A stretch of DNA of 61,935 nt, taken from positions 1-61,935 of the forward strand of contig LFSH01000053.1 of the NCBI GenBank assembly GCA_001513105.1, given 5' to 3'. Both the position numbers and the translations under genes were made by a program. The notes below the pieces were generated by a model. The model saw only the letters and a program-made list of their open reading frames with translations. It did not search any database and was not told the origin of the DNA. Source of the stretch: Clostridiales bacterium DTU070 (lineage in GTDB: Bacteria; Bacillota; Clostridia; DSM-8532). Shown here piece after piece: positions 1 to 61,935 of the stretch (position 1 is its first letter; every line of letters begins with the position of its first letter).

Positions 1-37
1 AAATTTACATAATTGCACCTTAAAAAGCTGATTTTGC

Positions 38-931
38 CTAACCTTTTCGGACAGTCTGGCCAAGGACAGATATTATTTCGTCAGGGGTCCACAGGTAAAA
101 AAGCCCTTCCTCGCCTTCAGAGTCCGCATCTTCCGCCGAACAGAAAGCTCCGCCGGGCAAGGTCATATCCCTTTCGATATACTTGTAAATCTGTGTTGCA
201 ATCTTTTTGTATTTGTCCTTTCTGGTTGCCTGGTACGCTTCCGCATATGCCATTGAAAGCAGGGCATTATCGTACAGCATTTTCTCAAAATGAGGCACCA
301 GCCATTGTCTGTCGGTGGAATAGCGGCAGAATCCGAAGCCTACATGGTCATAAATTCCGCCCCTGTACATTGAATCGAGGGTTTTTTCAACCATATCCAG
401 GGCCTTTTTGTTTTTTGCTGCATACCAGTACCTGAGCAGGAACAGTAAATTATGTGGGGAAGGGAATTTAGGTGCATTTCCAAAGCCCCCGTATTCCGGG
501 TCAAAAAAGCTTTCAAGCTGGCTGTATGCCTTTTCAATTATTGTTTCGCTTAATGCGCTGTGTTCGGTATTGTCTTCAGAATAAACAGCGTCCGTTATCT
601 GTTTCCCGGCAAGCACGAGGTCATTTCTTTTCTCTTTCCATGCTCTCTGTGCGCTGTTCAGTATACTGATAAGACCAGGTCTGCCGTAACGATCGGTTTT
701 CGGAAAATAGGTGCCTGCAAAAAATGGTCTTTTGTCAGGTGTCATTATAATTGTAAGAGGCCAGCCGCCCTGACCGGTCATTGCCTGGCACACGGTCATA
801 TACACATGATCGATGTCCGGGCGCTCCTCCCGGTCCACTTTAACGGGTACAAAATACTCATTGAGAAGCTCTGCCACCTCTTTATCCTCAAAACTTTCCC
901 TTTCCATCACATGGCACCAGCGGCAGGTCGA
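38..931 (-). pseudogene. DUF255/YyaL-type thioredoxin-domain protein, 5'-truncated
   Basis: Members of this family (YyaL/SPATA20-like) have an N-terminal thioredoxin fold followed by an (alpha/alpha)6 glycosidase-like region; their function is not settled. The visible protein carries the family hallmarks KVDREERPDID, GQGGWPLT, FAGTYFP, FGNAPKFP and FEKMLYDNA. Family members normally begin about 50 residues before the CxxC motif (usually STCHWCHVM). Here recognisable homology starts at STCRWCHVM (TCG at 931), and the frame upstream has no start codon and no family sequence. The first ATG (910) lies inside the motif. At the other end the frame stops at 38 after DEIISVLG, well before the family's usual end, either through a frameshift or true truncation; the window edge prevents a decision. 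CRWC in place of CHWC is also atypical. I infer a decayed gene, probably damaged by the event that brought in the AT-rich neighbour. Confidence 0.75.
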
Positions 932-1049
932 TTGTATGTACCTGCGAAGAGTATTATCTAAAGGTATAGGAATTTTTTGTATAAAAAAGATAGTTATAAA
1001 ATTTTGATATAATACAATTAGCGGTATTTTGATTGGGGTGATTAAACTG

Positions 1050-1559
1050 GTGAAGGCTCCAGTAAATCCAGATGTTTTAAGGTGGGCAAGAGAATCAGCA
1101 AACCTAACAATAGATGAAGTTACTATAAAGATTAAGAAGAGTCGTGAAGTGATTGAAGCGTGAAGATTTAATCAATACGTTGAAAATGGACAAGTTGTAT
1201 CAGTCCGTGAAATTAAAAATGAGATTTTTGGTCATCAAAATAAGGAACGACGTATTAACAAATGGGCTAACAAAAATCCAGGGTTATTTACAGCTCCGAC
1301 ACTTGAAGAGATGAAATTCGTTCAAGAGATATTCAAGGTGAAGCATTTTCAAGTTATCATATCACGAAAAAATCTATTAATCGGTAAACCTGTTGCAGAC
1401 CCATTTGTCATTGCGAAAGCAAAAGTAATAGGTGGAACTGTTGTAACAAATGAAGCGTATAAACCTCATGGAGCGAAGATACCAAACATCTGTGAATATT
1501 TCAACATCAAATGTGTTAACCTCAAAAAGTTCATGGAAATTGAGGATTGGAGCTTCTAA
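1050..1559 (+). pseudogene. Remnant of an ImmA/IrrE-HTH plus DUF4411 toxin-antitoxin pair
   Basis: A good ribosome site (GGGGTGA) precedes GTG at 1050. From it runs a 37-codon frame resembling the N-terminal XRE-like helix-turn-helix of ImmA/IrrE-family proteins (VNPDVLRWARESANLT, then DEVTIKIKKS), ending at TGA 1161-1163. The same frame continues without interruption from 1164 to the stop at 1557-1559. This second part resembles the middle and C-terminus of DUF4411 proteins, PIN-like putative toxins (ISVREIKNEI, LLIGKPVADPFVIAKA, TNEAYKP, IPNICEYFNIKCVNL). In intact loci the two are separate adjacent genes. Here the antitoxin C-terminus and toxin N-terminus are gone and the halves sit in one frame, broken by a single TGA. 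The simplest reading is an internal deletion. From ATG 1311 an 82-residue DUF4411 tail could still be made. Base composition is clearly more AT-rich than the flanks, suggesting transfer. Confidence 0.65.
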
Positions 1560-1921
1560 CCAGTCTATACCAGCTACTTTGAGATATCATTTTTAGATCA
1601 CGCGCATAATTATCATTAGTCACATTACACATTAATTACGGTTGAAATGACAACAATGAATCTAAATAAATCATTCGTTCAAAATAAATCAAGGTACGAC
1701 TCTTAATTCATGATCATAATAATATGATTGCCACCAGTGGCAGGTGGGGTATCCAATAGACAGGAAGACAGGTTGTAGAAGATAGATATACTTATTCATT
1801 ATGCTGTAAATAATATTATAATGTGATAAGATCAGGGTAAAGGCTGAATGAGTTTTGCTCCTGAACAGGTGGTAAGCGGGCGGCTCATTTTTTCTTTGAT
1901 TGCAGATATAAGGTAGTAATC
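1560..1921. other. AT-rich intergenic region with no gene seen
   Basis: No convincing coding sequence. It contains a short dyad at 1729-1742 (TGCCAC-CA-GTGGCA) and a TATAAT at 1817-1822 that may serve the downstream acetyltransferase, although a well-spaced -35 is not evident. Near 1845-1895 a weak AATGAG/CTCATT pairing followed by a T-run could form an attenuator-like hairpin; this is speculative. Confidence 0.4.
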
Positions 1922-2761
1922 ATGCAAATATCATTTTGTAACCGAAACGACAAGGAATACCAAAGCATGCTTAATAACCTTTTAAAGGATGTTTTCTTTG
2001 ATTTTCAGTTCTGGTACGATTTGAATCTCTGGGATGAAAATTATGAGAGCTATTCTATTACAGATAAGGGTGAGATAGTCTCGAATATCTGTGTTTATAA
2101 GGCACAGATACTGTTTAACCAAAAGCAGTATACTGCCCTGTCGGTCGGAGCTGTTGCAACAAAAAAGGAATACAGGGGCAGAGGGCTGTCACGAATGTTA
2201 ATGGAGCATATTATTAACAAGTATGATAATGTTCCTATGTATTTGTCAGCAAATGACAGCGTGGTGGATTTTTATCCGATATTCGGTTTTGAACGTGTAT
2301 ACGAAAAACTGCCGATTTGCGAGTGCGTGATAAGCAATGATGTTAAGCCGAATAAACTTAGTTACGATGACCCTAAGGTGTGGAAATATGTTTACAATCG
2401 TGTGAATTTTTCTCAAAAACTTGATTGCCTGAATACTGGCTGCATTAATATTTTTCATATATATTGGGGATACCTCAGGAATAGTATTTACGAACTCCCG
2501 GAAATTGACACCATGGTTATTGCAGAGCAGAACGGGGAGACTCTTAAACTCATAGGGGTTTTCTCGTTGAGAGATATAAGTTTCTCAGATTTGGTCAGAT
2601 ATTTGCCGTTTACCAATGTTAAAAGGGTTCAATTTGGTTTTATGCCATATTGGCCTGACGTGAATTACGAAATGAAAGAATATGAAACAGACCCGTTGTT
2701 TGTCAGGGGATTACGCTGCAATTTAGGCGATTTCAAGTTCCCCGAGTTGTCTGTTACATAA
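1922..2761 (+). CDS. GNAT family N-acetyltransferase
   Basis: The 279-residue protein has a GNAT core in its N-terminal half. VGAVATKKEYRGRGLSRML (about residues 73-91) matches motif A with the acetyl-CoA pyrophosphate loop R-G-R-G-L-S. MYLSANDSVVDFYPIFGFE (about 107-125) matches the motif B region, where a 'YPIFGFE'-type segment is common. The roughly 150-residue C-terminal half resembles that of longer Eis-like GNATs and probably forms a sterol-carrier-like or second GNAT-like lobe. The substrate cannot be told. The ATG is preceded by a weak AAGGTAGT ribosome site. The gene stands alone between two non-coding stretches, next to the toxin-antitoxin remnant, and may be part of the same accessory segment. 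Confidence 0.75.
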   Translation: MQISFCNRNDKEYQSMLNNLLKDVFFDFQFWYDLNLWDENYESYSITDKGEIVSNICVYKAQILFNQKQYTALSVGAVATKKEYRGRGLSRMLMEHIINKYDNVPMYLSANDSVVDFYPIFGFERVYEKLPICECVISNDVKPNKLSYDDPKVWKYVYNRVNFSQKLDCLNTGCINIFHIYWGYLRNSIYELPEIDTMVIAEQNGETLKLIGVFSLRDISFSDLVRYLPFTNVKRVQFGFMPYWPDVNYEMKEYETDPLFVRGLRCNLGDFKFPELSVT

Positions 2762-3095
2762 CATGAACATCTGATGGCATGAGAGATAAAGTGTTGTTTT
2801 TTTTCAGGCTTACAGCAGGAAAAATTTAAAGTCTTATATATGGATATGTAAAAGTTCAGCCGAAGGATCCCAGGCGAACAACCAACAATATATTTGTGGA
2901 AGTATTGACAGACCTTGCAGATGGTATAAATGCATGGTCTTTTTTCTTAATGTAATACTTGAGTTTGCAAAATGCCGGCCTGGAGAACACATGGGTTCAA
3001 TTAACCAAAAACCTGGCACGGGTAAGTGCAGCACTGATAATGTAAATCATTTCCATTGAAGTAACACATCAGACAAACCGTAATATTATGATTAT
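2762..3095. other. Intergenic region with no gene recognised
   Basis: Several short open stretches occur on both strands around 2834-3034, but each is interrupted, lacks a ribosome site and matches no family I recognise. It may hold a decayed gene; nothing more can be supported. Confidence 0.3.
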
Positions 3096-3374
3096 GTGAA
3101 TAAATTTATGAAAGGTATACCACCCATGTTTTATAACGGATATTACAGCCTTTGGGACGGCTACTGGGGGAGATACAGGATCAACAGCGAGACAGCCATT
3201 CAAATTGCCCTGCAGCAGGTTCCCGGGCAGGTAATAAAGGTTGAACTTGATGATGAAAATGGTTTTCTGGTATACGAAATTGACATACGTACCCAAACAG
3301 GAGTGTATGAAGTTCATGTTAATGCGGCCACCGGGCAGATACTTAAGATTGAAAGGGAGGATGACCGGTTTTAG
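3096..3374 (+). CDS. PepSY domain-containing small protein
   Basis: A 92-residue frame whose C-terminal 65 residues form a typical PepSY module: helix INSETAIQIALQQVPGQVI, then alternating strands VELDDENGFLVYEIDI, TGVYEVHVNAATGQIL and a KIEREDD end. PepSY modules occur in M4 protease propeptides and cell-envelope proteins and may act as protease inhibitors or in protein-protein contact. No signal peptide or membrane segment is visible, so the location is unclear. The start is ambiguous: GTG 3096 and ATG 3108 lack a ribosome site, whereas ATG 3126 has AAAGG about ten bases upstream and would give an 82-residue protein beginning MFYNGYYS. A terminator follows at 3511. The gene appears monocistronic. 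Confidence 0.65.
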   Translation: MNKFMKGIPPMFYNGYYSLWDGYWGRYRINSETAIQIALQQVPGQVIKVELDDENGFLVYEIDIRTQTGVYEVHVNAATGQILKIEREDDRF

Positions 3375-3510
3375 GTTATGATGGCCGGATACTTTTTTTG
3401 AGCAGGGTAAAAGCGCGGCATTACCCTCAGTATCGGTTAATTATAGAATTTTAGAGTATTCTACACAAATAAACCGGTGAATTCAACAAAAAGTTGCGCG
3501 AGTAAAGAAA

Positions 3511-3533
3511 AGAAGCCCGAAGGCTTCTTTTTT
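3511..3533 (+). terminator. Intrinsic terminator downstream of the PepSY gene
   Basis: Perfect stem AGAAGCC/GGCTTCT with a CGAA loop, extendable by A-T pairs, followed by a T-run. Confidence 0.75.
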
Positions 3534-3640
3534 GATCAATACTCAGATTGGGGGTGTTAGTGTTATATAGCATTTTATACCGGTTAAGAGAGTTATAGGA
3601 ACCAGGATAAAATATTCTTTCAGTTACATTTATATAACTG

Positions 3641-3675
3641 GGTTAGTTGCAACTAACCTAATTATAAAATAACAT
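3641..3675 (+). promoter_or_regulatory. Perfect 18-bp palindrome overlapping a promoter -35 box
   Basis: GGTTAGTTGCAACTAACC (3641-3658) is a perfect two-fold palindrome. TTGCAA inside it (3647-3652) is spaced 17 bp from TAACAT (3670-3675), so a dimeric repressor bound here would block sigma-A RNA polymerase. The TAGTTGCAACTA core resembles operators of MarR-family regulators. A second possible start signal, the extended -10 TGATATAAT, lies at 3747-3755. Both point to the flavodoxin-like gene starting at 3814. No regulator gene is adjacent. Confidence 0.6.
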
Positions 3676-3813
3676 TACTGATATGTTCCTGTCAACAGTT
3701 TTTTATTTTTTTTATGCACAGGGTTTAAAATGGCTGCCTGTTTTCATGATATAATAAGGGCGTAATACCGGTTAAAAGAAATCTGATTATTGCAGGTGAA
3801 AGGGGTAATTGAA

Positions 3814-4434
3814 TTGAAAGTAATCCTGGTTAATGGAAGCCCGCATCCGAAGGGCTGTACATATACTGCGTTGATGGAGGTTGCAGGCGCATTGCAGAAA
3901 AACGGGATTGAAACCGAAATTATGCAGCTGGGCACGAAACCGATATCCGGCTGCCTTGACTGCGGCAAATGCTTTAAAACAGGAAGATGTATTATTGATG
4001 ACTGCGTAAACGAGTTCCTGGACAAGGTCCCCGAAGCAGACGGTTTTGTGTTTGGTTCACCTGTTCATTACGCAGCTGCCTCGGGCCAGATAACTTCATT
4101 TTTGCACAGGGCGTTCTACGGTAAAGGCCGTATGTTCAGGGGAAAGGTGGGAGCTGCGGTTGTCAGCTGCCGCAGGGGAGGTGCTGCCACTGCCTTTGAT
4201 CAGATAAACAAGTACTTCACGATAAGCGGAATGCCTGTTGTTTCCTCGCAGTACTGGAACCAGGTTCATGGAAGTACACCTGAAGAAGTTGTGCGGGATG
4301 AAGAGGGTATGCAAACCATGCGTACGCTTGGCAATAACATGGCATGGCTCCTGAAATGCATAGAAGCAGGTAAGGAGAAGGGAATATTAATGCCTGAGGG
4401 CGAGGTGCCCGTCAGGACAGATTTCATCAGATGA
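3814..4434 (+). CDS. Flavodoxin-like NADPH-dependent FMN reductase / iron-sulfur flavoprotein family
   Basis: The 206-residue protein has a flavodoxin fold: strand MKVILVNGSPHPKGCTYTAL (1-20) with the FMN phosphate loop GSPHPKG, then the Cys-rich segment SGCLDCGKCFKTGRCIIDD, then FGSPVHYAAASGQ in the isoalloxazine-binding region. The family uses FMN to reduce quinones, metals or other acceptors; several members carry a Fe-S cluster on the CxxC..C motif. I chose TTG 3814 because AAAGGGG lies 7-8 bases upstream; in-frame TTG 3790 and GTG 3796 lack a comparable site. The gene is monocistronic and probably under the palindromic operator upstream, consistent with an inducible stress or redox response. 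Confidence 0.8.
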   Translation: MKVILVNGSPHPKGCTYTALMEVAGALQKNGIETEIMQLGTKPISGCLDCGKCFKTGRCIIDDCVNEFLDKVPEADGFVFGSPVHYAAASGQITSFLHRAFYGKGRMFRGKVGAAVVSCRRGGAATAFDQINKYFTISGMPVVSSQYWNQVHGSTPEEVVRDEEGMQTMRTLGNNMAWLLKCIEAGKEKGILMPEGEVPVRTDFIR

Positions 4435-4442
4435 GATAAGGT

Positions 4443-4694
4443 TTACCACTTTTTATCGGTGCCCGGACAATAAGACCTTGCCTTGGCGGCTCTTGCCTGC
4501 ACAAAACAGCCGCATATTCTGCAAAGACCGTCAAAGCAGTCGGCACATTCGAAACAAATTTTAAGACGCTCTTTATAAAGTCTTTCACCGGCTTTTTCAT
4601 CCGGTGAAAGACTGTTTATATAATCCTCAATGTTCTTTTGTATCTGTTTCCTTTCAGTGTTGTTGAAAAGGCATGTTCTGCATGGTCGTTCCAT
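4443..4694 (-). CDS. DUF6171-like cysteine-rich small protein
   Basis: An 83-residue soluble protein with regularly spaced cysteines: CRTC at the N-terminus, CFECADC, CRICGCF and a final SYCPGTDKKW. This pattern (CxxC, then CxxCxxxxxGxCRICGCFVxxRAA, then CP) is shared by a family of small clostridial and bacillar proteins of unknown function and suggests a structural metal site, probably zinc. It starts 15 bases after the GH51 gene ends and has its own AGGAG ribosome site, so it is probably translated from the arabinofuranosidase mRNA. No link to arabinose metabolism is otherwise visible. Confidence 0.65.
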   Translation of the reverse strand: MERPCRTCLFNNTERKQIQKNIEDYINSLSPDEKAGERLYKERLKICFECADCFDGLCRICGCFVQARAAKARSYCPGTDKKW

Positions 4695-4708
4695 TTAATG
4701 CTCCTGTA

Positions 4709-6181
4709 TTATTCAATGGTAATGCTTACAACGCTTACAGGCGGTATTTCCAGTGTCAGGCCGTTTTGTGAAACCGACATTTTGTCAAATACCGCGGGCT
4801 TGACGTTTTCAGGCGCATCAAAAGTGTTGTGGTCGTTCATTTTACCTGTCAGGATACGTCCGGTTATGTTTCCGGCTTTTTTGCCTATGATTTCGGTTTC
4901 AATCCTGCAGCTTTCATTAAGTGACAGGTTGCATAAAGTAATATGCAGTTTTCCGTCGGCATCGACAGAAGCAGATTCATGAAGATTGGGGACGGTATAT
5001 TTGGCCATACCGATTGTTTCAGTCTCGATATAGCTTTCAACCAGTTCAGCATCCTGGTGTTCCTTGTACATATCAAACACATGATATGTGGGTGTAAGAA
5101 GCATTTTTTCGCCTTCCGTGAGAATTACCGCCTGAAGAACATTGACGGTCTGCGCAATGTTTGCCATTACCACTATATCACTGTGCTTGTTGAATATGTT
5201 AAGGTTAATCCCTGCAACAAGGGCATCCCTCATTGTGTTCTGCTGATACAGGAATCCGGGGTTTGTTCCGGGCTCCACGTCATACCAGGTACCCCATTCG
5301 TCTACAATCAGGCCTATACGTTTATCGGGGTCATACCTCCTTATTATTGCACCGTGCCTGGTAACCAGTTCGTCCATTCTGAGGGTTTTAAACAGGGTAA
5401 TATACCATTCTTCCTCGGTGAATTTGGTGGCGCTTCCCTTTGACTGCCAGCTACCGGGTACCGTGTAATAATGAAGTGACAATGCGTTCATGAAGCGGCC
5501 TGCAAGTTTTACCAGGGTTTCTGTCCAGTTGTAATCATCGCTGTTCGGTCCGCATGCGATTTTGTAGATCTTATTGTCGCCGAAATTACGGATATAAGTC
5601 TGGTATCTTCTGTACAAGTCGGCATAGTATTCCGGCCGCATATTTCCGCCGCATCCCCAGTTTTCATTGCCTACGCAGAAATACTTAAGCCTGTACGGTT
5701 CTTTTCTTCCGTTTTTTGCTCTTAATTCGGCCATTGGAGAAATGCCGTCGAAAGTCATGTATTCAATCCAGTCCTGCATTTCCTTTACAGTTCCGCTTCC
5801 CAGGTTACCGTTTACATAAGGCTCACATTCCAGGAGCCGGCAAAGCTCCATGAACTCGTCGGTACCGAAGCTGTTGTCTTCTACAACACCGCCCCAGTGG
5901 GTATTGATCATTTTCTTTCTTTGCTCTTTCGGACCTATTCCGTCCATCCAGTGGTATTCGTCAGCAAAACAGCCTCCCGGCCAGCGCAGCACCGGAATCT
6001 TTATTTTTTTCAGGGCTTCAACCACATCGTTCCTCATTCCATTGGTGTTTGGAATTGGGGAATTCTCGCCGACATAAATTCCTCCGTAAATGCATCTTCC
6101 GAGGTGTTCTGAAAAATGACCGTAGATTTCCCTGTTGATTTTGCTTTTCCTGTTCAGGGTATTGATTACGTATCTGGCCAT
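4709..6181 (-). CDS. abfA: Alpha-L-arabinofuranosidase, GH51
   Basis: Retaining glycosidase that releases terminal alpha-L-arabinofuranosyl residues from arabinan, arabinoxylan or arabino-oligosaccharides. The 490 residues match the length of cytoplasmic GH51 enzymes. The N-terminal (beta/alpha)8 barrel carries the acid/base Glu173 in VGNENWG and the nucleophile Glu295 in VDEWGTWY; the C-terminal ~130 residues form the usual beta-sandwich. There is no signal peptide, so it is expected to act inside the cell on imported oligosaccharides. An AAGGAGG site sits just before ATG 6181. A strong promoter (6387-6416) and a roughly 200-base leader with an inverted repeat precede it. The Cys-rich small gene follows in the same transcript, and an ArsR-type regulator gene lies directly upstream on the same strand. 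Confidence 0.93.
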
Positions 6182-6264
6182 GCTATTGTGCCTCCTTGCT
6201 AAACGATTTAAGTGTTCCCGGATTTATCGGGTGAAATACGGAATGACATACAGACATTAGGTTT

Positions 6265-6300
6265 CTGTCATAAAATTACCCACCCACAGGATTATGACAG
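6265..6300. promoter_or_regulatory. Inverted repeat in the arabinofuranosidase leader
   Basis: CTGTCATAA (6265-6273) and TTATGACAG (6292-6300) are perfect 9-bp inverted arms separated by 18 bases, a geometry suited to a dimeric DNA-binding protein. They lie downstream of the predicted transcription start of the GH51 gene, so binding could act as a roadblock. The neighbouring ArsR-type regulator is the obvious candidate. Confidence 0.45.
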
Positions 6301-6386
6301 CAGTTGATCAGCGTAAGGAGATAATCTGGTGGAGTGGTATTTCAAAAAAACATAAAATAGTTTATAAAAAACATAAACATATAAGT

Positions 6387-6416
6387 ATAATATCATTATG
6401 AAACTGTTAATGTCAA
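6387..6416 (-). promoter_or_regulatory. Sigma-A promoter for the GH51 gene
   Basis: On the minus strand TTGACA (complement of 6411-6416) and TATTAT (complement of 6387-6392) are separated by 18 bp. It is the best promoter match in the 375-base gap 6182-6556, which otherwise holds only the leader and no coding sequence. Confidence 0.6.
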
Positions 6417-6556
6417 CCATCCAAAGTACATGAACGAAACAGTTAAAACTGATGACTGCAGATACACCCTTGATCCCCGGTGTGAAAAACGATTAATTAA
6501 GAACAGGATAAGGATAAACAGGTTCTTCCCCGGACAGAAACGAATAAATTAACAGG

Positions 6557-7480
6557 CTATTCTTCATCTGCCGGGCTGTAATTAATGCGGACGTTTATAT
6601 CCTGGTTGTAGTTTCCGAAATTCTTTCCGTAAATGGTGAGACCTCCGACATGTTTGGCATCATCGGGTACAGACAGTTTGAACTTGATAGGGCTCCTGTA
6701 ATCCAGATCAAAATCCCTGAGAGAGACGTCGGATACTTGCAGACCGTCTATAAAAGTGCCGTTGTTGTTTATCATTATCAGCTTCAGAAGACCGAACTGG
6801 TTCCAGTTCGAAGGCCACCATTTCGGTGTAAAAATGCCCTTGACGCTTCCGAAATCCCCGGGGCTGGTCCAGTATCCAATGCATTTGTTATTGATATAAA
6901 AATGTATATCAGACGGCCATACATCATTGCTGCCCGGAGCTTCCGAACCGAGTTCCGCCGAAATTGTTATCTGGTCTATTTTCTGCTTCGGAGGCAGTAA
7001 ATTCGGAATGATATACTCAACGTATCCCCGTGTAAACCAGAGAATATCGCTTTTTAAGCGATCAGGGTGGGCAAAATACCGCGGGTCGTCAACTTCACCG
7101 ATTAATGCTTCGGGAGAAGCCAGACCGCAAGTGGGATATACCTGGTAATCCGAGTAGTGGCCGACCTTAATGTCTATTTCAAATATATTCTTCAGGTCTT
7201 CCTTTGTATTCATCTCAATGAAGATCTTGTCCAGGTGACACATGCATTTTTTATGGTTGCCATGGCCTGAAGATTCGTTGGTTACAGTCACAAGCCCGCA
7301 TTCTTCAAGTTTCTTGATATGCCCCGTAAGAGCGCTGTTTGAAATATTCAGCGCAGAAGCAAGCTCGTTCATGTTAAGGCCGTTATTGGACAACAAGGTT
7401 TTTATAATCTGGATGCGGACATCGGATCCGAGGGCTTTGAAAATTTCCAGCCCTTCGTCAAGGGTTTTAATATGAAGCAT
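6557..7480 (-). CDS. ArsR-type winged-helix regulator with C-terminal beta-rich domain
   Basis: The 307-residue protein has an N-terminal ArsR/GntR-like winged helix (about 8-95: FKALGSDVRIQIIKTLL, the recognition-helix region LNISNSALTGHIKKLEECG, then a wing). A roughly 200-residue C-terminal domain follows, rich in Trp, Gly, Asn and Asp (DVWPSDIHFYINNKCIGYW, PGDFG, TPKWWPSNWNQFG) and looking like a beta-sandwich. No metal-binding cysteine pair of classical ArsR sensors is evident. I infer a one-component regulator whose C-terminal domain binds a carbohydrate, probably arabinose- or pectin-derived. ATG 7480 is chosen because GGAGG lies five bases before it; the ATG at 7492 is itself part of that ribosome site. 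The gene lies between the GH51 and PL11 genes, all on the same strand. Confidence 0.7.
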   Translation of the reverse strand: MLHIKTLDEGLEIFKALGSDVRIQIIKTLLSNNGLNMNELASALNISNSALTGHIKKLEECGLVTVTNESSGHGNHKKCMCHLDKIFIEMNTKEDLKNIFEIDIKVGHYSDYQVYPTCGLASPEALIGEVDDPRYFAHPDRLKSDILWFTRGYVEYIIPNLLPPKQKIDQITISAELGSEAPGSNDVWPSDIHFYINNKCIGYWTSPGDFGSVKGIFTPKWWPSNWNQFGLLKLIMINNNGTFIDGLQVSDVSLRDFDLDYRSPIKFKLSVPDDAKHVGGLTIYGKNFGNYNQDINVRINYSPADEE

Positions 7481-7509
7481 GGCTTCCTCCATATGCTTAC
7501 TATATTTTA

Positions 7510-7539
7510 ATCATAATTCATAAATAAAGTATAAGTCAA
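7510..7539 (-). promoter_or_regulatory. Promoter for the ArsR-type regulator gene
   Basis: On the minus strand TTGACT (complement of 7534-7539) and TATGAT (complement of 7510-7515) are spaced 18 bp, about 30 bases before the start codon. Confidence 0.5.
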
Positions 7540-7612
7540 CAAAATTAAGAAATCAAGCTGCAATACACGTGCAGAAGCCATGAAGCGGGTGAGCCGGCAG
7601 CTGCATAATGGA

Positions 7613-7645
7613 AAGAACCGGGGTAATTCTGTAACCCCGGTTCTT
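7613..7645 (-). terminator. Stem-loop terminator after the PL11 gene
   Basis: Perfect 12-bp stem AAGAACCGGGGT/ACCCCGGTTCTT with a 9-base loop, starting about 18 bases past the stop codon of the PL11 gene. The T-tract on the minus strand is short (TTCTTTCC), so termination may be partial. Confidence 0.6.
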
Positions 7646-7662
7646 CATATAATGAGGAGACT

Positions 7663-10600
7663 CTATCTTGTATAGATCCTGTAAAGCAGTTTGGCTGCTT
7701 CGGCTCTTGTTGCCTGTTGTGCCGGCCTTATGGCATTGTCCGCCTGTTCGGGTACTATTCCCGATTTCACTAATGAAGCTATATCCAGTATGGCGTAATC
7801 GGCAATATAATTCTTGTCGGAAATGCCCTCAAGATCTTCGGCGCTGCCATCTTCGAGTTTGCCGCTGAGTCTTAACGCCCGTGCAGCCATGACCATCATT
7901 TCCTGTCTTGTTATGGGTTCCCTGGGACTGCCCATGTTGTTGCCGGTGCCCTTAACAATTCCCAGTGCTTTGGCGATACCCATTCCTTCGAAGAAGTAAT
8001 CGGTATCGTATACATCCGAGAAGTTTGAAACAACCCGTGCATTAAGTCCCAGTGCCCTTACAAGCAGTAATGTGAAATCTGCCCTTGTAAGATTATCTCC
8101 CGGTTTGAATGTTGTTGCGGAGGTTCCCTTTATTACTCCTCTTGCGGCCAGTATTTCAATTTCCTCTTTGGCCCAGTCGTATCCGGCCAGGTCTTCAAAG
8201 GTCTTATGGGAATGAACAACTGCGTACCTGCTGAAATGGTAGGTTATGAAATCAACAGTTCCGCTTTTGGCGTTATACCTTCCCGTAGGTACAGGTTCAG
8301 CATTTCCTGAACCATCGATATACCATACGACAATATTCCAGGGCTCTTCCAGTTCTTTTTCGGTTGGATTGTACGGTATTGAAACCAGCACCGGAGCATT
8401 CGGGTTATCGAACTGAATGGGTTCATTGTCCAGGCTGAGGCTGAGCTGAATAACAGGCCTGTCACCTATGGCGTTCATTACATCACCGGGAATATTGCCG
8501 GTGTCTGCCTTTCCAACCTTCAGAACAACTTTGCCCGTACTGCCTGAATAACTGTTTGAAATCATGTTGCCGGGGATAACGAGGGTGCCAAACAGTGTTT
8601 TAAGTACAATCTTTTCGTTTACTGCTCTGACTCTCGCCAGTACCGATGCGTCAAGGGAAACAGCATAGGATTTTGCCCTGGGTACTTCAGGTATTTCAAT
8701 CTGTACGGTCTTATTGCCGTTTTCGTCGACCTGGGCTTTTTCAAATGCACTGATTATCGCTTTTTCATTCACCGAAACCGTGGCTTCAGCTGTATCCGGA
8801 TTGACAACAGGTTCGGGCACTACAACCGTCTGAACCGGGGCTGAAGTGGGAACGGGAGACGGAGCAGAGGTTGGTGGTGTCTGCGGCCGCGTTGAAGGAC
8901 TGCTGCTTCCACCACCGCCCGGAGAGGACAGTGTTGTTCCGTTAACAGTTGCAGCTTCAGAACGGTTGCCGCTTAAGTCATATGCACGGACAAAGAAGGT
9001 ATAGTTTGTTCCTGAACTAAGACCATAAACTGTGTACGACAGGTCAGAGGTTCTGCCGTGAAGAGTATCGTTGACATATATTTCATAACCCTCAACCATT
9101 ATATTGTCCACGGAAGGCTCCCATACGAGAGCGGCCGTTGTCCTGCCAATCTCTGTGATTCGGAGGTTTGCCGGGGATGTTGGAGCTGTCTTGTCCGTAT
9201 AGTATATATTCGGTGTTCTGAGTGAGCCGGCGAGGACTTCGTCCCGGATATCCTCCCCAAGGTAGAAGCTGATATGCGGCGGCTGGTTGTATGCCACGTT
9301 CTGCCATGCAATACCCAGGCGATAAACCGGATCGTGCATTAAAGTATATATCCGGTAGTCAGTCGGGATTGTTGTGCTGTATATCCGAAGCTCGGTACTG
9401 TCGGCAGAAGGCATAATCACTTCTTCGCGCCAGTCACCCAGTATATCGGCCTGAAGGGTTGGAGTGGCCTTTGTCCCGTTATTGCTGACGCAGCCTGTAA
9501 ACTCAATAACCACATCGGTTTGCTTTGTTGCTTCGTTGTATTTTGTTATATATATGTCGTCAAGAAGTTCATGGTGCAGATCTCCATCCCAGTAAAGGGC
9601 AAAGTTTGCATACAGGCCGAGGGCTCTCCAATCATTTTCTATGACTTTGCCTTTCACATTGTAAAGGCCTGAGCCTTTCTGAACATCCTCAAAGTCTGCA
9701 GCACCCCAGAACTCATAACCGGGTTCGGAGGCTATATTCGCTGCCACGCCGCGGCCTGTGTCCTTGGATGCATAGAAGGATATAAGCGTTTCACCCGTAG
9801 CTGCGTCGCGGTACTGCATGCTTGCTACTGCAGGTACTTCAAACACGCTGAATACCTGCAATCCTTCACGGTCGGGATCAAATGCGCCAACATGCATTGC
9901 ATCGCCGTGGGAACCCTTTTCCCGGTTCATTGCTCCGTCCATTGCGTACAAAACAGTACCGTCATGGTCCAGGGTAAGAGAACCTGCAATGATTTCGTCA
10001 AACCCGTCATTATCCACGTCTGCAACCGACAGGTTGTGGTTTCCAAGCCCTGTGTACTGTTTGCCGTCCACATCGGTATCGAATATCCACTGGGTTATGA
10101 GCTTTCCGTTCTCAAGTTTGTACGCAACAAAGGTGGTTTTTTCATAGTAGCCCCTGCCGAATACAGCGCTTGGGGTCTTTCCGTCAAGATATGCCACTGC
10201 CGCAAGGAAACGGTCGGAGCGGTTGTGGTAACCGTCACCCCATGCTTCAGGGTTATAGTCAACCGGGAACTGGTATTCAATTGTATCGATTTCTTCCCCG
10301 GTTTCGCCGTCGAATATGGATATATATTCGGGTCCGCCCACAATTTTTCCGTCGTCGTTTACGTACCTGCCGTTGTCTTCCGGATTGCCAATCCGGCAAA
10401 TTATTTTGCTTTCGTCAAATACTCCGTCCGTGGTACCGTAAACAGTTGTTCCGTCTGCTGTCTTTATGAACATTTCGCTTCTTCCGTCACCGTCAAAGTC
10501 GTATACCAGGAACTGGTGATAATGTGCCCCGGAAGTGAGGTTTAATCCCATGTTCATACGCCACAGCAGTGTTCCGTCCAGTTTGTATGCATCGAATATT

Positions 10601-13600
10601 GTCGGGCCTGTCAAACCGCTCTGGGAGCTGTCAATAGCGTTTGACGGATACCATTTGACAACGATTTCATATTCGCCGTCACCGTCCAGGTCACCGACAC
10701 TGGCATCATTAAGGCTGTAGGAATAGGTTTCGCCTATCCTGTTTACACCGTCGGCAGGTTTTTGAACAGGGATGGAAATATAATGCCTGTCTGCTGCCGT
10801 TGTTTCGTCCGAACCGATGACATTATTGCCGAGTAATGTTTCAACCCTGTATATATCACCGGCTTTTCCGCCTTCATCAAGGTAATTTGTTACCCGCAGC
10901 GGTGTTTCGTTCAGTTTCGTGTCATTCCTGTAAATATTGAACTCAATGTCCTTGTCATACTCGTCGGCGCGTAATCTCCAGCTGACAAAGATCCCGCTGC
11001 CTGCAGACAGGGCTATAACACCTCTGTCAAGGAATTCTGCCTGGCGCGTATTGTCCGGAACAGGCAGACGGTTGTAAACATACATTGTTGCAGCCCGGTT
11101 ATAGGCATTGTCATATTCCCCGGTTTCTGCAAGAATTCCCGTAAAGGTATATACTCCTGATTCGTCCGGATTCCATGCCTTGCCGGATACCTTCCACTCA
11201 GCTACGGGGATATTGACTTTTTCTCCGCTTACCAGTACGACAGTTACTTCATCAGGCAGACCTACCGAGGAAATGTCTTCCGTTGTTTCACCAACGTAAA
11301 CACGATGATACGGCAGTTTTTCAACATAAGCAATCCTGTTTGGCGGCGGCGGAACTATATAGATTCCGAAATTATCAACGTATGTGGTCCAGGTAAGGTT
11401 GTTCTGCCGTGTACGCACACCTGAGAGCTTGACATTGCCGATGCTGCCGTCAAAACTGACACCGTCAAGGGAGATTTCATAGGTCTCTGTTATATTGGCT
11501 TCCTTGTCGGTAATCTTAAGCAAAGCACTGTTCTCAAGTATGTCCAGGTATAGTTCAATGGCGTACCACTTTTCGGGGTCGGTAAAGGGTGTTTCTGTTG
11601 CCTCGTTGCTTCCGGCAAAGAATTTTAACGGAGAGTTCTTTGTATTGTTTATAGTAAATATGATGTTTTTCGAACTGTCTTCAACTACGAACTCACCTCC
11701 GTTTTCCTCAGGACTCGAGCCTTTGTCGTTAACAGGGCCGGGATACCAGTCAAACCTGACAAGCATTACATCTCCTTTCGGAGCAGGCTCGAATACCCTT
11801 GTTGCCACTCTGCCGCCCGACTGGTTTATTATTGAATACTGGAGTTTTGGTGTATTGTTTCCGCCGATATTGTCCCTGTTGATTGACAATTCGGAATTTG
11901 CAGTTGTAAATCCCCAGTTTGCCGGGACGACCGAAACTATATCGCCGAAAGTCGTATAATACAGGTTCTCGAAGCCTTCTACCTCAGGAATGGGTTCTGA
12001 CGATACAACTTCAACCGTTATTGTGCCTTTTACGTTATCTGGATTTGTTACTGCAACAATGTCGTCCAAAATAAATACCGATTCAAAAATATATGTTCCG
12101 GGTTCTGAACCGTTGAAGTCTGTTGAGTCCCATTCAACCGGAATATCCAACCTGCTGTTGTTATCCAGCAGCACATTGAAACTTACAGGAAGCAGGGTAA
12201 GTACATCTCCTTTTGTAGAGCCAACAGGTACTTTAACCGAACTTTCGTACCCGGTTACGATTGAAACAATCTTCTTGTTTTCGGGGTCGGGTGCCGGTTC
12301 ACCTGAACCGTATACCAGGATGTTGTCAATCCATGTTGTAAAGGTTATATTGTTTCCGCCCGCCCTGTTTCCGCTAATGGCCATTCTGCCTATTTCATTC
12401 CTGTAGTTTACATCGCTGAGACTGACAGCTGATGCTTCAAAGCTGTTTGACGGGTTGTCCCTGTCTTTTATGCTAAATGAGACTTCTCCCATAACAAAGT
12501 CGAACCTTACTTCAACAGAAAGCCATTTTCCGTCGGTACTTACCCCGGAAACATCGGTTGCAGAAGCAAGATCGACGCCTGTTGAACCAATGCCGTATTT
12601 TATAGCACCGTTTGTTCCACCGGCTTTTACAATTCTGAAAATCGGGTTGCCGGCAGAATCACTGAACAGGATTTCACTGGAATTAAGGCTTGTTGAAACA
12701 TCGCCCGGTTTCCAGTCGAACATAACAATTACTTTTGAATGATTAATCGGTTCGCTGAAAGTTTTTGTCGAGCTTCTTCCTCCTGACTGGTTCTCCGCGC
12801 TTGCTTTCAGATAGTTTCCGTCATCGCCTGAAACTACAACCGGGTTGGCATTGCCTGAAAAGCCCCAGGTATCAAGGTTTTCAAAATTGGTACCAAAAAG
12901 GTATGTAAACCCTTCTATATCGGGTATTGGTGATGCTTCACTTATTATTACGGTGATTTCCGCATGTATGTTGTTTTCATTTTTCACATACAAACCGTCC
13001 TCTATTACGAATGTACCAATGAAAGTATATTCTGCCGCCTTGTCCGGATCGTAGTTTTCACAGTCCCATTCAACCCCGAGAGTCCTGATTGTATTGTCTT
13101 CGAGGCTGACTTCAAGCTCTTTCGGGAAAAGTGATACAATATCATCCTTTGATATTCCTGCCTGAAAATTATACAGGTTCCTGTATTCAGACCTGACTGA
13201 AGCTATATTGACAGGCTCTGCGGGAACAACTGCCTTACCGTAAATATAAAAGTTGTCAATATATGATGCAAAATTCAGATCTTTTCCCGGGGAACGGTTT
13301 CCGTTAATAAGAATGGAACCTATTTTTTGATCGTTGGATGCAAGAGGTATGTTCAGTTCTTCAAATCCTGCGCTTTCATCCTTGTTGCACACTTTTAATG
13401 ATGCAGTCTGTGTTGCAAAGTCAAACAGCAGGTTGACCGAAAGCCAGCTTTCATCGGTCCTGACTCCTGTAATGTCAACATTGCCTGTCAGATCATAACC
13501 TGTTGTACCAACACCGTATTGAACGGCGCCGTTTGATCCTCCTTTTTTAACAAGCCTGAATACTGGAGTGCCCTTGGAGTCTCTGAACAAAACTTCGCTG

Positions 13601-13947
13601 GAATTCTCCGCTGTTGTAACGGTACCTGGTTTCCAGTCAAAAGTGACAAAGACCAGGTTGTCTTCGGTCGGCTCGCCGAGAGTCTTTGCGACGGAACGGC
13701 CGCCCGAGCCTGAACCGGAAGCTGCGAGGCATCGGCCATAAACATCGTCTGTTACCGAAACATCCGCTCCGGCTCCAGGACTAAATCCCCAGGCATCCCC
13801 GTCCTCGAAGTTTGTGCCAACAATCAAGGTGAATTCACCGAGGTCAATGTCTTCATAACCATCAGCAAAACTGAGAGGAACGGAGGACAGAAAGACAGCT
13901 GCCGACAGAATCAAGGACAGAAGTTTTCCTGCTTTTTTGAAACGCAT
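7663..13947 (-). CDS. Cell-surface rhamnogalacturonan lyase, PL11, with triplicated modules and SLH anchor
   Basis: The 2094-residue secreted protein is predicted to cleave the pectin RG-I backbone by beta-elimination. In order: signal peptide (1-29, ending LSFADG); three tandem units of about 305 residues (near 37-340, 347-650, 657-955), each a beta-sandwich module beginning GTNF(E/G)-type and carrying a conserved YIDNFYIYG-like motif, followed by an Ig-like domain; the PL11 catalytic beta-propeller (about 960-1575) with calcium-binding DLDGDGEYE, DFDGDGRSE and DVDNDGFDE loops; a fibronectin type III domain (about 1585-1672); a Gly/Ser/Pro/Thr linker; a domain of unknown type (about 1715-1905); and three SLH repeats (about 1915-2094) that would hold it to the cell wall. 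AAAGGGTG precedes ATG 13947. The membrane AraC regulator lies immediately upstream. The tandem modules are probably carbohydrate-binding; that is inference. Confidence 0.92.
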   Translation of the reverse strand: MRFKKAGKLLSLILSAAVFLSSVPLSFADGYEDIDLGEFTLIVGTNFEDGDAWGFSPGAGADVSVTDDVYGRCLAASGSGSGGRSVAKTLGEPTEDNLVFVTFDWKPGTVTTAENSSEVLFRDSKGTPVFRLVKKGGSNGAVQYGVGTTGYDLTGNVDITGVRTDESWLSVNLLFDFATQTASLKVCNKDESAGFEELNIPLASNDQKIGSILINGNRSPGKDLNFASYIDNFYIYGKAVVPAEPVNIASVRSEYRNLYNFQAGISKDDIVSLFPKELEVSLEDNTIRTLGVEWDCENYDPDKAAEYTFIGTFVIEDGLYVKNENNIHAEITVIISEASPIPDIEGFTYLFGTNFENLDTWGFSGNANPVVVSGDDGNYLKASAENQSGGRSSTKTFSEPINHSKVIVMFDWKPGDVSTSLNSSEILFSDSAGNPIFRIVKAGGTNGAIKYGIGSTGVDLASATDVSGVSTDGKWLSVEVRFDFVMGEVSFSIKDRDNPSNSFEASAVSLSDVNYRNEIGRMAISGNRAGGNNITFTTWIDNILVYGSGEPAPDPENKKIVSIVTGYESSVKVPVGSTKGDVLTLLPVSFNVLLDNNSRLDIPVEWDSTDFNGSEPGTYIFESVFILDDIVAVTNPDNVKGTITVEVVSSEPIPEVEGFENLYYTTFGDIVSVVPANWGFTTANSELSINRDNIGGNNTPKLQYSIINQSGGRVATRVFEPAPKGDVMLVRFDWYPGPVNDKGSSPEENGGEFVVEDSSKNIIFTINNTKNSPLKFFAGSNEATETPFTDPEKWYAIELYLDILENSALLKITDKEANITETYEISLDGVSFDGSIGNVKLSGVRTRQNNLTWTTYVDNFGIYIVPPPPNRIAYVEKLPYHRVYVGETTEDISSVGLPDEVTVVLVSGEKVNIPVAEWKVSGKAWNPDESGVYTFTGILAETGEYDNAYNRAATMYVYNRLPVPDNTRQAEFLDRGVIALSAGSGIFVSWRLRADEYDKDIEFNIYRNDTKLNETPLRVTNYLDEGGKAGDIYRVETLLGNNVIGSDETTAADRHYISIPVQKPADGVNRIGETYSYSLNDASVGDLDGDGEYEIVVKWYPSNAIDSSQSGLTGPTIFDAYKLDGTLLWRMNMGLNLTSGAHYHQFLVYDFDGDGRSEMFIKTADGTTVYGTTDGVFDESKIICRIGNPEDNGRYVNDDGKIVGGPEYISIFDGETGEEIDTIEYQFPVDYNPEAWGDGYHNRSDRFLAAVAYLDGKTPSAVFGRGYYEKTTFVAYKLENGKLITQWIFDTDVDGKQYTGLGNHNLSVADVDNDGFDEIIAGSLTLDHDGTVLYAMDGAMNREKGSHGDAMHVGAFDPDREGLQVFSVFEVPAVASMQYRDAATGETLISFYASKDTGRGVAANIASEPGYEFWGAADFEDVQKGSGLYNVKGKVIENDWRALGLYANFALYWDGDLHHELLDDIYITKYNEATKQTDVVIEFTGCVSNNGTKATPTLQADILGDWREEVIMPSADSTELRIYSTTIPTDYRIYTLMHDPVYRLGIAWQNVAYNQPPHISFYLGEDIRDEVLAGSLRTPNIYYTDKTAPTSPANLRITEIGRTTAALVWEPSVDNIMVEGYEIYVNDTLHGRTSDLSYTVYGLSSGTNYTFFVRAYDLSGNRSEAATVNGTTLSSPGGGGSSSPSTRPQTPPTSAPSPVPTSAPVQTVVVPEPVVNPDTAEATVSVNEKAIISAFEKAQVDENGNKTVQIEIPEVPRAKSYAVSLDASVLARVRAVNEKIVLKTLFGTLVIPGNMISNSYSGSTGKVVLKVGKADTGNIPGDVMNAIGDRPVIQLSLSLDNEPIQFDNPNAPVLVSIPYNPTEKELEEPWNIVVWYIDGSGNAEPVPTGRYNAKSGTVDFITYHFSRYAVVHSHKTFEDLAGYDWAKEEIEILAARGVIKGTSATTFKPGDNLTRADFTLLLVRALGLNARVVSNFSDVYDTDYFFEGMGIAKALGIVKGTGNNMGSPREPITRQEMMVMAARALRLSGKLEDGSAEDLEGISDKNYIADYAILDIASLVKSGIVPEQADNAIRPAQQATRAEAAKLLYRIYTR

Positions 13948-14423
13948 TTCTTTTCACCCTTTCTTTTTGTTTGACTGTGATGATATTGCTGTTCTCCAAT
14001 ATTATGTGTAACGAAAAGTACGGCAGGCGCCCATGGATGAAATAGTGCACAGCAGTGCCTGTTAAATGTACACACAATATTTAATAAAAGGAACAGGAAT
14101 ATGTGCGATATTATCATAATAGATAAAATTCATTGTATAAAGATCCAGATATTTTAAAGGGGCTCATTATTGATCCCACGGTAAAATCCGCATAAAAACA
14201 GTAGTTTTAAATCTACAGAATGAACAACACAGGAAACAGTGCTTTAAAACTGTCATTATGATTGGCCGGTTGCTGCAGAACCGGGGAGAAGAGTTGAACC
14301 TGCGGGCATGAAATGATATAAAAAAGTATCAGAAGTGATGCGTTGTAATCAATTTTTATCACAGGATCAATTTTCTTATAAAATGGCTGCAGGAATACCC
14401 GGCCTTTTCAGGCCGGCAGGTTT
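13948..14423. other. Upstream region of the PL11 gene
   Basis: No coding sequence. It must hold the promoter of the PL11 gene. TATGAT and TATTAT-like -10 matches occur on the minus strand near 14110-14120, but no consensus -35 is properly spaced, as expected for an AraC-activated promoter. A GC-rich hairpin at 14399-14416 is listed separately. Confidence 0.4.
14399..14416 (-). terminator. Weak stem-loop after the membrane AraC gene
   Basis: CCGGCC/GGCCGG stem with a six-base loop, beginning about eight bases after the AraC stop. There is no real T-tract on the minus strand, so it may only stabilise the 3' end or let transcripts read through toward the PL11 gene. Confidence 0.35.
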
Positions 14424-16727
14424 TCATATCTTTCTGTATTCTGAAGGGGTTATCCCTTCATATTTCCTGAAGAAACGTTTAAAACTCTGAACATTGTTAT
14501 ATCCCACCTTCCGGGCTATTTCGCGTAATGTCAGGCTGCTGTTTTTCAACAATCCCTTGGAAGTTTCAATCCTGTACGTGTTAAGAAAGTCGGTAATGCT
14601 CATGTTCAGTTCTTCATTAAAAAGCCTTCTCAGGTATGAGTAACTGACACCGATCCTTCCCGCGAGTTCATCAAGGTTTATGTCTTCGGAATAGTGCTCC
14701 CTGATATAGTCCTGTACCTTCAGGATATACTTGTTCTTTCCGGACTTGCGGATTTTTGTGTATTCCGCAACCGAAGCGAATATATTTTTGACCCACTGCT
14801 GGATTTCATCCAAAGTTTCAAGGGTTGACAGGTGCTGGTATAATGTTTTGTCCGTTGCGAACACTTCAGTCGGGTTCAGGTGCTCGCTCAGCATATATTT
14901 CACAACACCGCCTGTAAGCTGGTTGATTATCTGCAGTATGTTATCATAGGACAGGTTCTTTTCGCGAATCTCGGCAAAGAAATTATTTACCGATTCCATG
15001 AGTTCATTAATGCTTCCAATCTTCAGGAAGTTGAATATATGTTTTTCGGTGGAATAAGGATAATAATACTCATTATTCTGTTTACCGCCGGTATTCCATG
15101 CCGTAATGATTTTATTGCTTCCAAGGGTCAGACGGTATTTTGCCAGGTTCCTTGCCTCCTCAAAGGCTGTTTCAACATTTTCGCATCCTTTATGGCAGTT
15201 TCCGACCGTAATGGTAAGAGTGCCGTCATATACTTCATAAACCTTTTCCTTTATTTCGCCAAGCAGCTGAGCAACACCAGATTTAAACGGGAGAATCGAT
15301 TCTTCGGACAAGTTGACGACAATCACCATACTGCCTTTATCGTACTGAACCCCGGCACATTTGTATGAATTCATCATATCCAGGAACAGCTTCAGTATCA
15401 GCTCCTTTATGTAATATCCTTCATCGCCGGCAAATCTCCTGGTATAGGAGTTCAGGTTGTCAATCGTGATTATTATGCAGGTATAATACTCTTCATCAAA
15501 GGGCAGATACTGCATCGTATCCCTGTCTGTTTTTCCCTTGATAAGGGAAAGCAGACTGTTTTCAAGAAGTTTCCTTGCATTGCTTTCATACAGCATGCGC
15601 AGCTGGTTTCCCTGTTTCAGAACATCGTTCAGTGCATTTGATATGACATCCATTTCATTCGTGCCTTTTTCATCCGTGATTCCCCTTTGAACACGGATCC
15701 TGTCCACGATACTCTTCACAGGGTTGTACAGGCTTCGTGAGGTGAAATAGCAGGCAGGTATGCCAACGATGGTCATGATAAAGGATATGGCAAAAATAAT
15801 GCTTCGGAATACGTTGAAGTTTGTAAGGACATCCTGGATTGAGCATTCGATCAGGTAAATCCAGCCGTTGTACTCTGATCTTGCATATATCACGATATAG
15901 CTTTCATTGTTGATTTTTGTCTGGGTAAAACCTGCGGATTTGCCTGATGAAAGAATTTGCGAAATATACTCCCGATCGGATATGTCAGCGGTAACAAGCC
16001 CTTTAACCGAGCTCAGAACAACATGTCCGTCAGGGCTTATTACAGTAATCTCTCCGTTGGATTTCAGCACTCCCTGATCCAGGACCTTGCCGAGTTCGTC
16101 CTCCTTAATATTGATTACCAGGAGTCCCTGGAAGGAAGAGGTATAGGTTAGGGGATAGACCATTGTTATAACCCTGTACGTCCCGGCAAGCCCGCTTTTG
16201 GCAGAACTTTCCCTTGTAACCGGAATACCGGTATCCCTTGTTTCGAGCCAGAGGATATTCTTTTTCCTGTTTTTGTATTCTTCAATCCACCCGGTATCGT
16301 AAAAATCATCCCTGTTAAAAATGAGCATGTCGGAGGTATAAATGACTTCGCTGTTATAATCGTATAAGTAAATCGACTGGATATTTTCATTTGATATTTT
16401 TGTATTGTAAAGGAGATTCAGGACATTGGAAGCAGCTGAAATAATCGTGCCCGTATCGGAAGAACCGAGTGACAGCCTGCTGAGGCTTTCAATTGCATTA
16501 TTCAGTGCTATTTGCTTCGCATCGTTCTGGATTTCGTCAAGGGAAGCCTGAACAAACCCCTGGGCCATGTAGAGTTTCTCGGTACCGGTATTAATCAGCT
16601 CTTCCCTGAAAAAGGAAAGCATATAATAATAGTAAATGGTGCTTACCACTACAACCGGTATAACCATTATCAGAACAAAGGCAATAAACAGCTTAACAAA
16701 TAACGGGATGGATTTATGGTGTTTCAT
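14424..16727 (-). CDS. Membrane-spanning AraC-family regulator, YesS/RhgR type
   Basis: The 767-residue protein has a membrane helix near 11-34, a roughly 265-residue extracellular sensor (dCache-like pattern, e.g. IYLYDYNSEVIYTSD), a second helix near 302-325, a cytoplasmic region and a C-terminal AraC double helix-turn-helix (about 668-767: INLDELAGRIGVSYSYLRRL, then LREIARKVGYNNVQSFKRFF). Length and layout match Bacillus subtilis YesS (RhgR), the activator of rhamnogalacturonan genes. It sits directly upstream of the PL11 lyase gene on the same strand, supporting the same role. It starts four bases after the stop of the solute-binding lipoprotein gene, so the two are co-transcribed and translationally linked. 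No histidine kinase or receiver domain is present; it is a one-component transmembrane regulator. Confidence 0.85.
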   Translation of the reverse strand: MKHHKSIPLFVKLFIAFVLIMVIPVVVVSTIYYYYMLSFFREELINTGTEKLYMAQGFVQASLDEIQNDAKQIALNNAIESLSRLSLGSSDTGTIISAASNVLNLLYNTKISNENIQSIYLYDYNSEVIYTSDMLIFNRDDFYDTGWIEEYKNRKKNILWLETRDTGIPVTRESSAKSGLAGTYRVITMVYPLTYTSSFQGLLVINIKEDELGKVLDQGVLKSNGEITVISPDGHVVLSSVKGLVTADISDREYISQILSSGKSAGFTQTKINNESYIVIYARSEYNGWIYLIECSIQDVLTNFNVFRSIIFAISFIMTIVGIPACYFTSRSLYNPVKSIVDRIRVQRGITDEKGTNEMDVISNALNDVLKQGNQLRMLYESNARKLLENSLLSLIKGKTDRDTMQYLPFDEEYYTCIIITIDNLNSYTRRFAGDEGYYIKELILKLFLDMMNSYKCAGVQYDKGSMVIVVNLSEESILPFKSGVAQLLGEIKEKVYEVYDGTLTITVGNCHKGCENVETAFEEARNLAKYRLTLGSNKIITAWNTGGKQNNEYYYPYSTEKHIFNFLKIGSINELMESVNNFFAEIREKNLSYDNILQIINQLTGGVVKYMLSEHLNPTEVFATDKTLYQHLSTLETLDEIQQWVKNIFASVAEYTKIRKSGKNKYILKVQDYIREHYSEDINLDELAGRIGVSYSYLRRLFNEELNMSITDFLNTYRIETSKGLLKNSSLTLREIARKVGYNNVQSFKRFFRKYEGITPSEYRKI

Positions 16728-16731
16728 GGTT

Positions 16732-18267
16732 TTATACTCCGGGGTTTATTTTGTGTTCCTTGGTTTCCCTGTAATACATGTTGATTTCGCGGATATACTC
16801 CTCGCCGCCGTTTTCCAGCCATGTATCAATGATATTTTTGAATTCGGCCTCGTCAATCTCGCCGGTTATAAACCGGATTCTTGCATCGTTAACCAGGTTG
16901 TCAAGGAAGTTTCCCTTCTCATGGTATATTTCAGAAGTGAATGATTCCGCAGGATTGGATACCAGGATTTTTTCATTCTCGGACTGCACTTTTGCAATCA
17001 GTTTCCTTAGTTCGTCTGTCTCTACGGGAGTGGTCAGGTCCCTGGGAATAAAGGTTAATAACATCGACAGGTCGTTTCTTTCCGTTTCCGAGACTCCTTC
17101 GGCTGTTTGCCTTATAACCGTTCCGTCCTGAACAATATAGTGCCTGTTCTCTATGCCATGATACAGTAAATCCTGGGCTTCACGTTCATTTAATTTATCC
17201 ATGAACTGAAGTATACGATCAATTTCATCGTTGCTTTTTCCTTCGCCGGATATTACGTAAAAGCCGTTATACCCCGAGGTAGAAAGGCTTCTCATACCCT
17301 TTTTCCCTGCCACTGCTCCGAATAAACCTATTTCGGCATCGTTCAGTTCCAGCCTTTCCATGCGGGAAGAAAGGGTGTTTGCCCTGTCGAGAACATCAAC
17401 AATACAGCCTGCCTGTCCGTTTACAAAGGGGTCATTGAAAAGCATCGGATCAAAGAACCTGAAATCCTGGTTTATCAGTTTTTCTTCATACAACTTCCGT
17501 AAAAAGTACAGCGATTCCATATACTCTTCGGTCAGGTAGGCAGGCACAAGCTCGCCATCTGAATTTTCGCCCCATACTTTCGGAACGCCGAACCATGTCT
17601 GGATTATATCCAATGAAACGGTTGAGCTTGTAAGAATTAGCCCGTATGTATCGTCAACACCGTTTTTGTCCGGATCATCACAGGTGAATGCTTTAAGCAT
17701 ATTATAGAAATCATCAATGGTTTCAGGCTCTTTTAGGCCTGTGTTCCTGAGCCAGTCCTTTCTGTATATGGCGCCGTATCTTCCGAGAGGACGCATTCTC
17801 GGAATACCGTACAGTTTATTGTCAATAAGAATATTATTCATTACTATGCGGTTCATCTGCCTTAAGTTTTTATAATTGTCAAGCCTTGGACCAATTTCGG
17901 CAAAGGCACCGTTCCTTGCAGCTTTAACCACGCTGAAGGATTTTGACGTAATCAGCATTAAATCGGGCAGATTTCCCGAGGCAAGAATTAAGTTCATCTG
18001 GTCATCATAACTGGAATTGCTGACCCACTTAATATTGAGTTTTGTGTCGGTAAACTCTTCAATGGCTTTAACAACAGGGCTTTCACTGCCTGCAGGATTT
18101 TTTGTAAAACTTGTTGTCATAATTGTAATGGGGAATGGTTCATCGCTGCCTTTTGAAGAGGACTGATCGGACATGAACAGTTTATCCCGCATACATGCGG
18201 AAAACAGGAACAGTATTAACAGACTGACTATTAAGACAACCAGGTTCCTATTTCCTGAATACTTCAT
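16732..18267 (-). CDS. Extracellular solute-binding lipoprotein (family 1, LplA-like)
   Basis: The 511-residue protein begins with a lipoprotein signal (VVLIVSLLILFLFSAC; lipobox FSAC with Cys near residue 25) and continues as a family 1 carbohydrate-binding protein (LPDLMLITSKSFSVVKAA, YGIPRMRPLGRYGAIYRKDW, EPETIDDFYNMLKAF). Such proteins normally feed ABC importers of YesOPQ/LplABC type, but no permease or ATPase gene is in the window. It is the first gene of a two-gene operon with the membrane AraC regulator. I infer it either serves a transporter encoded elsewhere or presents ligand to the AraC sensor. ATG 18267 (MKYSG) is chosen because it puts the signal peptide at the N-terminus; the frame upstream would add 27 residues without a ribosome site. 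Confidence 0.85.
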   Translation of the reverse strand: MKYSGNRNLVVLIVSLLILFLFSACMRDKLFMSDQSSSKGSDEPFPITIMTTSFTKNPAGSESPVVKAIEEFTDTKLNIKWVSNSSYDDQMNLILASGNLPDLMLITSKSFSVVKAARNGAFAEIGPRLDNYKNLRQMNRIVMNNILIDNKLYGIPRMRPLGRYGAIYRKDWLRNTGLKEPETIDDFYNMLKAFTCDDPDKNGVDDTYGLILTSSTVSLDIIQTWFGVPKVWGENSDGELVPAYLTEEYMESLYFLRKLYEEKLINQDFRFFDPMLFNDPFVNGQAGCIVDVLDRANTLSSRMERLELNDAEIGLFGAVAGKKGMRSLSTSGYNGFYVISGEGKSNDEIDRILQFMDKLNEREAQDLLYHGIENRHYIVQDGTVIRQTAEGVSETERNDLSMLLTFIPRDLTTPVETDELRKLIAKVQSENEKILVSNPAESFTSEIYHEKGNFLDNLVNDARIRFITGEIDEAEFKNIIDTWLENGGEEYIREINMYYRETKEHKINPGV

Positions 18268-18313
18268 ATAAATCCGCTCTTGCACTTTTATTTGAAACAA
18301 AGCCCACAATAGT

Positions 18314-18341
18314 ATTATATAATAAATTGACGAATTTACAA
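18314..18341 (-). promoter_or_regulatory. Promoter for the SBP-AraC operon
   Basis: On the minus strand TATAAT (complement of 18314-18319) lies 16 bp downstream of TTGTAA (complement of 18336-18341). A short TTCACA-TAAT-TGTGAA dyad at 18371-18386 lies between this and the divergent asnA promoter and could be an operator. Confidence 0.5.
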
Positions 18342-18411
18342 ATATCATAGTTTCGATAATACTGGATTATTTCACATAATTGTGAAGTAGTAATTTTTTT
18401 GGTTGTTCTGA

Positions 18412-18441
18412 TTGACATTTGTACCCCGCCTTAGGTAATAT
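18412..18441 (+). promoter_or_regulatory. Promoter for asnA
   Basis: TTGACA (18412-18417), 18-bp spacer, TAATAT (18436-18441), about 60 bases before the asnA start. Confidence 0.6.
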
Positions 18442-18501
18442 ATATTAAATATTTCTGTTAATCTTATAACAGGTTAACCCGGAAGTCTGGAGGAGTCACC
18501 A

Positions 18502-19521
18502 ATGTCACAGAAAACACCGCATGTTATTATACCATCGGGATACAGGTCTGCGTTATCGGTTATGGATACCGAGATTGCCATTAAGCTTCTGAAAGATTTT
18601 TTTGAGGATGAGCTTGCTGAAAAACTTAACCTGGTAAGGGTTTCCGCGCCGCTTTTTGTAAGGCCCGAATCGGGCCTGAACGATAACCTTAATGGTGTGG
18701 AACGGCCTGTTTCCTTTGAAGTGAAATGCATTGGCGCTGACGTCGAAATAGTGCATTCCCTGGCCAAATGGAAGAGGATGGCTCTTAAAAAATACGGGTT
18801 TGGCGCCGGTCAGGGCCTGTATACCGACATGAATGCAATAAGACGGGACGAGCAGCTGGATAACCTGCATTCCGTGTATGTTGACCAGTGGGACTGGGAG
18901 ATAATCATAGAGAAAGCCGACAGAAACAAGGACTTCTTAAAATCAGTCGTAAGGAAGATTTTCGAAGTGTTCAGGGCAGCCGAGGATTTTATATGCGGCA
19001 AATACCCGCAGCTTCCGCGGAATCTGCCTGATGATATATTCTTTATTACAACACAGGAACTTGAAGATCTTTATCCCGACCTTGCCCCTGAGCAGCGGGA
19101 GTTTGAGATTGCAAAAGAGAAGAAAGCAGTTTTCATAATGGAGATAGGTGACATATTAAGATCGGGGAAAAAGCATGACGGAAGGGCTCCGGACTATGAT
19201 GACTGGCACCTGAACGGTGATATACTGTTCTGGTATCCCTTACTGAACAGGACCATTGAAATGTCTTCGATGGGAATAAGGGTGGACGAGAAGGCTCTTG
19301 CAGAACAGCTTGTAAAGGCAAACTGTCCCGAGCGAAGGGAACTTGCTTTCCACAGGGATTTGCTGGACGGAAAACTTCCGTATACGATTGGCGGAGGCAT
19401 AGGACAGTCCCGCCTGTGCATGTTCTTCCTTAACAAGGCTCATATTGGTGAAGTGCAGGCATCGGTATGGGATGATGAAACAATTGCCATGTGCGAAAAT
19501 GCAGGAATTCAACTGCTGTAA
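18502..19521 (+). CDS. asnA: Aspartate--ammonia ligase (asparagine synthetase A)
   Basis: Makes L-asparagine from aspartate, ammonia and ATP through an aspartyl-adenylate; cytosolic homodimer related to class II aminoacyl-tRNA synthetases. The 339 residues are close to the family length (about 330-340). Recognisable segments are [20 protein letters not shown] near the N-terminus, [22 protein letters not shown], and the class II motif 3-like [14 protein letters not shown] near the C-terminus. A GGAGGAG site precedes ATG 18502. The gene is monocistronic: its own promoter at 18412 and a strong terminator at 19557. It is unrelated to the surrounding pectin and germination genes. Confidence 0.95.
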
Positions 19522-19556
19522 TAACAGGATGAGTATCAGGTTAATAAAGAGTTGTT

Positions 19557-19585
19557 AAAAAGTGAATTCAGCGAATTCACTTTTT
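19557..19585 (+). terminator. Intrinsic terminator of asnA
   Basis: A 13-bp perfect stem built around GTGAATTC/GAATTCAC with an AGC loop and flanking A- and T-runs. It separates asnA from the germination operon. Confidence 0.85.
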
Positions 19586-19659
19586 TCTTTATTTTTATCG
19601 ATACCCGTTATTTGCATAATTATCCGGTCAGCGAACAAGAATATAAACGGGTGGTGGTT

Positions 19660-21234
19660 ATGCAAAGGAGAAAAGGGGAAAGGCGTACGGCAAAAAAACC
19701 GGTAAGGGTTGGTGACAATAAGACAGGAACCGGTGAAGTACCGAAGAACAGCAATAAACTTGCAAAATCCCTTGATGAGAACATAAGAGTACTGAAAGAA
19801 AGATTCAGCAACGACGGTACGGTTGTTTTCAGGAGGTTTCAGAACCGGTACCTGCCCGAAATAAAATGCTGCATAGTTTTTATCGAAGGGATGATAGATT
19901 TCAAGCATATAAACATGCAGATAATTGAACCAGTAATGGAGCAGGATTTGAGGCAATTATCGTCATCATCTCAAAATTTTCTTGTAGATATAAAAGACAA
20001 GGTTCTGCCGGTAAATGACATAGAGGAATCGGAGGATCTTGAAAAAATTCTCCAGTCAATCTGCTACGGCAATACCGCTTTTCTGCTTGACGGGTATGAC
20101 ACCGCACTGCTGATCGAGTCGAAGGGCTGGGAGGTAAGGGCAATAACCGAACCCGAGTCGGAAAAGGTTATACGCGGGCCGAGGGAAGGCTTTACAGAGC
20201 ATATTATATCGAACATCTCGCTAATCAGGAGAAGAATAAAGAATCCGAACATCAAGTTCAGGTTTATGCAGCTTGGAAAGCAAACAAATACAACCATCTG
20301 CATAACCTATATTGAGGGAATTGCCCTTGAAAGCGTTCTGACAGAACTGGAACGAAGACTTAACAGTATAGACATAGATGGTATTCTGGATTCGGGCTAT
20401 ATCCAGGAGTTAATCGAGGATGCACCTCTGTCAACATTTCCAACCGTGGGGTACACTGAAAGACCCGATGTGGTTGTTGCAAGGATGCTTGAAGGAAGAA
20501 TAGCCGTTATAGTGGACGGAAGCCCGTTTGTACTGACAGTTCCGCATATCCTCGTGGAAAATATCCAGGTAAACGAGGATTATTACGATCATTTTATTTT
20601 CGGAAGCTTCAACAGGTTCCTGCGAGCGGCGGCTTCGATTGCCACAATCAGTATTCCTGCCGTTTACCTGGCCCTGGTGACATTTCACCAGGAAATGATA
20701 CCTACCCAGCTTTTGATTACATTATCTGCATCTCTTGAAGGGGTGCCGCTTCCTACATCATTATCGCTGATTATTATGCTTATTGTTTTTGATATATTGC
20801 GCCAGGCCGGGGCAAGAATGCCCTCTGCAGTTGGGCAGACCGTTAACATAGTCGGTACGCTGGTTCTTGGCCAGGCCGCTGTTGAAGCACATCTTGTAAG
20901 CGCGCCTGTTATTATTGTAACAGCCATAAGCGGCATTACAACACTCGTAGTGCCTACGCTGATAGAAAGCATTGTTCTGCTCAGGCTGTTTTTGCTGATA
21001 CTCTCTTCCTTCTTAGGTTTATATGGCTACTTTATAGGAATAATTATGGTTTATCTTCACTTAATGTCATTACGTTCATTCGGGGTTCCTTACATGATGT
21101 CTGTTACAAGAATCAGGGACCATGACGGCCAGGATGCGTGGATACGTGCCCCCTGGTGGTCAATGACCCTGAGACCCAAAATAATAGGAGCTAAAAACCT
21201 TGTAAGACAGGTTTCAAATCATAACAGGAGATGA
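19660..21234 (+). CDS. Spore germination receptor A subunit (GerA/GerKA family)
   Basis: A-subunit of a nutrient germinant receptor in the spore inner membrane. The 524-residue protein has the hydrophilic N-terminal domain typical of the family (LAKSLDENIRVLKERFS, then a LIESKGWEVRAITEPESE region and GPREGFTEHIISNISLIRRR) and, from about residue 310, a membrane region of several helices (SIATISIPAVYLALVTFHQE, QAGARMPSAVGQTVNIVGT). I chose ATG 19660 behind a GGTGG site; earlier in-frame codons lie inside the asnA terminator. It heads an A-C-D-B operon with gaps or overlaps of a few bases. Expression is expected late in sporulation in the forespore, but I did not find a clear sigma-G promoter. 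Confidence 0.92.
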   Translation: MQRRKGERRTAKKPVRVGDNKTGTGEVPKNSNKLAKSLDENIRVLKERFSNDGTVVFRRFQNRYLPEIKCCIVFIEGMIDFKHINMQIIEPVMEQDLRQLSSSSQNFLVDIKDKVLPVNDIEESEDLEKILQSICYGNTAFLLDGYDTALLIESKGWEVRAITEPESEKVIRGPREGFTEHIISNISLIRRRIKNPNIKFRFMQLGKQTNTTICITYIEGIALESVLTELERRLNSIDIDGILDSGYIQELIEDAPLSTFPTVGYTERPDVVVARMLEGRIAVIVDGSPFVLTVPHILVENIQVNEDYYDHFIFGSFNRFLRAAASIATISIPAVYLALVTFHQEMIPTQLLITLSASLEGVPLPTSLSLIIMLIVFDILRQAGARMPSAVGQTVNIVGTLVLGQAAVEAHLVSAPVIIVTAISGITTLVVPTLIESIVLLRLFLLILSSFLGLYGYFIGIIMVYLHLMSLRSFGVPYMMSVTRIRDHDGQDAWIRAPWWSMTLRPKIIGAKNLVRQVSNHNRR

Positions 21235-21240
21235 GCGGTT

Positions 21241-22359
21241 TTGAGAAAAGTCGTCCTTTTGCCTGCCCTGGCATTTATGCTGTTAATGCTGACCTCGTGC
21301 TGGAATTACAGGGAAGTAAATGATCTGGCCATTGTAATCGGAGCTGCAATTGACAAGGGCATGACAGAGAATTATCTGCTTACGGTGGAGCTTTTGGAAG
21401 TCGGGGGAGGGCAGGATACAGAGGTCACGTCTAAGGCTTTGTCTGTTGAAGGCGAAACGGTATTTGATGCTGTAAGAAAACTTATCTCGATAGAAAGGAA
21501 AAGGGGATACTGGGGCCATATCAGGGCTCTGATTGTCAGCGAGGAAATCGCGGCTGAGGATTTAACCCAGGTGATCAGGTTCTTCCGGCAGGACGCTGAA
21601 ACAAGTGGTGATCTGCACATTATCATATCTAAGGGATGCAGGGCTGAAGACATTCTTCATGCCGATATCCCCCATGGTACCGATATATCCACATCCCTGG
21701 CCCAGTGTCTTGAAAGCAGCCGTTTTTTATCAGAGAGCCCGTCAACCCCCCTGTTCAAGCTCAGTCAGGAACTGAAGTCGTTAATATCACCAACTCTGCC
21801 CGTGGTTACGCTGATTAAGCTGAAAGATATGACCATACCTGTTTTAAGCGGGGCGGCTGTTTTTCATAATAAAAAGCTGGCAGGCTACCTGGACGGCGAG
21901 GAAACAAAGGCTATGTTATTCCTGAAAGATGAAATCAAAGGAGGAGTTCTTGTAACAAGGAAGGATCCTGCCCTTCTTTCGCTTGAGATCCTGGAAAACA
22001 ACACGAAAATCAAAACCCGAAATGACGGAAAGCAGCTGGCGCTTGATATAACTGTTGAAACAAAGGCCGCCATTAATGAAGTAACATGTAATATAGAATT
22101 CAGCGATCCGACCGTATTTGACGAAATACAGCGCCTGGCTGAAGAACAGCTTGGAAAAAAACTTGAAGACGTGATTGATAAGGCAAGGAGTTTACGGGCC
22201 GATATATTTGGTTTCGGGCAGAAAATATATGAAAACAATCCCCGGAAATGGGCTGAAATATCAGGCAATTATGATGAGGAGTTTACGAATATCAGGGTTA
22301 ATATTGACGTTAATGTTGATATTGTGAATACGTCAATCATATACAAACAGTTTGAGTGA
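21241..22359 (+). CDS. Spore germination lipoprotein, Ger(x)C family
   Basis: C-subunit of the germinant receptor. The 372-residue protein starts with a lipoprotein signal ending at the lipobox LTSC (Cys20) and the family signature WNYREVNDLAIV, followed by the three-domain GerC body (IERKRGYWGHIRALIVSEE, FFRQDAETSGDLHIIIS). The start is TTG 21241, with GGAGATGAG about ten bases upstream, six bases after the A-subunit stop. Its last codons overlap the ribosome site of the next small gene. Confidence 0.92.
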   Translation: MRKVVLLPALAFMLLMLTSCWNYREVNDLAIVIGAAIDKGMTENYLLTVELLEVGGGQDTEVTSKALSVEGETVFDAVRKLISIERKRGYWGHIRALIVSEEIAAEDLTQVIRFFRQDAETSGDLHIIISKGCRAEDILHADIPHGTDISTSLAQCLESSRFLSESPSTPLFKLSQELKSLISPTLPVVTLIKLKDMTIPVLSGAAVFHNKKLAGYLDGEETKAMLFLKDEIKGGVLVTRKDPALLSLEILENNTKIKTRNDGKQLALDITVETKAAINEVTCNIEFSDPTVFDEIQRLAEEQLGKKLEDVIDKARSLRADIFGFGQKIYENNPRKWAEISGNYDEEFTNIRVNIDVNVDIVNTSIIYKQFE

Positions 22360-22370
22360 AGGTGAATAAA

Positions 22371-22592
22371 ATGTTTATTGCAGTTTTGGCAGGTTATATC
22401 CTGCTGGGCATATATGAATTTGTTCCGCTTTATAAGGAAAAAAGATGGAGGGAGTTTTATGTTAATTTAGCGCTGACTCTGATTTCGTTCACTGCAGCAT
22501 TTCTTATCAGCGTAAATGTGAAAATTCCAAGCCCGGCTATGGCAATTGAAATGATTATAAACTTTTTGACTGGTAAACAGGAAGGTACGTAA
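22371..22592 (+). CDS. Small two-helix germination operon protein (D-subunit type)
   Basis: A 73-residue membrane protein with two predicted helices (FIAVLAGYILLGIYEFVPL and LALTLISFTAAFLISVNV) separated by a charged loop KEKRWREFY. Small two-helix D subunits encoded within or next to gerA-type operons are known in Bacillus and modulate receptor activity; position and topology fit that role here. ATG 22371 has AAGGTG six bases upstream; an in-frame GTG at 22356 lacks spacing. The stop codon overlaps the ATG of the B subunit, so the two are translationally coupled. Confidence 0.75.
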   Translation: MFIAVLAGYILLGIYEFVPLYKEKRWREFYVNLALTLISFTAAFLISVNVKIPSPAMAIEMIINFLTGKQEGT

Positions 22593-23731
22593 TGGTAAAA
22601 ATTACCAACAAGGAAGCGATATGCATTGCTGTTTTGTTTTTACTGGGAAGCAACATTGTAATTGGATCCGGCATGGATGTTCAAAATGACAACTGGATTG
22701 CAGGAATTTTCGGATTTGCTTATTTTGTTCCCTTTGCATTCATGTATGCAAGGATACAGGCATTGCATGGAGGAAAGGATTTGCCTGAAATAGCAAACCA
22801 CTTGTTTGGAAGGGTGTTCGGTTTTATTATAACAGCCGTTTATACCTGGTACTCACTGCATGTAGGAGCACTGGTGCTTAGAAATTTCGGTGAGTTTGTA
22901 AAGATAACCACACTTACCGAAACACCGCTGCTGGTTATAATGCTCAGTTTCAGTGTAATAATAATTGCGGCGGCACGGCTGGGTATTGAAGTTATGGGCA
23001 GGCTGAGTACATACGCGCTGCCCCTTGTGGTTCTGATACTGGTTTTTATGGAAGCAATGTCAGTAAGCCAGATGAATTTTGACTTTGTCAAGCCGGTTTT
23101 TGTGCATGGTTTCCAGAAAATTGCCAGGGCCGGCTTTTCGGCGTTCACCTTTCCGTTCGGTGAATCGGTTATTTTCCTGGGAATACTGTATTCGCTGAAA
23201 AAACGGGAATCAGCATACAGGATTTATATGACCGGAATGGTAATATCGGGCATTATACTTGTTACGCTGACACTGATGAACATATTTATCCTGGGTCCTG
23301 TGGAAGGTGACTTTTACTTTCCTTCCCATTCCTCGTTCAGCCGGATACGGCTTGGTGACTTTCTTCAGCGTATGGAAGGGACAATCTCGGTTTCATATGC
23401 AATAACATGTTTTATCAAGGCAAGTGTTTGCCTTTTTGTTGCATGCAAGGGAATAGCATCGGTATTCGGACTTTCGGATTACAGGTTCATTACGATACAG
23501 ACAGGGCTGATCATGACATATCTTGCCTTTATACTTTATAAAAATACGGTGGAGATGGAAAACTGGGTGATAAATGTTTATAAATACTATGCAATACCTT
23601 TTCAGATTGTTATTCCGCTGCTTATCTGGATTCGGGCCGAGTTTAAAAACCGGAAAGGCAAAAGGCCAAAGAAAAGTGAAGAATTAGAAATAAACGGCGG
23701 TGAACAGGAAGAGGCCGGAAATGAGTTTTAG
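22592..23731 (+). CDS. Spore germination permease, GerB family
   Basis: B-subunit of the germinant receptor, an APC-superfamily protein that carries the germinant-binding site. The 379 residues show about ten membrane helices, starting with EAICIAVLFLLGSNIVIGSG, the region where APC permeases bind their amino-acid backbone. The C-terminus is short and charged (RKGKRPKKSEELEINGG). The start ATG overlaps the previous stop by one base. It is the last gene of the operon; a hairpin at 23741 follows. Confidence 0.92.
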   Translation: MVKITNKEAICIAVLFLLGSNIVIGSGMDVQNDNWIAGIFGFAYFVPFAFMYARIQALHGGKDLPEIANHLFGRVFGFIITAVYTWYSLHVGALVLRNFGEFVKITTLTETPLLVIMLSFSVIIIAAARLGIEVMGRLSTYALPLVVLILVFMEAMSVSQMNFDFVKPVFVHGFQKIARAGFSAFTFPFGESVIFLGILYSLKKRESAYRIYMTGMVISGIILVTLTLMNIFILGPVEGDFYFPSHSSFSRIRLGDFLQRMEGTISVSYAITCFIKASVCLFVACKGIASVFGLSDYRFITIQTGLIMTYLAFILYKNTVEMENWVINVYKYYAIPFQIVIPLLIWIRAEFKNRKGKRPKKSEELEINGGEQEEAGNEF

Positions 23732-23740
23732 TCAATTTAA

Positions 23741-23771
23741 AAAGGTGTACGGGAGGCACCCGTACACCTTT
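23741..23771. terminator. Bidirectional terminator between germination operon and minus-strand mini-gene
   Basis: Perfect 13-bp stem AAAGGTGTACGGG/CCCGTACACCTTT with a 5-base loop. On the minus strand it ends in TTTTTAAATT, a good terminator; on the plus strand the T-run is short. It ends both the germination operon and the putative mini-transcript. Confidence 0.7.
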
Positions 23772-23777
23772 CGGCTG

Positions 23778-23810
23778 TTAAAGCACAGCCACCTCCGTTG
23801 CGATTCTCAT
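23778..23810 (-). CDS. Putative ten-codon mini-gene (MRIATEVAVL)
   Basis: On the minus strand an ATG at 23810 opens a ten-codon frame ending in TAA at 23778. It is preceded at eight bases by GAAAGGAG, one of the better ribosome sites in the window. Upstream lie a perfect ACAGCTTC/GAAGCTGT hairpin (23837-23854) and a promoter-like pair (23880-23909); downstream, seven bases after the stop, is a terminator stem with a T-run. Together these form a self-contained transcript of about 140 bases. I know no homologue. It could encode a micropeptide, be a regulatory RNA whose translation matters, or be a chance arrangement. Confidence 0.35.
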   Translation of the reverse strand: MRIATEVAVL

Positions 23811-23879
23811 ATGGATCACTCCTTTCAATAAGGATTACAGCTTCCTGAAGCTGTGAAACCATGCGCCTGGCTCAGTTCA

Positions 23880-23909
23880 ATTATAACCTTTCGGGCTTCG
23901 GCAAATCAA
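23880..23909 (-). promoter_or_regulatory. Promoter-like pair for the mini-gene
   Basis: On the minus strand TTGATT (complement of 23904-23909), 18-bp spacer, TATAAT (complement of 23880-23885). It lies just after the beta-galactosidase stop codon. Confidence 0.4.
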
Positions 23910-23929
23910 AGCACTGTTTGGTTATAATA

Positions 23930-27034
<3,105 letters not shown>

Positions 27035-27122
27035 TCACCTTTATAGTAAAGCAACCGGAGGAATTAAGCAAGTGATTAACAGGAACAATAGGTCTGTATA
27101 CTTTGTTTGGAGGTTTTCAGAA

Positions 27123-28574
27123 ATGAAAGTATGGTTTGCAGTATCAGAAGCAGCGCCCTTTGCAAAAACAGGAGGCCTTGCAGATGTCGCCGGCTCACTT
27201 CCCAAAGCATTAAGGAAACATGGCATTGACATCCGTGTTGTTATGCCGAAATACAGCCAAATACCGCAGCAATATATTAATAAAATGAGTTTCATAGGGT
27301 ATACTTATGTGAATCTTACATGGCGGCGTGAATACTACGGCATATTCACCCTGGAGCATGAAGGCGTACCTTTTTACTTCATTGACAATGAACGTTATTT
27401 CAACCGTGACTGGTATTACGGGCAGGTGGACGACGGCGAAAGATTCACTTTCTTCTGCAAGTCAGTACTGGAAGTTCTTCCGGTAATCGGGTTCAGGCCT
27501 TATATCATCCACTGCAACGACTGGCAGACAGGCCTTGTAAGCGTGCTCCTTGACGCCCACTACAGGTATTACAGGAATAAAGGGTTCTATCAGTATATTC
27601 ATACCGTCATGACCATTCACAATCTTAAATACCAGGGAATTTTTCCTAAAGAAATGATGGATGAAATTATCGGCCTCGGCTGGGAATACTTTCACCCGGA
27701 CGGAGTTGAGTTTTACAACTGTATTAACTTCCTGAAAGCAGGAATAGCTTATTCCGCAAAAGTCACAACGGTAAGCAGGACATATGCCGAAGAGATAAAG
27801 ACCGGGTTCTACGGTGAAAACCTGGACGGAATCCTCAGGAAACGCTCGCGGGATCTTTGCGGAATACTGAACGGGATAGATTATGGGGAGAACGACCCGC
27901 TGACACCAAATATATATGTGCCTTTCTCGGTTAACAGCATTGAAGACAAGCAAAAGAACAAGGTATTACTGCAGAAGGAAGCAGGCCTGGACGTAAATCC
28001 TGAAACGCCGCTTATAGGAATTATTTCAAGGCTTGTTGCGCAAAAAGGCCTGGATTTGATTGACAGAATGATCGCCGAACTCCTGGAAATGGATCTTCAG
28101 CTTATAGTCCTCGGAGCCGGTGAAAAAAGGTACGAGGACATGTTTCTGTGGGCACAGGGAGCTTTCAGGGGTAAAATGTCGGCAAATATGCGATATGATC
28201 ATGTGCTGGCCCAAAGGATTTATTCAGGCTGTGATATGTTCCTTATGCCGTCCCTTTTTGAACCCTGCGGCTTAGGGCAATTATACGCCATGCGCTACGG
28301 AACGGTTCCAATTGTAAGGGAGACCGGGGGACTGAAAGATACCGTTATCCCATACAATGAATATACGGGTGAAGGGACGGGTTTTACGTTTGCGAATTAC
28401 AATGCCCATGAAATGAAGGATGCGGTGATAAGGGCAATGAGAGTTTATAAAGACAAGGAAAAATGGAGAGGCATTGTCACAAACTGCATGCAGCAGGATT
28501 TCAGCTGGGAAAGGTCGGCACGCGAGTACGGTAATCTCTATAACCAGGTATGCGGTATTACGGTAACCAAATAA
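27123..28574 (+). CDS. glgA: Glycogen synthase (ADP-glucose), GT5
   Basis: Transfers glucose from ADP-glucose to the non-reducing end of alpha-1,4-glucan. The 483 residues match bacterial GlgA. The N-terminal lysine motif AKTGGLADVAGSLPKAL (about 15-31) binds ADP-glucose; the C-terminal Rossmann half contains ISRLVAQKGLDLI and PSLFEPCGLGQLYAMRYG, with the conserved Glu of the EX7E-type motif. ATG 27123 is preceded by TTTGGAGG; the longer frame from 27072 has no ribosome site. No other glycogen gene (glgB, C, D, P) is adjacent. Confidence 0.95.
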   Translation: MKVWFAVSEAAPFAKTGGLADVAGSLPKALRKHGIDIRVVMPKYSQIPQQYINKMSFIGYTYVNLTWRREYYGIFTLEHEGVPFYFIDNERYFNRDWYYGQVDDGERFTFFCKSVLEVLPVIGFRPYIIHCNDWQTGLVSVLLDAHYRYYRNKGFYQYIHTVMTIHNLKYQGIFPKEMMDEIIGLGWEYFHPDGVEFYNCINFLKAGIAYSAKVTTVSRTYAEEIKTGFYGENLDGILRKRSRDLCGILNGIDYGENDPLTPNIYVPFSVNSIEDKQKNKVLLQKEAGLDVNPETPLIGIISRLVAQKGLDLIDRMIAELLEMDLQLIVLGAGEKRYEDMFLWAQGAFRGKMSANMRYDHVLAQRIYSGCDMFLMPSLFEPCGLGQLYAMRYGTVPIVRETGGLKDTVIPYNEYTGEGTGFTFANYNAHEMKDAVIRAMRVYKDKEKWRGIVTNCMQQDFSWERSAREYGNLYNQVCGITVTK

Positions 28575-28623
28575 CCCTTTTCCGCATAGGATATATCAGC
28601 TAAAGTATGCGAGGTGATTATGG

Positions 28624-28749
28624 ATGGGCGATTATTGCGATAAGGGTTTTTTTGGAGGCTGGGAATGGATCATTATTATTGTCCTGTTAATAATAATCTT
28701 CTGCCCCGATATCTTCAGTCCTAAGGGCAGATACTTTGACAAATGCTGA
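28624..28749 (+). CDS. 41-residue single-helix membrane protein
   Basis: ATG 28624 follows GAGGTG at seven bases and opens a 41-codon frame: a short polar, Gly-rich N-terminus (MGDYCDKGFFGGWEW), one strongly hydrophobic helix (IIIIVLLIIIFC) and a charged tail with a final cysteine (PKGRYFDKC). Small Gly/Phe/Cys proteins of this build are common in Clostridia, often in sporulating cells, with no assigned function. A strong terminator follows at 28773. The gene may be read from the glgA transcript or its own. Confidence 0.6.
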   Translation: MGDYCDKGFFGGWEWIIIIVLLIIIFCPDIFSPKGRYFDKC

Positions 28750-28772
28750 ATGCACATCAGGCATAAATAAAT

Positions 28773-28794
28773 GCCCCGCTGACCAAAGCGGGGC
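28773..28794. terminator. Bidirectional intrinsic terminator
   Basis: GCCCCGCT/AGCGGGGC stem, 6-base loop; T-rich on both sides. It lies between the convergent small membrane protein gene and the VOC gene. Confidence 0.8.
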
Positions 28795-28845
28795 TGCCTT
28801 TATTCAGCTGATTTCACCTGTAAATAGCCGGAACCTTACGGCTGT

Positions 28846-29223
28846 TTATTCCCTGTCCTTTTTCGGTATTATCTCGATCCAGTATCCGTCCGGGTCGTTT
28901 ATGAAATATATACCCATTGCTTCATTCTCGTAGCATATGACTCCGTTTTTCTTATGAAGCTCATAGGCTGCCTGCATATCGTCAACTTCAAAGGCAAGGT
29001 GGATTTCATTGTCGCCCAAATCGTAGGGTTCCTTGCGGTCGCGCAGCCAGGTCAGCTCAAGGCGGTGTTTTGAAACGCCGTCACCTAAGAAAACCAGTAT
29101 GAACTCTCCGTGTTCGGGTTCAACTCTCCGCGTCTCCTTCAGCCCTAAATTTTCTTCATAAAACCTGATGCTTTTTTCCAGGTCAAGAACATTGATATTG
29201 TTGTGACTGAATGTAAACTGCAT
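28846..29223 (-). CDS. VOC-family protein, glyoxalase I-like
   Basis: The 125-residue protein folds as two beta-alpha-beta-beta-beta modules. Candidate metal ligands sit as in glyoxalase I: His7 (FSHNNI), Glu56 (RLELTW), His75 (EIHLAFEVDD) and Glu117 (GYWIEIIP). The family converts methylglyoxal-thiol hemithioacetal to the lactoyl thioester; Clostridia mostly lack glutathione, so another thiol such as bacillithiol would be used, or the enzyme has another substrate. ATG 29223 is preceded by GGGAGG. The gene is monocistronic. Confidence 0.82.
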   Translation of the reverse strand: MQFTFSHNNINVLDLEKSIRFYEENLGLKETRRVEPEHGEFILVFLGDGVSKHRLELTWLRDRKEPYDLGDNEIHLAFEVDDMQAAYELHKKNGVICYENEAMGIYFINDPDGYWIEIIPKKDRE

Positions 29224-29491
29224 GGATAAAAACCTCCCGGAATAATTATTGTGACTTAATGTATCAGGATATTTATTATATATTACCATTATACAGTGAA
29301 AAAAACACCCTGTCCCGGGGGCCGCAAAAATTTTTCCTTTGAATTTTCAGCCTGGATCAAACAAATTGCAGATTAATACTGTATTATATTATAAATGCAT
29401 GTGATACAATATTTAACTTTATGCCGAAGTATGCTAATATTATACGAACGCTCGGGAATGATTAAAAATTATTGATATGGAGGTTTGTAAG

Positions 29492-30460
29492 ATGTTTGAA
29501 GTATTCAAAAACTGTCCGCCTATTGTCGAAGAAGCAAAAAAAGCAAGTTTCAGACCTGTTTTTCCGCTTCAGCTGCTTATTTTTATCGGTGTATTTTTTA
29601 CAATTTCAGTTTTGCAGTCCATTCCCCTTGTTGTTTACGGAGCGTTTTTGGGTGTCAGGTCTGTTATGCAGGGCGATGTACAGGCAAGCAGCCTGATGAC
29701 AACCATGGAATCCCATCAACCGGCTCTTGTGCTGCTTATGCTTTTCAGCACCGGCATTATGACAATTCTCACAATAGTATACTGCAGGTTCCTGGAAAAA
29801 CGCAGCTTGTACTCAATGGGATTTACGCGGGAGAAAATGCTTCGGGACTATGGACTTGGCCTTGTACTGGGATTTGTGATGTTTGGAGCCTGTGTCCTGA
29901 TTGCCTGGGCAGGCGGTACGCTGAAGTATAACGGTTATATCATCGGAAACGGATGGCTTATGCTTTTTGCTTTCTTTATCGGGTTTGTCATCCAGGGAAT
30001 GGCTGAAGAAGTATTCTTAAGGGGTTACCTGATGATATCAATAGCAAGCAGGAATTCCATTGCTTTGGCTGTATTTGTCAATTCCATCCTGTTTGCACTG
30101 CTACATATTTTCAACAGCGGAATATCGGTTCTTGCTGTTATAAACCTGGCGTTATTCGGCGTGTTTGCTTCATTGTATACATTGAAAGCCAACAGCATCT
30201 GGGGAATAAGTGCAATACACTCCATATGGAACTTTACACAGGGTAATATTTTCGGAATCAAGGTGAGCGGAATGGATTCTCCCGTATCGCTGTTTTCGTT
30301 TGTTCCAACGGGTGAAGGAACGCTGCTGAACGGCGGGGACTTCGGCCTTGAGGGCGGTCTTGCCGTAACAATTGTTTTGTGTATATCCATTATTGCAGTG
30401 CTGCTTGTAAAGGGACGGGGCGTACAGCCGATACAGGAGCCCGTTGAAGAAGCAGCATAA
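29492..30460 (+). CDS. CPBP-family intramembrane glutamic protease
   Basis: A 322-residue multispanning membrane protein with the three CPBP (Abi/CAAX-protease-like) motifs: EEVFLRG (motif 1, EExxxR), FALLHIFNSG (motif 2, histidine) and HSIWNFTQG (motif 3, HxxxN). Family members cleave within the membrane, for example CAAX-type processing or bacteriocin self-immunity; the target here is unknown. ATG 29492 is chosen for the GGAGG eight bases upstream. No bacteriocin gene is adjacent. Confidence 0.85.
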   Translation: MFEVFKNCPPIVEEAKKASFRPVFPLQLLIFIGVFFTISVLQSIPLVVYGAFLGVRSVMQGDVQASSLMTTMESHQPALVLLMLFSTGIMTILTIVYCRFLEKRSLYSMGFTREKMLRDYGLGLVLGFVMFGACVLIAWAGGTLKYNGYIIGNGWLMLFAFFIGFVIQGMAEEVFLRGYLMISIASRNSIALAVFVNSILFALLHIFNSGISVLAVINLALFGVFASLYTLKANSIWGISAIHSIWNFTQGNIFGIKVSGMDSPVSLFSFVPTGEGTLLNGGDFGLEGGLAVTIVLCISIIAVLLVKGRGVQPIQEPVEEAA

Positions 30461-30480
30461 AGCTGAGCATATCCTCTTCC

Positions 30481-30509
30481 TTGTGGATGCAGTGTAATTC
30501 TGATATAAT
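30481..30509 (+). promoter_or_regulatory. Promoter-like pair upstream of the HEAT-repeat gene
   Basis: TTGTGG (30481-30486), 17-bp spacer, TATAAT (30504-30509), about 110 bases before the start codon. Confidence 0.45.
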
Positions 30510-30522
30510 CCTTTTATTATAC

Positions 30523-30577
30523 ACCCCTGTGATCTTTGTGCCGGCGGTGAAAAACCGGCCTGTGACCGGACAGGGGT
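30523..30577 (+). other. Nested hairpin in the leader of the HEAT-repeat gene
   Basis: Outer stem ACCCCTGT (30523-30530) pairs perfectly with ACAGGGGT (30570-30577); between them GCCGG can pair with CCGGC around a GGTGAAAA-type loop, and a further CCGG copy offers an alternative pairing. TATTTTGA follows. It lies just after a TATAAT box, so it would be near the 5' end of an mRNA. It may be the terminator of the protease gene, a structured leader, or both. I do not recognise a known riboswitch. Confidence 0.4.
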
Positions 30578-30619
30578 ATTTTGACCAATCAGAACTCAGG
30601 TATTAAGCGGAGGTATATG

Positions 30620-31483
30620 ATGCATAATCTGAAGGAAGCGCTGGCTGAAAGCTATTGCACGGCAATAAGGGACCGTTTCGAAAACGTTACATCCGCCGGA
30701 ACTGACGCCCGTTCTGTTGACAAACAGGAAATCGAGTTATACAGGCAGCTGGAGCAATACCAGAAAGACAAGGAAAAAGTCATGGAGGAATGGGCGAATA
30801 CCCCTGTTGAATCACTTGGCTCTTTGACACCGTCAGAAATAATCAACGCCATGGAAGAGTTTGACGAGGTTTTTGATCTGTTCCTGTATATGGCAGAACA
30901 TACGGACGAGGAGATACCTTTTATTGTAACAGAAAAACTGAAAAGTTTTAGCGGCAGGGCTGTTTCCACGCTTGCAGACCTTGCCGGTACCCGTTTTGAC
31001 GACCCGAACACCGACATGGTTTTTATTGCGGCTGTATCAGCCCTGGGAAGGCTGGGCGTAGCAGAATCTGTCCGTCCGTTGATTGATCTGGCTTATAAAA
31101 TGAATGAAAAGGGTTATGAACTGGATCACATTGAAGAAGCATTGAAAAATGCGGGTTCCTGCACTATCGAGCCGATACTTGGAATCCTTGAGGAAAAGGA
31201 AATGGGAAGCGTGGAAAAAATGTTGCTTTATGTACTGGCATCTGTCGGTTCAAACTTCAGGGATGACAGGATATACACCAGGCTCAGGACGGCTTTCAGG
31301 ACAATGGAAGATAAAATGCCGGCTGTTATATGTCTCAAGGCATATGGCGACGGCAGGGCCGTTCCGATGTTGCGGGGTTACCTTGAAAGGAACGGGGATC
31401 TTGACCGGGCGTTATATTACGAGATAGTCGGCACGATACGGAGCCTTGGCGGAAGAACCGAGGATTTCCTCAGGGCCTTTTAA
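30620..31483 (+). CDS. HEAT-repeat-like protein, function unknown
   Basis: A 287-residue soluble protein. The N-terminal ~90 residues contain a charged helical region (EIELYRQLEQYQKDKEKVMEE); the rest is a series of paired helices of HEAT type, e.g. DMVFIAAVSALGRLGVAESV and a following VRPLIDLAYKMNEKG. Such repeats are protein-binding scaffolds. I chose ATG 30620 because GGAGG is six bases before it (ATG 30617 would be only three away). It lies upstream of the HelD-type helicase gene, about 85 bases away, and could be co-transcribed with it. Confidence 0.55.
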   Translation: MHNLKEALAESYCTAIRDRFENVTSAGTDARSVDKQEIELYRQLEQYQKDKEKVMEEWANTPVESLGSLTPSEIINAMEEFDEVFDLFLYMAEHTDEEIPFIVTEKLKSFSGRAVSTLADLAGTRFDDPNTDMVFIAAVSALGRLGVAESVRPLIDLAYKMNEKGYELDHIEEALKNAGSCTIEPILGILEEKEMGSVEKMLLYVLASVGSNFRDDRIYTRLRTAFRTMEDKMPAVICLKAYGDGRAVPMLRGYLERNGDLDRALYYEIVGTIRSLGGRTEDFLRAF

Positions 31484-31567
31484 ACCGTATATACAGGGTA
31501 AGCGGGTTTTGGCATATAATTAACAGAAAAACATTAAGACCTGATGGATAGCATTTGGAGGGAAAGT

Positions 31568-33811
31568 ATGCAGGATAGGGACAGGGTTTACGAGGAAAAG
31601 CGACTGAAAAGAACCCTTGAGGAGATAGAATCACAGCTAAAGCAGATGACTGCAATAGAACAGGCTTTTGTGAGCAATATCCGCACAACATACAGGAACA
31701 TGTGGGAAGAGGTGGAAAACGCACCTAACGACCTCCAGGACATGGATCAGCTTGTCCAGGCCAAAATTTACCTTGACGAAATGCGGAACCTTGAAATAAC
31801 TTACAGGAGCGCGGCCGAAAGAATAGCAAGGCTAAGGAAAATGCAGAACAGCCCGTACTTTGCAAGGATAGATTTTCAGGAAGACGGGGAACAGGGTACA
31901 GAACAGATATATATCGGTATTTCAATGGTTCAGAATGAAGAAACCCTTGAAATCCTTGTATATGACTGGAGAGCTCCAATCTCGGGCATGTTTTATGACT
32001 ATGACACAGGCAGGGCAGGGGTCGATACCCCTTCGGGCCGTATTGAAGGGGAACTGGTTCTGAAAAGGCAGTTCAAGATTGAGAATGGCCGGATAAAATA
32101 CATGTTTGACTCGGATGTCAAGATTGATGATGACATACTCCAGGAAGTGCTGGGTCAAAGCAGGGACGAGAAAATGAAGACAATAGTTACCAGCATACAG
32201 CGGGAGCAGAACAAAGCCATCCGGGATGAAGGACACAGGTTACTGATAGTTGAAGGGCCTGCGGGCAGCGGGAAAACTTCGATAGCCCTTCACCGTGTTG
32301 CCTTTCTTCTGTACCGGTACAGGAACAGTATTTTCAGCGACAGTGTGGTTATACTTTCGCCGAACGACCTGTTCAATGATTATATATCCGAGGTACTGCC
32401 CGAACTGGGTGAAGAGAATGTAAGGCAGACAACATTCATGGAATTTGCCAAAAGGTTCCTGAAAACCGGCCTTGTGATCACCGATTTGAACGAACAGATG
32501 GAGTATATTTTAGCTGCAGGGAAAAGTGAAGAGTATTATACCAGGATAAAGTCAATAAGGTACAAATCATCGGTCGGGTTTCTGAAGAGGCTGGAGGAGT
32601 ATACTAACCGGCTGTATGAAAACCCATGTGAGTTTGAAGACATTGAATCCGAAGGCCAGGTGATCATTTCGCGGGAGGAACAAATGGACCTTTACAATAA
32701 AGAATATACCTACCTTCCGCTGGTACCGAGGCTGAAAAAGATAAGGAACCGTGTTCTGTATCTTATAAAACAGCAGGAATATAAACAGATTGAGAAGTTG
32801 ATTGAAAAACTGAAAAAGGATCCGGCTATGTCGGATTTAAGGCCGTATGAAAGAAGAAGACTTGCTGTAAGGATAGTTTTAAAACGTTTCAAACATCTGC
32901 GTGAAAAGGCAAGGTTTATAGGAAATATCTCTGTTATTGAGGCATACAGGAAAATGTTTGACGGTTCATATGTCTTTGACGGGGATTTTGCCGACGTGGC
33001 TGAGTTTACGCTGGAAAAACTGGATCAGGGCATTCTTCTTTACGAGGATCTTGCGCCGATGCTGTATTTGAAAGGCAAGTTATACGGAATACCGCGAAGG
33101 GAAAACATTCACCATGTTGTTGTGGACGAGGCGCAGGATTATACGCCGCTCCAGATGAAAATAATACACGAGCTGTTCCCGTCCAGCAGTTTTACTTTGG
33201 TCGGCGATTTGAACCAGAGCCTGAACCCGTATGCAAATATAGGTGACACTGATGCCCTGGCAGAGATATTCCAGACCCGGAGCGTATCGCATATAAAACT
33301 GACGAAAAGCTACCGTTCCACCCTTGAAATCACAAGGTTCGTAAACCATATTGCAGGCATTGAAACAGGAAGCGGGCTTATAAACAGAAACGGAAAACCG
33401 CCAAAGGTATGTGTTGTGCAGTCTGCCGAAGAATGTGCACGCAGAATAAAGAAAGATATCGATGACACGGTTTCAGAAGGCTACAGGTCAATGGCTGTGA
33501 TTGCAAGGAACAGGCATGAAGCTGTAATGATACACAAAATCCTGTCAGGGTACGTTAAATGCAACCTGGTGGTGAAAGCTGAAACAACTTTTCCCCGCGG
33601 GATAACGGTAATGCCGTCATACCTGTCGAAAGGGCTGGAGTTTGACGTGGTTTTTGTATTGAACTTAGATAACCCGTATACAGGGGAGGAAGAGAAAAAC
33701 CTGTTTTACACCGTGTGCAGCAGGGCACTGCACAGGCTTTATATATATACACTTGATAAACTTCCCGGGTACCTGGACAGTATACCCGAAGACTTTTATG
33801 AAAAGGACTGA
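31568..33811 (+). CDS. helD: HelD-type superfamily 1 helicase / RNA polymerase recycling factor
   Basis: The 747-residue protein has a charged coiled-coil N-terminus (about 1-85), a segment typical of HelD (EILVYDWRAPISGMFYD), Walker A GPAGSGKTSIALHR (about 237-250), a helical insertion, the Walker B DEAQDYTPLQ (about 521-530), GDLNQSLNPY (motif III) and UvrD-like C-terminal motifs (SYRSTLEITRF, SKGLEFDVVFVLNLD). HelD releases stalled RNA polymerase from DNA in Firmicutes using ATP; the N-terminal coiled coil enters the secondary channel. ATG 31568 follows GGAGGG; an earlier ATG 31544 contains that site. Typical Bacillus HelD is about 770 residues, so this is full length. Confidence 0.85.
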   Translation: MQDRDRVYEEKRLKRTLEEIESQLKQMTAIEQAFVSNIRTTYRNMWEEVENAPNDLQDMDQLVQAKIYLDEMRNLEITYRSAAERIARLRKMQNSPYFARIDFQEDGEQGTEQIYIGISMVQNEETLEILVYDWRAPISGMFYDYDTGRAGVDTPSGRIEGELVLKRQFKIENGRIKYMFDSDVKIDDDILQEVLGQSRDEKMKTIVTSIQREQNKAIRDEGHRLLIVEGPAGSGKTSIALHRVAFLLYRYRNSIFSDSVVILSPNDLFNDYISEVLPELGEENVRQTTFMEFAKRFLKTGLVITDLNEQMEYILAAGKSEEYYTRIKSIRYKSSVGFLKRLEEYTNRLYENPCEFEDIESEGQVIISREEQMDLYNKEYTYLPLVPRLKKIRNRVLYLIKQQEYKQIEKLIEKLKKDPAMSDLRPYERRRLAVRIVLKRFKHLREKARFIGNISVIEAYRKMFDGSYVFDGDFADVAEFTLEKLDQGILLYEDLAPMLYLKGKLYGIPRRENIHHVVVDEAQDYTPLQMKIIHELFPSSSFTLVGDLNQSLNPYANIGDTDALAEIFQTRSVSHIKLTKSYRSTLEITRFVNHIAGIETGSGLINRNGKPPKVCVVQSAEECARRIKKDIDDTVSEGYRSMAVIARNRHEAVMIHKILSGYVKCNLVVKAETTFPRGITVMPSYLSKGLEFDVVFVLNLDNPYTGEEEKNLFYTVCSRALHRLYIYTLDKLPGYLDSIPEDFYEKD

Positions 33812-33854
33812 CTGCTCATTTTCAAATACATGGTTCTGATGTACAAAAAATACC

Positions 33855-33883
33855 TTGAAACCATTCCATGTTAAGGTTATCAT
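33855..33883 (+). promoter_or_regulatory. Promoter for rsfS-leuS
   Basis: TTGAAA (33855-33860), 17-bp spacer, TATCAT (33878-33883), about 37 bases before rsfS. Confidence 0.5.
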
Positions 33884-33919
33884 AAAGACATATAAAATTA
33901 ACGGGAGGTTATAAAATTA

Positions 33920-34270
33920 ATGGAAATCAGTGAATTGTACAATGAAATAATCACCGCACTGGAGGGCAAGAAAGCAAAGGATCTTCGGGTTATTAACATT
34001 CAGGATCTGACAACCGTTGCAACATATTTTGTCATATGCAGCGGTACATCCACAACCCATATAAAGACCCTTGCCGACGAAGTGGAGTTCAGGCTGAGGG
34101 AAAAGGGAGTGTCTCCGCTCCGGGTGGAAGGCTACAATCATGGAAGATGGATTCTTATCGATTACGGTGATATAGTTGTTCATATTTTCCATGAAGAAGA
34201 TCGCGAATTTTATAACCTCGAACGACTGTGGCAGGATGGCAAGGCCATCCCGGTAAATAATGCTGAATAG
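33920..34270 (+). CDS. rsfS: Ribosome silencing factor RsfS
   Basis: Binds ribosomal protein uL14 and blocks subunit joining when nutrients are scarce. The 116 residues match the RsfS/DUF143 family: KKAKDLRVINIQDLTTVATY, YFVICSGTSTTHIKTLADE, and EGYNHGRWILIDYGDIVVHI, then FHEEDREFYNLERLW. ATG 33920 has GGGAGG about ten to thirteen bases upstream. It is followed after 65 bases by leuS, a combination common in Clostridia, so the two probably form one transcript. Confidence 0.95.
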   Translation: MEISELYNEIITALEGKKAKDLRVINIQDLTTVATYFVICSGTSTTHIKTLADEVEFRLREKGVSPLRVEGYNHGRWILIDYGDIVVHIFHEEDREFYNLERLWQDGKAIPVNNAE

Positions 34271-34335
34271 AAAGATTCTGCGCTTTTGGTCTGAACATAA
34301 GCCGAAGCGTTGTATATAAACAGGAGGCGTAACAG

Positions 34336-36777
34336 ATGGCGTATTCAACGGAAATAGACAAGAAATGGCAGAAAAAATGGGAAGAAACCAATCTTTACAG
34401 GTTCGACAGGGAGAATCTCGATAAAAAGCTGTACTGCCTGGAGATGTTTTCATATCCTTCGGGCGCAAAGCTGCATGTAGGCCACTGGTACAATTTCGGG
34501 CTGACCGATTCATGGGCAAGGATGAAGCGGCTGCAGGGCTACAATGTATTTCATCCCATGGGTTTTGATGCTTTCGGGCTTCCTGCCGAGAACTATGCCA
34601 TAAAAACAGGTATACATCCGAAGGATTCCACGTATAAGAATATTGAAACGATGGAAAAACAGCTCAGGGAAATGGGTGCGACCTATGACTGGGATTACGA
34701 GGTAATAACATGTGCGCCCGAATACTACAAATGGACCCAGTGGATTTTCCTGAAACTTTATGAACACGGGCTTGCATACAGAAAAAATGCCCCGGTAAAT
34801 TGGTGTCCGAGCTGTAAGACAGTTCTTGCGAACGAGCAGGTTGTGGACGGCGGCTGTGAGCGCTGCCATACCGAGGTTGTTAAAAGGGATTTGACCCAGT
34901 GGTTCTTCAGGATAACCGCCTATGCCCAGGAGCTTCTTGACTGCATTCCCGGCCTGGACTGGCCCGAGAAGACGAAAAAAATCCAGACAAACTGGATTGG
35001 CCGTTCGGAAGGTGCGGAAATAGAGTTTAAGGTATATGGAAGCGACAGGACATTCAAAGTATTCACCACGAGGGCCGATACCCTTTACGGTGTGACCTAT
35101 GTGGTCCTTGCACCCGAAAGTGAACTGACCGACGAAGTTACAACCGACGAGTACAGGGAACAGGTGGAGGCATATAAGGAGTTTGCAAGGAAGCAGACCG
35201 AAATCGAAAGAATGTCCACTGTTAAGGAGAAGACGGGAGTTTTCACCGGAGGCTATGCAATTAACCCGGTAAACGGCGAAAAGGTACCCATCTGGATTTC
35301 CGATTATGTCCTGGCCAGCTACGGTACCGGATGTGTTATGGCGGTACCCGGGCATGATGAACGTGACTTCAAGTTTGCAACAAAATTCAACCTCCCGATA
35401 AGTAGAGTTATCAAAAGCAAGGATGGTTCGCCTGACGACCTTCCCTTTGTCGAAGACGGAGTGCTGACCGACAGTGCGGAATTCTCGGGAATGACTTCTG
35501 AACAGGCGAGAACTGAAATAGTTAAAAAACTTCAAAAGGAGAATAAAGCTGAATTCAAGGTAAATTACCGCCTCAGGGACTGGCTTGTTTCAAGACAGCG
35601 TTACTGGGGTGCACCGATTCCCATTATCCACTGCGACAGCTGCGGGATTGTGCCGGTTCCCGAAGAGGATCTGCCTGTTGAACTGCCCTACGATGTGGAG
35701 TTTACTCCCGATGGAGAGTCACCGCTGAAAAAGTGCGAGGCATTCATGAATACCACGTGCCCCAGGTGCGGTAAACCCGCAAAGAGGGATCCGGACACGC
35801 TTGATACCTTTGTATGCTCATCCTGGTATTTCCTGAGATACCCCGACAACCGTAATGACAAGGAAGCGTTTAACAGGGAATGGATAAACAAAATCCTGCC
35901 GGTTGACAAATACGTGGGCGGTGCCGAACATGCAGCGATGCACCTGCTGTATGCACGGTTCTTCACAAAGGCATTAAGGGATATGGGATACCTTGATTTC
36001 GACGAACCTTTCAGGTCCCTTGTGCACCAGGGAACTATCCTGGGCCCGGACGGTGCGAGAATGAGCAAATCCAGGGGCAATACAATATCGCCCGATGACT
36101 ATATAAAGGAATATGGCTCTGACGTATTCAGGCTTTATCTTGCATTCGGCTTTGCATATACAGAGGGAGGTCCCTGGAGCGATGAAGGCATAAAAGCCAT
36201 TTCAAGGTTTGTCAACCGCGTGGAAAGGCTTGTTGAAAAGTTTATTAGTGAAAAGGGCGGGAATACAACCGATCGTATCGGCCCTGAAGAAAAAGAACTG
36301 GTATTTGTCCAGAACACGGCAATAAAAGGTGTTACCGAAGACGCGGAAAAATTCCAGTTCAATACTTCGGTTGCCCGTATAATGGAGCTTACAAACGCCC
36401 TTTACAAGTACGATGCCCTTGAATTGAAGAACAGGGGATTGATGGAAGGCGCCATTCGTGATTTATTGATAATCCTGTCACCCTTTGCTCCGCATTTCTG
36501 CGAGGAGATGTGGGAACAAATGGGATATCCGTATTCAATATTCAATCAGAAATGGCCAGTGTATGATCCCAAGGCTCTTGTAAGGGATACGGTTGAAATG
36601 GCAGTCCAGGTTAACGGCCAGGTTAAATACAAAATACAGGTTTCCCAGGATGCGGATAACAAGGCAGTAGAAGAAGCCGCATTGAACGATGAAAAGGCTG
36701 AGGTCTACCTGAAAGGCAGGGAAATCGTAAAGATAATCGTAGTGCCAAAGCGCCTCGTCAACATTGTAGTTAAGTAA
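34336..36777 (+). CDS. leuS: Leucyl-tRNA synthetase
   Basis: Charges tRNA-Leu. The 813 residues match the bacterial enzyme. The class I signature HVGH (in [12 protein letters not shown]) and KMSKS variant (ARMSKSRGN) are both present. The CP1 editing insertion lies between, with [13 protein letters not shown] (threonine-rich motif) and [10 protein letters not shown] including the catalytic Asp. Cysteine pairs CPSC..CERC and CDSC..CPRC suggest zinc sites. AGGAGG precedes ATG 34336. The C-terminus ends in the usual small domain ([19 protein letters not shown]). I see no T-box in the short 65-base gap upstream; any such control would have to lie before rsfS and is not evident there. Confidence 0.97.
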
Positions 36778-36804
36778 TTGAAAGAAGCACTGCATGTACA
36801 CTAT

Positions 36805-36916
36805 GCGGACGTTCCCGTCCGCGCTTTCAGCAACAGGCATACCAGATGATTCTGCATGGGCGGACGTCTCTGTCCGCCCGTTAAGGCTGTCTGTAAAAAA
36901 GCCACGCGGGTGGCTT
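36805..36916 (+). repeat. Three hairpins upstream of the UroD-family gene, two sharing a GCGGAC/GTCCGC stem
   Basis: GCGGACG-TTCC-CGTCCGC (36805-36822) and GGGCGGAC-6 nt-GTCCGCCC (36858-36879) share the same stem core. A third, AAGCCAC-GCGG-GTGGCTT (36899-36916), lies about 23 bases before the start codon. The same GGCGGAC/GTCCGCC core returns in the terminator at 38045. The first may terminate leuS, but without a T-run. The series could form a structured leader or be copies of a small palindromic repeat. Confidence 0.55.
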
Positions 36917-36939
36917 GTAATAAAGGGGGATCTTTGGTC

Positions 36940-38031
36940 ATGTATGAACTGGATTACAAAAAGTTCTGGGAAGAGAATGAAAAGTGTTTTGAGCCTTTCA
37001 CAACCAGCAAACCGCGTGTACCGGTAAAACTGCCCTTTGATGACCACTTTTTGTTTGAAGATGTGAGTATTGAGTCCACAGTACGCTATTACCATGACAG
37101 GGATTTCAGGCTCCGGATGAACAGGCTTTGCAACGACAGGATGGAAAAAGCCATAGGAATGCGGTTCTTTGATGAAGAAGAGAAAATGACGGTTTCACCC
37201 AACAGGTTTGAAGTTATTATGGGTGCTCACTGGGAGTACAGCGAAGGCGGCACGCCATGGCTTGAATCAACCGTAGAGGATATTGAAGATGTTAAAAAAC
37301 TGATATCAAGGGCAGAAAAACTGGATATGGAAAAAGAGGCCTTCCCGGATGAATGGTATGCTGAAAAGGAACGTGTGGAAAAAGAGACAGGAATCAAACT
37401 TGATTACGGCAGCAGGGGGCACAGGGGACCTGCAACGATGGCGACAAGTATCCTTGGTACCGAAAACACCTGTATTTTCATTATGGAAGAACCCGATGTA
37501 ATGAAGTCTTTTTTCGAGGTCCTGACCGAAAAGATGGTGGAATACCATGAAGCACTTCTGAAAGCAACAAACTCTGAACTAAAGCCCGGTTACTGGATCA
37601 CCGACGACAACTGCTATTTATTCCCGCCTGACAAGTACGAGAAATTCTGTGCGCCATTCCTTGAAAGAATTTTCAGGGAATTTGCACCCGCCCCGAATGA
37701 CTACAGGTATCAGCACTCGGACAGTGCGATGGGGCATTTGATGCCGATACTGAATGATTTGGGCGTGAATAATGTTAATTTCGGGCCCACAATACATCCC
37801 GCAGAAATCAGAAAGGCAATGCCCAGGGCCGTAATTCACGGGCAAATACCACCTTTCACACTGCGTAACGGAAGTGCCGATGAAATCATCGAAACCGTCA
37901 AGAGAGATATAGATGCAGCCGGCAGAGACGGAGGCCTTGTTGCCACAACCGCAGGCAGCATAGCCGCCGGAACATCCTATGACAACATAAAGATTTTCCT
38001 TTGGGCAGTAAACGAATACGGCAGGTATTAA
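36940..38031 (+). CDS. Uroporphyrinogen decarboxylase (URO-D) family protein
   Basis: The 363-residue protein is a TIM barrel of the URO-D/MtaA superfamily, e.g. TENTCIFIMEEPDVMKSFFE, then HSDSAMGHLMPILNDLGVNN, VNFGPTIHPAEIRKAMP and HGQIPPFTLRNGS. True HemE has an N-terminal RQAGRY motif, which is absent, so heme synthesis is unlikely. Members without it include corrinoid-dependent methyltransferases and a large clostridial group of unknown role. ATG 36940 is about ten bases after AGGGGG; in-frame codons from 36856 lie within the upstream hairpins. It is monocistronic, with a terminator at 38045, and has no corrinoid protein gene nearby. Confidence 0.8.
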   Translation: MYELDYKKFWEENEKCFEPFTTSKPRVPVKLPFDDHFLFEDVSIESTVRYYHDRDFRLRMNRLCNDRMEKAIGMRFFDEEEKMTVSPNRFEVIMGAHWEYSEGGTPWLESTVEDIEDVKKLISRAEKLDMEKEAFPDEWYAEKERVEKETGIKLDYGSRGHRGPATMATSILGTENTCIFIMEEPDVMKSFFEVLTEKMVEYHEALLKATNSELKPGYWITDDNCYLFPPDKYEKFCAPFLERIFREFAPAPNDYRYQHSDSAMGHLMPILNDLGVNNVNFGPTIHPAEIRKAMPRAVIHGQIPPFTLRNGSADEIIETVKRDIDAAGRDGGLVATTAGSIAAGTSYDNIKIFLWAVNEYGRY

Positions 38032-38044
38032 TACAGCGATGTTG

Positions 38045-38070
38045 AAAGGCGGACAAATCTGTCCGCCTTT
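38045..38070 (+). terminator. Terminator of the URO-D family gene
   Basis: AAAGGCGGACA/TGTCCGCCTTT perfect 11-bp stem, AATC loop, then TTCT. Its stem core matches the two hairpins upstream of the same gene. Confidence 0.75.
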
Positions 38071-38126
38071 TCTAATCGATATCATCCTTTCAATACGGGA
38101 ACAAACGCACCTGTACGCCCACAGAA

Positions 38127-38954
38127 CTACAACAGCACATTCTGCCAGCGGCCGTTGTACAGCACGCGCTGGTGGCTGAACCCCAACCTTTTTAATATTT
38201 TCAGGGCTTCAGAATAGTATGAGTCGATCCAGTCCGGATGATGCGCGTCTGAATTCAGCACCACGGGTATGTCCATTTCCCTGATGAGCTTCAGTATCCA
38301 CTCGGAAGGATACATTTCAGCGGTATATCCCCTGGAAATCCCGCCGGTATTGATCTCCACCGTTATATTCTTCTCGCGGATAATGCATAAAACCTCTTCA
38401 ACCTTGTTCCTGTACCATATCTCGGTTTCGTCAAAATATTCGTTACCGGCGTTGTTCTTTTTTATCACATCAAGGTGACCTGCAATATCAGGCGGCTGAG
38501 TCCTTATCATTTCAACAAGCTGGTTATAGTATGTTTCCACAAGTGCCCTGGCATTGCCGCCGAATACACTGCCCAGCAGTTCCCTGAACTCATCGGGGGG
38601 ACCGTCCACTGTCAGGTACCTGTCATTTTTTTCATCATAAATGAAATGCACCGAGCCTATTGTGTAGTCGATACCCGGATAATCCCTGAAGTCCCTGCTG
38701 TCCGGATAGAAATCGGTTTCAAGGCCGGTATAAATCTGTATCCGGTTTTTATATTTTTCCTTCAGTTCCTTAATGGTCCCAATATATTCGGAAAGTTTTT
38801 CAGACTTCATGGTCCAGCCTGTGTCGAAGAAAAAGGGGGCATGGGATGTAAAACCTATGGCTGAAAAACCTTTCCTTATGGCTGCCTGAACATAGTCCTC
38901 GGGCATCATGGCGCCATCGCAGAAGGAACTGTGTGTATGATAGGTTGCCAGCAT
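38127..38954 (-). CDS. PHP-family histidinol-phosphatase-like phosphoesterase
   Basis: The 275-residue PHP protein has the metal-site motifs HTHSSFCDGAM (N-terminus), GFTSHAPFFFD, a GLETDFYPD segment, SVHFI, and near the end LNSDAHHPD. The pattern matches HisJ/HisK histidinol-phosphate phosphatase, the last phosphatase step of histidine synthesis. No other his gene is in the window, so the role is inferred from the family only. It begins 12 bases after the AMP-binding enzyme gene with a CAGGTGA site, so the two are co-transcribed. Confidence 0.8.
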   Translation of the reverse strand: MLATYHTHSSFCDGAMMPEDYVQAAIRKGFSAIGFTSHAPFFFDTGWTMKSEKLSEYIGTIKELKEKYKNRIQIYTGLETDFYPDSRDFRDYPGIDYTIGSVHFIYDEKNDRYLTVDGPPDEFRELLGSVFGGNARALVETYYNQLVEMIRTQPPDIAGHLDVIKKNNAGNEYFDETEIWYRNKVEEVLCIIREKNITVEINTGGISRGYTAEMYPSEWILKLIREMDIPVVLNSDAHHPDWIDSYYSEALKILKRLGFSHQRVLYNGRWQNVLL

Positions 38955-38966
38955 AATTTCACCTGT

Positions 38967-40730
38967 TTATTTTATTTTTAGCTTGTTTGTAAGATTGGAA
39001 ATGTTGACTGACAGAAGCTCAACATATCTCTTGATTTTCTTCGTCGTGGTTTTTTCAAATTCTTCCTTCCTGATATCAAAATGCTGAATTCTTTTGTAAG
39101 AAGACAGCTTCTTATTGACTTTCTTAACCTCGGCCAGAATAGCCTTATGAATTTCTTCATCTGACGGCTGTCTGCCGAGCTCTTCCTCGAAGTATTCCAT
39201 TCTCGGAACAATCTGGGCGCATACCCTGGTTTCGTCATGCTCAGGATCATCAACACCATAAACAAGGGATTCAAGGATGTGCGGGCTCTGGTTCAGATAC
39301 AACTCAATATCTTCAGGATAAATATTCTTTCCGTTCTTGGTAACAATAACATTCTTCTTCCGGCCTGTTATATATAAAAATCCGTCCTTGTCTATCCTGC
39401 CGTAATCGCCGGTGTGGAGCCAGCCGTCCTTCAATACTTCACGGGTTGCTTCCTCATTCCTGTAGTATCCAATCATGACGTTGTCGCCCCTGACAAGAAT
39501 CTCACCGATCTTATCCCTGCCCGGATCCAGGATTTTTACTTCAACACCGGCAAGAGGCAGGCCTACCGATCCGTCCTTGTATTTTTCAAGCCTGTTGACC
39601 GAAACTATCGGTGAGCATTCTGTAAGGCCGTACCCCTGCAGCAGGTTGAACCCCATTGCCCGGAACGCCTTGCTTATTTTCGGGTTGAGGGCTGATGCGC
39701 CTGAAATGATAAGCCTTAATCTTCCGCCCAGGTTCTGATGTACTTCATTGAACAGTTTTCTCTGTATATCTTTTATCCCGAGTTTTGCAAGAAGCGGAGC
39801 AATAAACAGGCCAAACCTGAATTTAAGGTACTTGTTCTCCTTTTTCGCCTTTTTCTCTATTTTGTTGTATACATTTTCAAGTATCAGCGGAACCGACATG
39901 ATGATACTTGGTTTGTACTCCTGGATATTTTTCGATATATGCCTGAGGCCTTCACAGAAACCAATCGATACTCCAAGGTAAACCATTGTCAGGAAACCTG
40001 CGGTACATTCATATGTATGATGGAGCGGGAGTATGGACAGAATGTTGTCACGGTTGTCAGCTGTAAGAAGTTGTGATACACCCATAATATCATGGCATAT
40101 GTTTTTGTGGGACAGCATTACTCCCTTCGATTTGTCGGTGGTGCCCGATGTAAAGATAAGCATTCTCATTTCTTCGGGATTTATTTCAGCGTCTATGTAC
40201 TCCCGGTTGCCCGATTCAATAAGGCTTTGCCCTTTTTCGAGCATTTCAGGTATTGTAATAATCCCGTCTTTTTGCCCGTCCCTTACAGGATCCATGCTGA
40301 TTATATATTTTAAGTCAGGCAGATCGTCTTTTATTTTGATAACGCTTTCTATGTAATCCGAAGATGTAACAATTGCAGATGCTTCCGAACGGGATAACAG
40401 GGAGGACACTTCATTGACGGGAAGTTCCTTGTCCAGCGGTACAATAACGCCGGCGCCGTTGACAACGGCCAGGTATGTAAGGCACCATTCATACCTGTTT
40501 TCACTCATCACCGCTATTTTTGCATTTTTAAGACCCAGGTCAATGAGGGCTGTTCCGAACTTGTTCAAAGACTCTGAAAATTCCCTGTATGTAATGGATG
40601 TAAAATTACCGTCGCTGTCTTTCAATGTGAATGCGCTGCTGTCGGGGATTAATTCGGTGGTTTGCTTCACCATGTCTCTAAGATCTGCGATCTTTCTTAC
40701 ACTAAAATACTTCAACTTATTTCTGCTCAT
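38967..40730 (-). CDS. AMP-dependent acyl-CoA synthetase/ligase
   Basis: ANL-superfamily adenylate-forming enzyme of 587 residues, resembling long-chain fatty-acid-CoA ligases. Motifs: the P-loop IFTSGTTDKSKGVMLSH (about 193-209), GYGLTECSPIVSVNR, WLHTGDYGRIDKDGFLYI, GRKKNVIVTKNGKNIYPEDI and the C-terminal lysine region SYKRIQHFDI. It activates a carboxylic acid as acyl-AMP and transfers it to CoA or a carrier protein; the substrate cannot be read. GGTGGGG precedes ATG 40730. The PHP phosphatase gene follows it. Confidence 0.85.
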   Translation of the reverse strand: MSRNKLKYFSVRKIADLRDMVKQTTELIPDSSAFTLKDSDGNFTSITYREFSESLNKFGTALIDLGLKNAKIAVMSENRYEWCLTYLAVVNGAGVIVPLDKELPVNEVSSLLSRSEASAIVTSSDYIESVIKIKDDLPDLKYIISMDPVRDGQKDGIITIPEMLEKGQSLIESGNREYIDAEINPEEMRMLIFTSGTTDKSKGVMLSHKNICHDIMGVSQLLTADNRDNILSILPLHHTYECTAGFLTMVYLGVSIGFCEGLRHISKNIQEYKPSIIMSVPLILENVYNKIEKKAKKENKYLKFRFGLFIAPLLAKLGIKDIQRKLFNEVHQNLGGRLRLIISGASALNPKISKAFRAMGFNLLQGYGLTECSPIVSVNRLEKYKDGSVGLPLAGVEVKILDPGRDKIGEILVRGDNVMIGYYRNEEATREVLKDGWLHTGDYGRIDKDGFLYITGRKKNVIVTKNGKNIYPEDIELYLNQSPHILESLVYGVDDPEHDETRVCAQIVPRMEYFEEELGRQPSDEEIHKAILAEVKKVNKKLSSYKRIQHFDIRKEEFEKTTTKKIKRYVELLSVNISNLTNKLKIK

Positions 40731-40956
40731 TTTCTACCCCACCAAAAAATAAATTAAAAAAACTGAGATGTATCAAAGTAATTATATTATATCGAATACG
40801 ATTTAAGAATACAACGAATGATTTTTTCTAATATTTGTTTTGTATTAAAAACACATTCACGCAAATTATATTAATGTTGCATCAAAATTATTCTTCAGTG
40901 GTTTTAAAACATCTCCCTTTTTGGCATGGGAAAATAAGAAAAAAGGAGGGAACTCT

Positions 40957-41136
40957 GTGAAAGTTGAAAAAATGGACTATCCCAATGAAGGAGTCAAGTG
41001 TGTTGTGAACAGTTGCTACTATTATATGTCAGGTGACAAATGTTCTGCAGAGAAGATAGAAGTACAGCCTCGCAACGCCAACACAAGCGAAGAAACCGAC
41101 TGCGCGACTTTCATTCCGCAGAATCAGCAGTCATAA
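40957..41136 (+). CDS. DUF1540 small cysteine-rich protein
   Basis: A 59-residue protein with the DUF1540 pattern CVVNSCYYYMSGDKCSAEKI followed by a distant Cys in EETDCATF. Four cysteines suggest a zinc or disulfide knot. DUF1540 proteins are frequent in spore-formers and are sometimes found twice per protein; their role is unknown. GTG 40957 has an excellent AAGGAGGG site at six bases. The gene is monocistronic, with a terminator at 41145. Confidence 0.85.
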   Translation: MKVEKMDYPNEGVKCVVNSCYYYMSGDKCSAEKIEVQPRNANTSEETDCATFIPQNQQS

Positions 41137-41144
41137 GAATCAAG

Positions 41145-41168
41145 GGGTGGCAGAACGCCGCCCTTTTT
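41145..41168 (+). terminator. Terminator of the DUF1540 gene
   Basis: GGGTGGC/GCCGCCC stem (one G-U pair), AGAAC loop, TTTTT. Confidence 0.75.
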
Positions 41169-41261
41169 AGTAATCGTTTGAAATTTTCGAATGTTAATAA
41201 AATGTAATACAAAATTTTAGAAAATATTATAAAATCCTTTGATATAACTGCTCGTTTATTG

Positions 41262-41290
41262 TTGAAACCGGTGATTCCTTATGCTATTAT
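41262..41290 (+). promoter_or_regulatory. Promoter for the PP2C-LysM gene
   Basis: TTGAAA (41262-41267), 17-bp spacer, TATTAT (41285-41290). Confidence 0.5.
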
Positions 41291-41333
41291 AATTAGGGAA
41301 AATCTAAACTTGTCGAAAGAAGGAAAATTCCAA

Positions 41334-42650
41334 ATGAGTGATTTGTTGAAAGTAAATGCCTGCGTATACTCGCGAAAAGGATATGAACGGGAACAGAACC
41401 GCGATGACTTTTACATGAACGGTAAATTTTTGTCCGAGCATCATATAGACAATATGGAAGCATCAATTGAGAACCGGGCTGAGGAATTCTTTTTTGCTGT
41501 TGCTGATCATATGGAATTTTCTGATGATGAGCAAAAGGCTGATTTCTCAATTCTCAGGGAAATTGGCAAGTTCCATGAAAAAATAACCGTTCAGGACGGT
41601 GACATTGACTATAAAACAAGGGAGCTCACCGCAAGGGTTACCGAAACCGTAAAATATCTTCGAAGTTTTCATGATATAAATGACATACCCGATGATGCGC
41701 CTGAGAGGCAAATGGGTTTTGCAGGGCTTTTGCTTACCGGTGGCAAAGCTATAGCTGCTACATATGGTACAGGCCATATTTTCTACTGCAGTGGTGATGA
41801 TTTCAAACACCTGACTCCGGGGTATACAAAGGAGGAATGGCAGGGTGAACTTGATCATATAACCGATGAAGAGGAAGAACAGGAAGAGGAGAGCATTGAG
41901 ACAGACAATCGGACTGCTGTATTCAGTACCGAACCTATAGAATTGTTTGAAGGAGATAAGTTCCTGCTGTTAAGTGACGGTGTTTACAATGCTCTTGGCG
42001 AAGAATTTATTGAAGACATCCTGTCAATGCGGAGCGACAGCACTTATATTGCCTACCGCCTGGTAACCGAGGCTATGAAAAGGGACAGCAGCGACGACAT
42101 GACTGCGATGGTCATAGGTATTGAAAGAATCAAGTCTCCGACAGGCTCTGCGAGGAAACCGGCAGTTAAACCAAAGACTTCGGCATTAAAGAACGTGCCT
42201 CCGCCGACTTATAAACACAAGAAGAGAAACGTCAGGAAGTATGAAAATATCATATACTATGTATCAGTGTTCATGACAGCGGTTCTTATCATCCTGATTC
42301 TGTTTTATGTAATCAGGGGTATGATGAGGAACCTGACTGAAAACCTTGGAGATGGTGATCTTGCATTGAATCCCACGCCAATTGCTACGTTATCACCTAC
42401 ACCAACACCCGAGGTAACACCCGAGCCGACACCTGAACCCACGCCTACAGAGGCGGCCGCGGCAGAAGTAATTGAACACACCGTTCAAAGAGGAGAAACC
42501 TTGTCGTCAATAGCAAGGAAGTACTACGGAAGCGATGCTTATTACGAAAAATTAGGCAAGTACAACAACATTCCTGCACCTTACAATACCATTTCCATAG
42601 ATCAGAAGATAAAGATTCCGCCGCTGGAGGAATTGCTTAAAGTTGAATAG
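41334..42650 (+). CDS. Membrane PP2C-like phosphatase with extracellular LysM domain
   Basis: The 438-residue protein has a cytoplasmic PP2C-like domain (about 1-260), a basic linker, one membrane helix (about 305-328: YVSVFMTAVLIILILFYVI), a Pro/Thr/Glu-rich spacer (TPTPEVTPEPTPEPTPTE) and a C-terminal LysM (about 381-432: HTVQRGETLSSIARKYYGSD). PP2C motifs LLSDGVYNAL and SDDMTAMVIG are present, but the usual first-metal motif ADGMGG is ADHME here: the Asp stays and the Gly is lost. It may be an altered or weak phosphatase. I infer it couples cell-wall contact to protein dephosphorylation, a mirror image of PASTA kinases. ATG 41334 follows AAGAAGGA. It is monocistronic. Confidence 0.75.
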   Translation: MSDLLKVNACVYSRKGYEREQNRDDFYMNGKFLSEHHIDNMEASIENRAEEFFFAVADHMEFSDDEQKADFSILREIGKFHEKITVQDGDIDYKTRELTARVTETVKYLRSFHDINDIPDDAPERQMGFAGLLLTGGKAIAATYGTGHIFYCSGDDFKHLTPGYTKEEWQGELDHITDEEEEQEEESIETDNRTAVFSTEPIELFEGDKFLLLSDGVYNALGEEFIEDILSMRSDSTYIAYRLVTEAMKRDSSDDMTAMVIGIERIKSPTGSARKPAVKPKTSALKNVPPPTYKHKKRNVRKYENIIYYVSVFMTAVLIILILFYVIRGMMRNLTENLGDGDLALNPTPIATLSPTPTPEVTPEPTPEPTPTEAAAAEVIEHTVQRGETLSSIARKYYGSDAYYEKLGKYNNIPAPYNTISIDQKIKIPPLEELLKVE

Positions 42651-42672
42651 TATAATGATTAATGGATATATG

Positions 42673-42701
42673 AAAAGCGGTTCAGAAGAGAACCGCTTTT
42701 T
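42673..42701 (+). terminator. Terminator of the PP2C-LysM gene
   Basis: AAAAGCGGTTC/GAACCGCTTTT stem, 6-base loop, T-run; A-rich on the other side, so it can also end the convergent apgM transcript. Confidence 0.8.
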
Positions 42702-42733
42702 ATTATGCTATTCCTGTGATAAAGAACCGGTAT

Positions 42734-43948
42734 TTACGGCGCACCGGGATTTATCAGTCTTTCTATCAGTTTGTACCCCTCTTCAATAAATATCCCGGCT
42801 GATGCCGCATTTTTCTCGGAGTACCCGGTATTTTTGCTTTTCGCTGGATTGCCTTTCCGGTAGATTACATACGGAACGGGATCTGCGGAATGGGTTTTTA
42901 TAGACAGCGGTGTAGGGTGATCGGGGAGCAGAAGTATCGAATAGTCCCATTTTGATAGTCCCTTAAGCAAAGGCCCAAGAAGCTCTGAATCTATGAGTTC
43001 TATTGATTTGACCTTGCCTTCGGTAAGTCCCTGGTGTCCGCACTCGTCCGGTGCTTCAACATGAATGTAAACAAAATCACTTCCTGACTCCAGTTCCTTT
43101 AATGCAGCCAGTGCTTTTCCGCTGTAATTTGTATGGATATTGCCGGTGGCTCCTTCAACGTAAACGGGTTTAAGCCCGGCAAGTATCCCTATTCCGCGCA
43201 CCAGGTCCACAGCAGATATTACGCTTCCCTTCAGCCCGAACTTATCATGGAATGTATTAAGCGAAGGCTTTTTGCCCTGTCCCCAGAGCCATATTGATGT
43301 AGCAGGGTTCAAACCGTTCTTTATGCGGTTTTTATTTACGGGATGTTCTTTTAATACTTCGGTGCTTTTCTTCATCAGTGACAACAGGATATCGCTTCCT
43401 TCACCCTTCGGCAGATAGTCCAAAACCTTTCTCCCGCTGATATCATGAGGCGGAGTAAGGTTCAGGCTGAGATTACCGTTTTTCCAAACAAGACAGTGCC
43501 TGTAGCTGATACCCGGATAGAAGGCGAACGAATCGTCATTAAACTTTTCAGCTATTGTGCGTATCAGCTCACGGGATTCGGCGGTTGTGATCTCACCCGA
43601 ACTGTAATCAATCATTGTTTTGTCTTCATAGTTTTCCTCATCCGACAGTGTGACCAGGTTGCATCGTATTGCAACATCCTTATCACCGAGGGAAATTCCC
43701 ATGCTTACGGCTTCAAGAGGTGAACGTCCCGTATAATGAACACGCGGATCATAGCCGAACACCGACAGGTTTGCCACATCACTGCCCGGATGGAGGCCGT
43801 CGGGTACTGTTTTGACAAGCCCCATCTCGCCGTTTTGGGCAAGATAGTCCATATTGGGCTTGTCCGCAGCCTCCAAGGGTGTTTTGTTGTTCAGTTCCGC
43901 TACCGGGTAATCGGCCATGCCGTCCCCAAGAAGAACAATATATTTCAT
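42734..43948 (-). CDS. apgM: Cofactor-independent phosphoglycerate mutase, archaeal type (ApgM)
   Basis: Interconverts 3- and 2-phosphoglycerate; alkaline-phosphatase superfamily, metal-dependent. The 404 residues match the ApgM family. The N-terminal metal motif LLGDGMADYP, the phospho-serine region GSDVANLSVFGYDP (Ser in NLS), HVEAPDECGHQG and LLPDHPTP, with its late metal ligands, are all present. Some clostridial members were formerly proposed as homoserine kinases; no threonine genes are nearby. AAGGTGA precedes ATG 43948. Confidence 0.92.
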   Translation of the reverse strand: MKYIVLLGDGMADYPVAELNNKTPLEAADKPNMDYLAQNGEMGLVKTVPDGLHPGSDVANLSVFGYDPRVHYTGRSPLEAVSMGISLGDKDVAIRCNLVTLSDEENYEDKTMIDYSSGEITTAESRELIRTIAEKFNDDSFAFYPGISYRHCLVWKNGNLSLNLTPPHDISGRKVLDYLPKGEGSDILLSLMKKSTEVLKEHPVNKNRIKNGLNPATSIWLWGQGKKPSLNTFHDKFGLKGSVISAVDLVRGIGILAGLKPVYVEGATGNIHTNYSGKALAALKELESGSDFVYIHVEAPDECGHQGLTEGKVKSIELIDSELLGPLLKGLSKWDYSILLLPDHPTPLSIKTHSADPVPYVIYRKGNPAKSKNTGYSEKNAASAGIFIEEGYKLIERLINPGAP

Positions 43949-44072
43949 ATAAAATCACCTTGCACAATTAGTCTTTTAGTCCCTTGGTCAAGCATTGCCC
44001 GGGTTGATATTTACTATAATTATATATATATCTTCTGTTACTGTCCAATAGTTTGGCTGATTTTTCATAAAC

Positions 44073-44105
44073 AAAAAAGGCAGGTCACAATGGCCTGCCT
44101 TTTTT
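44073..44105 (-). terminator. Terminator of the oadG-oadB operon
   Basis: AAAAAAGGCAGG/CCTGCCTTTTTT stem with a 9-base loop; on the minus strand the stem is followed by GTTT and ends in a T-run. Confidence 0.85.
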
Positions 44106-44116
44106 AAATAACATGC

Positions 44117-45304
44117 TTAACCGACCATATATAACAGGACACCTGCTGCAATAGCAGATCCTATAACCCCTGCGACATTCGGTCCCATGGCATGCATAAG
44201 GAGAAAGTTCTGAGGATTTGATTCCTGGCCGACTTTTTGGGAAACACGCGCAGCCATCGGTACAGCAGATACTCCTGCAGAACCTATCAACGGATTTATC
44301 TTTCCTCCTGAAATCCAGTTCATTAGTTTTCCAAACAATACGCCTGTTGCGGTTCCTACGCTGAATGCGATTAATCCCAGTCCGATAATTGCGAGTGCCT
44401 TCAGGCCGAAACCGGGCTGACTGAGCTTGTCCGCGCTTGCGGTTGCTCCCACTGTAAGACCTAAGAAGATGGTAACGATATTTATCAATGCATTTTCAGC
44501 AGTCTCGCTCAAGCGCCCTACAACACCTGATTCTCTGAAAAGGTTTCCGAGCATCAGCATAGAAATAAGCGGAGCTGCTGATGGAATTATTAAAATTGTG
44601 AGAATGGTGACAATAATGGGAAACAGTATTTTTTCAGCTTTGGAAACAGGACGAAGCTGCTCCATAACAATTGCGCGTTCCTTTTTAGTGGTCAGTGCCT
44701 TCATAATGGGAGGCTGAATTACCGGAACAAGCGCCATATATGAATAAGCGGCCAGTGCAATCGGTCCCAATAACTCGGGTGCAAGCTGCGTTGTAAGCCA
44801 TATTGCTGTCGGGCCGTCTGCTCCGCCTATGATTGCAATTGAAGCCGCCTGCTTTTCAGTGAAATTTCCAAGGGCCATAGCCCCGAGATAGGTTCCGAAA
44901 ATGCCGAACTGGGCTGCGGCGCCTAATAACAGGCTTTTCGGGTTTGAAATCAAGGGCCCGAAATCGGTCATAACACCAATGCCCAGGAATATCACCGGAG
45001 GATAAATTCCAAGTTTTACACCGAGATACAATAAATCAAACAAACCGCCTTCGCGGAGTATTGCCATATAATCGATAGGATTGGCATCCCACAGGTGTGG
45101 ATTCATTAATCCGCCAAGAGGCAGATTTGCTGCCAGCATACCGAATGATATCGGCACCAGCAGTAATGGTTCATACTTCTTAACTATAGCAAGGTATAAA
45201 AAAACACATGCAATCAGTATCATTACAAAATGCAGAGGTGTCATGTTAGCAAAGCCTGATTCCTGTATAATACCTGATATAGCCTTTACAAAATCCTGCC
45301 ACAT
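44117..45304 (-). CDS. oadB: Na+-translocating decarboxylase beta subunit
   Basis: Integral membrane subunit that couples biotin-carboxyl decarboxylation to Na+ export. The 395-residue protein has about ten helices and the family's conserved stretches: [40 protein letters not shown] (conserved Asp in the Na+ path), and [20 protein letters not shown] near the end. It could belong to an oxaloacetate, methylmalonyl-CoA or glutaconyl-CoA decarboxylase. The gene starts 26 bases after the gamma-like subunit; the alpha and biotin carrier genes are not in the window. Confidence 0.95.
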
Positions 45305-45330
45305 AATAATCTCCTTTAACTATTAATTTT

Positions 45331-45702
45331 TTACAGTCTTGTAAGGATATACTCATTCCTTCCGGCAACGTTCCATATTGGAGTGGTATGTCCAATACGT
45401 CTGATTGATCTGACTTTTATATCAGAACCTGAGCCACCCATGCTTGCTGCAATTGCTGCAGCAATAACAGCAATAACCTCCGGGTTTAAACCCTGCTGAG
45501 GCTGGCTGAGAACGGGGCTGGGGTTAACAACAGTGGTCTCAGAAACATTTTTTTTTACCGGGTTGTCATTATTACCGCTGCCATTCTTTCTGCTGCTTAT
45601 TCTTGACACTATTGCCGAATAAATCTTTATGCAAACGCTCAATAATATAAGTACGGCAAAAACAACCACCATACCAACCAGAACAACTTCAAAAGTACGC
45701 AT
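45331..45702 (-). CDS. oadG: OadG-like decarboxylase gamma subunit
   Basis: The 123-residue protein has a single N-terminal membrane helix (FEVVLVGMVVVFAVLILLSV), a polar linker and a C-terminal segment LNPEVIAVIAAAIAASMGGSG followed by KVRSIRRIGHTTPIWNVAGR, typical of clostridial OadG proteins. It assembles the decarboxylase complex by bridging the membrane beta subunit and the alpha subunit. ATG 45702 is chosen for the AAGGAGG site; the frame upstream adds 17 residues without one. It heads the oadG-oadB operon. Confidence 0.88.
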   Translation of the reverse strand: MRTFEVVLVGMVVVFAVLILLSVCIKIYSAIVSRISSRKNGSGNNDNPVKKNVSETTVVNPSPVLSQPQQGLNPEVIAVIAAAIAASMGGSGSDIKVRSIRRIGHTTPIWNVAGRNEYILTRL

Positions 45703-45743
45703 GACTGCACCTCCTTGTAGATTATAAAAATCCGTATGTGTTA

Positions 45744-45772
45744 AAATTATCACAATATTTGATTTCAGTCAA
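45744..45772 (-). promoter_or_regulatory. Promoter for oadG-oadB
   Basis: On the minus strand TTGACT (complement of 45767-45772), 17-bp spacer, TAATTT (complement of 45744-45749). Confidence 0.5.
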
Positions 45773-45995
45773 TATAACAAGGTTCAGAGTTTCTCTTTTT
45801 ATGCGAATATGTACGGTATTTTATGCAATAAATATAAAAATATCAATCCAAAAAATAAGAACCGGAACTATCCGAAAAGAAATGACGCATAACCGGTTAC
45901 AACATTCAAGCTGTTTTCCGGGGTATTATCTGAAAATTTTCATATTCATTCTTAATACTGTTTGTACTCTGATTGGTTCTGACAGTATCAGTGTT

Positions 45996-46382
45996 TCATT
46001 TTGCCTTCCTGCCGCTAAGAAGCATGTCAAATATCCCCTCTTCGGTATCAGGAACGTCATAGTCACCGTCCAGGCGGCCCTGGTAATGATATACTATGCC
46101 GTTTTTTTCGTTTTTTTCAAGGCAATCCAGCAGGAATTCCTCACCGTATTCCCCGGCAAACCGGGCAAAGGCCCTGATTCTTCTGTTGTCAAGCATATTG
46201 CCCGTGCACGGGAAACTGCTGCATTCCCAGCAGCCACGTAAATTTTTGGCCCTGCAGCACTGAAGATTTTTACAGCTTTCCTTATCTTTACATCCATCAT
46301 TTCTGCAGCCGACGCATTCATTGTTTTTACTGCACACAGCGCATACAAGCCCGCAGTATGCTATACCTGATTTCCTGTCCAC
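45996..46382 (-). CDS. DUF3795 cysteine-rich protein
   Basis: A 128-residue protein whose first 65 residues contain at least ten cysteines in CxxC-like spacing (IAYCGLVCAVCSKNNECVG, CRNDGCKDKESCKNLQCC, GCWECSSFPC), followed by an alpha-helical tail. The DUF3795 pattern suggests Fe-S or zinc binding; the function is unknown, and the family is frequent in anaerobes. I prefer GTG 46382 because GGAGG lies six bases before it; ATG 46397 is upstream of and overlaps that ribosome site. It is monocistronic. Confidence 0.75.
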   Translation of the reverse strand: MDRKSGIAYCGLVCAVCSKNNECVGCRNDGCKDKESCKNLQCCRAKNLRGCWECSSFPCTGNMLDNRRIRAFARFAGEYGEEFLLDCLEKNEKNGIVYHYQGRLDGDYDVPDTEEGIFDMLLSGRKAK

Positions 46383-46797
46383 AATTATCCTCCGCATGTT
46401 AACGCATTTATTCCAATTTTAGGCTGGTAATCAGCATTTGATTGTTTTTTTGTCTTAACGATTCATACCATTATGCAATTCATGAAATGATAACAGCCTG
46501 TTAATGTCAAAATACCTTCTTTTGACATTATACCCTAAATTCCTGCACAGTCAATTTATTAAAACCCCGAACCCGGACAGGGATGATAAGCAAAGGCATT
46601 TTCAGGTTGCACTTTATAATAAGTTTGGAGTATAATTAGTTTTAATGGCCGGATAATTCCGGCACGGAAATTTATTGTCCTGCCGAAGCAATTTGGGGTA
46701 TATTATAATGTAGTATCCCTTTTAGCCGGCTGAAAACATCACATTGATTATAAAACTTTCGGGAACTGATATTTTAATTCTCGGGGAGGAATATGAG
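46383..46797. other. Intergenic region with a plus-strand promoter
   Basis: No gene seen. TTGCAC (46607-46612), 18-bp spacer and TATAAT (46631-46636) form a good promoter toward the DUF1858 gene; a second TATAAT at 46704-46709 may be another start. The AT-rich stretch 46383-46560 would hold the promoter of the divergent DUF3795 gene. Confidence 0.5.
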
Positions 46798-47004
46798 ATG
46801 GCGAAAGTAACAGGAGATATGATTATCAGGGATGTGCTTATGCTTGACGAAGGCACGGCGCCGATTTTCATGAAGCACGGAATGCATTGCCTGTTTTGTC
46901 CGTCTGCTTCAGGAGAAAGCATTAAGGACGCATGCGCTGTGCATGGCATAGATCCGGAAAAACTCGTGAATGAGCTGAACGAGTATCTCAGCAGCAAGCA
47001 ATAA
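46798..47004 (+). CDS. DUF1858 domain protein
   Basis: The 68-residue protein matches the DUF1858 pattern: ITGDMIIRDVL-like start, GTAPIFMKHGMHCLFCPSA with a CxxC pair and SGESIKDACAVHGIDPEKLV. DUF1858 modules occur alone or fused to ScdA/RIC-like and hydrid-cluster or Fe-S proteins, which suggests redox or iron-sulfur roles. GGGGAGG precedes ATG 46798. It has its own terminator at 47017, so it is a separate unit from the hydrogenase-like operon just downstream. Confidence 0.85.
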   Translation: MAKVTGDMIIRDVLMLDEGTAPIFMKHGMHCLFCPSASGESIKDACAVHGIDPEKLVNELNEYLSSKQ

Positions 47005-47016
47005 GCAAAAAACAGA

Positions 47017-47041
47017 AACCGCCGTACCCGGCGGTTTTTTA
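47017..47041 (+). terminator. Terminator of the DUF1858 gene
   Basis: AACCGCCG/CGGCGGTT stem, TACC loop, T-run. Confidence 0.85.
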
Positions 47042-47132
47042 TTAGCTTTAGGTTCAGCATGCATCCAAAACTGATTGACGCCTTTTTACAGTAAGTCTAT
47101 AATAGAAGTACTGACTACAGACGAGGTGTTGT

Positions 47133-47489
47133 ATGGAAGTAAAGCAAATTAAAGAGTTGATTACAGGCGAGGTTCATACATGTGCCGACAGGATGGATAT
47201 CGTCATTAAATCAGCGTGCGGTGCGGATTTGATGAGTGATGTCATGGCTTTTTCGAAGGAGAACGCCATGCTCCTTACAGGTCTTGTAAATCCACAGGTT
47301 ATACGCACTGCAGAGATGATGGACATCCAGGTGGTCGTGTTTGTACGCGGGAAAAAACCCACGGCTGAAATGTGTGAACTGGCCGAAGAAAAAGGTATTG
47401 TCCTGTTATCAACTGAGTTAACCATGTTTACTGCCTGCGGAATTTTGTATAAAGCCGGAATTGCAGGAAAAGGAAGCGGTTGTGAGTAG
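47133..47489 (+). CDS. DRTGG-domain protein 1 of the sensory hydrogenase operon
   Basis: A 118-residue single-domain protein of the DRTGG type (SDVMAFSKENAMLLTGLVNP, TAEMMDIQVVVFVRGKKPTA, EEKGIVLLSTELTMFTACG). DRTGG domains are ligand- or regulatory domains found next to CBS domains and in phosphotransacetylase-like proteins. In anaerobes, stand-alone copies accompany sensor-type [FeFe]-hydrogenase genes, as here. It is the first gene of the operon; the next gene's GTG start overlaps its last codons. A second, divergent copy lies after the hydrogenase-like gene. Confidence 0.8.
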   Translation: MEVKQIKELITGEVHTCADRMDIVIKSACGADLMSDVMAFSKENAMLLTGLVNPQVIRTAEMMDIQVVVFVRGKKPTAEMCELAEEKGIVLLSTELTMFTACGILYKAGIAGKGSGCE

Positions 47490-47907
47490 TATTATAAAAA
47501 AGGAATATGACATCCCTGCCAACGACTTTTCATTGGCCGGGGAAGCATCAAGCAATGTTCGAAAACTGTTAACCCAGCTGGGTGTATATCCGACAGTTAT
47601 CAAAAGAACTTCCATTGCCATGTACGAAGCCGAATTGAATGTTGTGATTCATGGTAATGGCGGGAAGGCCCGTGTTGAGATTTTTGAGGACAAGATAGAA
47701 ATCCTGGTTTATGACGAAGGACCCGGTATAGAAGATATTGAACTCGCGATGAAGGAAGGGTATTCAACGGCACCCGACTTCATCAGGGAAATGGGGTTCG
47801 GCGCAGGAATGGGCCTTTCAAACATCAAAAAAAACTCAGACAGGTTTGTGCTGGAAAGCGAGCCAAACAAGGGCACAAGGGTTTATATCACCATATACTT
47901 GTATTAG
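47482..47907 (+). CDS. HATPase_c anti-sigma/serine-kinase-like ATP-binding protein
   Basis: The 141-residue protein is a stand-alone GHKL ATPase of RsbW/SpoIIAB type: N-box AMYEAELNVVIHGNGG, G1 box DEGPGIEDIELAM, G2 box GFGAGMGLSNIKK and a final strand EPNKGTRVYI. Such proteins bind or phosphorylate partner proteins. There is no sigma factor or anti-sigma antagonist next door, so the target is open. GTG 47482 has AGGAAG upstream and overlaps the DRTGG stop by eight bases; the [FeFe]-hydrogenase-like gene follows after 15 bases. Confidence 0.85.
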   Translation: MSSIIKKEYDIPANDFSLAGEASSNVRKLLTQLGVYPTVIKRTSIAMYEAELNVVIHGNGGKARVEIFEDKIEILVYDEGPGIEDIELAMKEGYSTAPDFIREMGFGAGMGLSNIKKNSDRFVLESEPNKGTRVYITIYLY

Positions 47908-47922
47908 AGGAAGGTCAGTAAT

Positions 47923-49233
47923 ATGACTAATTACTTCCATTCGGTTACACTTGAGGAGGATAAATGCAGGGGATGTACAAACTGCATCAAGCATTGTCCC
48001 ACCGAAGCGATACGGGTCAGAAACGGTAAGGCTACCATTATAAAAGAGCGGTGCATAGACTGCGGCGAGTGCATCAGGGTATGTCCGTACCATGCCAAAA
48101 AAGCAGTAACCGATCCCATATCTGAATTATCGAAATACCCAGTAAAAGTGGCATTACCTGCACCGTCGCTGTATGGGCAGTTTGGCCAGGATATTTCACG
48201 GGAAAGAATTCTGAAGGGTTTGCTGGAACTTGGCTTTGACTGGGTTTTTGAAGTGGCGAAGGCTGCAGAGATAGTTTCAGATGCAACAAGGCGGATAATC
48301 GGGGCAGGTAACGTAAAAAAACCGGTTATATCTTCGGCGTGCCCGGCTGTTGTCCGTTTAGTCCAGGTAAGATTCCCCAACCTGATAAACAACCTTCTGA
48401 AAATTGAATCCCCGATGGAAGTGGCTGCAAGAATTGCAAAGCAGACAATTACTGAAAGGGAGAACATTCCGGCCGAAGAAATAGGGATATTCTTTATATC
48501 CCCATGTGCTGCAAAGGTTACAAGCGTGAAGGCGCCCTACGAGAAAAAGGAATCATTTGTAAACGGCGTTCTTTCAATGAAGGATATACATATTAAGCTT
48601 CTTGAGAAAATCAAAAGCATACCCTGGGATTTTGACGGTGATCTTGTATCCTCGGGTGCGTACGGCGTAGGATGGGCTGGTTCGGGAGGAGAGTGCAGTG
48701 CCCTTGAAACCCCCAGGACACTTGCTGTTCACGGTATTCATAATGTTATAAATATATTCGAGGAAATAGTTGAGGACAGGCTCAAAAATGTGGATTTTGT
48801 GGAGGCTTTGTCCTGCACCGAAGGCTGCCTTGGCGGGCCTTTGACCGTTGTAAACCCCTTTGTCGCGAGTACAAACCTGAAGTGGCAGGTTAACAGGGCA
48901 AAGGAAAGGGATTTTTCCGGGGAAAACACAGCGGCGGATTACCAGGACTTGCTTTGGACAAAGGATATGGAGTATAAACCCATATTGAAACTTGACGACA
49001 ACATGATGAAAGCAATGATAAAAATGCAGAAGCTGGAGGAGATTAATGACGGGCTTCCGGGTCTTGACTGCGGTGCCTGCGGCTCGCCGAGCTGCCGTGC
49101 TCTTGCCGAGGATATCGTAAGAGGGTTGGCATTTGAGACCGATTGCATATTCAAACTCAGGGAAAAGGTATCGGATCTGGCAGATCATATGAAGGCGTTT
49201 GAACACATTTACAGGCAGAAAACAGAGGATTAG
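47923..49233 (+). CDS. [FeFe]-hydrogenase-like sensory protein with two ferredoxin clusters
   Basis: The 436-residue protein has two N-terminal 4Fe-4S motifs (Cys15-18-21-25 and Cys44-47-50-54), the hydrogenase large-subunit domain and a C-terminal Fe-S motif LDCGACGSPSCRALAEDI (about 379-396). The H-cluster motifs deviate: L1 is SSACP (near 136-140) where catalytic enzymes have TSCCP, so the H-cluster cysteine ligand remains but the proton-relay cysteine is Ala. L2 is SPCAAKVTS, keeping Cys and Lys but losing Met and Glu. L3 is SCTEGCLGGP with both cysteines kept. This pattern and the DRTGG/HATPase/PHP neighbours match putative sensory (group C/D) [FeFe] hydrogenases. A C-terminal PAS domain, usual in HydS, is absent. 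Confidence 0.87.
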   Translation: MTNYFHSVTLEEDKCRGCTNCIKHCPTEAIRVRNGKATIIKERCIDCGECIRVCPYHAKKAVTDPISELSKYPVKVALPAPSLYGQFGQDISRERILKGLLELGFDWVFEVAKAAEIVSDATRRIIGAGNVKKPVISSACPAVVRLVQVRFPNLINNLLKIESPMEVAARIAKQTITERENIPAEEIGIFFISPCAAKVTSVKAPYEKKESFVNGVLSMKDIHIKLLEKIKSIPWDFDGDLVSSGAYGVGWAGSGGECSALETPRTLAVHGIHNVINIFEEIVEDRLKNVDFVEALSCTEGCLGGPLTVVNPFVASTNLKWQVNRAKERDFSGENTAADYQDLLWTKDMEYKPILKLDDNMMKAMIKMQKLEEINDGLPGLDCGACGSPSCRALAEDIVRGLAFETDCIFKLREKVSDLADHMKAFEHIYRQKTED

Positions 49234-49265
49234 CAATATACATACCCAGGGGGAAATAAAACCAA

Positions 49266-49616
49266 ATGACGGTTAAAGATTTTGTGCAACACTGCGGATA
49301 CAGAATATTAAGCTGTGCTGACAGGGCCGATAAAACCGAGATTACAGGGGTTTATGTCTGTGACCTGTTAAGCATGGCGATGGCGCGTGTTAAGGACGGC
49401 GAACTGTGGGTTACCGTGCATACAAATATCAATATTGTGGCTGTGGCGTGCCTTACCAATGCCAGCTGTGTTGTTATTCCCGAGAATATTGAGGTAGAGG
49501 AGCAGACAGTCAATAAAGCCGCTGAAAAAGGGGTTATTATAGTTCAGTCCCCGCATACAAGTTATGAAATCTGCATAAATTATCATCTGAAAAAATCGGA
49601 GTCGGGAAATGGTTAA
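49266..49616 (+). CDS. DRTGG-domain protein 2 of the sensory hydrogenase operon
   Basis: A 116-residue paralogue of the first DRTGG protein (CDLLSMAMARVKDGELWVTV, NIVAVACLTNASCVVIPENI, AEKGVIIVQSPHTSYEI). It begins about 30 bases after the hydrogenase-like gene and its last eight bases overlap the start of the PHP gene, indicating translational coupling. Its partner or ligand is unknown. Confidence 0.8.
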   Translation: MTVKDFVQHCGYRILSCADRADKTEITGVYVCDLLSMAMARVKDGELWVTVHTNINIVAVACLTNASCVVIPENIEVEEQTVNKAAEKGVIIVQSPHTSYEICINYHLKKSESGNG

Positions 49617-50322
49617 AGCGGCGGTGGATTTGCATATTCATTCCTGCCTTTCCCCCTGTGCAAGCGATGACATGACACCCAACAACATTGTCATGATGTC
49701 GAAAATTAAGGGGCTTGATATAATATCGGTCTGCGATCACAACCATACCGGAAACCTTGAAGCCGTATCAAAAGCTGCTGATGAAGCCGGTATTTTATTA
49801 TTGCCCGGTCTCGAGCTGGAAACCAGTGAAGAAATCCATCTTCTGTGTTATTTTCCGTCGCTGGAAAGTATTTTCAACATGCAGTCGGTTTTAAACAACT
49901 ACTATCTGAACATAGAGAACAGGGAGGACATTTTCGGCCCGCAATGGATTATGGATGCATCCGACAGGCCTGTAAGAAAAGTTGAGCACCTTCTGACAAC
50001 AGCAACGAAACTTGACCTGTACAGCTGTGTTTCGCTGGTTCGTGAGATTGGGGGTGTTCCGGTCCCGGCCCATGTAGACAGAAGTTCCTACAGTATTATC
50101 TCAAACCTTGGCTCAATACCCGGCGACTTGCGCTTTAACACGCTGGAGCTGTCCAGGGGTGTTTCAAAAGAGGATTTTTTAAAGAAATATCCCGAATATG
50201 CCGACAGGTTCTTTATATCATCATCCGATGCCCACGATCTTGGCATGATTCTTGAAAGAGAATGGTTTATTGAACTGGAAAAATTAAGTATAATGGATAT
50301 ACTGGAAAAGCTGAGAGGCTGA
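49609..50322 (+). CDS. PHP-domain phosphoesterase of the sensory hydrogenase operon
   Basis: The 237-residue PHP protein carries DLHIHSCLSPCASDDM at the N-terminus, VCDHNHTGNLEA, LPGLELETSEEIHLLCYFP, VPAHVDR and ISSSDAHDLG near the end, i.e. the His/Asp/Glu metal ligands of the family. Similar PHP proteins (TrpH-like) are exonucleases or small phosphoesterases. PHP genes recur in sensory [FeFe]-hydrogenase operons, but their substrate there is unknown. It is the last gene of the operon; pyrK starts 34 bases later. Confidence 0.85.
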   Translation: MVKAAVDLHIHSCLSPCASDDMTPNNIVMMSKIKGLDIISVCDHNHTGNLEAVSKAADEAGILLLPGLELETSEEIHLLCYFPSLESIFNMQSVLNNYYLNIENREDIFGPQWIMDASDRPVRKVEHLLTTATKLDLYSCVSLVREIGGVPVPAHVDRSSYSIISNLGSIPGDLRFNTLELSRGVSKEDFLKKYPEYADRFFISSSDAHDLGMILEREWFIELEKLSIMDILEKLRG

Positions 50323-50356
50323 GAATTATTCCAGGCAAGGATTCCGGAGGATACTC

Positions 50357-51130
50357 ATGAATTTTGATGTTGTTATTGAAAAAACAGAAAAACTTGCGGA
50401 GAATATTTATTTCCTGAGATTGAGATCCGAACGCATTTCAGCGGAAGCAGTCCCGGGGCAGTTTGTCAACATAAAGTGCCACGACGGGCTGGATGCGTTC
50501 TTAAGACGGCCCATAAGCATTATGCGGGCAAATCCCGCCGAAAAAACCTTTGACATTGTTTATATGGTCAGGGGTAAGGGCACAAGGATATTGTCCTGCC
50601 TTGAATGCGGGGACACGGCAGACTGCGTGGGCCCTTTGGGCAGGGGATTTACTCTCCCCGAAAAGGGAGAGAGAATCTGCGTTATCGGCGGAGGTATAGG
50701 AGTTTTCCCGCTGCTGTTTTTGCTTGAACGAAGCAAAGATGTGCATAAAACCGCTTTTTTGGGATTCAGGACAAGGGACATGATAGTATTGCAAAAGGAT
50801 TTTGAAAAGGTTTCGGACAGGCTCGTTATATCCACCGATGACGGCAGTTTCGGTCATAAAGGGCTTATTACGAATCCTTTTATCGAGTATCTTCAAACCG
50901 AAAAACCCGATCGGGTTTACACCTGCGGCCCGCTGCCGATGATGAAAGCGGTGGCTGAAGCCTGCATTGAAAGAAACATATTCTGCGAAGTTTCAATGGA
51001 GCAGCGGATGGGCTGCGGCATAGGGGCCTGCCTTGTATGCGTATGCAAGGTAAGGCATAATGATGACTTCGGGTATGAACGCATATGCAGGGACGGCCCT
51101 GTTTTCAGCGCCGAAAAAATCATTTTCTGA
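50357..51130 (+). CDS. pyrK: Dihydroorotate dehydrogenase electron transfer subunit
   Basis: The 257-residue FAD/[2Fe-2S] subunit passes electrons from dihydroorotate to NAD+. The FAD domain has FLRRPISIMRAN, the NAD domain GPLGRGF and VIGGGIGVFPLLFLLE with YTCGPLPMMKAVAE; the C-terminal 2Fe-2S motif is MGCGIGACLVCVCKV with a later Cys in ERICRDGPVF. GGAGG precedes ATG 50357. It forms an operon with pyrD. pyrK-pyrD is the class 1B arrangement typical of Firmicutes. Confidence 0.95.
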   Translation: MNFDVVIEKTEKLAENIYFLRLRSERISAEAVPGQFVNIKCHDGLDAFLRRPISIMRANPAEKTFDIVYMVRGKGTRILSCLECGDTADCVGPLGRGFTLPEKGERICVIGGGIGVFPLLFLLERSKDVHKTAFLGFRTRDMIVLQKDFEKVSDRLVISTDDGSFGHKGLITNPFIEYLQTEKPDRVYTCGPLPMMKAVAEACIERNIFCEVSMEQRMGCGIGACLVCVCKVRHNDDFGYERICRDGPVFSAEKIIF

Positions 51131-51171
51131 AATATTTATTACTGAAGAATGATTTCAGGGAGGATATGATC

Positions 51172-52077
51172 TTGGACTTGTCTGTCAATATAGCCGGATT
51201 GAAACTTAAAAACCCGATAATTGCCGCGTCAGGCACCTTCGGCTTTGGAAGGGAATTCAGTGAATTCTTTGATTTAAACCTTATGGGCGGTATTTCGGTA
51301 AAAGGCCTTACTTTGAACCCGAGGAAAGGTAACGCTCCGCCAAGGATTGCCGAGACCCCTGCAGGAATCCTTAACAGTGTCGGGCTTCAGAATCCCGGAG
51401 TTCATGCCTTTATCCGGGACGAGATACCTTTTCTTAGAAGGTTTGACACGGCCATAATCGCAAACATTGCAGGCAACACCGTTGACGACTACTGCAGGAT
51501 TGCTGAAATCCTGTCCGATGCCGATATCGATGCGATCGAGCTTAATGTTTCGTGCCCTAATGTCAAAGAGGGCTGCCTCATGTTCGGCAGTACCGCCGAA
51601 GGAATATCGAAAGTTACAGCTGCTGTCAGGAGGGTTTGCAAAAAAACGCTGATTGTAAAACTGTCCCCGAATGTTACGGATATAACCGAGATGGCGAAAG
51701 CGGCTGAAGACTCCGGTGCAGATTCGGTAAGTTTGATTAATACGCTGCTTGGGATGGCAATAGACATAAACACAAAAAAGCCGATACTGGGTAATGTCAT
51801 GGGAGGGCTGTCAGGCCCCGCGGTCAAACCTGTTGCGGTACGCATGGTATACCAGGTGTCAAAAACGGTAAAGATACCTGTGATTGGCATGGGCGGTATC
51901 TCCGGCGCAGAAGATGCGGTTGAATTTCTGCTTGCGGGAGCATCGGCAGTGATGATAGGAACTGCGGGTTTTGTAAATCCCTATGTCTGGGTTGAAACCG
52001 TCGAAGGGCTGAAACGGTATATGGAGCGACACGGCTTTGAAAAAGTCACGGAGCTTACCGGAGCTTTGCTGGATTAG
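51172..52077 (+). CDS. pyrD: Dihydroorotate dehydrogenase B, catalytic subunit
   Basis: The 301-residue FMN TIM barrel oxidises dihydroorotate to orotate. Family segments: IAASGTFGFGREFSEFFDLN, GLQNPGVHAFI, ELNVSCPNVKEG (catalytic Cys in NVSCPN), IVKLSPNVTDI, VMGGLSGPAVKPVA and IPVIGMGGISGAEDAVEFLL. I chose TTG 51172 because GGAGG lies eight bases before it; ATG 51166 is only two bases from that site. It is preceded by pyrK and followed by a histidine phosphatase gene. Confidence 0.95.
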   Translation: MDLSVNIAGLKLKNPIIAASGTFGFGREFSEFFDLNLMGGISVKGLTLNPRKGNAPPRIAETPAGILNSVGLQNPGVHAFIRDEIPFLRRFDTAIIANIAGNTVDDYCRIAEILSDADIDAIELNVSCPNVKEGCLMFGSTAEGISKVTAAVRRVCKKTLIVKLSPNVTDITEMAKAAEDSGADSVSLINTLLGMAIDINTKKPILGNVMGGLSGPAVKPVAVRMVYQVSKTVKIPVIGMGGISGAEDAVEFLLAGASAVMIGTAGFVNPYVWVETVEGLKRYMERHGFEKVTELTGALLD

Positions 52078-52105
52078 GTTATAGATATTTTGAAAGGGTG
52101 GAGCA

Positions 52106-52786
52106 ATGAAAACAACAATGATATTTGTCCGGCATGCTGAAGCGCTTGGGAATAAGATCCGGGAATTCCACGGATGGACCGACGAGAGTATCACCGAAAG
52201 AGGGCATATCCAGGCAATGCAGGTGGCTGAAAGGCTTGCAGACGTCAACATAGATGTATTATACAGCAGTGTAATGAAAAGGACGATGGAAACAGCGGAG
52301 TATATATCCGGGGTTACGGGGCTTCCTATTATCTCCCGCGAAGATTTGAAGGAGATAAACGGAGGGCTCTGGGAAGGCATGAGATGGGACGACCTTGCAA
52401 AAGTCTACCCCGAAGAATATGATACATGGGAAAACAGGCCTCACCTTCACCAAATGCCGGAGGGTGAAAGCATGGAATCCTTTCAGCAAAGGGTTGTTAC
52501 AGCAGTTCAGGATATACTGTCCCGGGAAAAGGGCAGGGATATATGCATCGTAACACATGGTACGGTAATCCGCGTTCTCCTGTGCTGGTTCAAGGGTATG
52601 CCGCTGAAGGATGTAATAAAAATCCCGTGGTGCGACAATACCGCGATTACAACGGTAACCGAGGAAAACGGCCGGTTCCGGGTGATCCTCGAAGGGGATG
52701 CAAGCCATCTCAGCAAGGAAACCAGCACCCTGCAAAACCAGGAATGGTTCAGGGAATACAAGGAAAGGTTTTTCGGCTGTGAGTAA
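52106..52786 (+). CDS. Histidine phosphatase family protein
   Basis: The 226-residue protein has the phosphoglycerate-mutase-like core: FVRHAEALGNK (RHG-type motif with catalytic His), SSVMKRTMETAEYI, EINGGLWEGM and the second catalytic His in IVTHGTVIRVLL. Family members dephosphorylate small metabolites (for example phosphoglycerate, alpha-ribazole phosphate, nucleotides); the substrate cannot be assigned. Placed between pyrD and a pyrE-like gene, a nucleotide-related role is plausible but unproven. Confidence 0.82.
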   Translation: MKTTMIFVRHAEALGNKIREFHGWTDESITERGHIQAMQVAERLADVNIDVLYSSVMKRTMETAEYISGVTGLPIISREDLKEINGGLWEGMRWDDLAKVYPEEYDTWENRPHLHQMPEGESMESFQQRVVTAVQDILSREKGRDICIVTHGTVIRVLLCWFKGMPLKDVIKIPWCDNTAITTVTEENGRFRVILEGDASHLSKETSTLQNQEWFREYKERFFGCE

Positions 52787-52799
52787 CGGAGGTATTAAT

Positions 52800-53675
52800 A
52801 TGAACAATGTCAGGGAGAAGCTGATAAAAGCGCTTTTTGATACAAGGGCCATACGAGTTTGTCCGGCAAATGAGCCATTCTGGTACACTTCCGGGAAAAT
52901 CGGCCCTTATTATATAAACACCCATTTCCTGTACGGAAGCGAAGAGAAGGCAGATTCGCTGCTCCAGGTTATTGACGGTGTAAAGGATAAAAAAGAGGAA
53001 TGTTCCGGTATTTTGCATGAGCTTGTAATGAAAAACTACAACGAGGATGATATATACAGGACAACAATTGACGCGCTGCTCGAAGCAGTCCGTGAAACAA
53101 TACCCGTCAGCGATTTTGACTATGTATCGGGCGGTGAACGCCGCGACTGGTTTTTCTCGCTTGCGGTTGCCGCGCTTCTTGGAAAGCCTCATATTACCAT
53201 TTTCAAGGATCTGGATGCTTATATATTCCGCAGCGGGAAGTCTGAAAAACTTGATTCTCTTAACGGAGCGAAGGTGCTGCATATTGCCGATCTGATAACC
53301 AGTGCGTCAAGCTATGAACGGGCCTGGATTCCTGTTATAAGAAACGCAGGCGGAGATATGAAATACTCATTCGTGATTGTTGACAGGCTGCAGGGCGGGA
53401 GTGAGCTCCTTGAAAAGAACGGCGTTCAGTCCAATGCCCTTGTCGGCATAGATAAGGATGTGTTCAGTGAGGCTTGTGAAAAGAATTACATAGATAAGGA
53501 TCAGCTCGGCATGGTAATGAAATATATAGAAGATCCCGACCTGTTCATGGAGAATTTCTTTATAAGCAATCCCGATTTCATAAAAAATGCCCTTAACAGT
53601 GATGAAAAAACGGCTTCCCGGGCAAGACTATGCATAGAAAAGGGTTATTGCCCGATGTTCAACTCACGCGCATAA
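52800..53675 (+). CDS. Orotate phosphoribosyltransferase-like protein (divergent)
   Basis: The 291-residue protein resembles PyrE at the N-terminus (FDTRAIRVCPANEPFWYTSG, KIGPYYINTHFLYG) and in the core (FDYVSGGERRDWFFSLAVAA, KPHITIFKD), but it is about 80 residues longer than usual PyrE. The PRPP-binding motif, normally VVxDDVITTGxS, reads VLHIADLITSASS: the first acidic residue is Ala and the Thr-Thr-Gly is Ser-Ala-Ser. It lacks a YprE-like clean active site, so it may be an altered-specificity or regulatory member. Its place after pyrK-pyrD supports a pyrimidine link. GGAGG precedes ATG 52800. Confidence 0.75.
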   Translation: MNNVREKLIKALFDTRAIRVCPANEPFWYTSGKIGPYYINTHFLYGSEEKADSLLQVIDGVKDKKEECSGILHELVMKNYNEDDIYRTTIDALLEAVRETIPVSDFDYVSGGERRDWFFSLAVAALLGKPHITIFKDLDAYIFRSGKSEKLDSLNGAKVLHIADLITSASSYERAWIPVIRNAGGDMKYSFVIVDRLQGGSELLEKNGVQSNALVGIDKDVFSEACEKNYIDKDQLGMVMKYIEDPDLFMENFFISNPDFIKNALNSDEKTASRARLCIEKGYCPMFNSRA

Positions 53676-53694
53676 CTATAAGGAGCAGGGACCA

Positions 53695-55050
53695 ATGAAC
53701 ATTCCGCCTGATTTTGCGAGTAAATTCAGAAACCTGATGGAACCTTCCGAGTTTGACGAATTCATTTCTTCCCTTAATGAAGACAGGGTAACGGGACTAA
53801 GGATTAACAGCTTGAAGGTCGATTCCCGGGAATGGAACAGGATATCACCATTTGAAACAAGGCCCGTTCCCTGGTCGGATAACGGTTTTTATATCAATGA
53901 TAATTCAAGACCCGGCACGCGCCCGTATTATCATGCAGGCCTGTATTATATACAGGAGCCGAGTGCGATGTTCCCGGCAGAGGTGCTGGATGCCAGGCCC
54001 GGAGATCGGGTGCTGGATTTATGTGCGGCGCCCGGCGGTAAAACGGTGGCACTTGCTGCCGGTATGGAAAACACGGGCTTTCTGCTGTCCAATGACATAA
54101 ACCCGAAAAGGATTAAAGCCCTTGTCAAAAACATTGAGCTTTGCGGTATAACAAACACCGTTGTTACAAACGAAACGCCTGAACGGCTTTCATTGTTTTA
54201 CGGGGAGTTTTTCAATAAAATACTTTTGGATGTTCCCTGTTCGGGGGAAGGAATGTTCCGCAAGGACCAGGATGCGGTGAAAAGCTGGAATAAGTACAGG
54301 GCGGAGGAAATGCAGAAACTTCAGCGTGAAATATTCGACCATGCCTATCAGATGCTTTCCCCGGGCGGCACCCTGGTTTATTCCACGTGTACGTTCAATC
54401 CTGAAGAGAACGAACAGAATATCGCATATTTTCTGAAAAAATACCCTGACCTGTATCTTATTGATATTCCAAAGACAGCAGGAATAGAATCCGGGCGCCC
54501 CGACTGGGCCGACGGAAACACCGAACTTCTGAAAACAGCCCGGTTATGGCCTCACAGGATAAAAGGCGAAGGTCATTTTACAGCACTGCTTCGAAGGCAC
54601 GGGGAGTATATTCGTAAAGACAGCGAACCCGAATCGGGTGAGCCTTTGAAAAGTTTTTCCGAATTCTGCGACAGGATGCTGTATAAACGCCCGCAGGGCA
54701 ATTATTTCATTAACGGAAGTCACCTTAACATAGTACCCCGGGGATTTGAACACAACGAAAAGCTGAAACTGGTAAAAGCAGGCCTGTATGCCGGCGAGGA
54801 AGCACACGGGAAATTCGAGCCTTCCCAGGCCTTTGCAATGGCCGTTGACTGGAATAATGTCAGAAAAAAGAGAGCGTTTTCACTGGACGATCCTGATTTA
54901 TTACGTTATCTAAAGGGTGAGACATTGCTTATTGAAGGCGACAGGGATTATATTTTATTGGGTGTTGATAGTTTTCCGCTGGGCTGGGGCAAAATAAATG
55001 ATAACGGGCTGAAAAACTTATACCCGAAAGGCTGGAGAAAAACACGATAG
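53695..55050 (+). CDS. rsmF: rRNA cytosine-C5 methyltransferase, RsmF/RsmB-type
   Basis: The 451-residue protein is an SAM-dependent m5C methyltransferase: SAM motif VLDLCAAPGGKTVALAAG, catalytic pair DVPCSGEGMFRKD (motif IV Cys) and YSTCTFNPEENEQN (motif VI Cys), plus a C-terminal RsmF-like domain of about 130 residues ending in DYILLGVDSFPLGWGKINDN. The two cysteines fit methyl transfer to cytosine in 16S rRNA. It starts 20 bases after the pyrE-like gene and may be the last gene of that transcript. Confidence 0.9.
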   Translation: MNIPPDFASKFRNLMEPSEFDEFISSLNEDRVTGLRINSLKVDSREWNRISPFETRPVPWSDNGFYINDNSRPGTRPYYHAGLYYIQEPSAMFPAEVLDARPGDRVLDLCAAPGGKTVALAAGMENTGFLLSNDINPKRIKALVKNIELCGITNTVVTNETPERLSLFYGEFFNKILLDVPCSGEGMFRKDQDAVKSWNKYRAEEMQKLQREIFDHAYQMLSPGGTLVYSTCTFNPEENEQNIAYFLKKYPDLYLIDIPKTAGIESGRPDWADGNTELLKTARLWPHRIKGEGHFTALLRRHGEYIRKDSEPESGEPLKSFSEFCDRMLYKRPQGNYFINGSHLNIVPRGFEHNEKLKLVKAGLYAGEEAHGKFEPSQAFAMAVDWNNVRKKRAFSLDDPDLLRYLKGETLLIEGDRDYILLGVDSFPLGWGKINDNGLKNLYPKGWRKTR

Positions 55051-55175
55051 CACTATACAGCCCAAAGCTGCCTGTAAACTGTGTTATGTAAATCAGTGAC
55101 AGGACATTTACCCCGTAAAAAATACTGTATAGTCACAAAAAGGTCATAAATATTGAAAAAGGAATAATTTTTTGC

Positions 55176-55204
55176 TTGACATTCATGTCGTTCTGTCTTA
55201 AAAT
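55176..55204 (+). promoter_or_regulatory. Promoter of the tRNA operon
   Basis: TTGACA (55176-55181), 17-bp spacer, TAAAAT (55199-55204), about 60 bases before tRNA-His. A GCGTCT/AGACGC hairpin at 55211-55232 lies in the short leader. Confidence 0.7.
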
Positions 55205-55265
55205 AAGTTTGCGTCTTTTTTAAGGGAGACGCGAAGTGGCCCAGAAGGCTTGTGCTGTAAGCTTT

Positions 55266-55343
<78 letters not shown>

Positions 55344-55406
55344 TTTTCACTTTGTTAATGAGGGCGGAAGCTGAGAGTAATACTCCGGTTTCCGACTTCA
55401 AAACAA

Positions 55407-55482
55407 TGGGATGTAGCCAAGTCGGTAAGGCACCAGACTTTGACTCTGGCATGCGTAGGTTCGAGTCCTGCCATCCCAGCCA
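55407..55482 (+). tRNA. tRNA-Gln (anticodon TTG)
   Basis: Acceptor TGGGATG/CATCCCA (the weak U1-A72 pair and G73 typical of tRNA-Gln), anticodon TTG, T-loop TTCGAGT, encoded CCA. Confidence 0.95.
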
Positions 55483-55488
55483 ATGTAT

Positions 55489-55564
55489 GACCCACTAGCT
55501 CAGGCGGTAGAGCACTTGACTTTTAATCAAGGAGTCCGGAGTTCGAATCTCCGGTGGGTCACCA
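55489..55564 (+). tRNA. tRNA-Lys (anticodon TTT)
   Basis: Acceptor GACCCAC/GTGGGTC, A73, anticodon TTT, T-loop TTCGAAT, encoded CCA. It starts six bases after tRNA-Gln. Confidence 0.95.
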
Positions 55565-55566
55565 GA

Positions 55567-55597
55567 AAAACCGTCCGATAATAAATCAGACGGTTTT
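55567..55597 (+). terminator. Terminator of the tRNA operon
   Basis: AAAACCGTC/GACGGTTTT stem, 13-base loop, T-run. Confidence 0.85.
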
Positions 55598-55776
55598 TTC
55601 ATTTAATAGCAGTTCCGACACAAAAACCACCTAAAAGGGTTTATTCCCCTTTGGAAGTAATTGTAAATGATACGAAAATCGGGTCAGTTAATCCTTTGTA
55701 CATGAGATTTTCCTTCATATGGTACTTTTTGGCTGAATTAAGACCTATTTTTAAAATACATTTATTATGAGAAGGG

Positions 55777-56138
55777 GCACTGCTCTATGAGAAAATTGTA
55801 GAAAGCCTTGCAAAGCGTGTTATTTGGGTTGTTGATTCAGGTAAAATTGTGAATAACTTGGCAAGTTCCCTTTACCGGTGGAGATTATTCCTTTTGGGTA
55901 TACCCACACTGTCAGGAGTCTTCAAAAAGCAGGCATGAATCCGGTTTTAAGGCAAAAAAACGGGAAGCTGTTTATTACCGACAGCGGCAACTACATAGTG
56001 GATCTGCATCTGGGGACAATTGAAAATCCCAGGGAGTTATCGGTGTTTCTTAATTCTGTGCCGGGAGTTGTTGAAAACGGTTTATTTCTGAAAATATCGC
56101 ATCTTGTTATAATGGCAGGAGCAACACGGCAGAAATAA
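55777..56138 (+). pseudogene. Degenerate 3' part of ribose-5-phosphate isomerase A gene (rpiA)
   Basis: From 55777 a frame without a start codon reads ALLYEKIVESLAKRV, then VVDSGKIVNNL, matching the middle of RpiA. Near 55861 the homology shifts frame by two bases and continues (FPLPVEIIPFGYTHT, LRQKNGKLFITDSGNYIVD, GVVENGLF, LVIMAGATRQK) to the stop at 56138. About half of the roughly 225-residue protein, including the N-terminal phosphate-binding and catalytic parts, is missing; 55598-55776 shows no trace of it. The tail from GTG 55878 has no ribosome site. I conclude a decayed copy; a functional rpiA or rpiB must be elsewhere. Confidence 0.75.
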
Positions 56139-56275
56139 TTAACTGCAGGTAAAAACTTATGATGTCATTTCTTTTCGAATTCAGAGTCCTTCATGTTTGG
56201 ATTACAATAACAATACAAAAGGATAGATTCTCTGTATAAAACTGAAAACAGCTTACCGGCTGAGAGCCGTAATTA

Positions 56276-56304
56276 TTGAATTAGCATCCGGAATAGCTTA
56301 ATAT
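56276..56304 (+). promoter_or_regulatory. Promoter for lipB-lipA
   Basis: TTGAAT (56276-56281), 17-bp spacer, TAATAT (56299-56304), about 65 bases before lipB. The 56139-56275 stretch before it holds no gene. Confidence 0.5.
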
Positions 56305-56368
56305 AATATTATGGCTTTGTACACTGAAAGCTGCTGACATATCATTAAAAGAAACCGGAGGCATAAGA

Positions 56369-57043
56369 TTGAAAATTGAAGTTGTAAAACTTGGAAGAAT
56401 GGAATATGCAAAGGCTCTTGAAATCCAGCAGGAGAGATGGGAAAAGGTGTCGAAGGAAGAGGAAAGGGATACCTTGTTTTTGGTTGAGCATCCTCCTGTT
56501 CTGACGCTGGGGGTAAGGGGCAAGAGGGAAAACATACTTATCCCTGAAGAAGACCTTTTGAAAATGGGTGTAACCATCCAACAGGTCAGCCGCGGCGGGG
56601 ACGTTACATACCACGGCCCCGGCCAGATTGTAGGATATCCGGTTATGAACCTGAAACATTTCGGCAGGGATATCCATCATTTTGTTGAAAGAATTGAAAA
56701 CACTTTTATAAAACTTTTAAAAGACGACTACGGTATTACAGCCGGGCGGGGCGACAAGACCTATACCGGTGTCTGGGTGGGAAAGGACAAGATAACCGCT
56801 ATTGGGATACAGGTTAAACGCTGGACCACAATGCACGGTTTTGCTTTCAATGTAAACACCGACCTTTCCCATTTCAACTGGATAGTGCCCTGCGGTCTGA
56901 CCGACAGGGGAGTAACATCCCTTGAAAAACTTACAAACCAAAAGCAGGATATGGATAAACTGTTCAGAAGGACTGCTGAAGTATTCTGTGAATGCTTTGA
57001 TGTTACTCCGGAATTTGTGGAATATACAGGAGGCAGACAATGA
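56369..57043 (+). CDS. lipB: Octanoyl-[carrier] transferase LipB
   Basis: Transfers octanoyl from acyl carrier protein to lipoyl domains. The 224 residues match Lip[34 protein letters not shown], the catalytic Lys in [18 protein letters not shown] and catalytic Cys in [18 protein letters not shown] 56369 is preceded by GGAGG at seven bases. The stop overlaps the lipA ATG by four bases (ATGA), so they are translationally coupled. Confidence 0.95.
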
Positions 57044-57906
57044 GTATCGCAAGGAAACCCGAATGGCTTCGTGTCAAGGCGCATTCGGTTAAAGGGCTTG
57101 AATATGTGGAGGACATGCTTAAAAATCTTCATCTTAATACCGTCTGCGATGAAGCGGCCTGCCCTAACCGCGGAGAATGTTTTGGACGGAAAACTGCCAC
57201 ATTTATGATACTGGGAAGTGTTTGCACCAGGAACTGCACTTTCTGCAATGTATCAAAGGGTACAGTACAGCAGGTGGATGAAAATGAACCCGGGCGTGTG
57301 GCTCAGGCCGTTAAGGCATTGGGGCTCAAACATGCGGTAATTACATCGGTAACCCGTGACGATTTGCCCGACGGCGGGGCGGAGCATTTCGCAAGGGTAA
57401 TAGAATCAATCAGAAACACTGCGCCGGGCGTTACAATAGAGGTTCTGATTCCCGATTTCCAGGGAAGTGTTGAGGCTTTGAAAAAAGTCGTGGACGCCCG
57501 CCCTGAAATAATAAACCACAACGTTGAAACTGTTCCCGGCCTTTACCGCGAAGTCCGGCCCATGGCCGATTATCAGCGGTCGCTGAATGTACTTAAAAAT
57601 GTTAAGGAGATGGACAGTTCAATCTACACCAAATCGGGTATCATGGTGGGACTTGGTGAAACCGGGGAGCAGGTTGTATCGGTAATGCGGGATCTTCGCG
57701 GGGTAAACTGCGATTTTCTGACAATAGGCCAGTACCTTGCGCCTTCTGCAAAGCACCATCCTGTTATTGAATATATCCACCCGAATCAGTTTAAAGCCTA
57801 CGAGGAAAAGGCTTATGAACTGGGGTTCCTGTACGTTGCTTCAGGACCCCTGGTAAGAAGTTCGTATATGGCTGAACAGGCAATTGACAGGATTAGCTTT
57901 TCCTGA
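57040..57906 (+). CDS. lipA: Lipoyl synthase LipA
   Basis: Radical SAM enzyme inserting two sulfurs into octanoyl groups. The 288 residues have the auxiliary cluster motif [12 protein letters not shown] (CxxxxCxxxxxC), the radical SAM motif CTRNCTFC, and the late SAM/auxiliary region [16 protein letters not shown] with the terminal Arg-Ser-Ser-Tyr ([10 protein letters not shown]), where the serine ligates the auxiliary cluster. Its 3' end overlaps the convergent AraC gene by 14 bases. Confidence 0.96.
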
Positions 57907-58783
57907 ACTCGCCGGGGGTTTTCCCGGTGAGTTTTTTAAAGACTTCATAAAAGAATTTCATATCCTTGAAACCAACCTGGTGGGCGATGTCAACAACCTT
58001 CATCTCCGTGTTCTTCAGAAGGCTGCATGCTTCATCAATCCGTAAGTTCTGAACGTAATCAGTGAAGTTGATGCCCGTTACCTCCTTAAAAAGCCTGCTG
58101 AAATAGTTTTTGCTTATAAATGACTTTGCGGCAAGCTCTTCAAGGCGGATGTCGGTATTATAGTTGTTTCTCAGGTATTCCACCGCCTGGTAAATCAGTC
58201 GCTGGTTCTGCATAGAAATCCGGCTTTGATTGCTGTTATCCAGAAGCCGTAATATCTTGACAATCAGTTCAATCAGGTAGGCACGGATAATTTCCAGGTA
58301 TCCCTTGTTCCTGTTCTTGTATTCCTTGTACATTTTATGAAACAGGTTGCCGATATCCTGGTATTCGGTGCCTTTCAGGCTAAGATCCGCATTTTTCGGG
58401 CTTTCCTCAGGGAAAAAGGAGTTAAAGAGGAATGATGAAAAGATATCCTGAAAATACATGCTTCCTAAAAGCGAAGCGTCAAGGAAATTGGGCATGAATA
58501 CACAGTTGTAGACAACAGGCTCGGTACCGTCCGCGGGATCGGGGAAAAAACCGTGCGGGATATCGTAATTGACTATAAAAAGATCGCCTTTTTGGGTGTT
58601 GTATTTCCTGTCTCCGACAATATGCAGGCCCTTTCCAGAAATAACGTAGGCAATCTCAATGAAATCATGCTTGTGCATGACGCCGTTGTATTCTTCAAGC
58701 TCGTCTGAACGATTTACATACACAAGTTCGTTCTCACGGAACAGTTTTTTTCCTGACAGTGTCGGATATAAATCAGAACACAT
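57893..58783 (-). CDS. AraC-family regulator of the rhamnose cluster
   Basis: The 296-residue protein has an N-terminal cupin ([36 protein letters not shown]) and a C-terminal AraC double helix-turn-helix ([20 protein letters not shown], then [20 protein letters not shown]). Divergent from the ASRT-rhaA-aldolase genes, it most likely binds rhamnose or a derivative and activates them, by analogy with RhaS/RhaR. ATG 58783 has AGG six bases upstream; an earlier ATG 58801 has no site. No clear operator could be identified in 58784-58960. Confidence 0.8.
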
Positions 58784-58960
58784 ACCAAACCTGCCTGTCA
58801 TGAGTTTTTTACCAAAGGAAAACCGCCAAGCTGTATTTAATGCTATTTAAAGGTTATTTCCTAAAAAAATAATAACATATACCAATGATTATTAAAAGAA
58901 TTTTAAGTTATGATATGATTATAGTGGTAAAACTATGTTAAAAAGAAAGAGGTGTGTTCT

Positions 58961-59332
58961 ATGAGCGGTAAGTACGGTTCAAAGGTCTGGTTTATTCCCG
59001 ATGGCTATTACCCGTCAATAAGTTCCGGCAAGCTCAAAAGCCATGAGGCTATCTGTGTTTTAAATCCGAACAGCAAAGATGCGAATATCTCGATTACGCT
59101 GTATTTCGAAGACAGGGATAAGATGCCCGGTTTCAGTGCTTTTTGCGGCGCTGAAAGAACGAACCATATCCGGATGGACCAGTTGAAGGATAAGGACGGA
59201 AACGGCGTTCCGATGGATGTACCATATGCAATGATGGTGGAAAGCGACGTGGAGATTATTGTACAGTACAGCAGGATGGATACAACCCAGGCAGAAATGG
59301 CGCTGATGACGACAATCGCCTATCCGTTATAG
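58961..59332 (+). CDS. ASRT-family (sensory rhodopsin transducer-like) protein
   Basis: The 123-residue soluble beta-sandwich protein matches the family of Anabaena sensory rhodopsin transducer and Thermotoga TM1070: VWFIPDGYYPSISSG, SHEAICVLNPNSKDANISIT, LYFEDRDKMPGFSAF, NHIRMDQLKD, GVPYAMMVESDVEIIVQYSR and AEMALMTTIAYP. In this setting no rhodopsin is present; homologues are common in sugar gene clusters of Firmicutes and Thermotogae and may bind carbohydrates. GAGGTG precedes ATG 58961. It is the first gene of the rhamnose operon, 48 bases before rhaA. Confidence 0.85.
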   Translation: MSGKYGSKVWFIPDGYYPSISSGKLKSHEAICVLNPNSKDANISITLYFEDRDKMPGFSAFCGAERTNHIRMDQLKDKDGNGVPMDVPYAMMVESDVEIIVQYSRMDTTQAEMALMTTIAYPL

Positions 59333-59380
59333 AAAAAGTTATTTCAATCTGCAGAATTATTAAAAATGAGGAGGATTATC

Positions 59381-60655
59381 ATGTTTTCATACAGTTCAGA
59401 TAAAGTTGAAAAGGCATATGCTGCCGCAAAGGAAGTATATGCTGCATATGGCGTTGATACAGACAAAGTCATGGAAGAGATGAAGAAAATCCCGGTTTCC
59501 ATCCACTGCTGGCAGGGCGATGACGTTGTTGGCTTTGAAAATGTAAGCGGCACATCGGGCGGCGGAATCATGGCCACCGGCAACTACCCCGGCAGGGCAC
59601 GCAACGGTGACGAACTGAGGCAGGACATGGACAAGGCTTTAAGTTTAATACCGGGAAAAAGCAGGGTGAATCTCCATGCAATGTACGCCGAGACAGACGG
59701 AAAAAAGGTAGACCGTGATGAACTGACCGTAGAGCATTTCCAAAGATGGATTGACTGGGCAAAGGACAAAGGTATCGGGATAGATTTCAATCCTACATTT
59801 TTTGCCCATCCGCTTGCAGATTCGGGTTATACCCTGTCAAGTCCTGATGAGAAAGGGCGTAAATTCTGGGTAGAACACGGTAAACGTTCAAGGGAGATTG
59901 CTGCTGCCATAGGCAAGGCTTTAAACTCTCCGTGCGTGAATAATATCTGGATTCCCGACGGGTCAAAGGACCTGCCTGCAGACAGGATAACCAAACGCCG
60001 TATCCTGAAGGAATCCCTTGACGAAGTCTTAGAGCAGAAATTCAGCCGTGATTACCTGGTTGATGCGGTTGAGTCAAAACTTTTCGGTATAGGGTCCGAA
60101 AGCTACGTTGTAGGCTCCCATGAATTCTATATGGGTTATGTTATTAGCCGTGACGATGTAATACTCTGCCTTGATGCCGGGCACTTCCATCCCACCGAAA
60201 CCATAGCAGACAAAATCTCCTCGATTTTGACATATAAAGATGAACTTCTTCTGCATGTAAGCCGTGGCGTGCGCTGGGACAGCGACCATGTTGTCATTTT
60301 CAACGATGACACGCTGTCAATAGCACAGGAAATCAAGCGCTGTAATGCATACGACAAGGTTCATTTTGCCCTTGATTTCTTTGATGCGTCAATAAACAGG
60401 ATTACCGCATGGGTAACAGGAACGAGGGCTGCTTTGAAGGCTATCATGTATTCGCTCTTAGAGCCGACACACCTTTTGGTTGAAGCTGAGGAAAGCGGCA
60501 ACCTGGGCAACAGGCTTGCTCTTATGGAAGAATTCAAATCATTGCCATTCGGAGCAGTCTGGAACAAATACTGTGCCGATAATAACGTTCCTGTCGGAAC
60601 CGATTGGATTAATGAGGTTAAAAAGTACGAAGAAGTGTTGTCTTCAAGAAAGTGA
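59381..60655 (+). CDS. rhaA: L-rhamnose isomerase
   Basis: Converts L-rhamnose to L-rhamnulose, Mn2+-dependent TIM barrel. The 424 residues and motifs are of E. coli RhaA type: VSIHCWQGDDVVGFEN near the N-terminus, GIGIDFNPTFFAHPLADSGY, NIWIPDGSKD, VGSHEFYMGY, CLDAGHFHPTE and VSRGVRWDSDHVV. ATG 59381 follows GGAGG at six bases; ATG 59366 contains that site. It is co-transcribed with the aldolase seven bases downstream. Rhamnulokinase is not in the window. Confidence 0.96.
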   Translation: MFSYSSDKVEKAYAAAKEVYAAYGVDTDKVMEEMKKIPVSIHCWQGDDVVGFENVSGTSGGGIMATGNYPGRARNGDELRQDMDKALSLIPGKSRVNLHAMYAETDGKKVDRDELTVEHFQRWIDWAKDKGIGIDFNPTFFAHPLADSGYTLSSPDEKGRKFWVEHGKRSREIAAAIGKALNSPCVNNIWIPDGSKDLPADRITKRRILKESLDEVLEQKFSRDYLVDAVESKLFGIGSESYVVGSHEFYMGYVISRDDVILCLDAGHFHPTETIADKISSILTYKDELLLHVSRGVRWDSDHVVIFNDDTLSIAQEIKRCNAYDKVHFALDFFDASINRITAWVTGTRAALKAIMYSLLEPTHLLVEAEESGNLGNRLALMEEFKSLPFGAVWNKYCADNNVPVGTDWINEVKKYEEVLSSRK

Positions 60656-60662
60656 GGATAAT

Positions 60663-61709
60663 ATGTACACTGAACAGTTAAAGGACCTTGAAAGAATCTC
60701 ACAGGCAGCGGGACGAAGCCCCGACCTTGTACAGGGCGGCGGCGGCAACACATCGGTCAAACTTGATGACAGTCTCATGGCGGTTAAGGCCTCGGGCTAC
60801 AAACTTTCGGATATAACAACAACCGACGGTTATGTTGTAGTGAATTACAAGAATATAAGAGACTATCACGAACGGGTGGATTTGTCAAAGGACACAGATT
60901 ACGAGAAGGAAAGCGGCGAATTTGTACGTTCGAATGTCGTACCGATGGAAGGTTTGAAGCCGCTCAGGCCGTCGGTTGAGGCAGGCTTTCATTCTGTCCT
61001 GCTGAAGAACGTCATTCATACCCATCCTGTATATTCAAATATAATATGCTGCTGTGAAAACGGCCGTGAGCTTGTTGACGAGATCTTCAGGGACAAGGAA
61101 TACGGTTATATCTGGATTCCGTATATAAATCCCGGGTTTATGCTGACCCTTGCGATAATGAAAGAGGTTTCAAACCATATCTCAGAAAAAGTCAGCTTTC
61201 CGAAGGTTATTTTCATGGAAAACCACGGGCTTGTTGTAACCGCCGATACTGCTTCAGAGTGTATTGGGCTGCATGAGGAAGTACTTCAGACCATCCGCGA
61301 TTACTTCAATATTACCGGGCCGTATCCTGAGGTAGCCGTTGAACCGCTTCAGGACGGAACTTTCAGAAGCAAAACCCCGTACCTGAAGGAATACTTTAAG
61401 GAAAGGGAGCTGAGCGTTTCATTTTTTGAAAACACCGTGCTGTATCCCGACCAGATGGTTTACCTTGGCGGAAATATCTCGGTAAATGGATCTGACAACA
61501 AGCTGAATATCAATACCGAAACCGGCGAAATTATATACAGAACCAATGAGAAAGAAGCCCTTACAATGGAAGAAACATTAATGGGATTTATATACGTGGT
61601 GGAAAACATAAGAAAAAACAACCTGAAAATAAAAACCATGAGCAGCAGTGAAACAGATTTTATAAAGAACTGGGAAAGTGAGAAATACAGAAAGAGCCTT
61701 TTGAAATAA
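60663..61709 (+). CDS. Class II aldolase/adducin family protein, probable rhamnulose-1-phosphate aldolase
   Basis: The 348-residue protein has the class II aldolase fold: VQGGGGNTSVKLDDSLMAVK, ASGYKLSDI, zinc-site HTHPVYSNIICCC and MENHGLVVTAD. Typical RhaD is about 275 residues; this protein is longer and resembles the aldolase half of RhaE-type bifunctional enzymes without their dehydrogenase half. Context (directly after rhaA) makes cleavage of rhamnulose-1-phosphate to DHAP and lactaldehyde the likely role. ATG 60663 with GAGGATA is chosen; in-frame codons upstream lie inside rhaA. A terminator follows at 61718. Confidence 0.82.
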   Translation: MYTEQLKDLERISQAAGRSPDLVQGGGGNTSVKLDDSLMAVKASGYKLSDITTTDGYVVVNYKNIRDYHERVDLSKDTDYEKESGEFVRSNVVPMEGLKPLRPSVEAGFHSVLLKNVIHTHPVYSNIICCCENGRELVDEIFRDKEYGYIWIPYINPGFMLTLAIMKEVSNHISEKVSFPKVIFMENHGLVVTADTASECIGLHEEVLQTIRDYFNITGPYPEVAVEPLQDGTFRSKTPYLKEYFKERELSVSFFENTVLYPDQMVYLGGNISVNGSDNKLNINTETGEIIYRTNEKEALTMEETLMGFIYVVENIRKNNLKIKTMSSSETDFIKNWESEKYRKSLLK

Positions 61710-61717
61710 TATTTATC

Positions 61718-61748
61718 AGCGGGGAGCCTCCCCGCTTTATTTTTTTTA
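61718..61748 (+). terminator. Terminator of the rhamnose operon
   Basis: AGCGGGGA/TCCCCGCT perfect stem, GCC loop, followed by TTATTTTTTTT. Confidence 0.9.
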
Positions 61749-61935
61749 TTGCTTTCTTGAATGGATTATACGGTTTATAGTTTATCGTCTTGCATAGCTG
61801 TATAGAAATATCCGGTGATAAGTTTGTCTTTACAAGCCTTTCCTTGCATGCGTCCCGTACATCCATAAAACACCATGATATAAGATAATACATATGTGAC
61901 AAAAAGATAAGAAAAAAGGAAAGACCTCTGATATA
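61749..61935. other. Right-edge non-coding stretch
   Basis: No gene, RNA or repeat is supported in these last bases; an 80-codon minus-strand frame overlaps the terminator and lacks a ribosome site. Confidence 0.4.

Follow-up and report, generated by a model that had tools for sequence, protein, structure and literature searches.

A conserved five-gene module around a group D [FeFe]-hydrogenase in Clostridia suggests a candidate phosphorylation route for H2 or redox signalling

Our analysis revealed that, in Clostridiales bacterium DTU070, a putative sensory [FeFe]-hydrogenase (HydS) of an already known type is encoded in a five-gene module whose order is conserved in most loci and in which the ATP-site residues of the ATPase, the metal ligands of PHP, and a D-x-x-S motif in both DRTGG proteins are kept. 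We propose, with a probability of roughly 0.4, that an H2- or redox-sensing HydS may act on a SpoIIAB-like kinase that would phosphorylate a serine of the DRTGG proteins, and that the PHP protein would reverse this step. Within the 61,935-nt stretch of DNA analyzed (here termed the window), five open reading frames, all on the + strand (47133-50322), encode in order a DRTGG protein (DRTGG1), a SpoIIAB-like ATPase, the [FeFe]-hydrogenase, a second DRTGG protein (DRTGG2), and a PHP-family protein (Table 1); from their adjacency, we infer that they form one operon.

The promoter-like site ahead of the module was the best among 19 sites found in the scan (shuffle mean 9.2), and terminator-like sites were as frequent as in shuffled sequences (6 found, 6.0 expected). 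For the ATPase, a GTG start at 47482, which gives an 8-nt overlap with the DRTGG1 stop, is more likely than the listed TTG at 47461. The pyrK-like gene downstream (NF000799, 223 bits, below the cut-off of 314) is probably cotranscribed with the module, and a promoter of its own is possible, given weak promoter-like sites (9/12) at 50276 and 50376; the true start of pyrD probably lies downstream of the listed ATG. Of the 166 loci eligible for this count, 21 have a pyrK gene after the module, most of them in the window's family, and the DUF1858 neighbor is present in 19 of 180.

Table 1. Features of the HydS module and its flanks (positions in the window)
Feature	Position	Strand	Remarks
DUF1858 / TIGR03980 redox-disulfide protein	46744..47004	+	Upstream, separate unit, clade-limited neighbor
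Terminator-like stem-loop	47014..47039	+	Closes upstream DUF1858 gene; 11-pair stem then T-rich tail; consensus scan only
Promoter-like site TTGACG-17-TATAAT	47075..47103	+	11/12 consensus matches; ahead of module
DRTGG protein 1 (upstream)	47133..47489	+	PF07085
SpoIIAB/RsbW-like ATPase or kinase	47482..47907	+	PF02518, PF13581; GTG start preferred
HydS, group D (M2e) [FeFe]-hydrogenase	47923..49233	+	N-terminal 4Fe-4S motifs, H-domain, C-terminal FeS domain
DRTGG protein 2 (downstream)	49266..49616	+	PF07085
PHP-family predicted metal-dependent phosphoesterase	49609..50322	+	Start overlaps DRTGG2 by 8 nt
pyrK-like dihydroorotate dehydrogenase electron-transfer subunit	50357..51130	+	PF10418; 34 nt past PHP
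pyrD, dihydroorotate dehydrogenase	51085..52077	+	NF005574, 439.5 bits, above cut-off 269

To assess conservation, we compiled 200 loci, which included 80 named loci (the best 80 of 589 confirmed, which lean to close relatives) and, to balance this lean, 19 loci from the 27 other genomes of the family with a match and 100 of 125 phylum matches besides the window's. Gene models were built on 95 sequences, which they fit by construction, and applied to all 200 loci; removal of 6 duplicate HydS left 194 unique loci, and loci with short flanks were dropped from the counts. Of 170 unique loci whose flanks were long enough, 146 carried all five genes, which is beyond chance, and every one of these 146 complete loci had the identical order on one strand, whereas at least one partner was missing from the other 24. 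The ATPase was found in 182 of 187 unique eligible loci. The five genes of the preliminary description are thus confirmed, and the partners do not vary freely among relatives, the condition that it had named as a refutation. Exceptions included four loci with a HydS-DRTGG2-HydABC arrangement and one (L041) with DRTGG-HydS, all five without the ATPase. Pairwise coevolution across 157 paired loci (Meff 127) gave no protein-specific signal; the HydS columns A207 and E188 (script numbering) topped the lists for several partners, a pattern suggestive of shared ancestry. Sequences shorter than 80% of the median length were dropped from the conservation alignments, and homologues of HydS and of the HATPase were the best 120 of about 8,000.

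HydS comprises Fer4 motifs, an H-domain (PF02906, 113.7 bits), and a C-terminal FeS domain (PF04060), in which C383, C386, C391, and C408 form a Cx2Cx4Cx16C cluster. No PAS or kinase domain was found in the Pfam scan, as had been described, so HydS differs from the group C comparison protein (L223), which carries the fused PAS that is the hallmark of that group. Alignment confirmed that the H-cluster cysteines are kept and that the proton-relay cysteine and the L2 glutamate are replaced. More specifically, C140, C195, C298, and C302 occur in all 193 group D sequences of the alignment, and the window HydS has Ala (A139) at the C299 position (CpI numbering) and Ser at the E361 position; SSACP and PCAAKVTS thus stand in place of the group A signature (TSCxP with its proton-relay Cys, and the L2 Glu). 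HydA of the same genome retains TSCSP and MPCTAKKFE, and the maturase HydF is also encoded there. At the reference positions for group D, taken from the available parts of PMC13104023 and PMC10407848, the window HydS matches at A139 (C299), S193 (M353), E257 (E252), E294 (E289), and S254 (S249), has Leu at the M497 position, and retains R31, R33, K36, K59, D382, C383, E396, D397, D407, and C408. The sole departure among the group D positions tested is H270 in place of D265 of the proposed proton path, a position with Asp in 158 and His in 24 of the 193 rows.

Consistently, in a phylogeny with groups A and C, the window HydS and the other group D rows (29 in total) lay on one side of a branch with support of 100/100, away from groups A and C, with group labels that we assigned ourselves and with T. 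wiegelii as the anchor for the absent TamHydS; the C+D grouping was weak (84/69), and the long branches of C and D meet. The window HydS therefore belongs to group D (M2e), the class of Thermoanaerobacter mathranii TamHydS, which agrees with the putative sensory type put forward previously, and its SSACP and L2 changes are published class features. Contrary to the earlier argument, loss of the group A proton path does not by itself speak for sensing, because group D has its own proposed path, two glutamates of which were mutated according to the available text of PMC10407848, and both are kept here (E257 and E294).

With T. wiegelii (L044) standing in for T. mathranii, HydS resembles TamHydS in the Ala at C299, Ser at M353, Leu at M497, the E252/E289 pair, the lack of PAS, the C-terminal Cx2Cx4Cx16C cluster, and the adjacent histidine-kinase-like ATPase, and differs in H270 for D265. 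As far as the accessible sections of PMC13104023 and PMC10407848 report, H2 reacts at the H-cluster of TamHydS and alters its secondary structure, the oxidation state of its C-terminal cluster being unaltered with H2 (PMC13104023); the TamHydS paper itself asks how group D enzymes pass on their signal. Part of the claim that the route is undescribed must be given up, since sources available in part already report a histidine-kinase-like ATPase next to TamHydS and a location of group D genes 5' of bifurcating HydABC; for the paired DRTGG proteins and PHP as constant partners, our limited literature search found no description.

The module usually adjoins genes of the bifurcating hydrogenase HydABC. 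Among 94 complete loci with long flanks, HydA lay within 9 kb in 64, with none within 9 kb in 30, and the usual target of the signal is therefore probably HydABC, through its activity or its expression. A table in PMC3561251 pairs M2e genes with bifurcating hydrogenases, and PMC3608648 describes this pairing for Thermoanaerobacter (both available in part). The T. wiegelii module has the same five genes in the same order as the window. Unlike HydS of Thermoanaerobacter, Caldicellulosiruptor, and C. thermocellum, which lie upstream of HydABC, the window module precedes pyrK-pyrD, and HydC, a second HATPase, HydD, HydB, and HydA are together on another contig (C36) without a sensor half; hence, the signal would act in trans in this genome. 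At E 1e-70, 120 genomes carry group D, and 111 of them have a HydA match (E 1e-130), compared with 100 of the 179 genomes without group D; these genomes are related and so are not independent samples. Such enrichment also fits HydS being mainly a low-rate redox enzyme or HydABC accessory, with the other genes helping to express or assemble it instead of relaying a signal, as do the low-rate catalytic activity of TamHydS and the group D proton path proposed in the available part of PMC10407848, both glutamates of which are retained in the window HydS. However, the window module is complete though apart from HydABC, and CheW or a response regulator was found near 7 of 9 eligible loci without DRTGG2, PHP, and nearby HydB, and we regard such a redox role as unlikely.

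The ATPase, described previously as RsbW-like, proved to be SpoIIAB/RsbW-like by PF02518 (40.0 bits), PF13581 (33.3 bits), and its four solved-structure matches, all of which are anti-sigma F factor SpoIIAB. It carries the boxes E-x3-N, DEGPGI, and GFGAGMGL, and E55, N59, D84-x-G-x-G-I, and G111-F-G-A-G-x-G-L (alignment row numbering) are each kept in at least 95% of 185 ATPase sequences; we take these boxes to have their usual catalytic roles. It thus shares ATP-site boxes and structure matches with the SpoIIAB/RsbW anti-sigma kinases, but falls far below their equivalog cut-offs: the best-scoring NCBIfam model was TIGR01925 (SpoIIAB; 55.7 bits, cut-off 135), and the RsbW models gave 22.4 and 19.4 bits (cut-offs 145 and 155). 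These scores favor classical partner switching, in which the HydS-gated ATPase would act, as anti-sigma factor or kinase, on a STAS protein and a sigma factor encoded elsewhere; the window's genome has three STAS matches, one of them on a contig (C69) without a listed sigma or HATPase_c_2 match. Against it, within 6 kb a STAS match was found in 0 of 194 unique loci and a sigma match in 2 of 194 (single-sequence searches, which may miss divergent copies), and the conserved DRTGG and PHP partners would be left unexplained, making this the most improbable of the readings considered.

Both DRTGG proteins are predicted to have the DRTGG fold. Their PF07085 scores were 26.2 (DRTGG1) and 28.4 bits (DRTGG2) at a cut-off of 25.2, and the AF2 model of DRTGG1 (pLDDT 89.6, with residues 31-40 around the motif less sure at a mean of 74) had the DRTGG protein AF1212 as its top PDB match (2ioj, TMq 0.83); likewise, PDB matches of the DRTGG2 model (pLDDT 97.0) included DRTGG. 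A sequence search of the PDB with DRTGG2 returned mainly designed propeller proteins, which we judged to be chance matches. D32 and S35 of DRTGG1 are kept in at least 95% of 171 rows, D33 and S36 of DRTGG2 in at least 95% of 181, and the Ser of D-x-x-S was present in 29/29 upstream and 31/31 downstream sampled rows. Among 30 other DRTGG domains, that position held Ser in 1 and Thr in 4 of 17 aligned letters (13 gaps; a weak alignment), and Asp and Ser occurred together in none of the 30 as aligned. In the predicted models, S35 and S36 sit near a helix start, and the conserved Asp and Ser could instead serve as a helix cap or in ligand binding. Since no STAS protein was among the best 50 matches of the fold searches, the likeness of the DRTGG proteins to SpoIIAA is an analogy and not structural homology.

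The fold matches also included the CBS-DRTGG pyrophosphatase regulatory region (3l2b, 3l31) and HPr kinase/phosphatase. These favor an allosteric small-molecule module without protein phosphorylation, in which the DRTGG proteins would bind a nucleotide, PHP would hydrolyze a nucleotide or phosphoester signal, the ATPase would report ATP, and the redox state of HydS would set the output. In the same direction, PHP scores with 3',5'-nucleoside bisphosphate phosphatase models and a TrlF-like NCBIfam model (45 bits, cut-off 350), far below cut-offs throughout. We consider this main rival unlikely, as the module DRTGG proteins lack the G-D/N-R stretch present in most of the 30 other DRTGG domains; they differ further from the DRTGG domains of CBS-pyrophosphatase and AF1212, whose fold they are predicted to share, in being stand-alone, paired around HydS, and equipped with D-x-x-S. 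The window PHP scored 25.4 bits against PF02811, just below the cut-off of 26.4, and its T. wiegelii orthologue 35.0. H9, H11, H44, E69, H77, H155, D207, and H209 are kept in at least 95% of 170 PHP sequences and are presumably metal ligands. AMP-hydrolyzing PHP proteins have an Asp after HxH; in its place, the window PHP has an LSPC motif.

According to the phosphorylation route that we prefer, HydS would sense H2 or redox state, with sensing predicted and the H2 chemistry drawn from published TamHydS, and would pass the signal to the SpoIIAB-like kinase, as the adjacency of their genes suggests; the kinase would then phosphorylate the conserved Ser of both DRTGG partners, and the predicted PHP phosphoesterase would remove the phosphate, both steps being putative. 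A more far-reaching version, in which this H2-gated switch is the signalling arm of group D hydrogenases across Clostridia, with paired DRTGG proteins (module-specific D-x-x-S as phosphosite) now serving an anti-sigma-type kinase as substrates in place of STAS proteins and a PHP enzyme replacing PP2C as the phosphatase, seems unlikely to us. The group C HydS/HfsB of the hfs operon (described in the accessible part of PMC11837493) is likewise a putative sensory [FeFe]-hydrogenase with a C-terminal FeS domain (L223). Its partner, the serine phosphatase HfsC, is also related to the SpoIIAB/SpoIIE toolkit, on the side of SpoIIE, whereas that of the window HydS is a kinase-like ATPase; group C combines PAS with a phosphatase (SpoIIE PF07228 in L223), and group D, without PAS, a kinase-like ATPase, DRTGG proteins, and PHP. 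The idea that sensors of the two groups converge on a common target was dropped for want of evidence.

An AraC regulator was also examined as the output, and rejected: one paper, in its available part, names two neighbors of TamHydS, a histidine-kinase-like ATPase and an "AraC regulator", and the Pfam scan of DRTGG2 showed DRTGG only, with no AraC helix-turn-helix domain. DRTGG2 lies directly 3' of HydS in the T. wiegelii locus, and the AraC name is attached to 2 of 76 DRTGG2 homologues, most being unnamed; the regulator so reported is probably a DRTGG protein that has no DNA-binding domain.

The constant set of four partner proteins, with one serine in each DRTGG protein, makes group D signalling directly testable. 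If the proposal is true, the AraC regulator reported beside TamHydS would be corrected to a probable DRTGG protein lacking a DNA-binding domain, and fermenting Clostridia would be able to switch their bifurcating hydrogenase in response to H2, with consequences for H2 and ethanol yield.

The preliminary description had placed five open reading frames of this module at 47133-50322, and we recovered all five there, on one strand (see table). Downstream, pyrK and then pyrD follow, starting 34 nt after PHP; a scan of the PHP-pyrK gap found no terminator-like site on the + strand, and weak promoter-like sites (9/12) lie on either side of it. As listed, the pyrD ORF overlaps pyrK by 46 nt, and the pyrD model matches only from residue 31 onward; the gene therefore probably begins further downstream than listed. 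Upstream, a TIGR03980/DUF1858 redox-disulfide protein forms a separate unit behind the terminator-like site; such a protein precedes the module in 19/180 eligible loci. A few kb 5' of the operon is a gene for a 463-aa protein with a LysM domain and weak PP2C phosphatase similarity (32.6 bits versus a cut-off of 230).

Features of the module and its flanks (window positions)
Feature	Position	Strand	Remark
LysM/PP2C-like protein	41259-42650		5' of operon
TIGR03980/DUF1858 protein	46744-47004		5' of module
Terminator-like stem	47014-47039	+	5' of module
Promoter match, 11/12	47075-47103	+	5' of module
DRTGG1	47133-47489	+	8-nt overlap with likely HATPase GTG start
HATPase	47482-47907	+	GTG is likely start
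HydS	47923-49233	+	15 nt past HATPase end
DRTGG2	49266-49616	+	32 nt past HydS end
PHP	49609-50322	+	8-nt overlap with DRTGG2
pyrD	51085-52077		as listed

HydS is firmly a member of group D. Pfam identified Fer4 motifs, an H-domain and a C-terminal FeS domain but no PAS domain, as had been said of the hydrogenase from sequence reading. In a 46-sequence tree, with group labels assigned in this analysis, a branch with 100/100 support separates 29 group D rows, the window's among them, from the remaining sequences: nine HydA, three of group C, two group B-like ones and three more. T. wiegelii, in which residue numbers agree with the published TamHydS positions, serves as the anchor for the group D label; the group C label denotes a C-terminal FeS motif, and Pfam confirmed a PAS domain in L223 alone, a region of a same-genus genome. 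The four H-cluster cysteines, previously noted as kept, are present in 193/193 aligned group D sequences, and the loss of the proton-relay cysteine (SSACP), also noted before, was confirmed: the C299 (CpI) position is Ala in the window, as in 149/193. The M353 position is Ser or Thr in 191/193, and the group D proton-path glutamates E252 (187/193) and E289 (193/193) correspond to E257 and E294 in the window. At D265, the proposed end residue of the TamHydS path, Asp occurs in 158/193 and His in 24/193; unlike TamHydS, the window has His (H270, 48730-48732). Given this residue pattern, SSACP and the lost group A proton path are class features, as described in the portion of PMC8163306 consulted; an alternative path for group D is proposed in that of PMC10407848.

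The window genome encodes the HydF maturase and, by PF02906, one further [FeFe]-hydrogenase, HydA. At L223:6109-14495, a 905-aa gene that we take to be AdhE-like adjoins a PAS-containing group C HydS, a group B-like hydrogenase and a SpoIIE-type phosphatase.

To count partners, we started from 200 group D loci: the window itself, 80 named loci that were the best 80 of 589, 19 from the family, and 100 out of 125 additional matches in the phylum. Of these, 6 duplicates were dropped, and loci counted for a full module needed at least 1.5 kb upstream and at least 1.8 kb downstream. All five genes occurred in 146/170 unique loci with enough flank, in identical order in all 146. Individually, the upstream DRTGG was found in 165/184 eligible loci, the ATPase in 182/187, the downstream DRTGG in 177/187 and PHP in 160/177. 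Partners varying freely among relatives, which the preliminary description had named as counting against its reading, were thus not found, and module conservation is firm.

Excerpted text among PMC8163306, PMC13104023, PMC3561251, PMC3492117, PMC11837493, PMC3608648, PMC8924675 and PMC10407848 places group D upstream of bifurcating hydrogenases and a kinase or kinase-like ATPase near it, and poses group D signal transduction as an open question. Non-exhaustive literature searches found no description of DRTGG plus PHP as partners; the DRTGG mention in the excerpt of PMC10102598 concerns an unrelated Desulfovibrio gene. An AraC regulator is reported beside TamHydS of T. mathranii (PMC8163306). 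Since 2/76 DRTGG2 homologues carry the name "AraC family regulator" and DRTGG is the only domain Pfam found in the DRTGG2 protein, the published gene is probably DRTGG2.

Genomic setting was counted in the 94 complete modules whose flanks reached 5 kb or more upstream and 6.5 kb or more downstream. A HydA match lay within 9 kb in 64 (56 downstream, 8 divergent) and was absent from that range in 30. Nine of these 30 are followed by pyrK, and no module has both HydA and pyrK. Twelve of the 30 have a second-HATPase match nearby, so some may adjoin part of a Hyd cluster. The T. wiegelii module continues into HydC, a second HATPase, HydD, HydB and HydA, whereas the window genome carries these five genes, intact and with no HydS module, on another contig (C36, L103:5772-10798; second HATPase of 186 aa); the ten-gene arrangement is therefore split there. 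A strong HydA match occurred in 111/120 group D genomes versus 100/179 others (Fisher odds 9.7, indicative only, as the genomes are related).

Nine eligible loci (L040, L041, L049, L069, L073, L126, L129, L133 and L134) lack DRTGG2, PHP and a nearby HydB; all except L041 keep the ATPase. CheW lies near four of them (Pfam-checked in L041 and L073), a response-regulator match near five, and one or the other near seven; among 163 full modules these numbers are 0 for CheW and 4 for response regulators. From this gene content, the ATPase usually accompanies HydS, and DRTGG2 and PHP usually accompany HydABC or the full module. Counter-cases are L170, L180, L184 and L199 (eligible; HydS-DRTGG2-HydABC without ATPase or PHP) and L155, L157 and L215 (DRTGG2 and HydB, no PHP). 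Directly 3' of the ATPase-HydS pair in L040 (11404-13314), an [FeFe]-hydrogenase H-domain and FeS domain are fused to an MCP chemotaxis signalling domain (Pfam); a similar MCP match lies near L129.

The nearest solved structures to the ATPase are SpoIIAB, though it scores far under the SpoIIAB family cut-off; the N, G1 and G2 boxes are retained (185 sequences). Among 194 loci, none had a STAS match within 6 kb and 2 had a sigma match. PHP retains its metal-ligand residues, with a Pfam score just under cut-off. Overall confidence in the two predicted DRTGG models is high (pLDDT 89.6 for DRTGG1, 97.0 for DRTGG2). Both resemble DRTGG structures, and the best 50 matches include no STAS protein. 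Each carries a D-x-x-S close to the start of a helix, a stretch that is less certain in DRTGG1 (mean pLDDT 74), and the Ser is present in 29/29 DRTGG1 and 31/31 DRTGG2 sampled rows. In a weak alignment of 30 other phylum DRTGG domains, this position held 17 letters (1 Ser, 4 Thr) and 13 gaps, and Asp and Ser occurred together in none. D-x-x-S is proposed as a phosphosite; a role in helix capping or in ligand binding would account for it too. In the mechanism that we prefer, a kinase/phosphatase switch would act on the DRTGG proteins, a tentative scheme to which, as a whole, we assign a probability of about 0.4. Coevolution analysis lent this scheme no added support. By analogy with published work on relatives, HydS itself likely has a sensing role.
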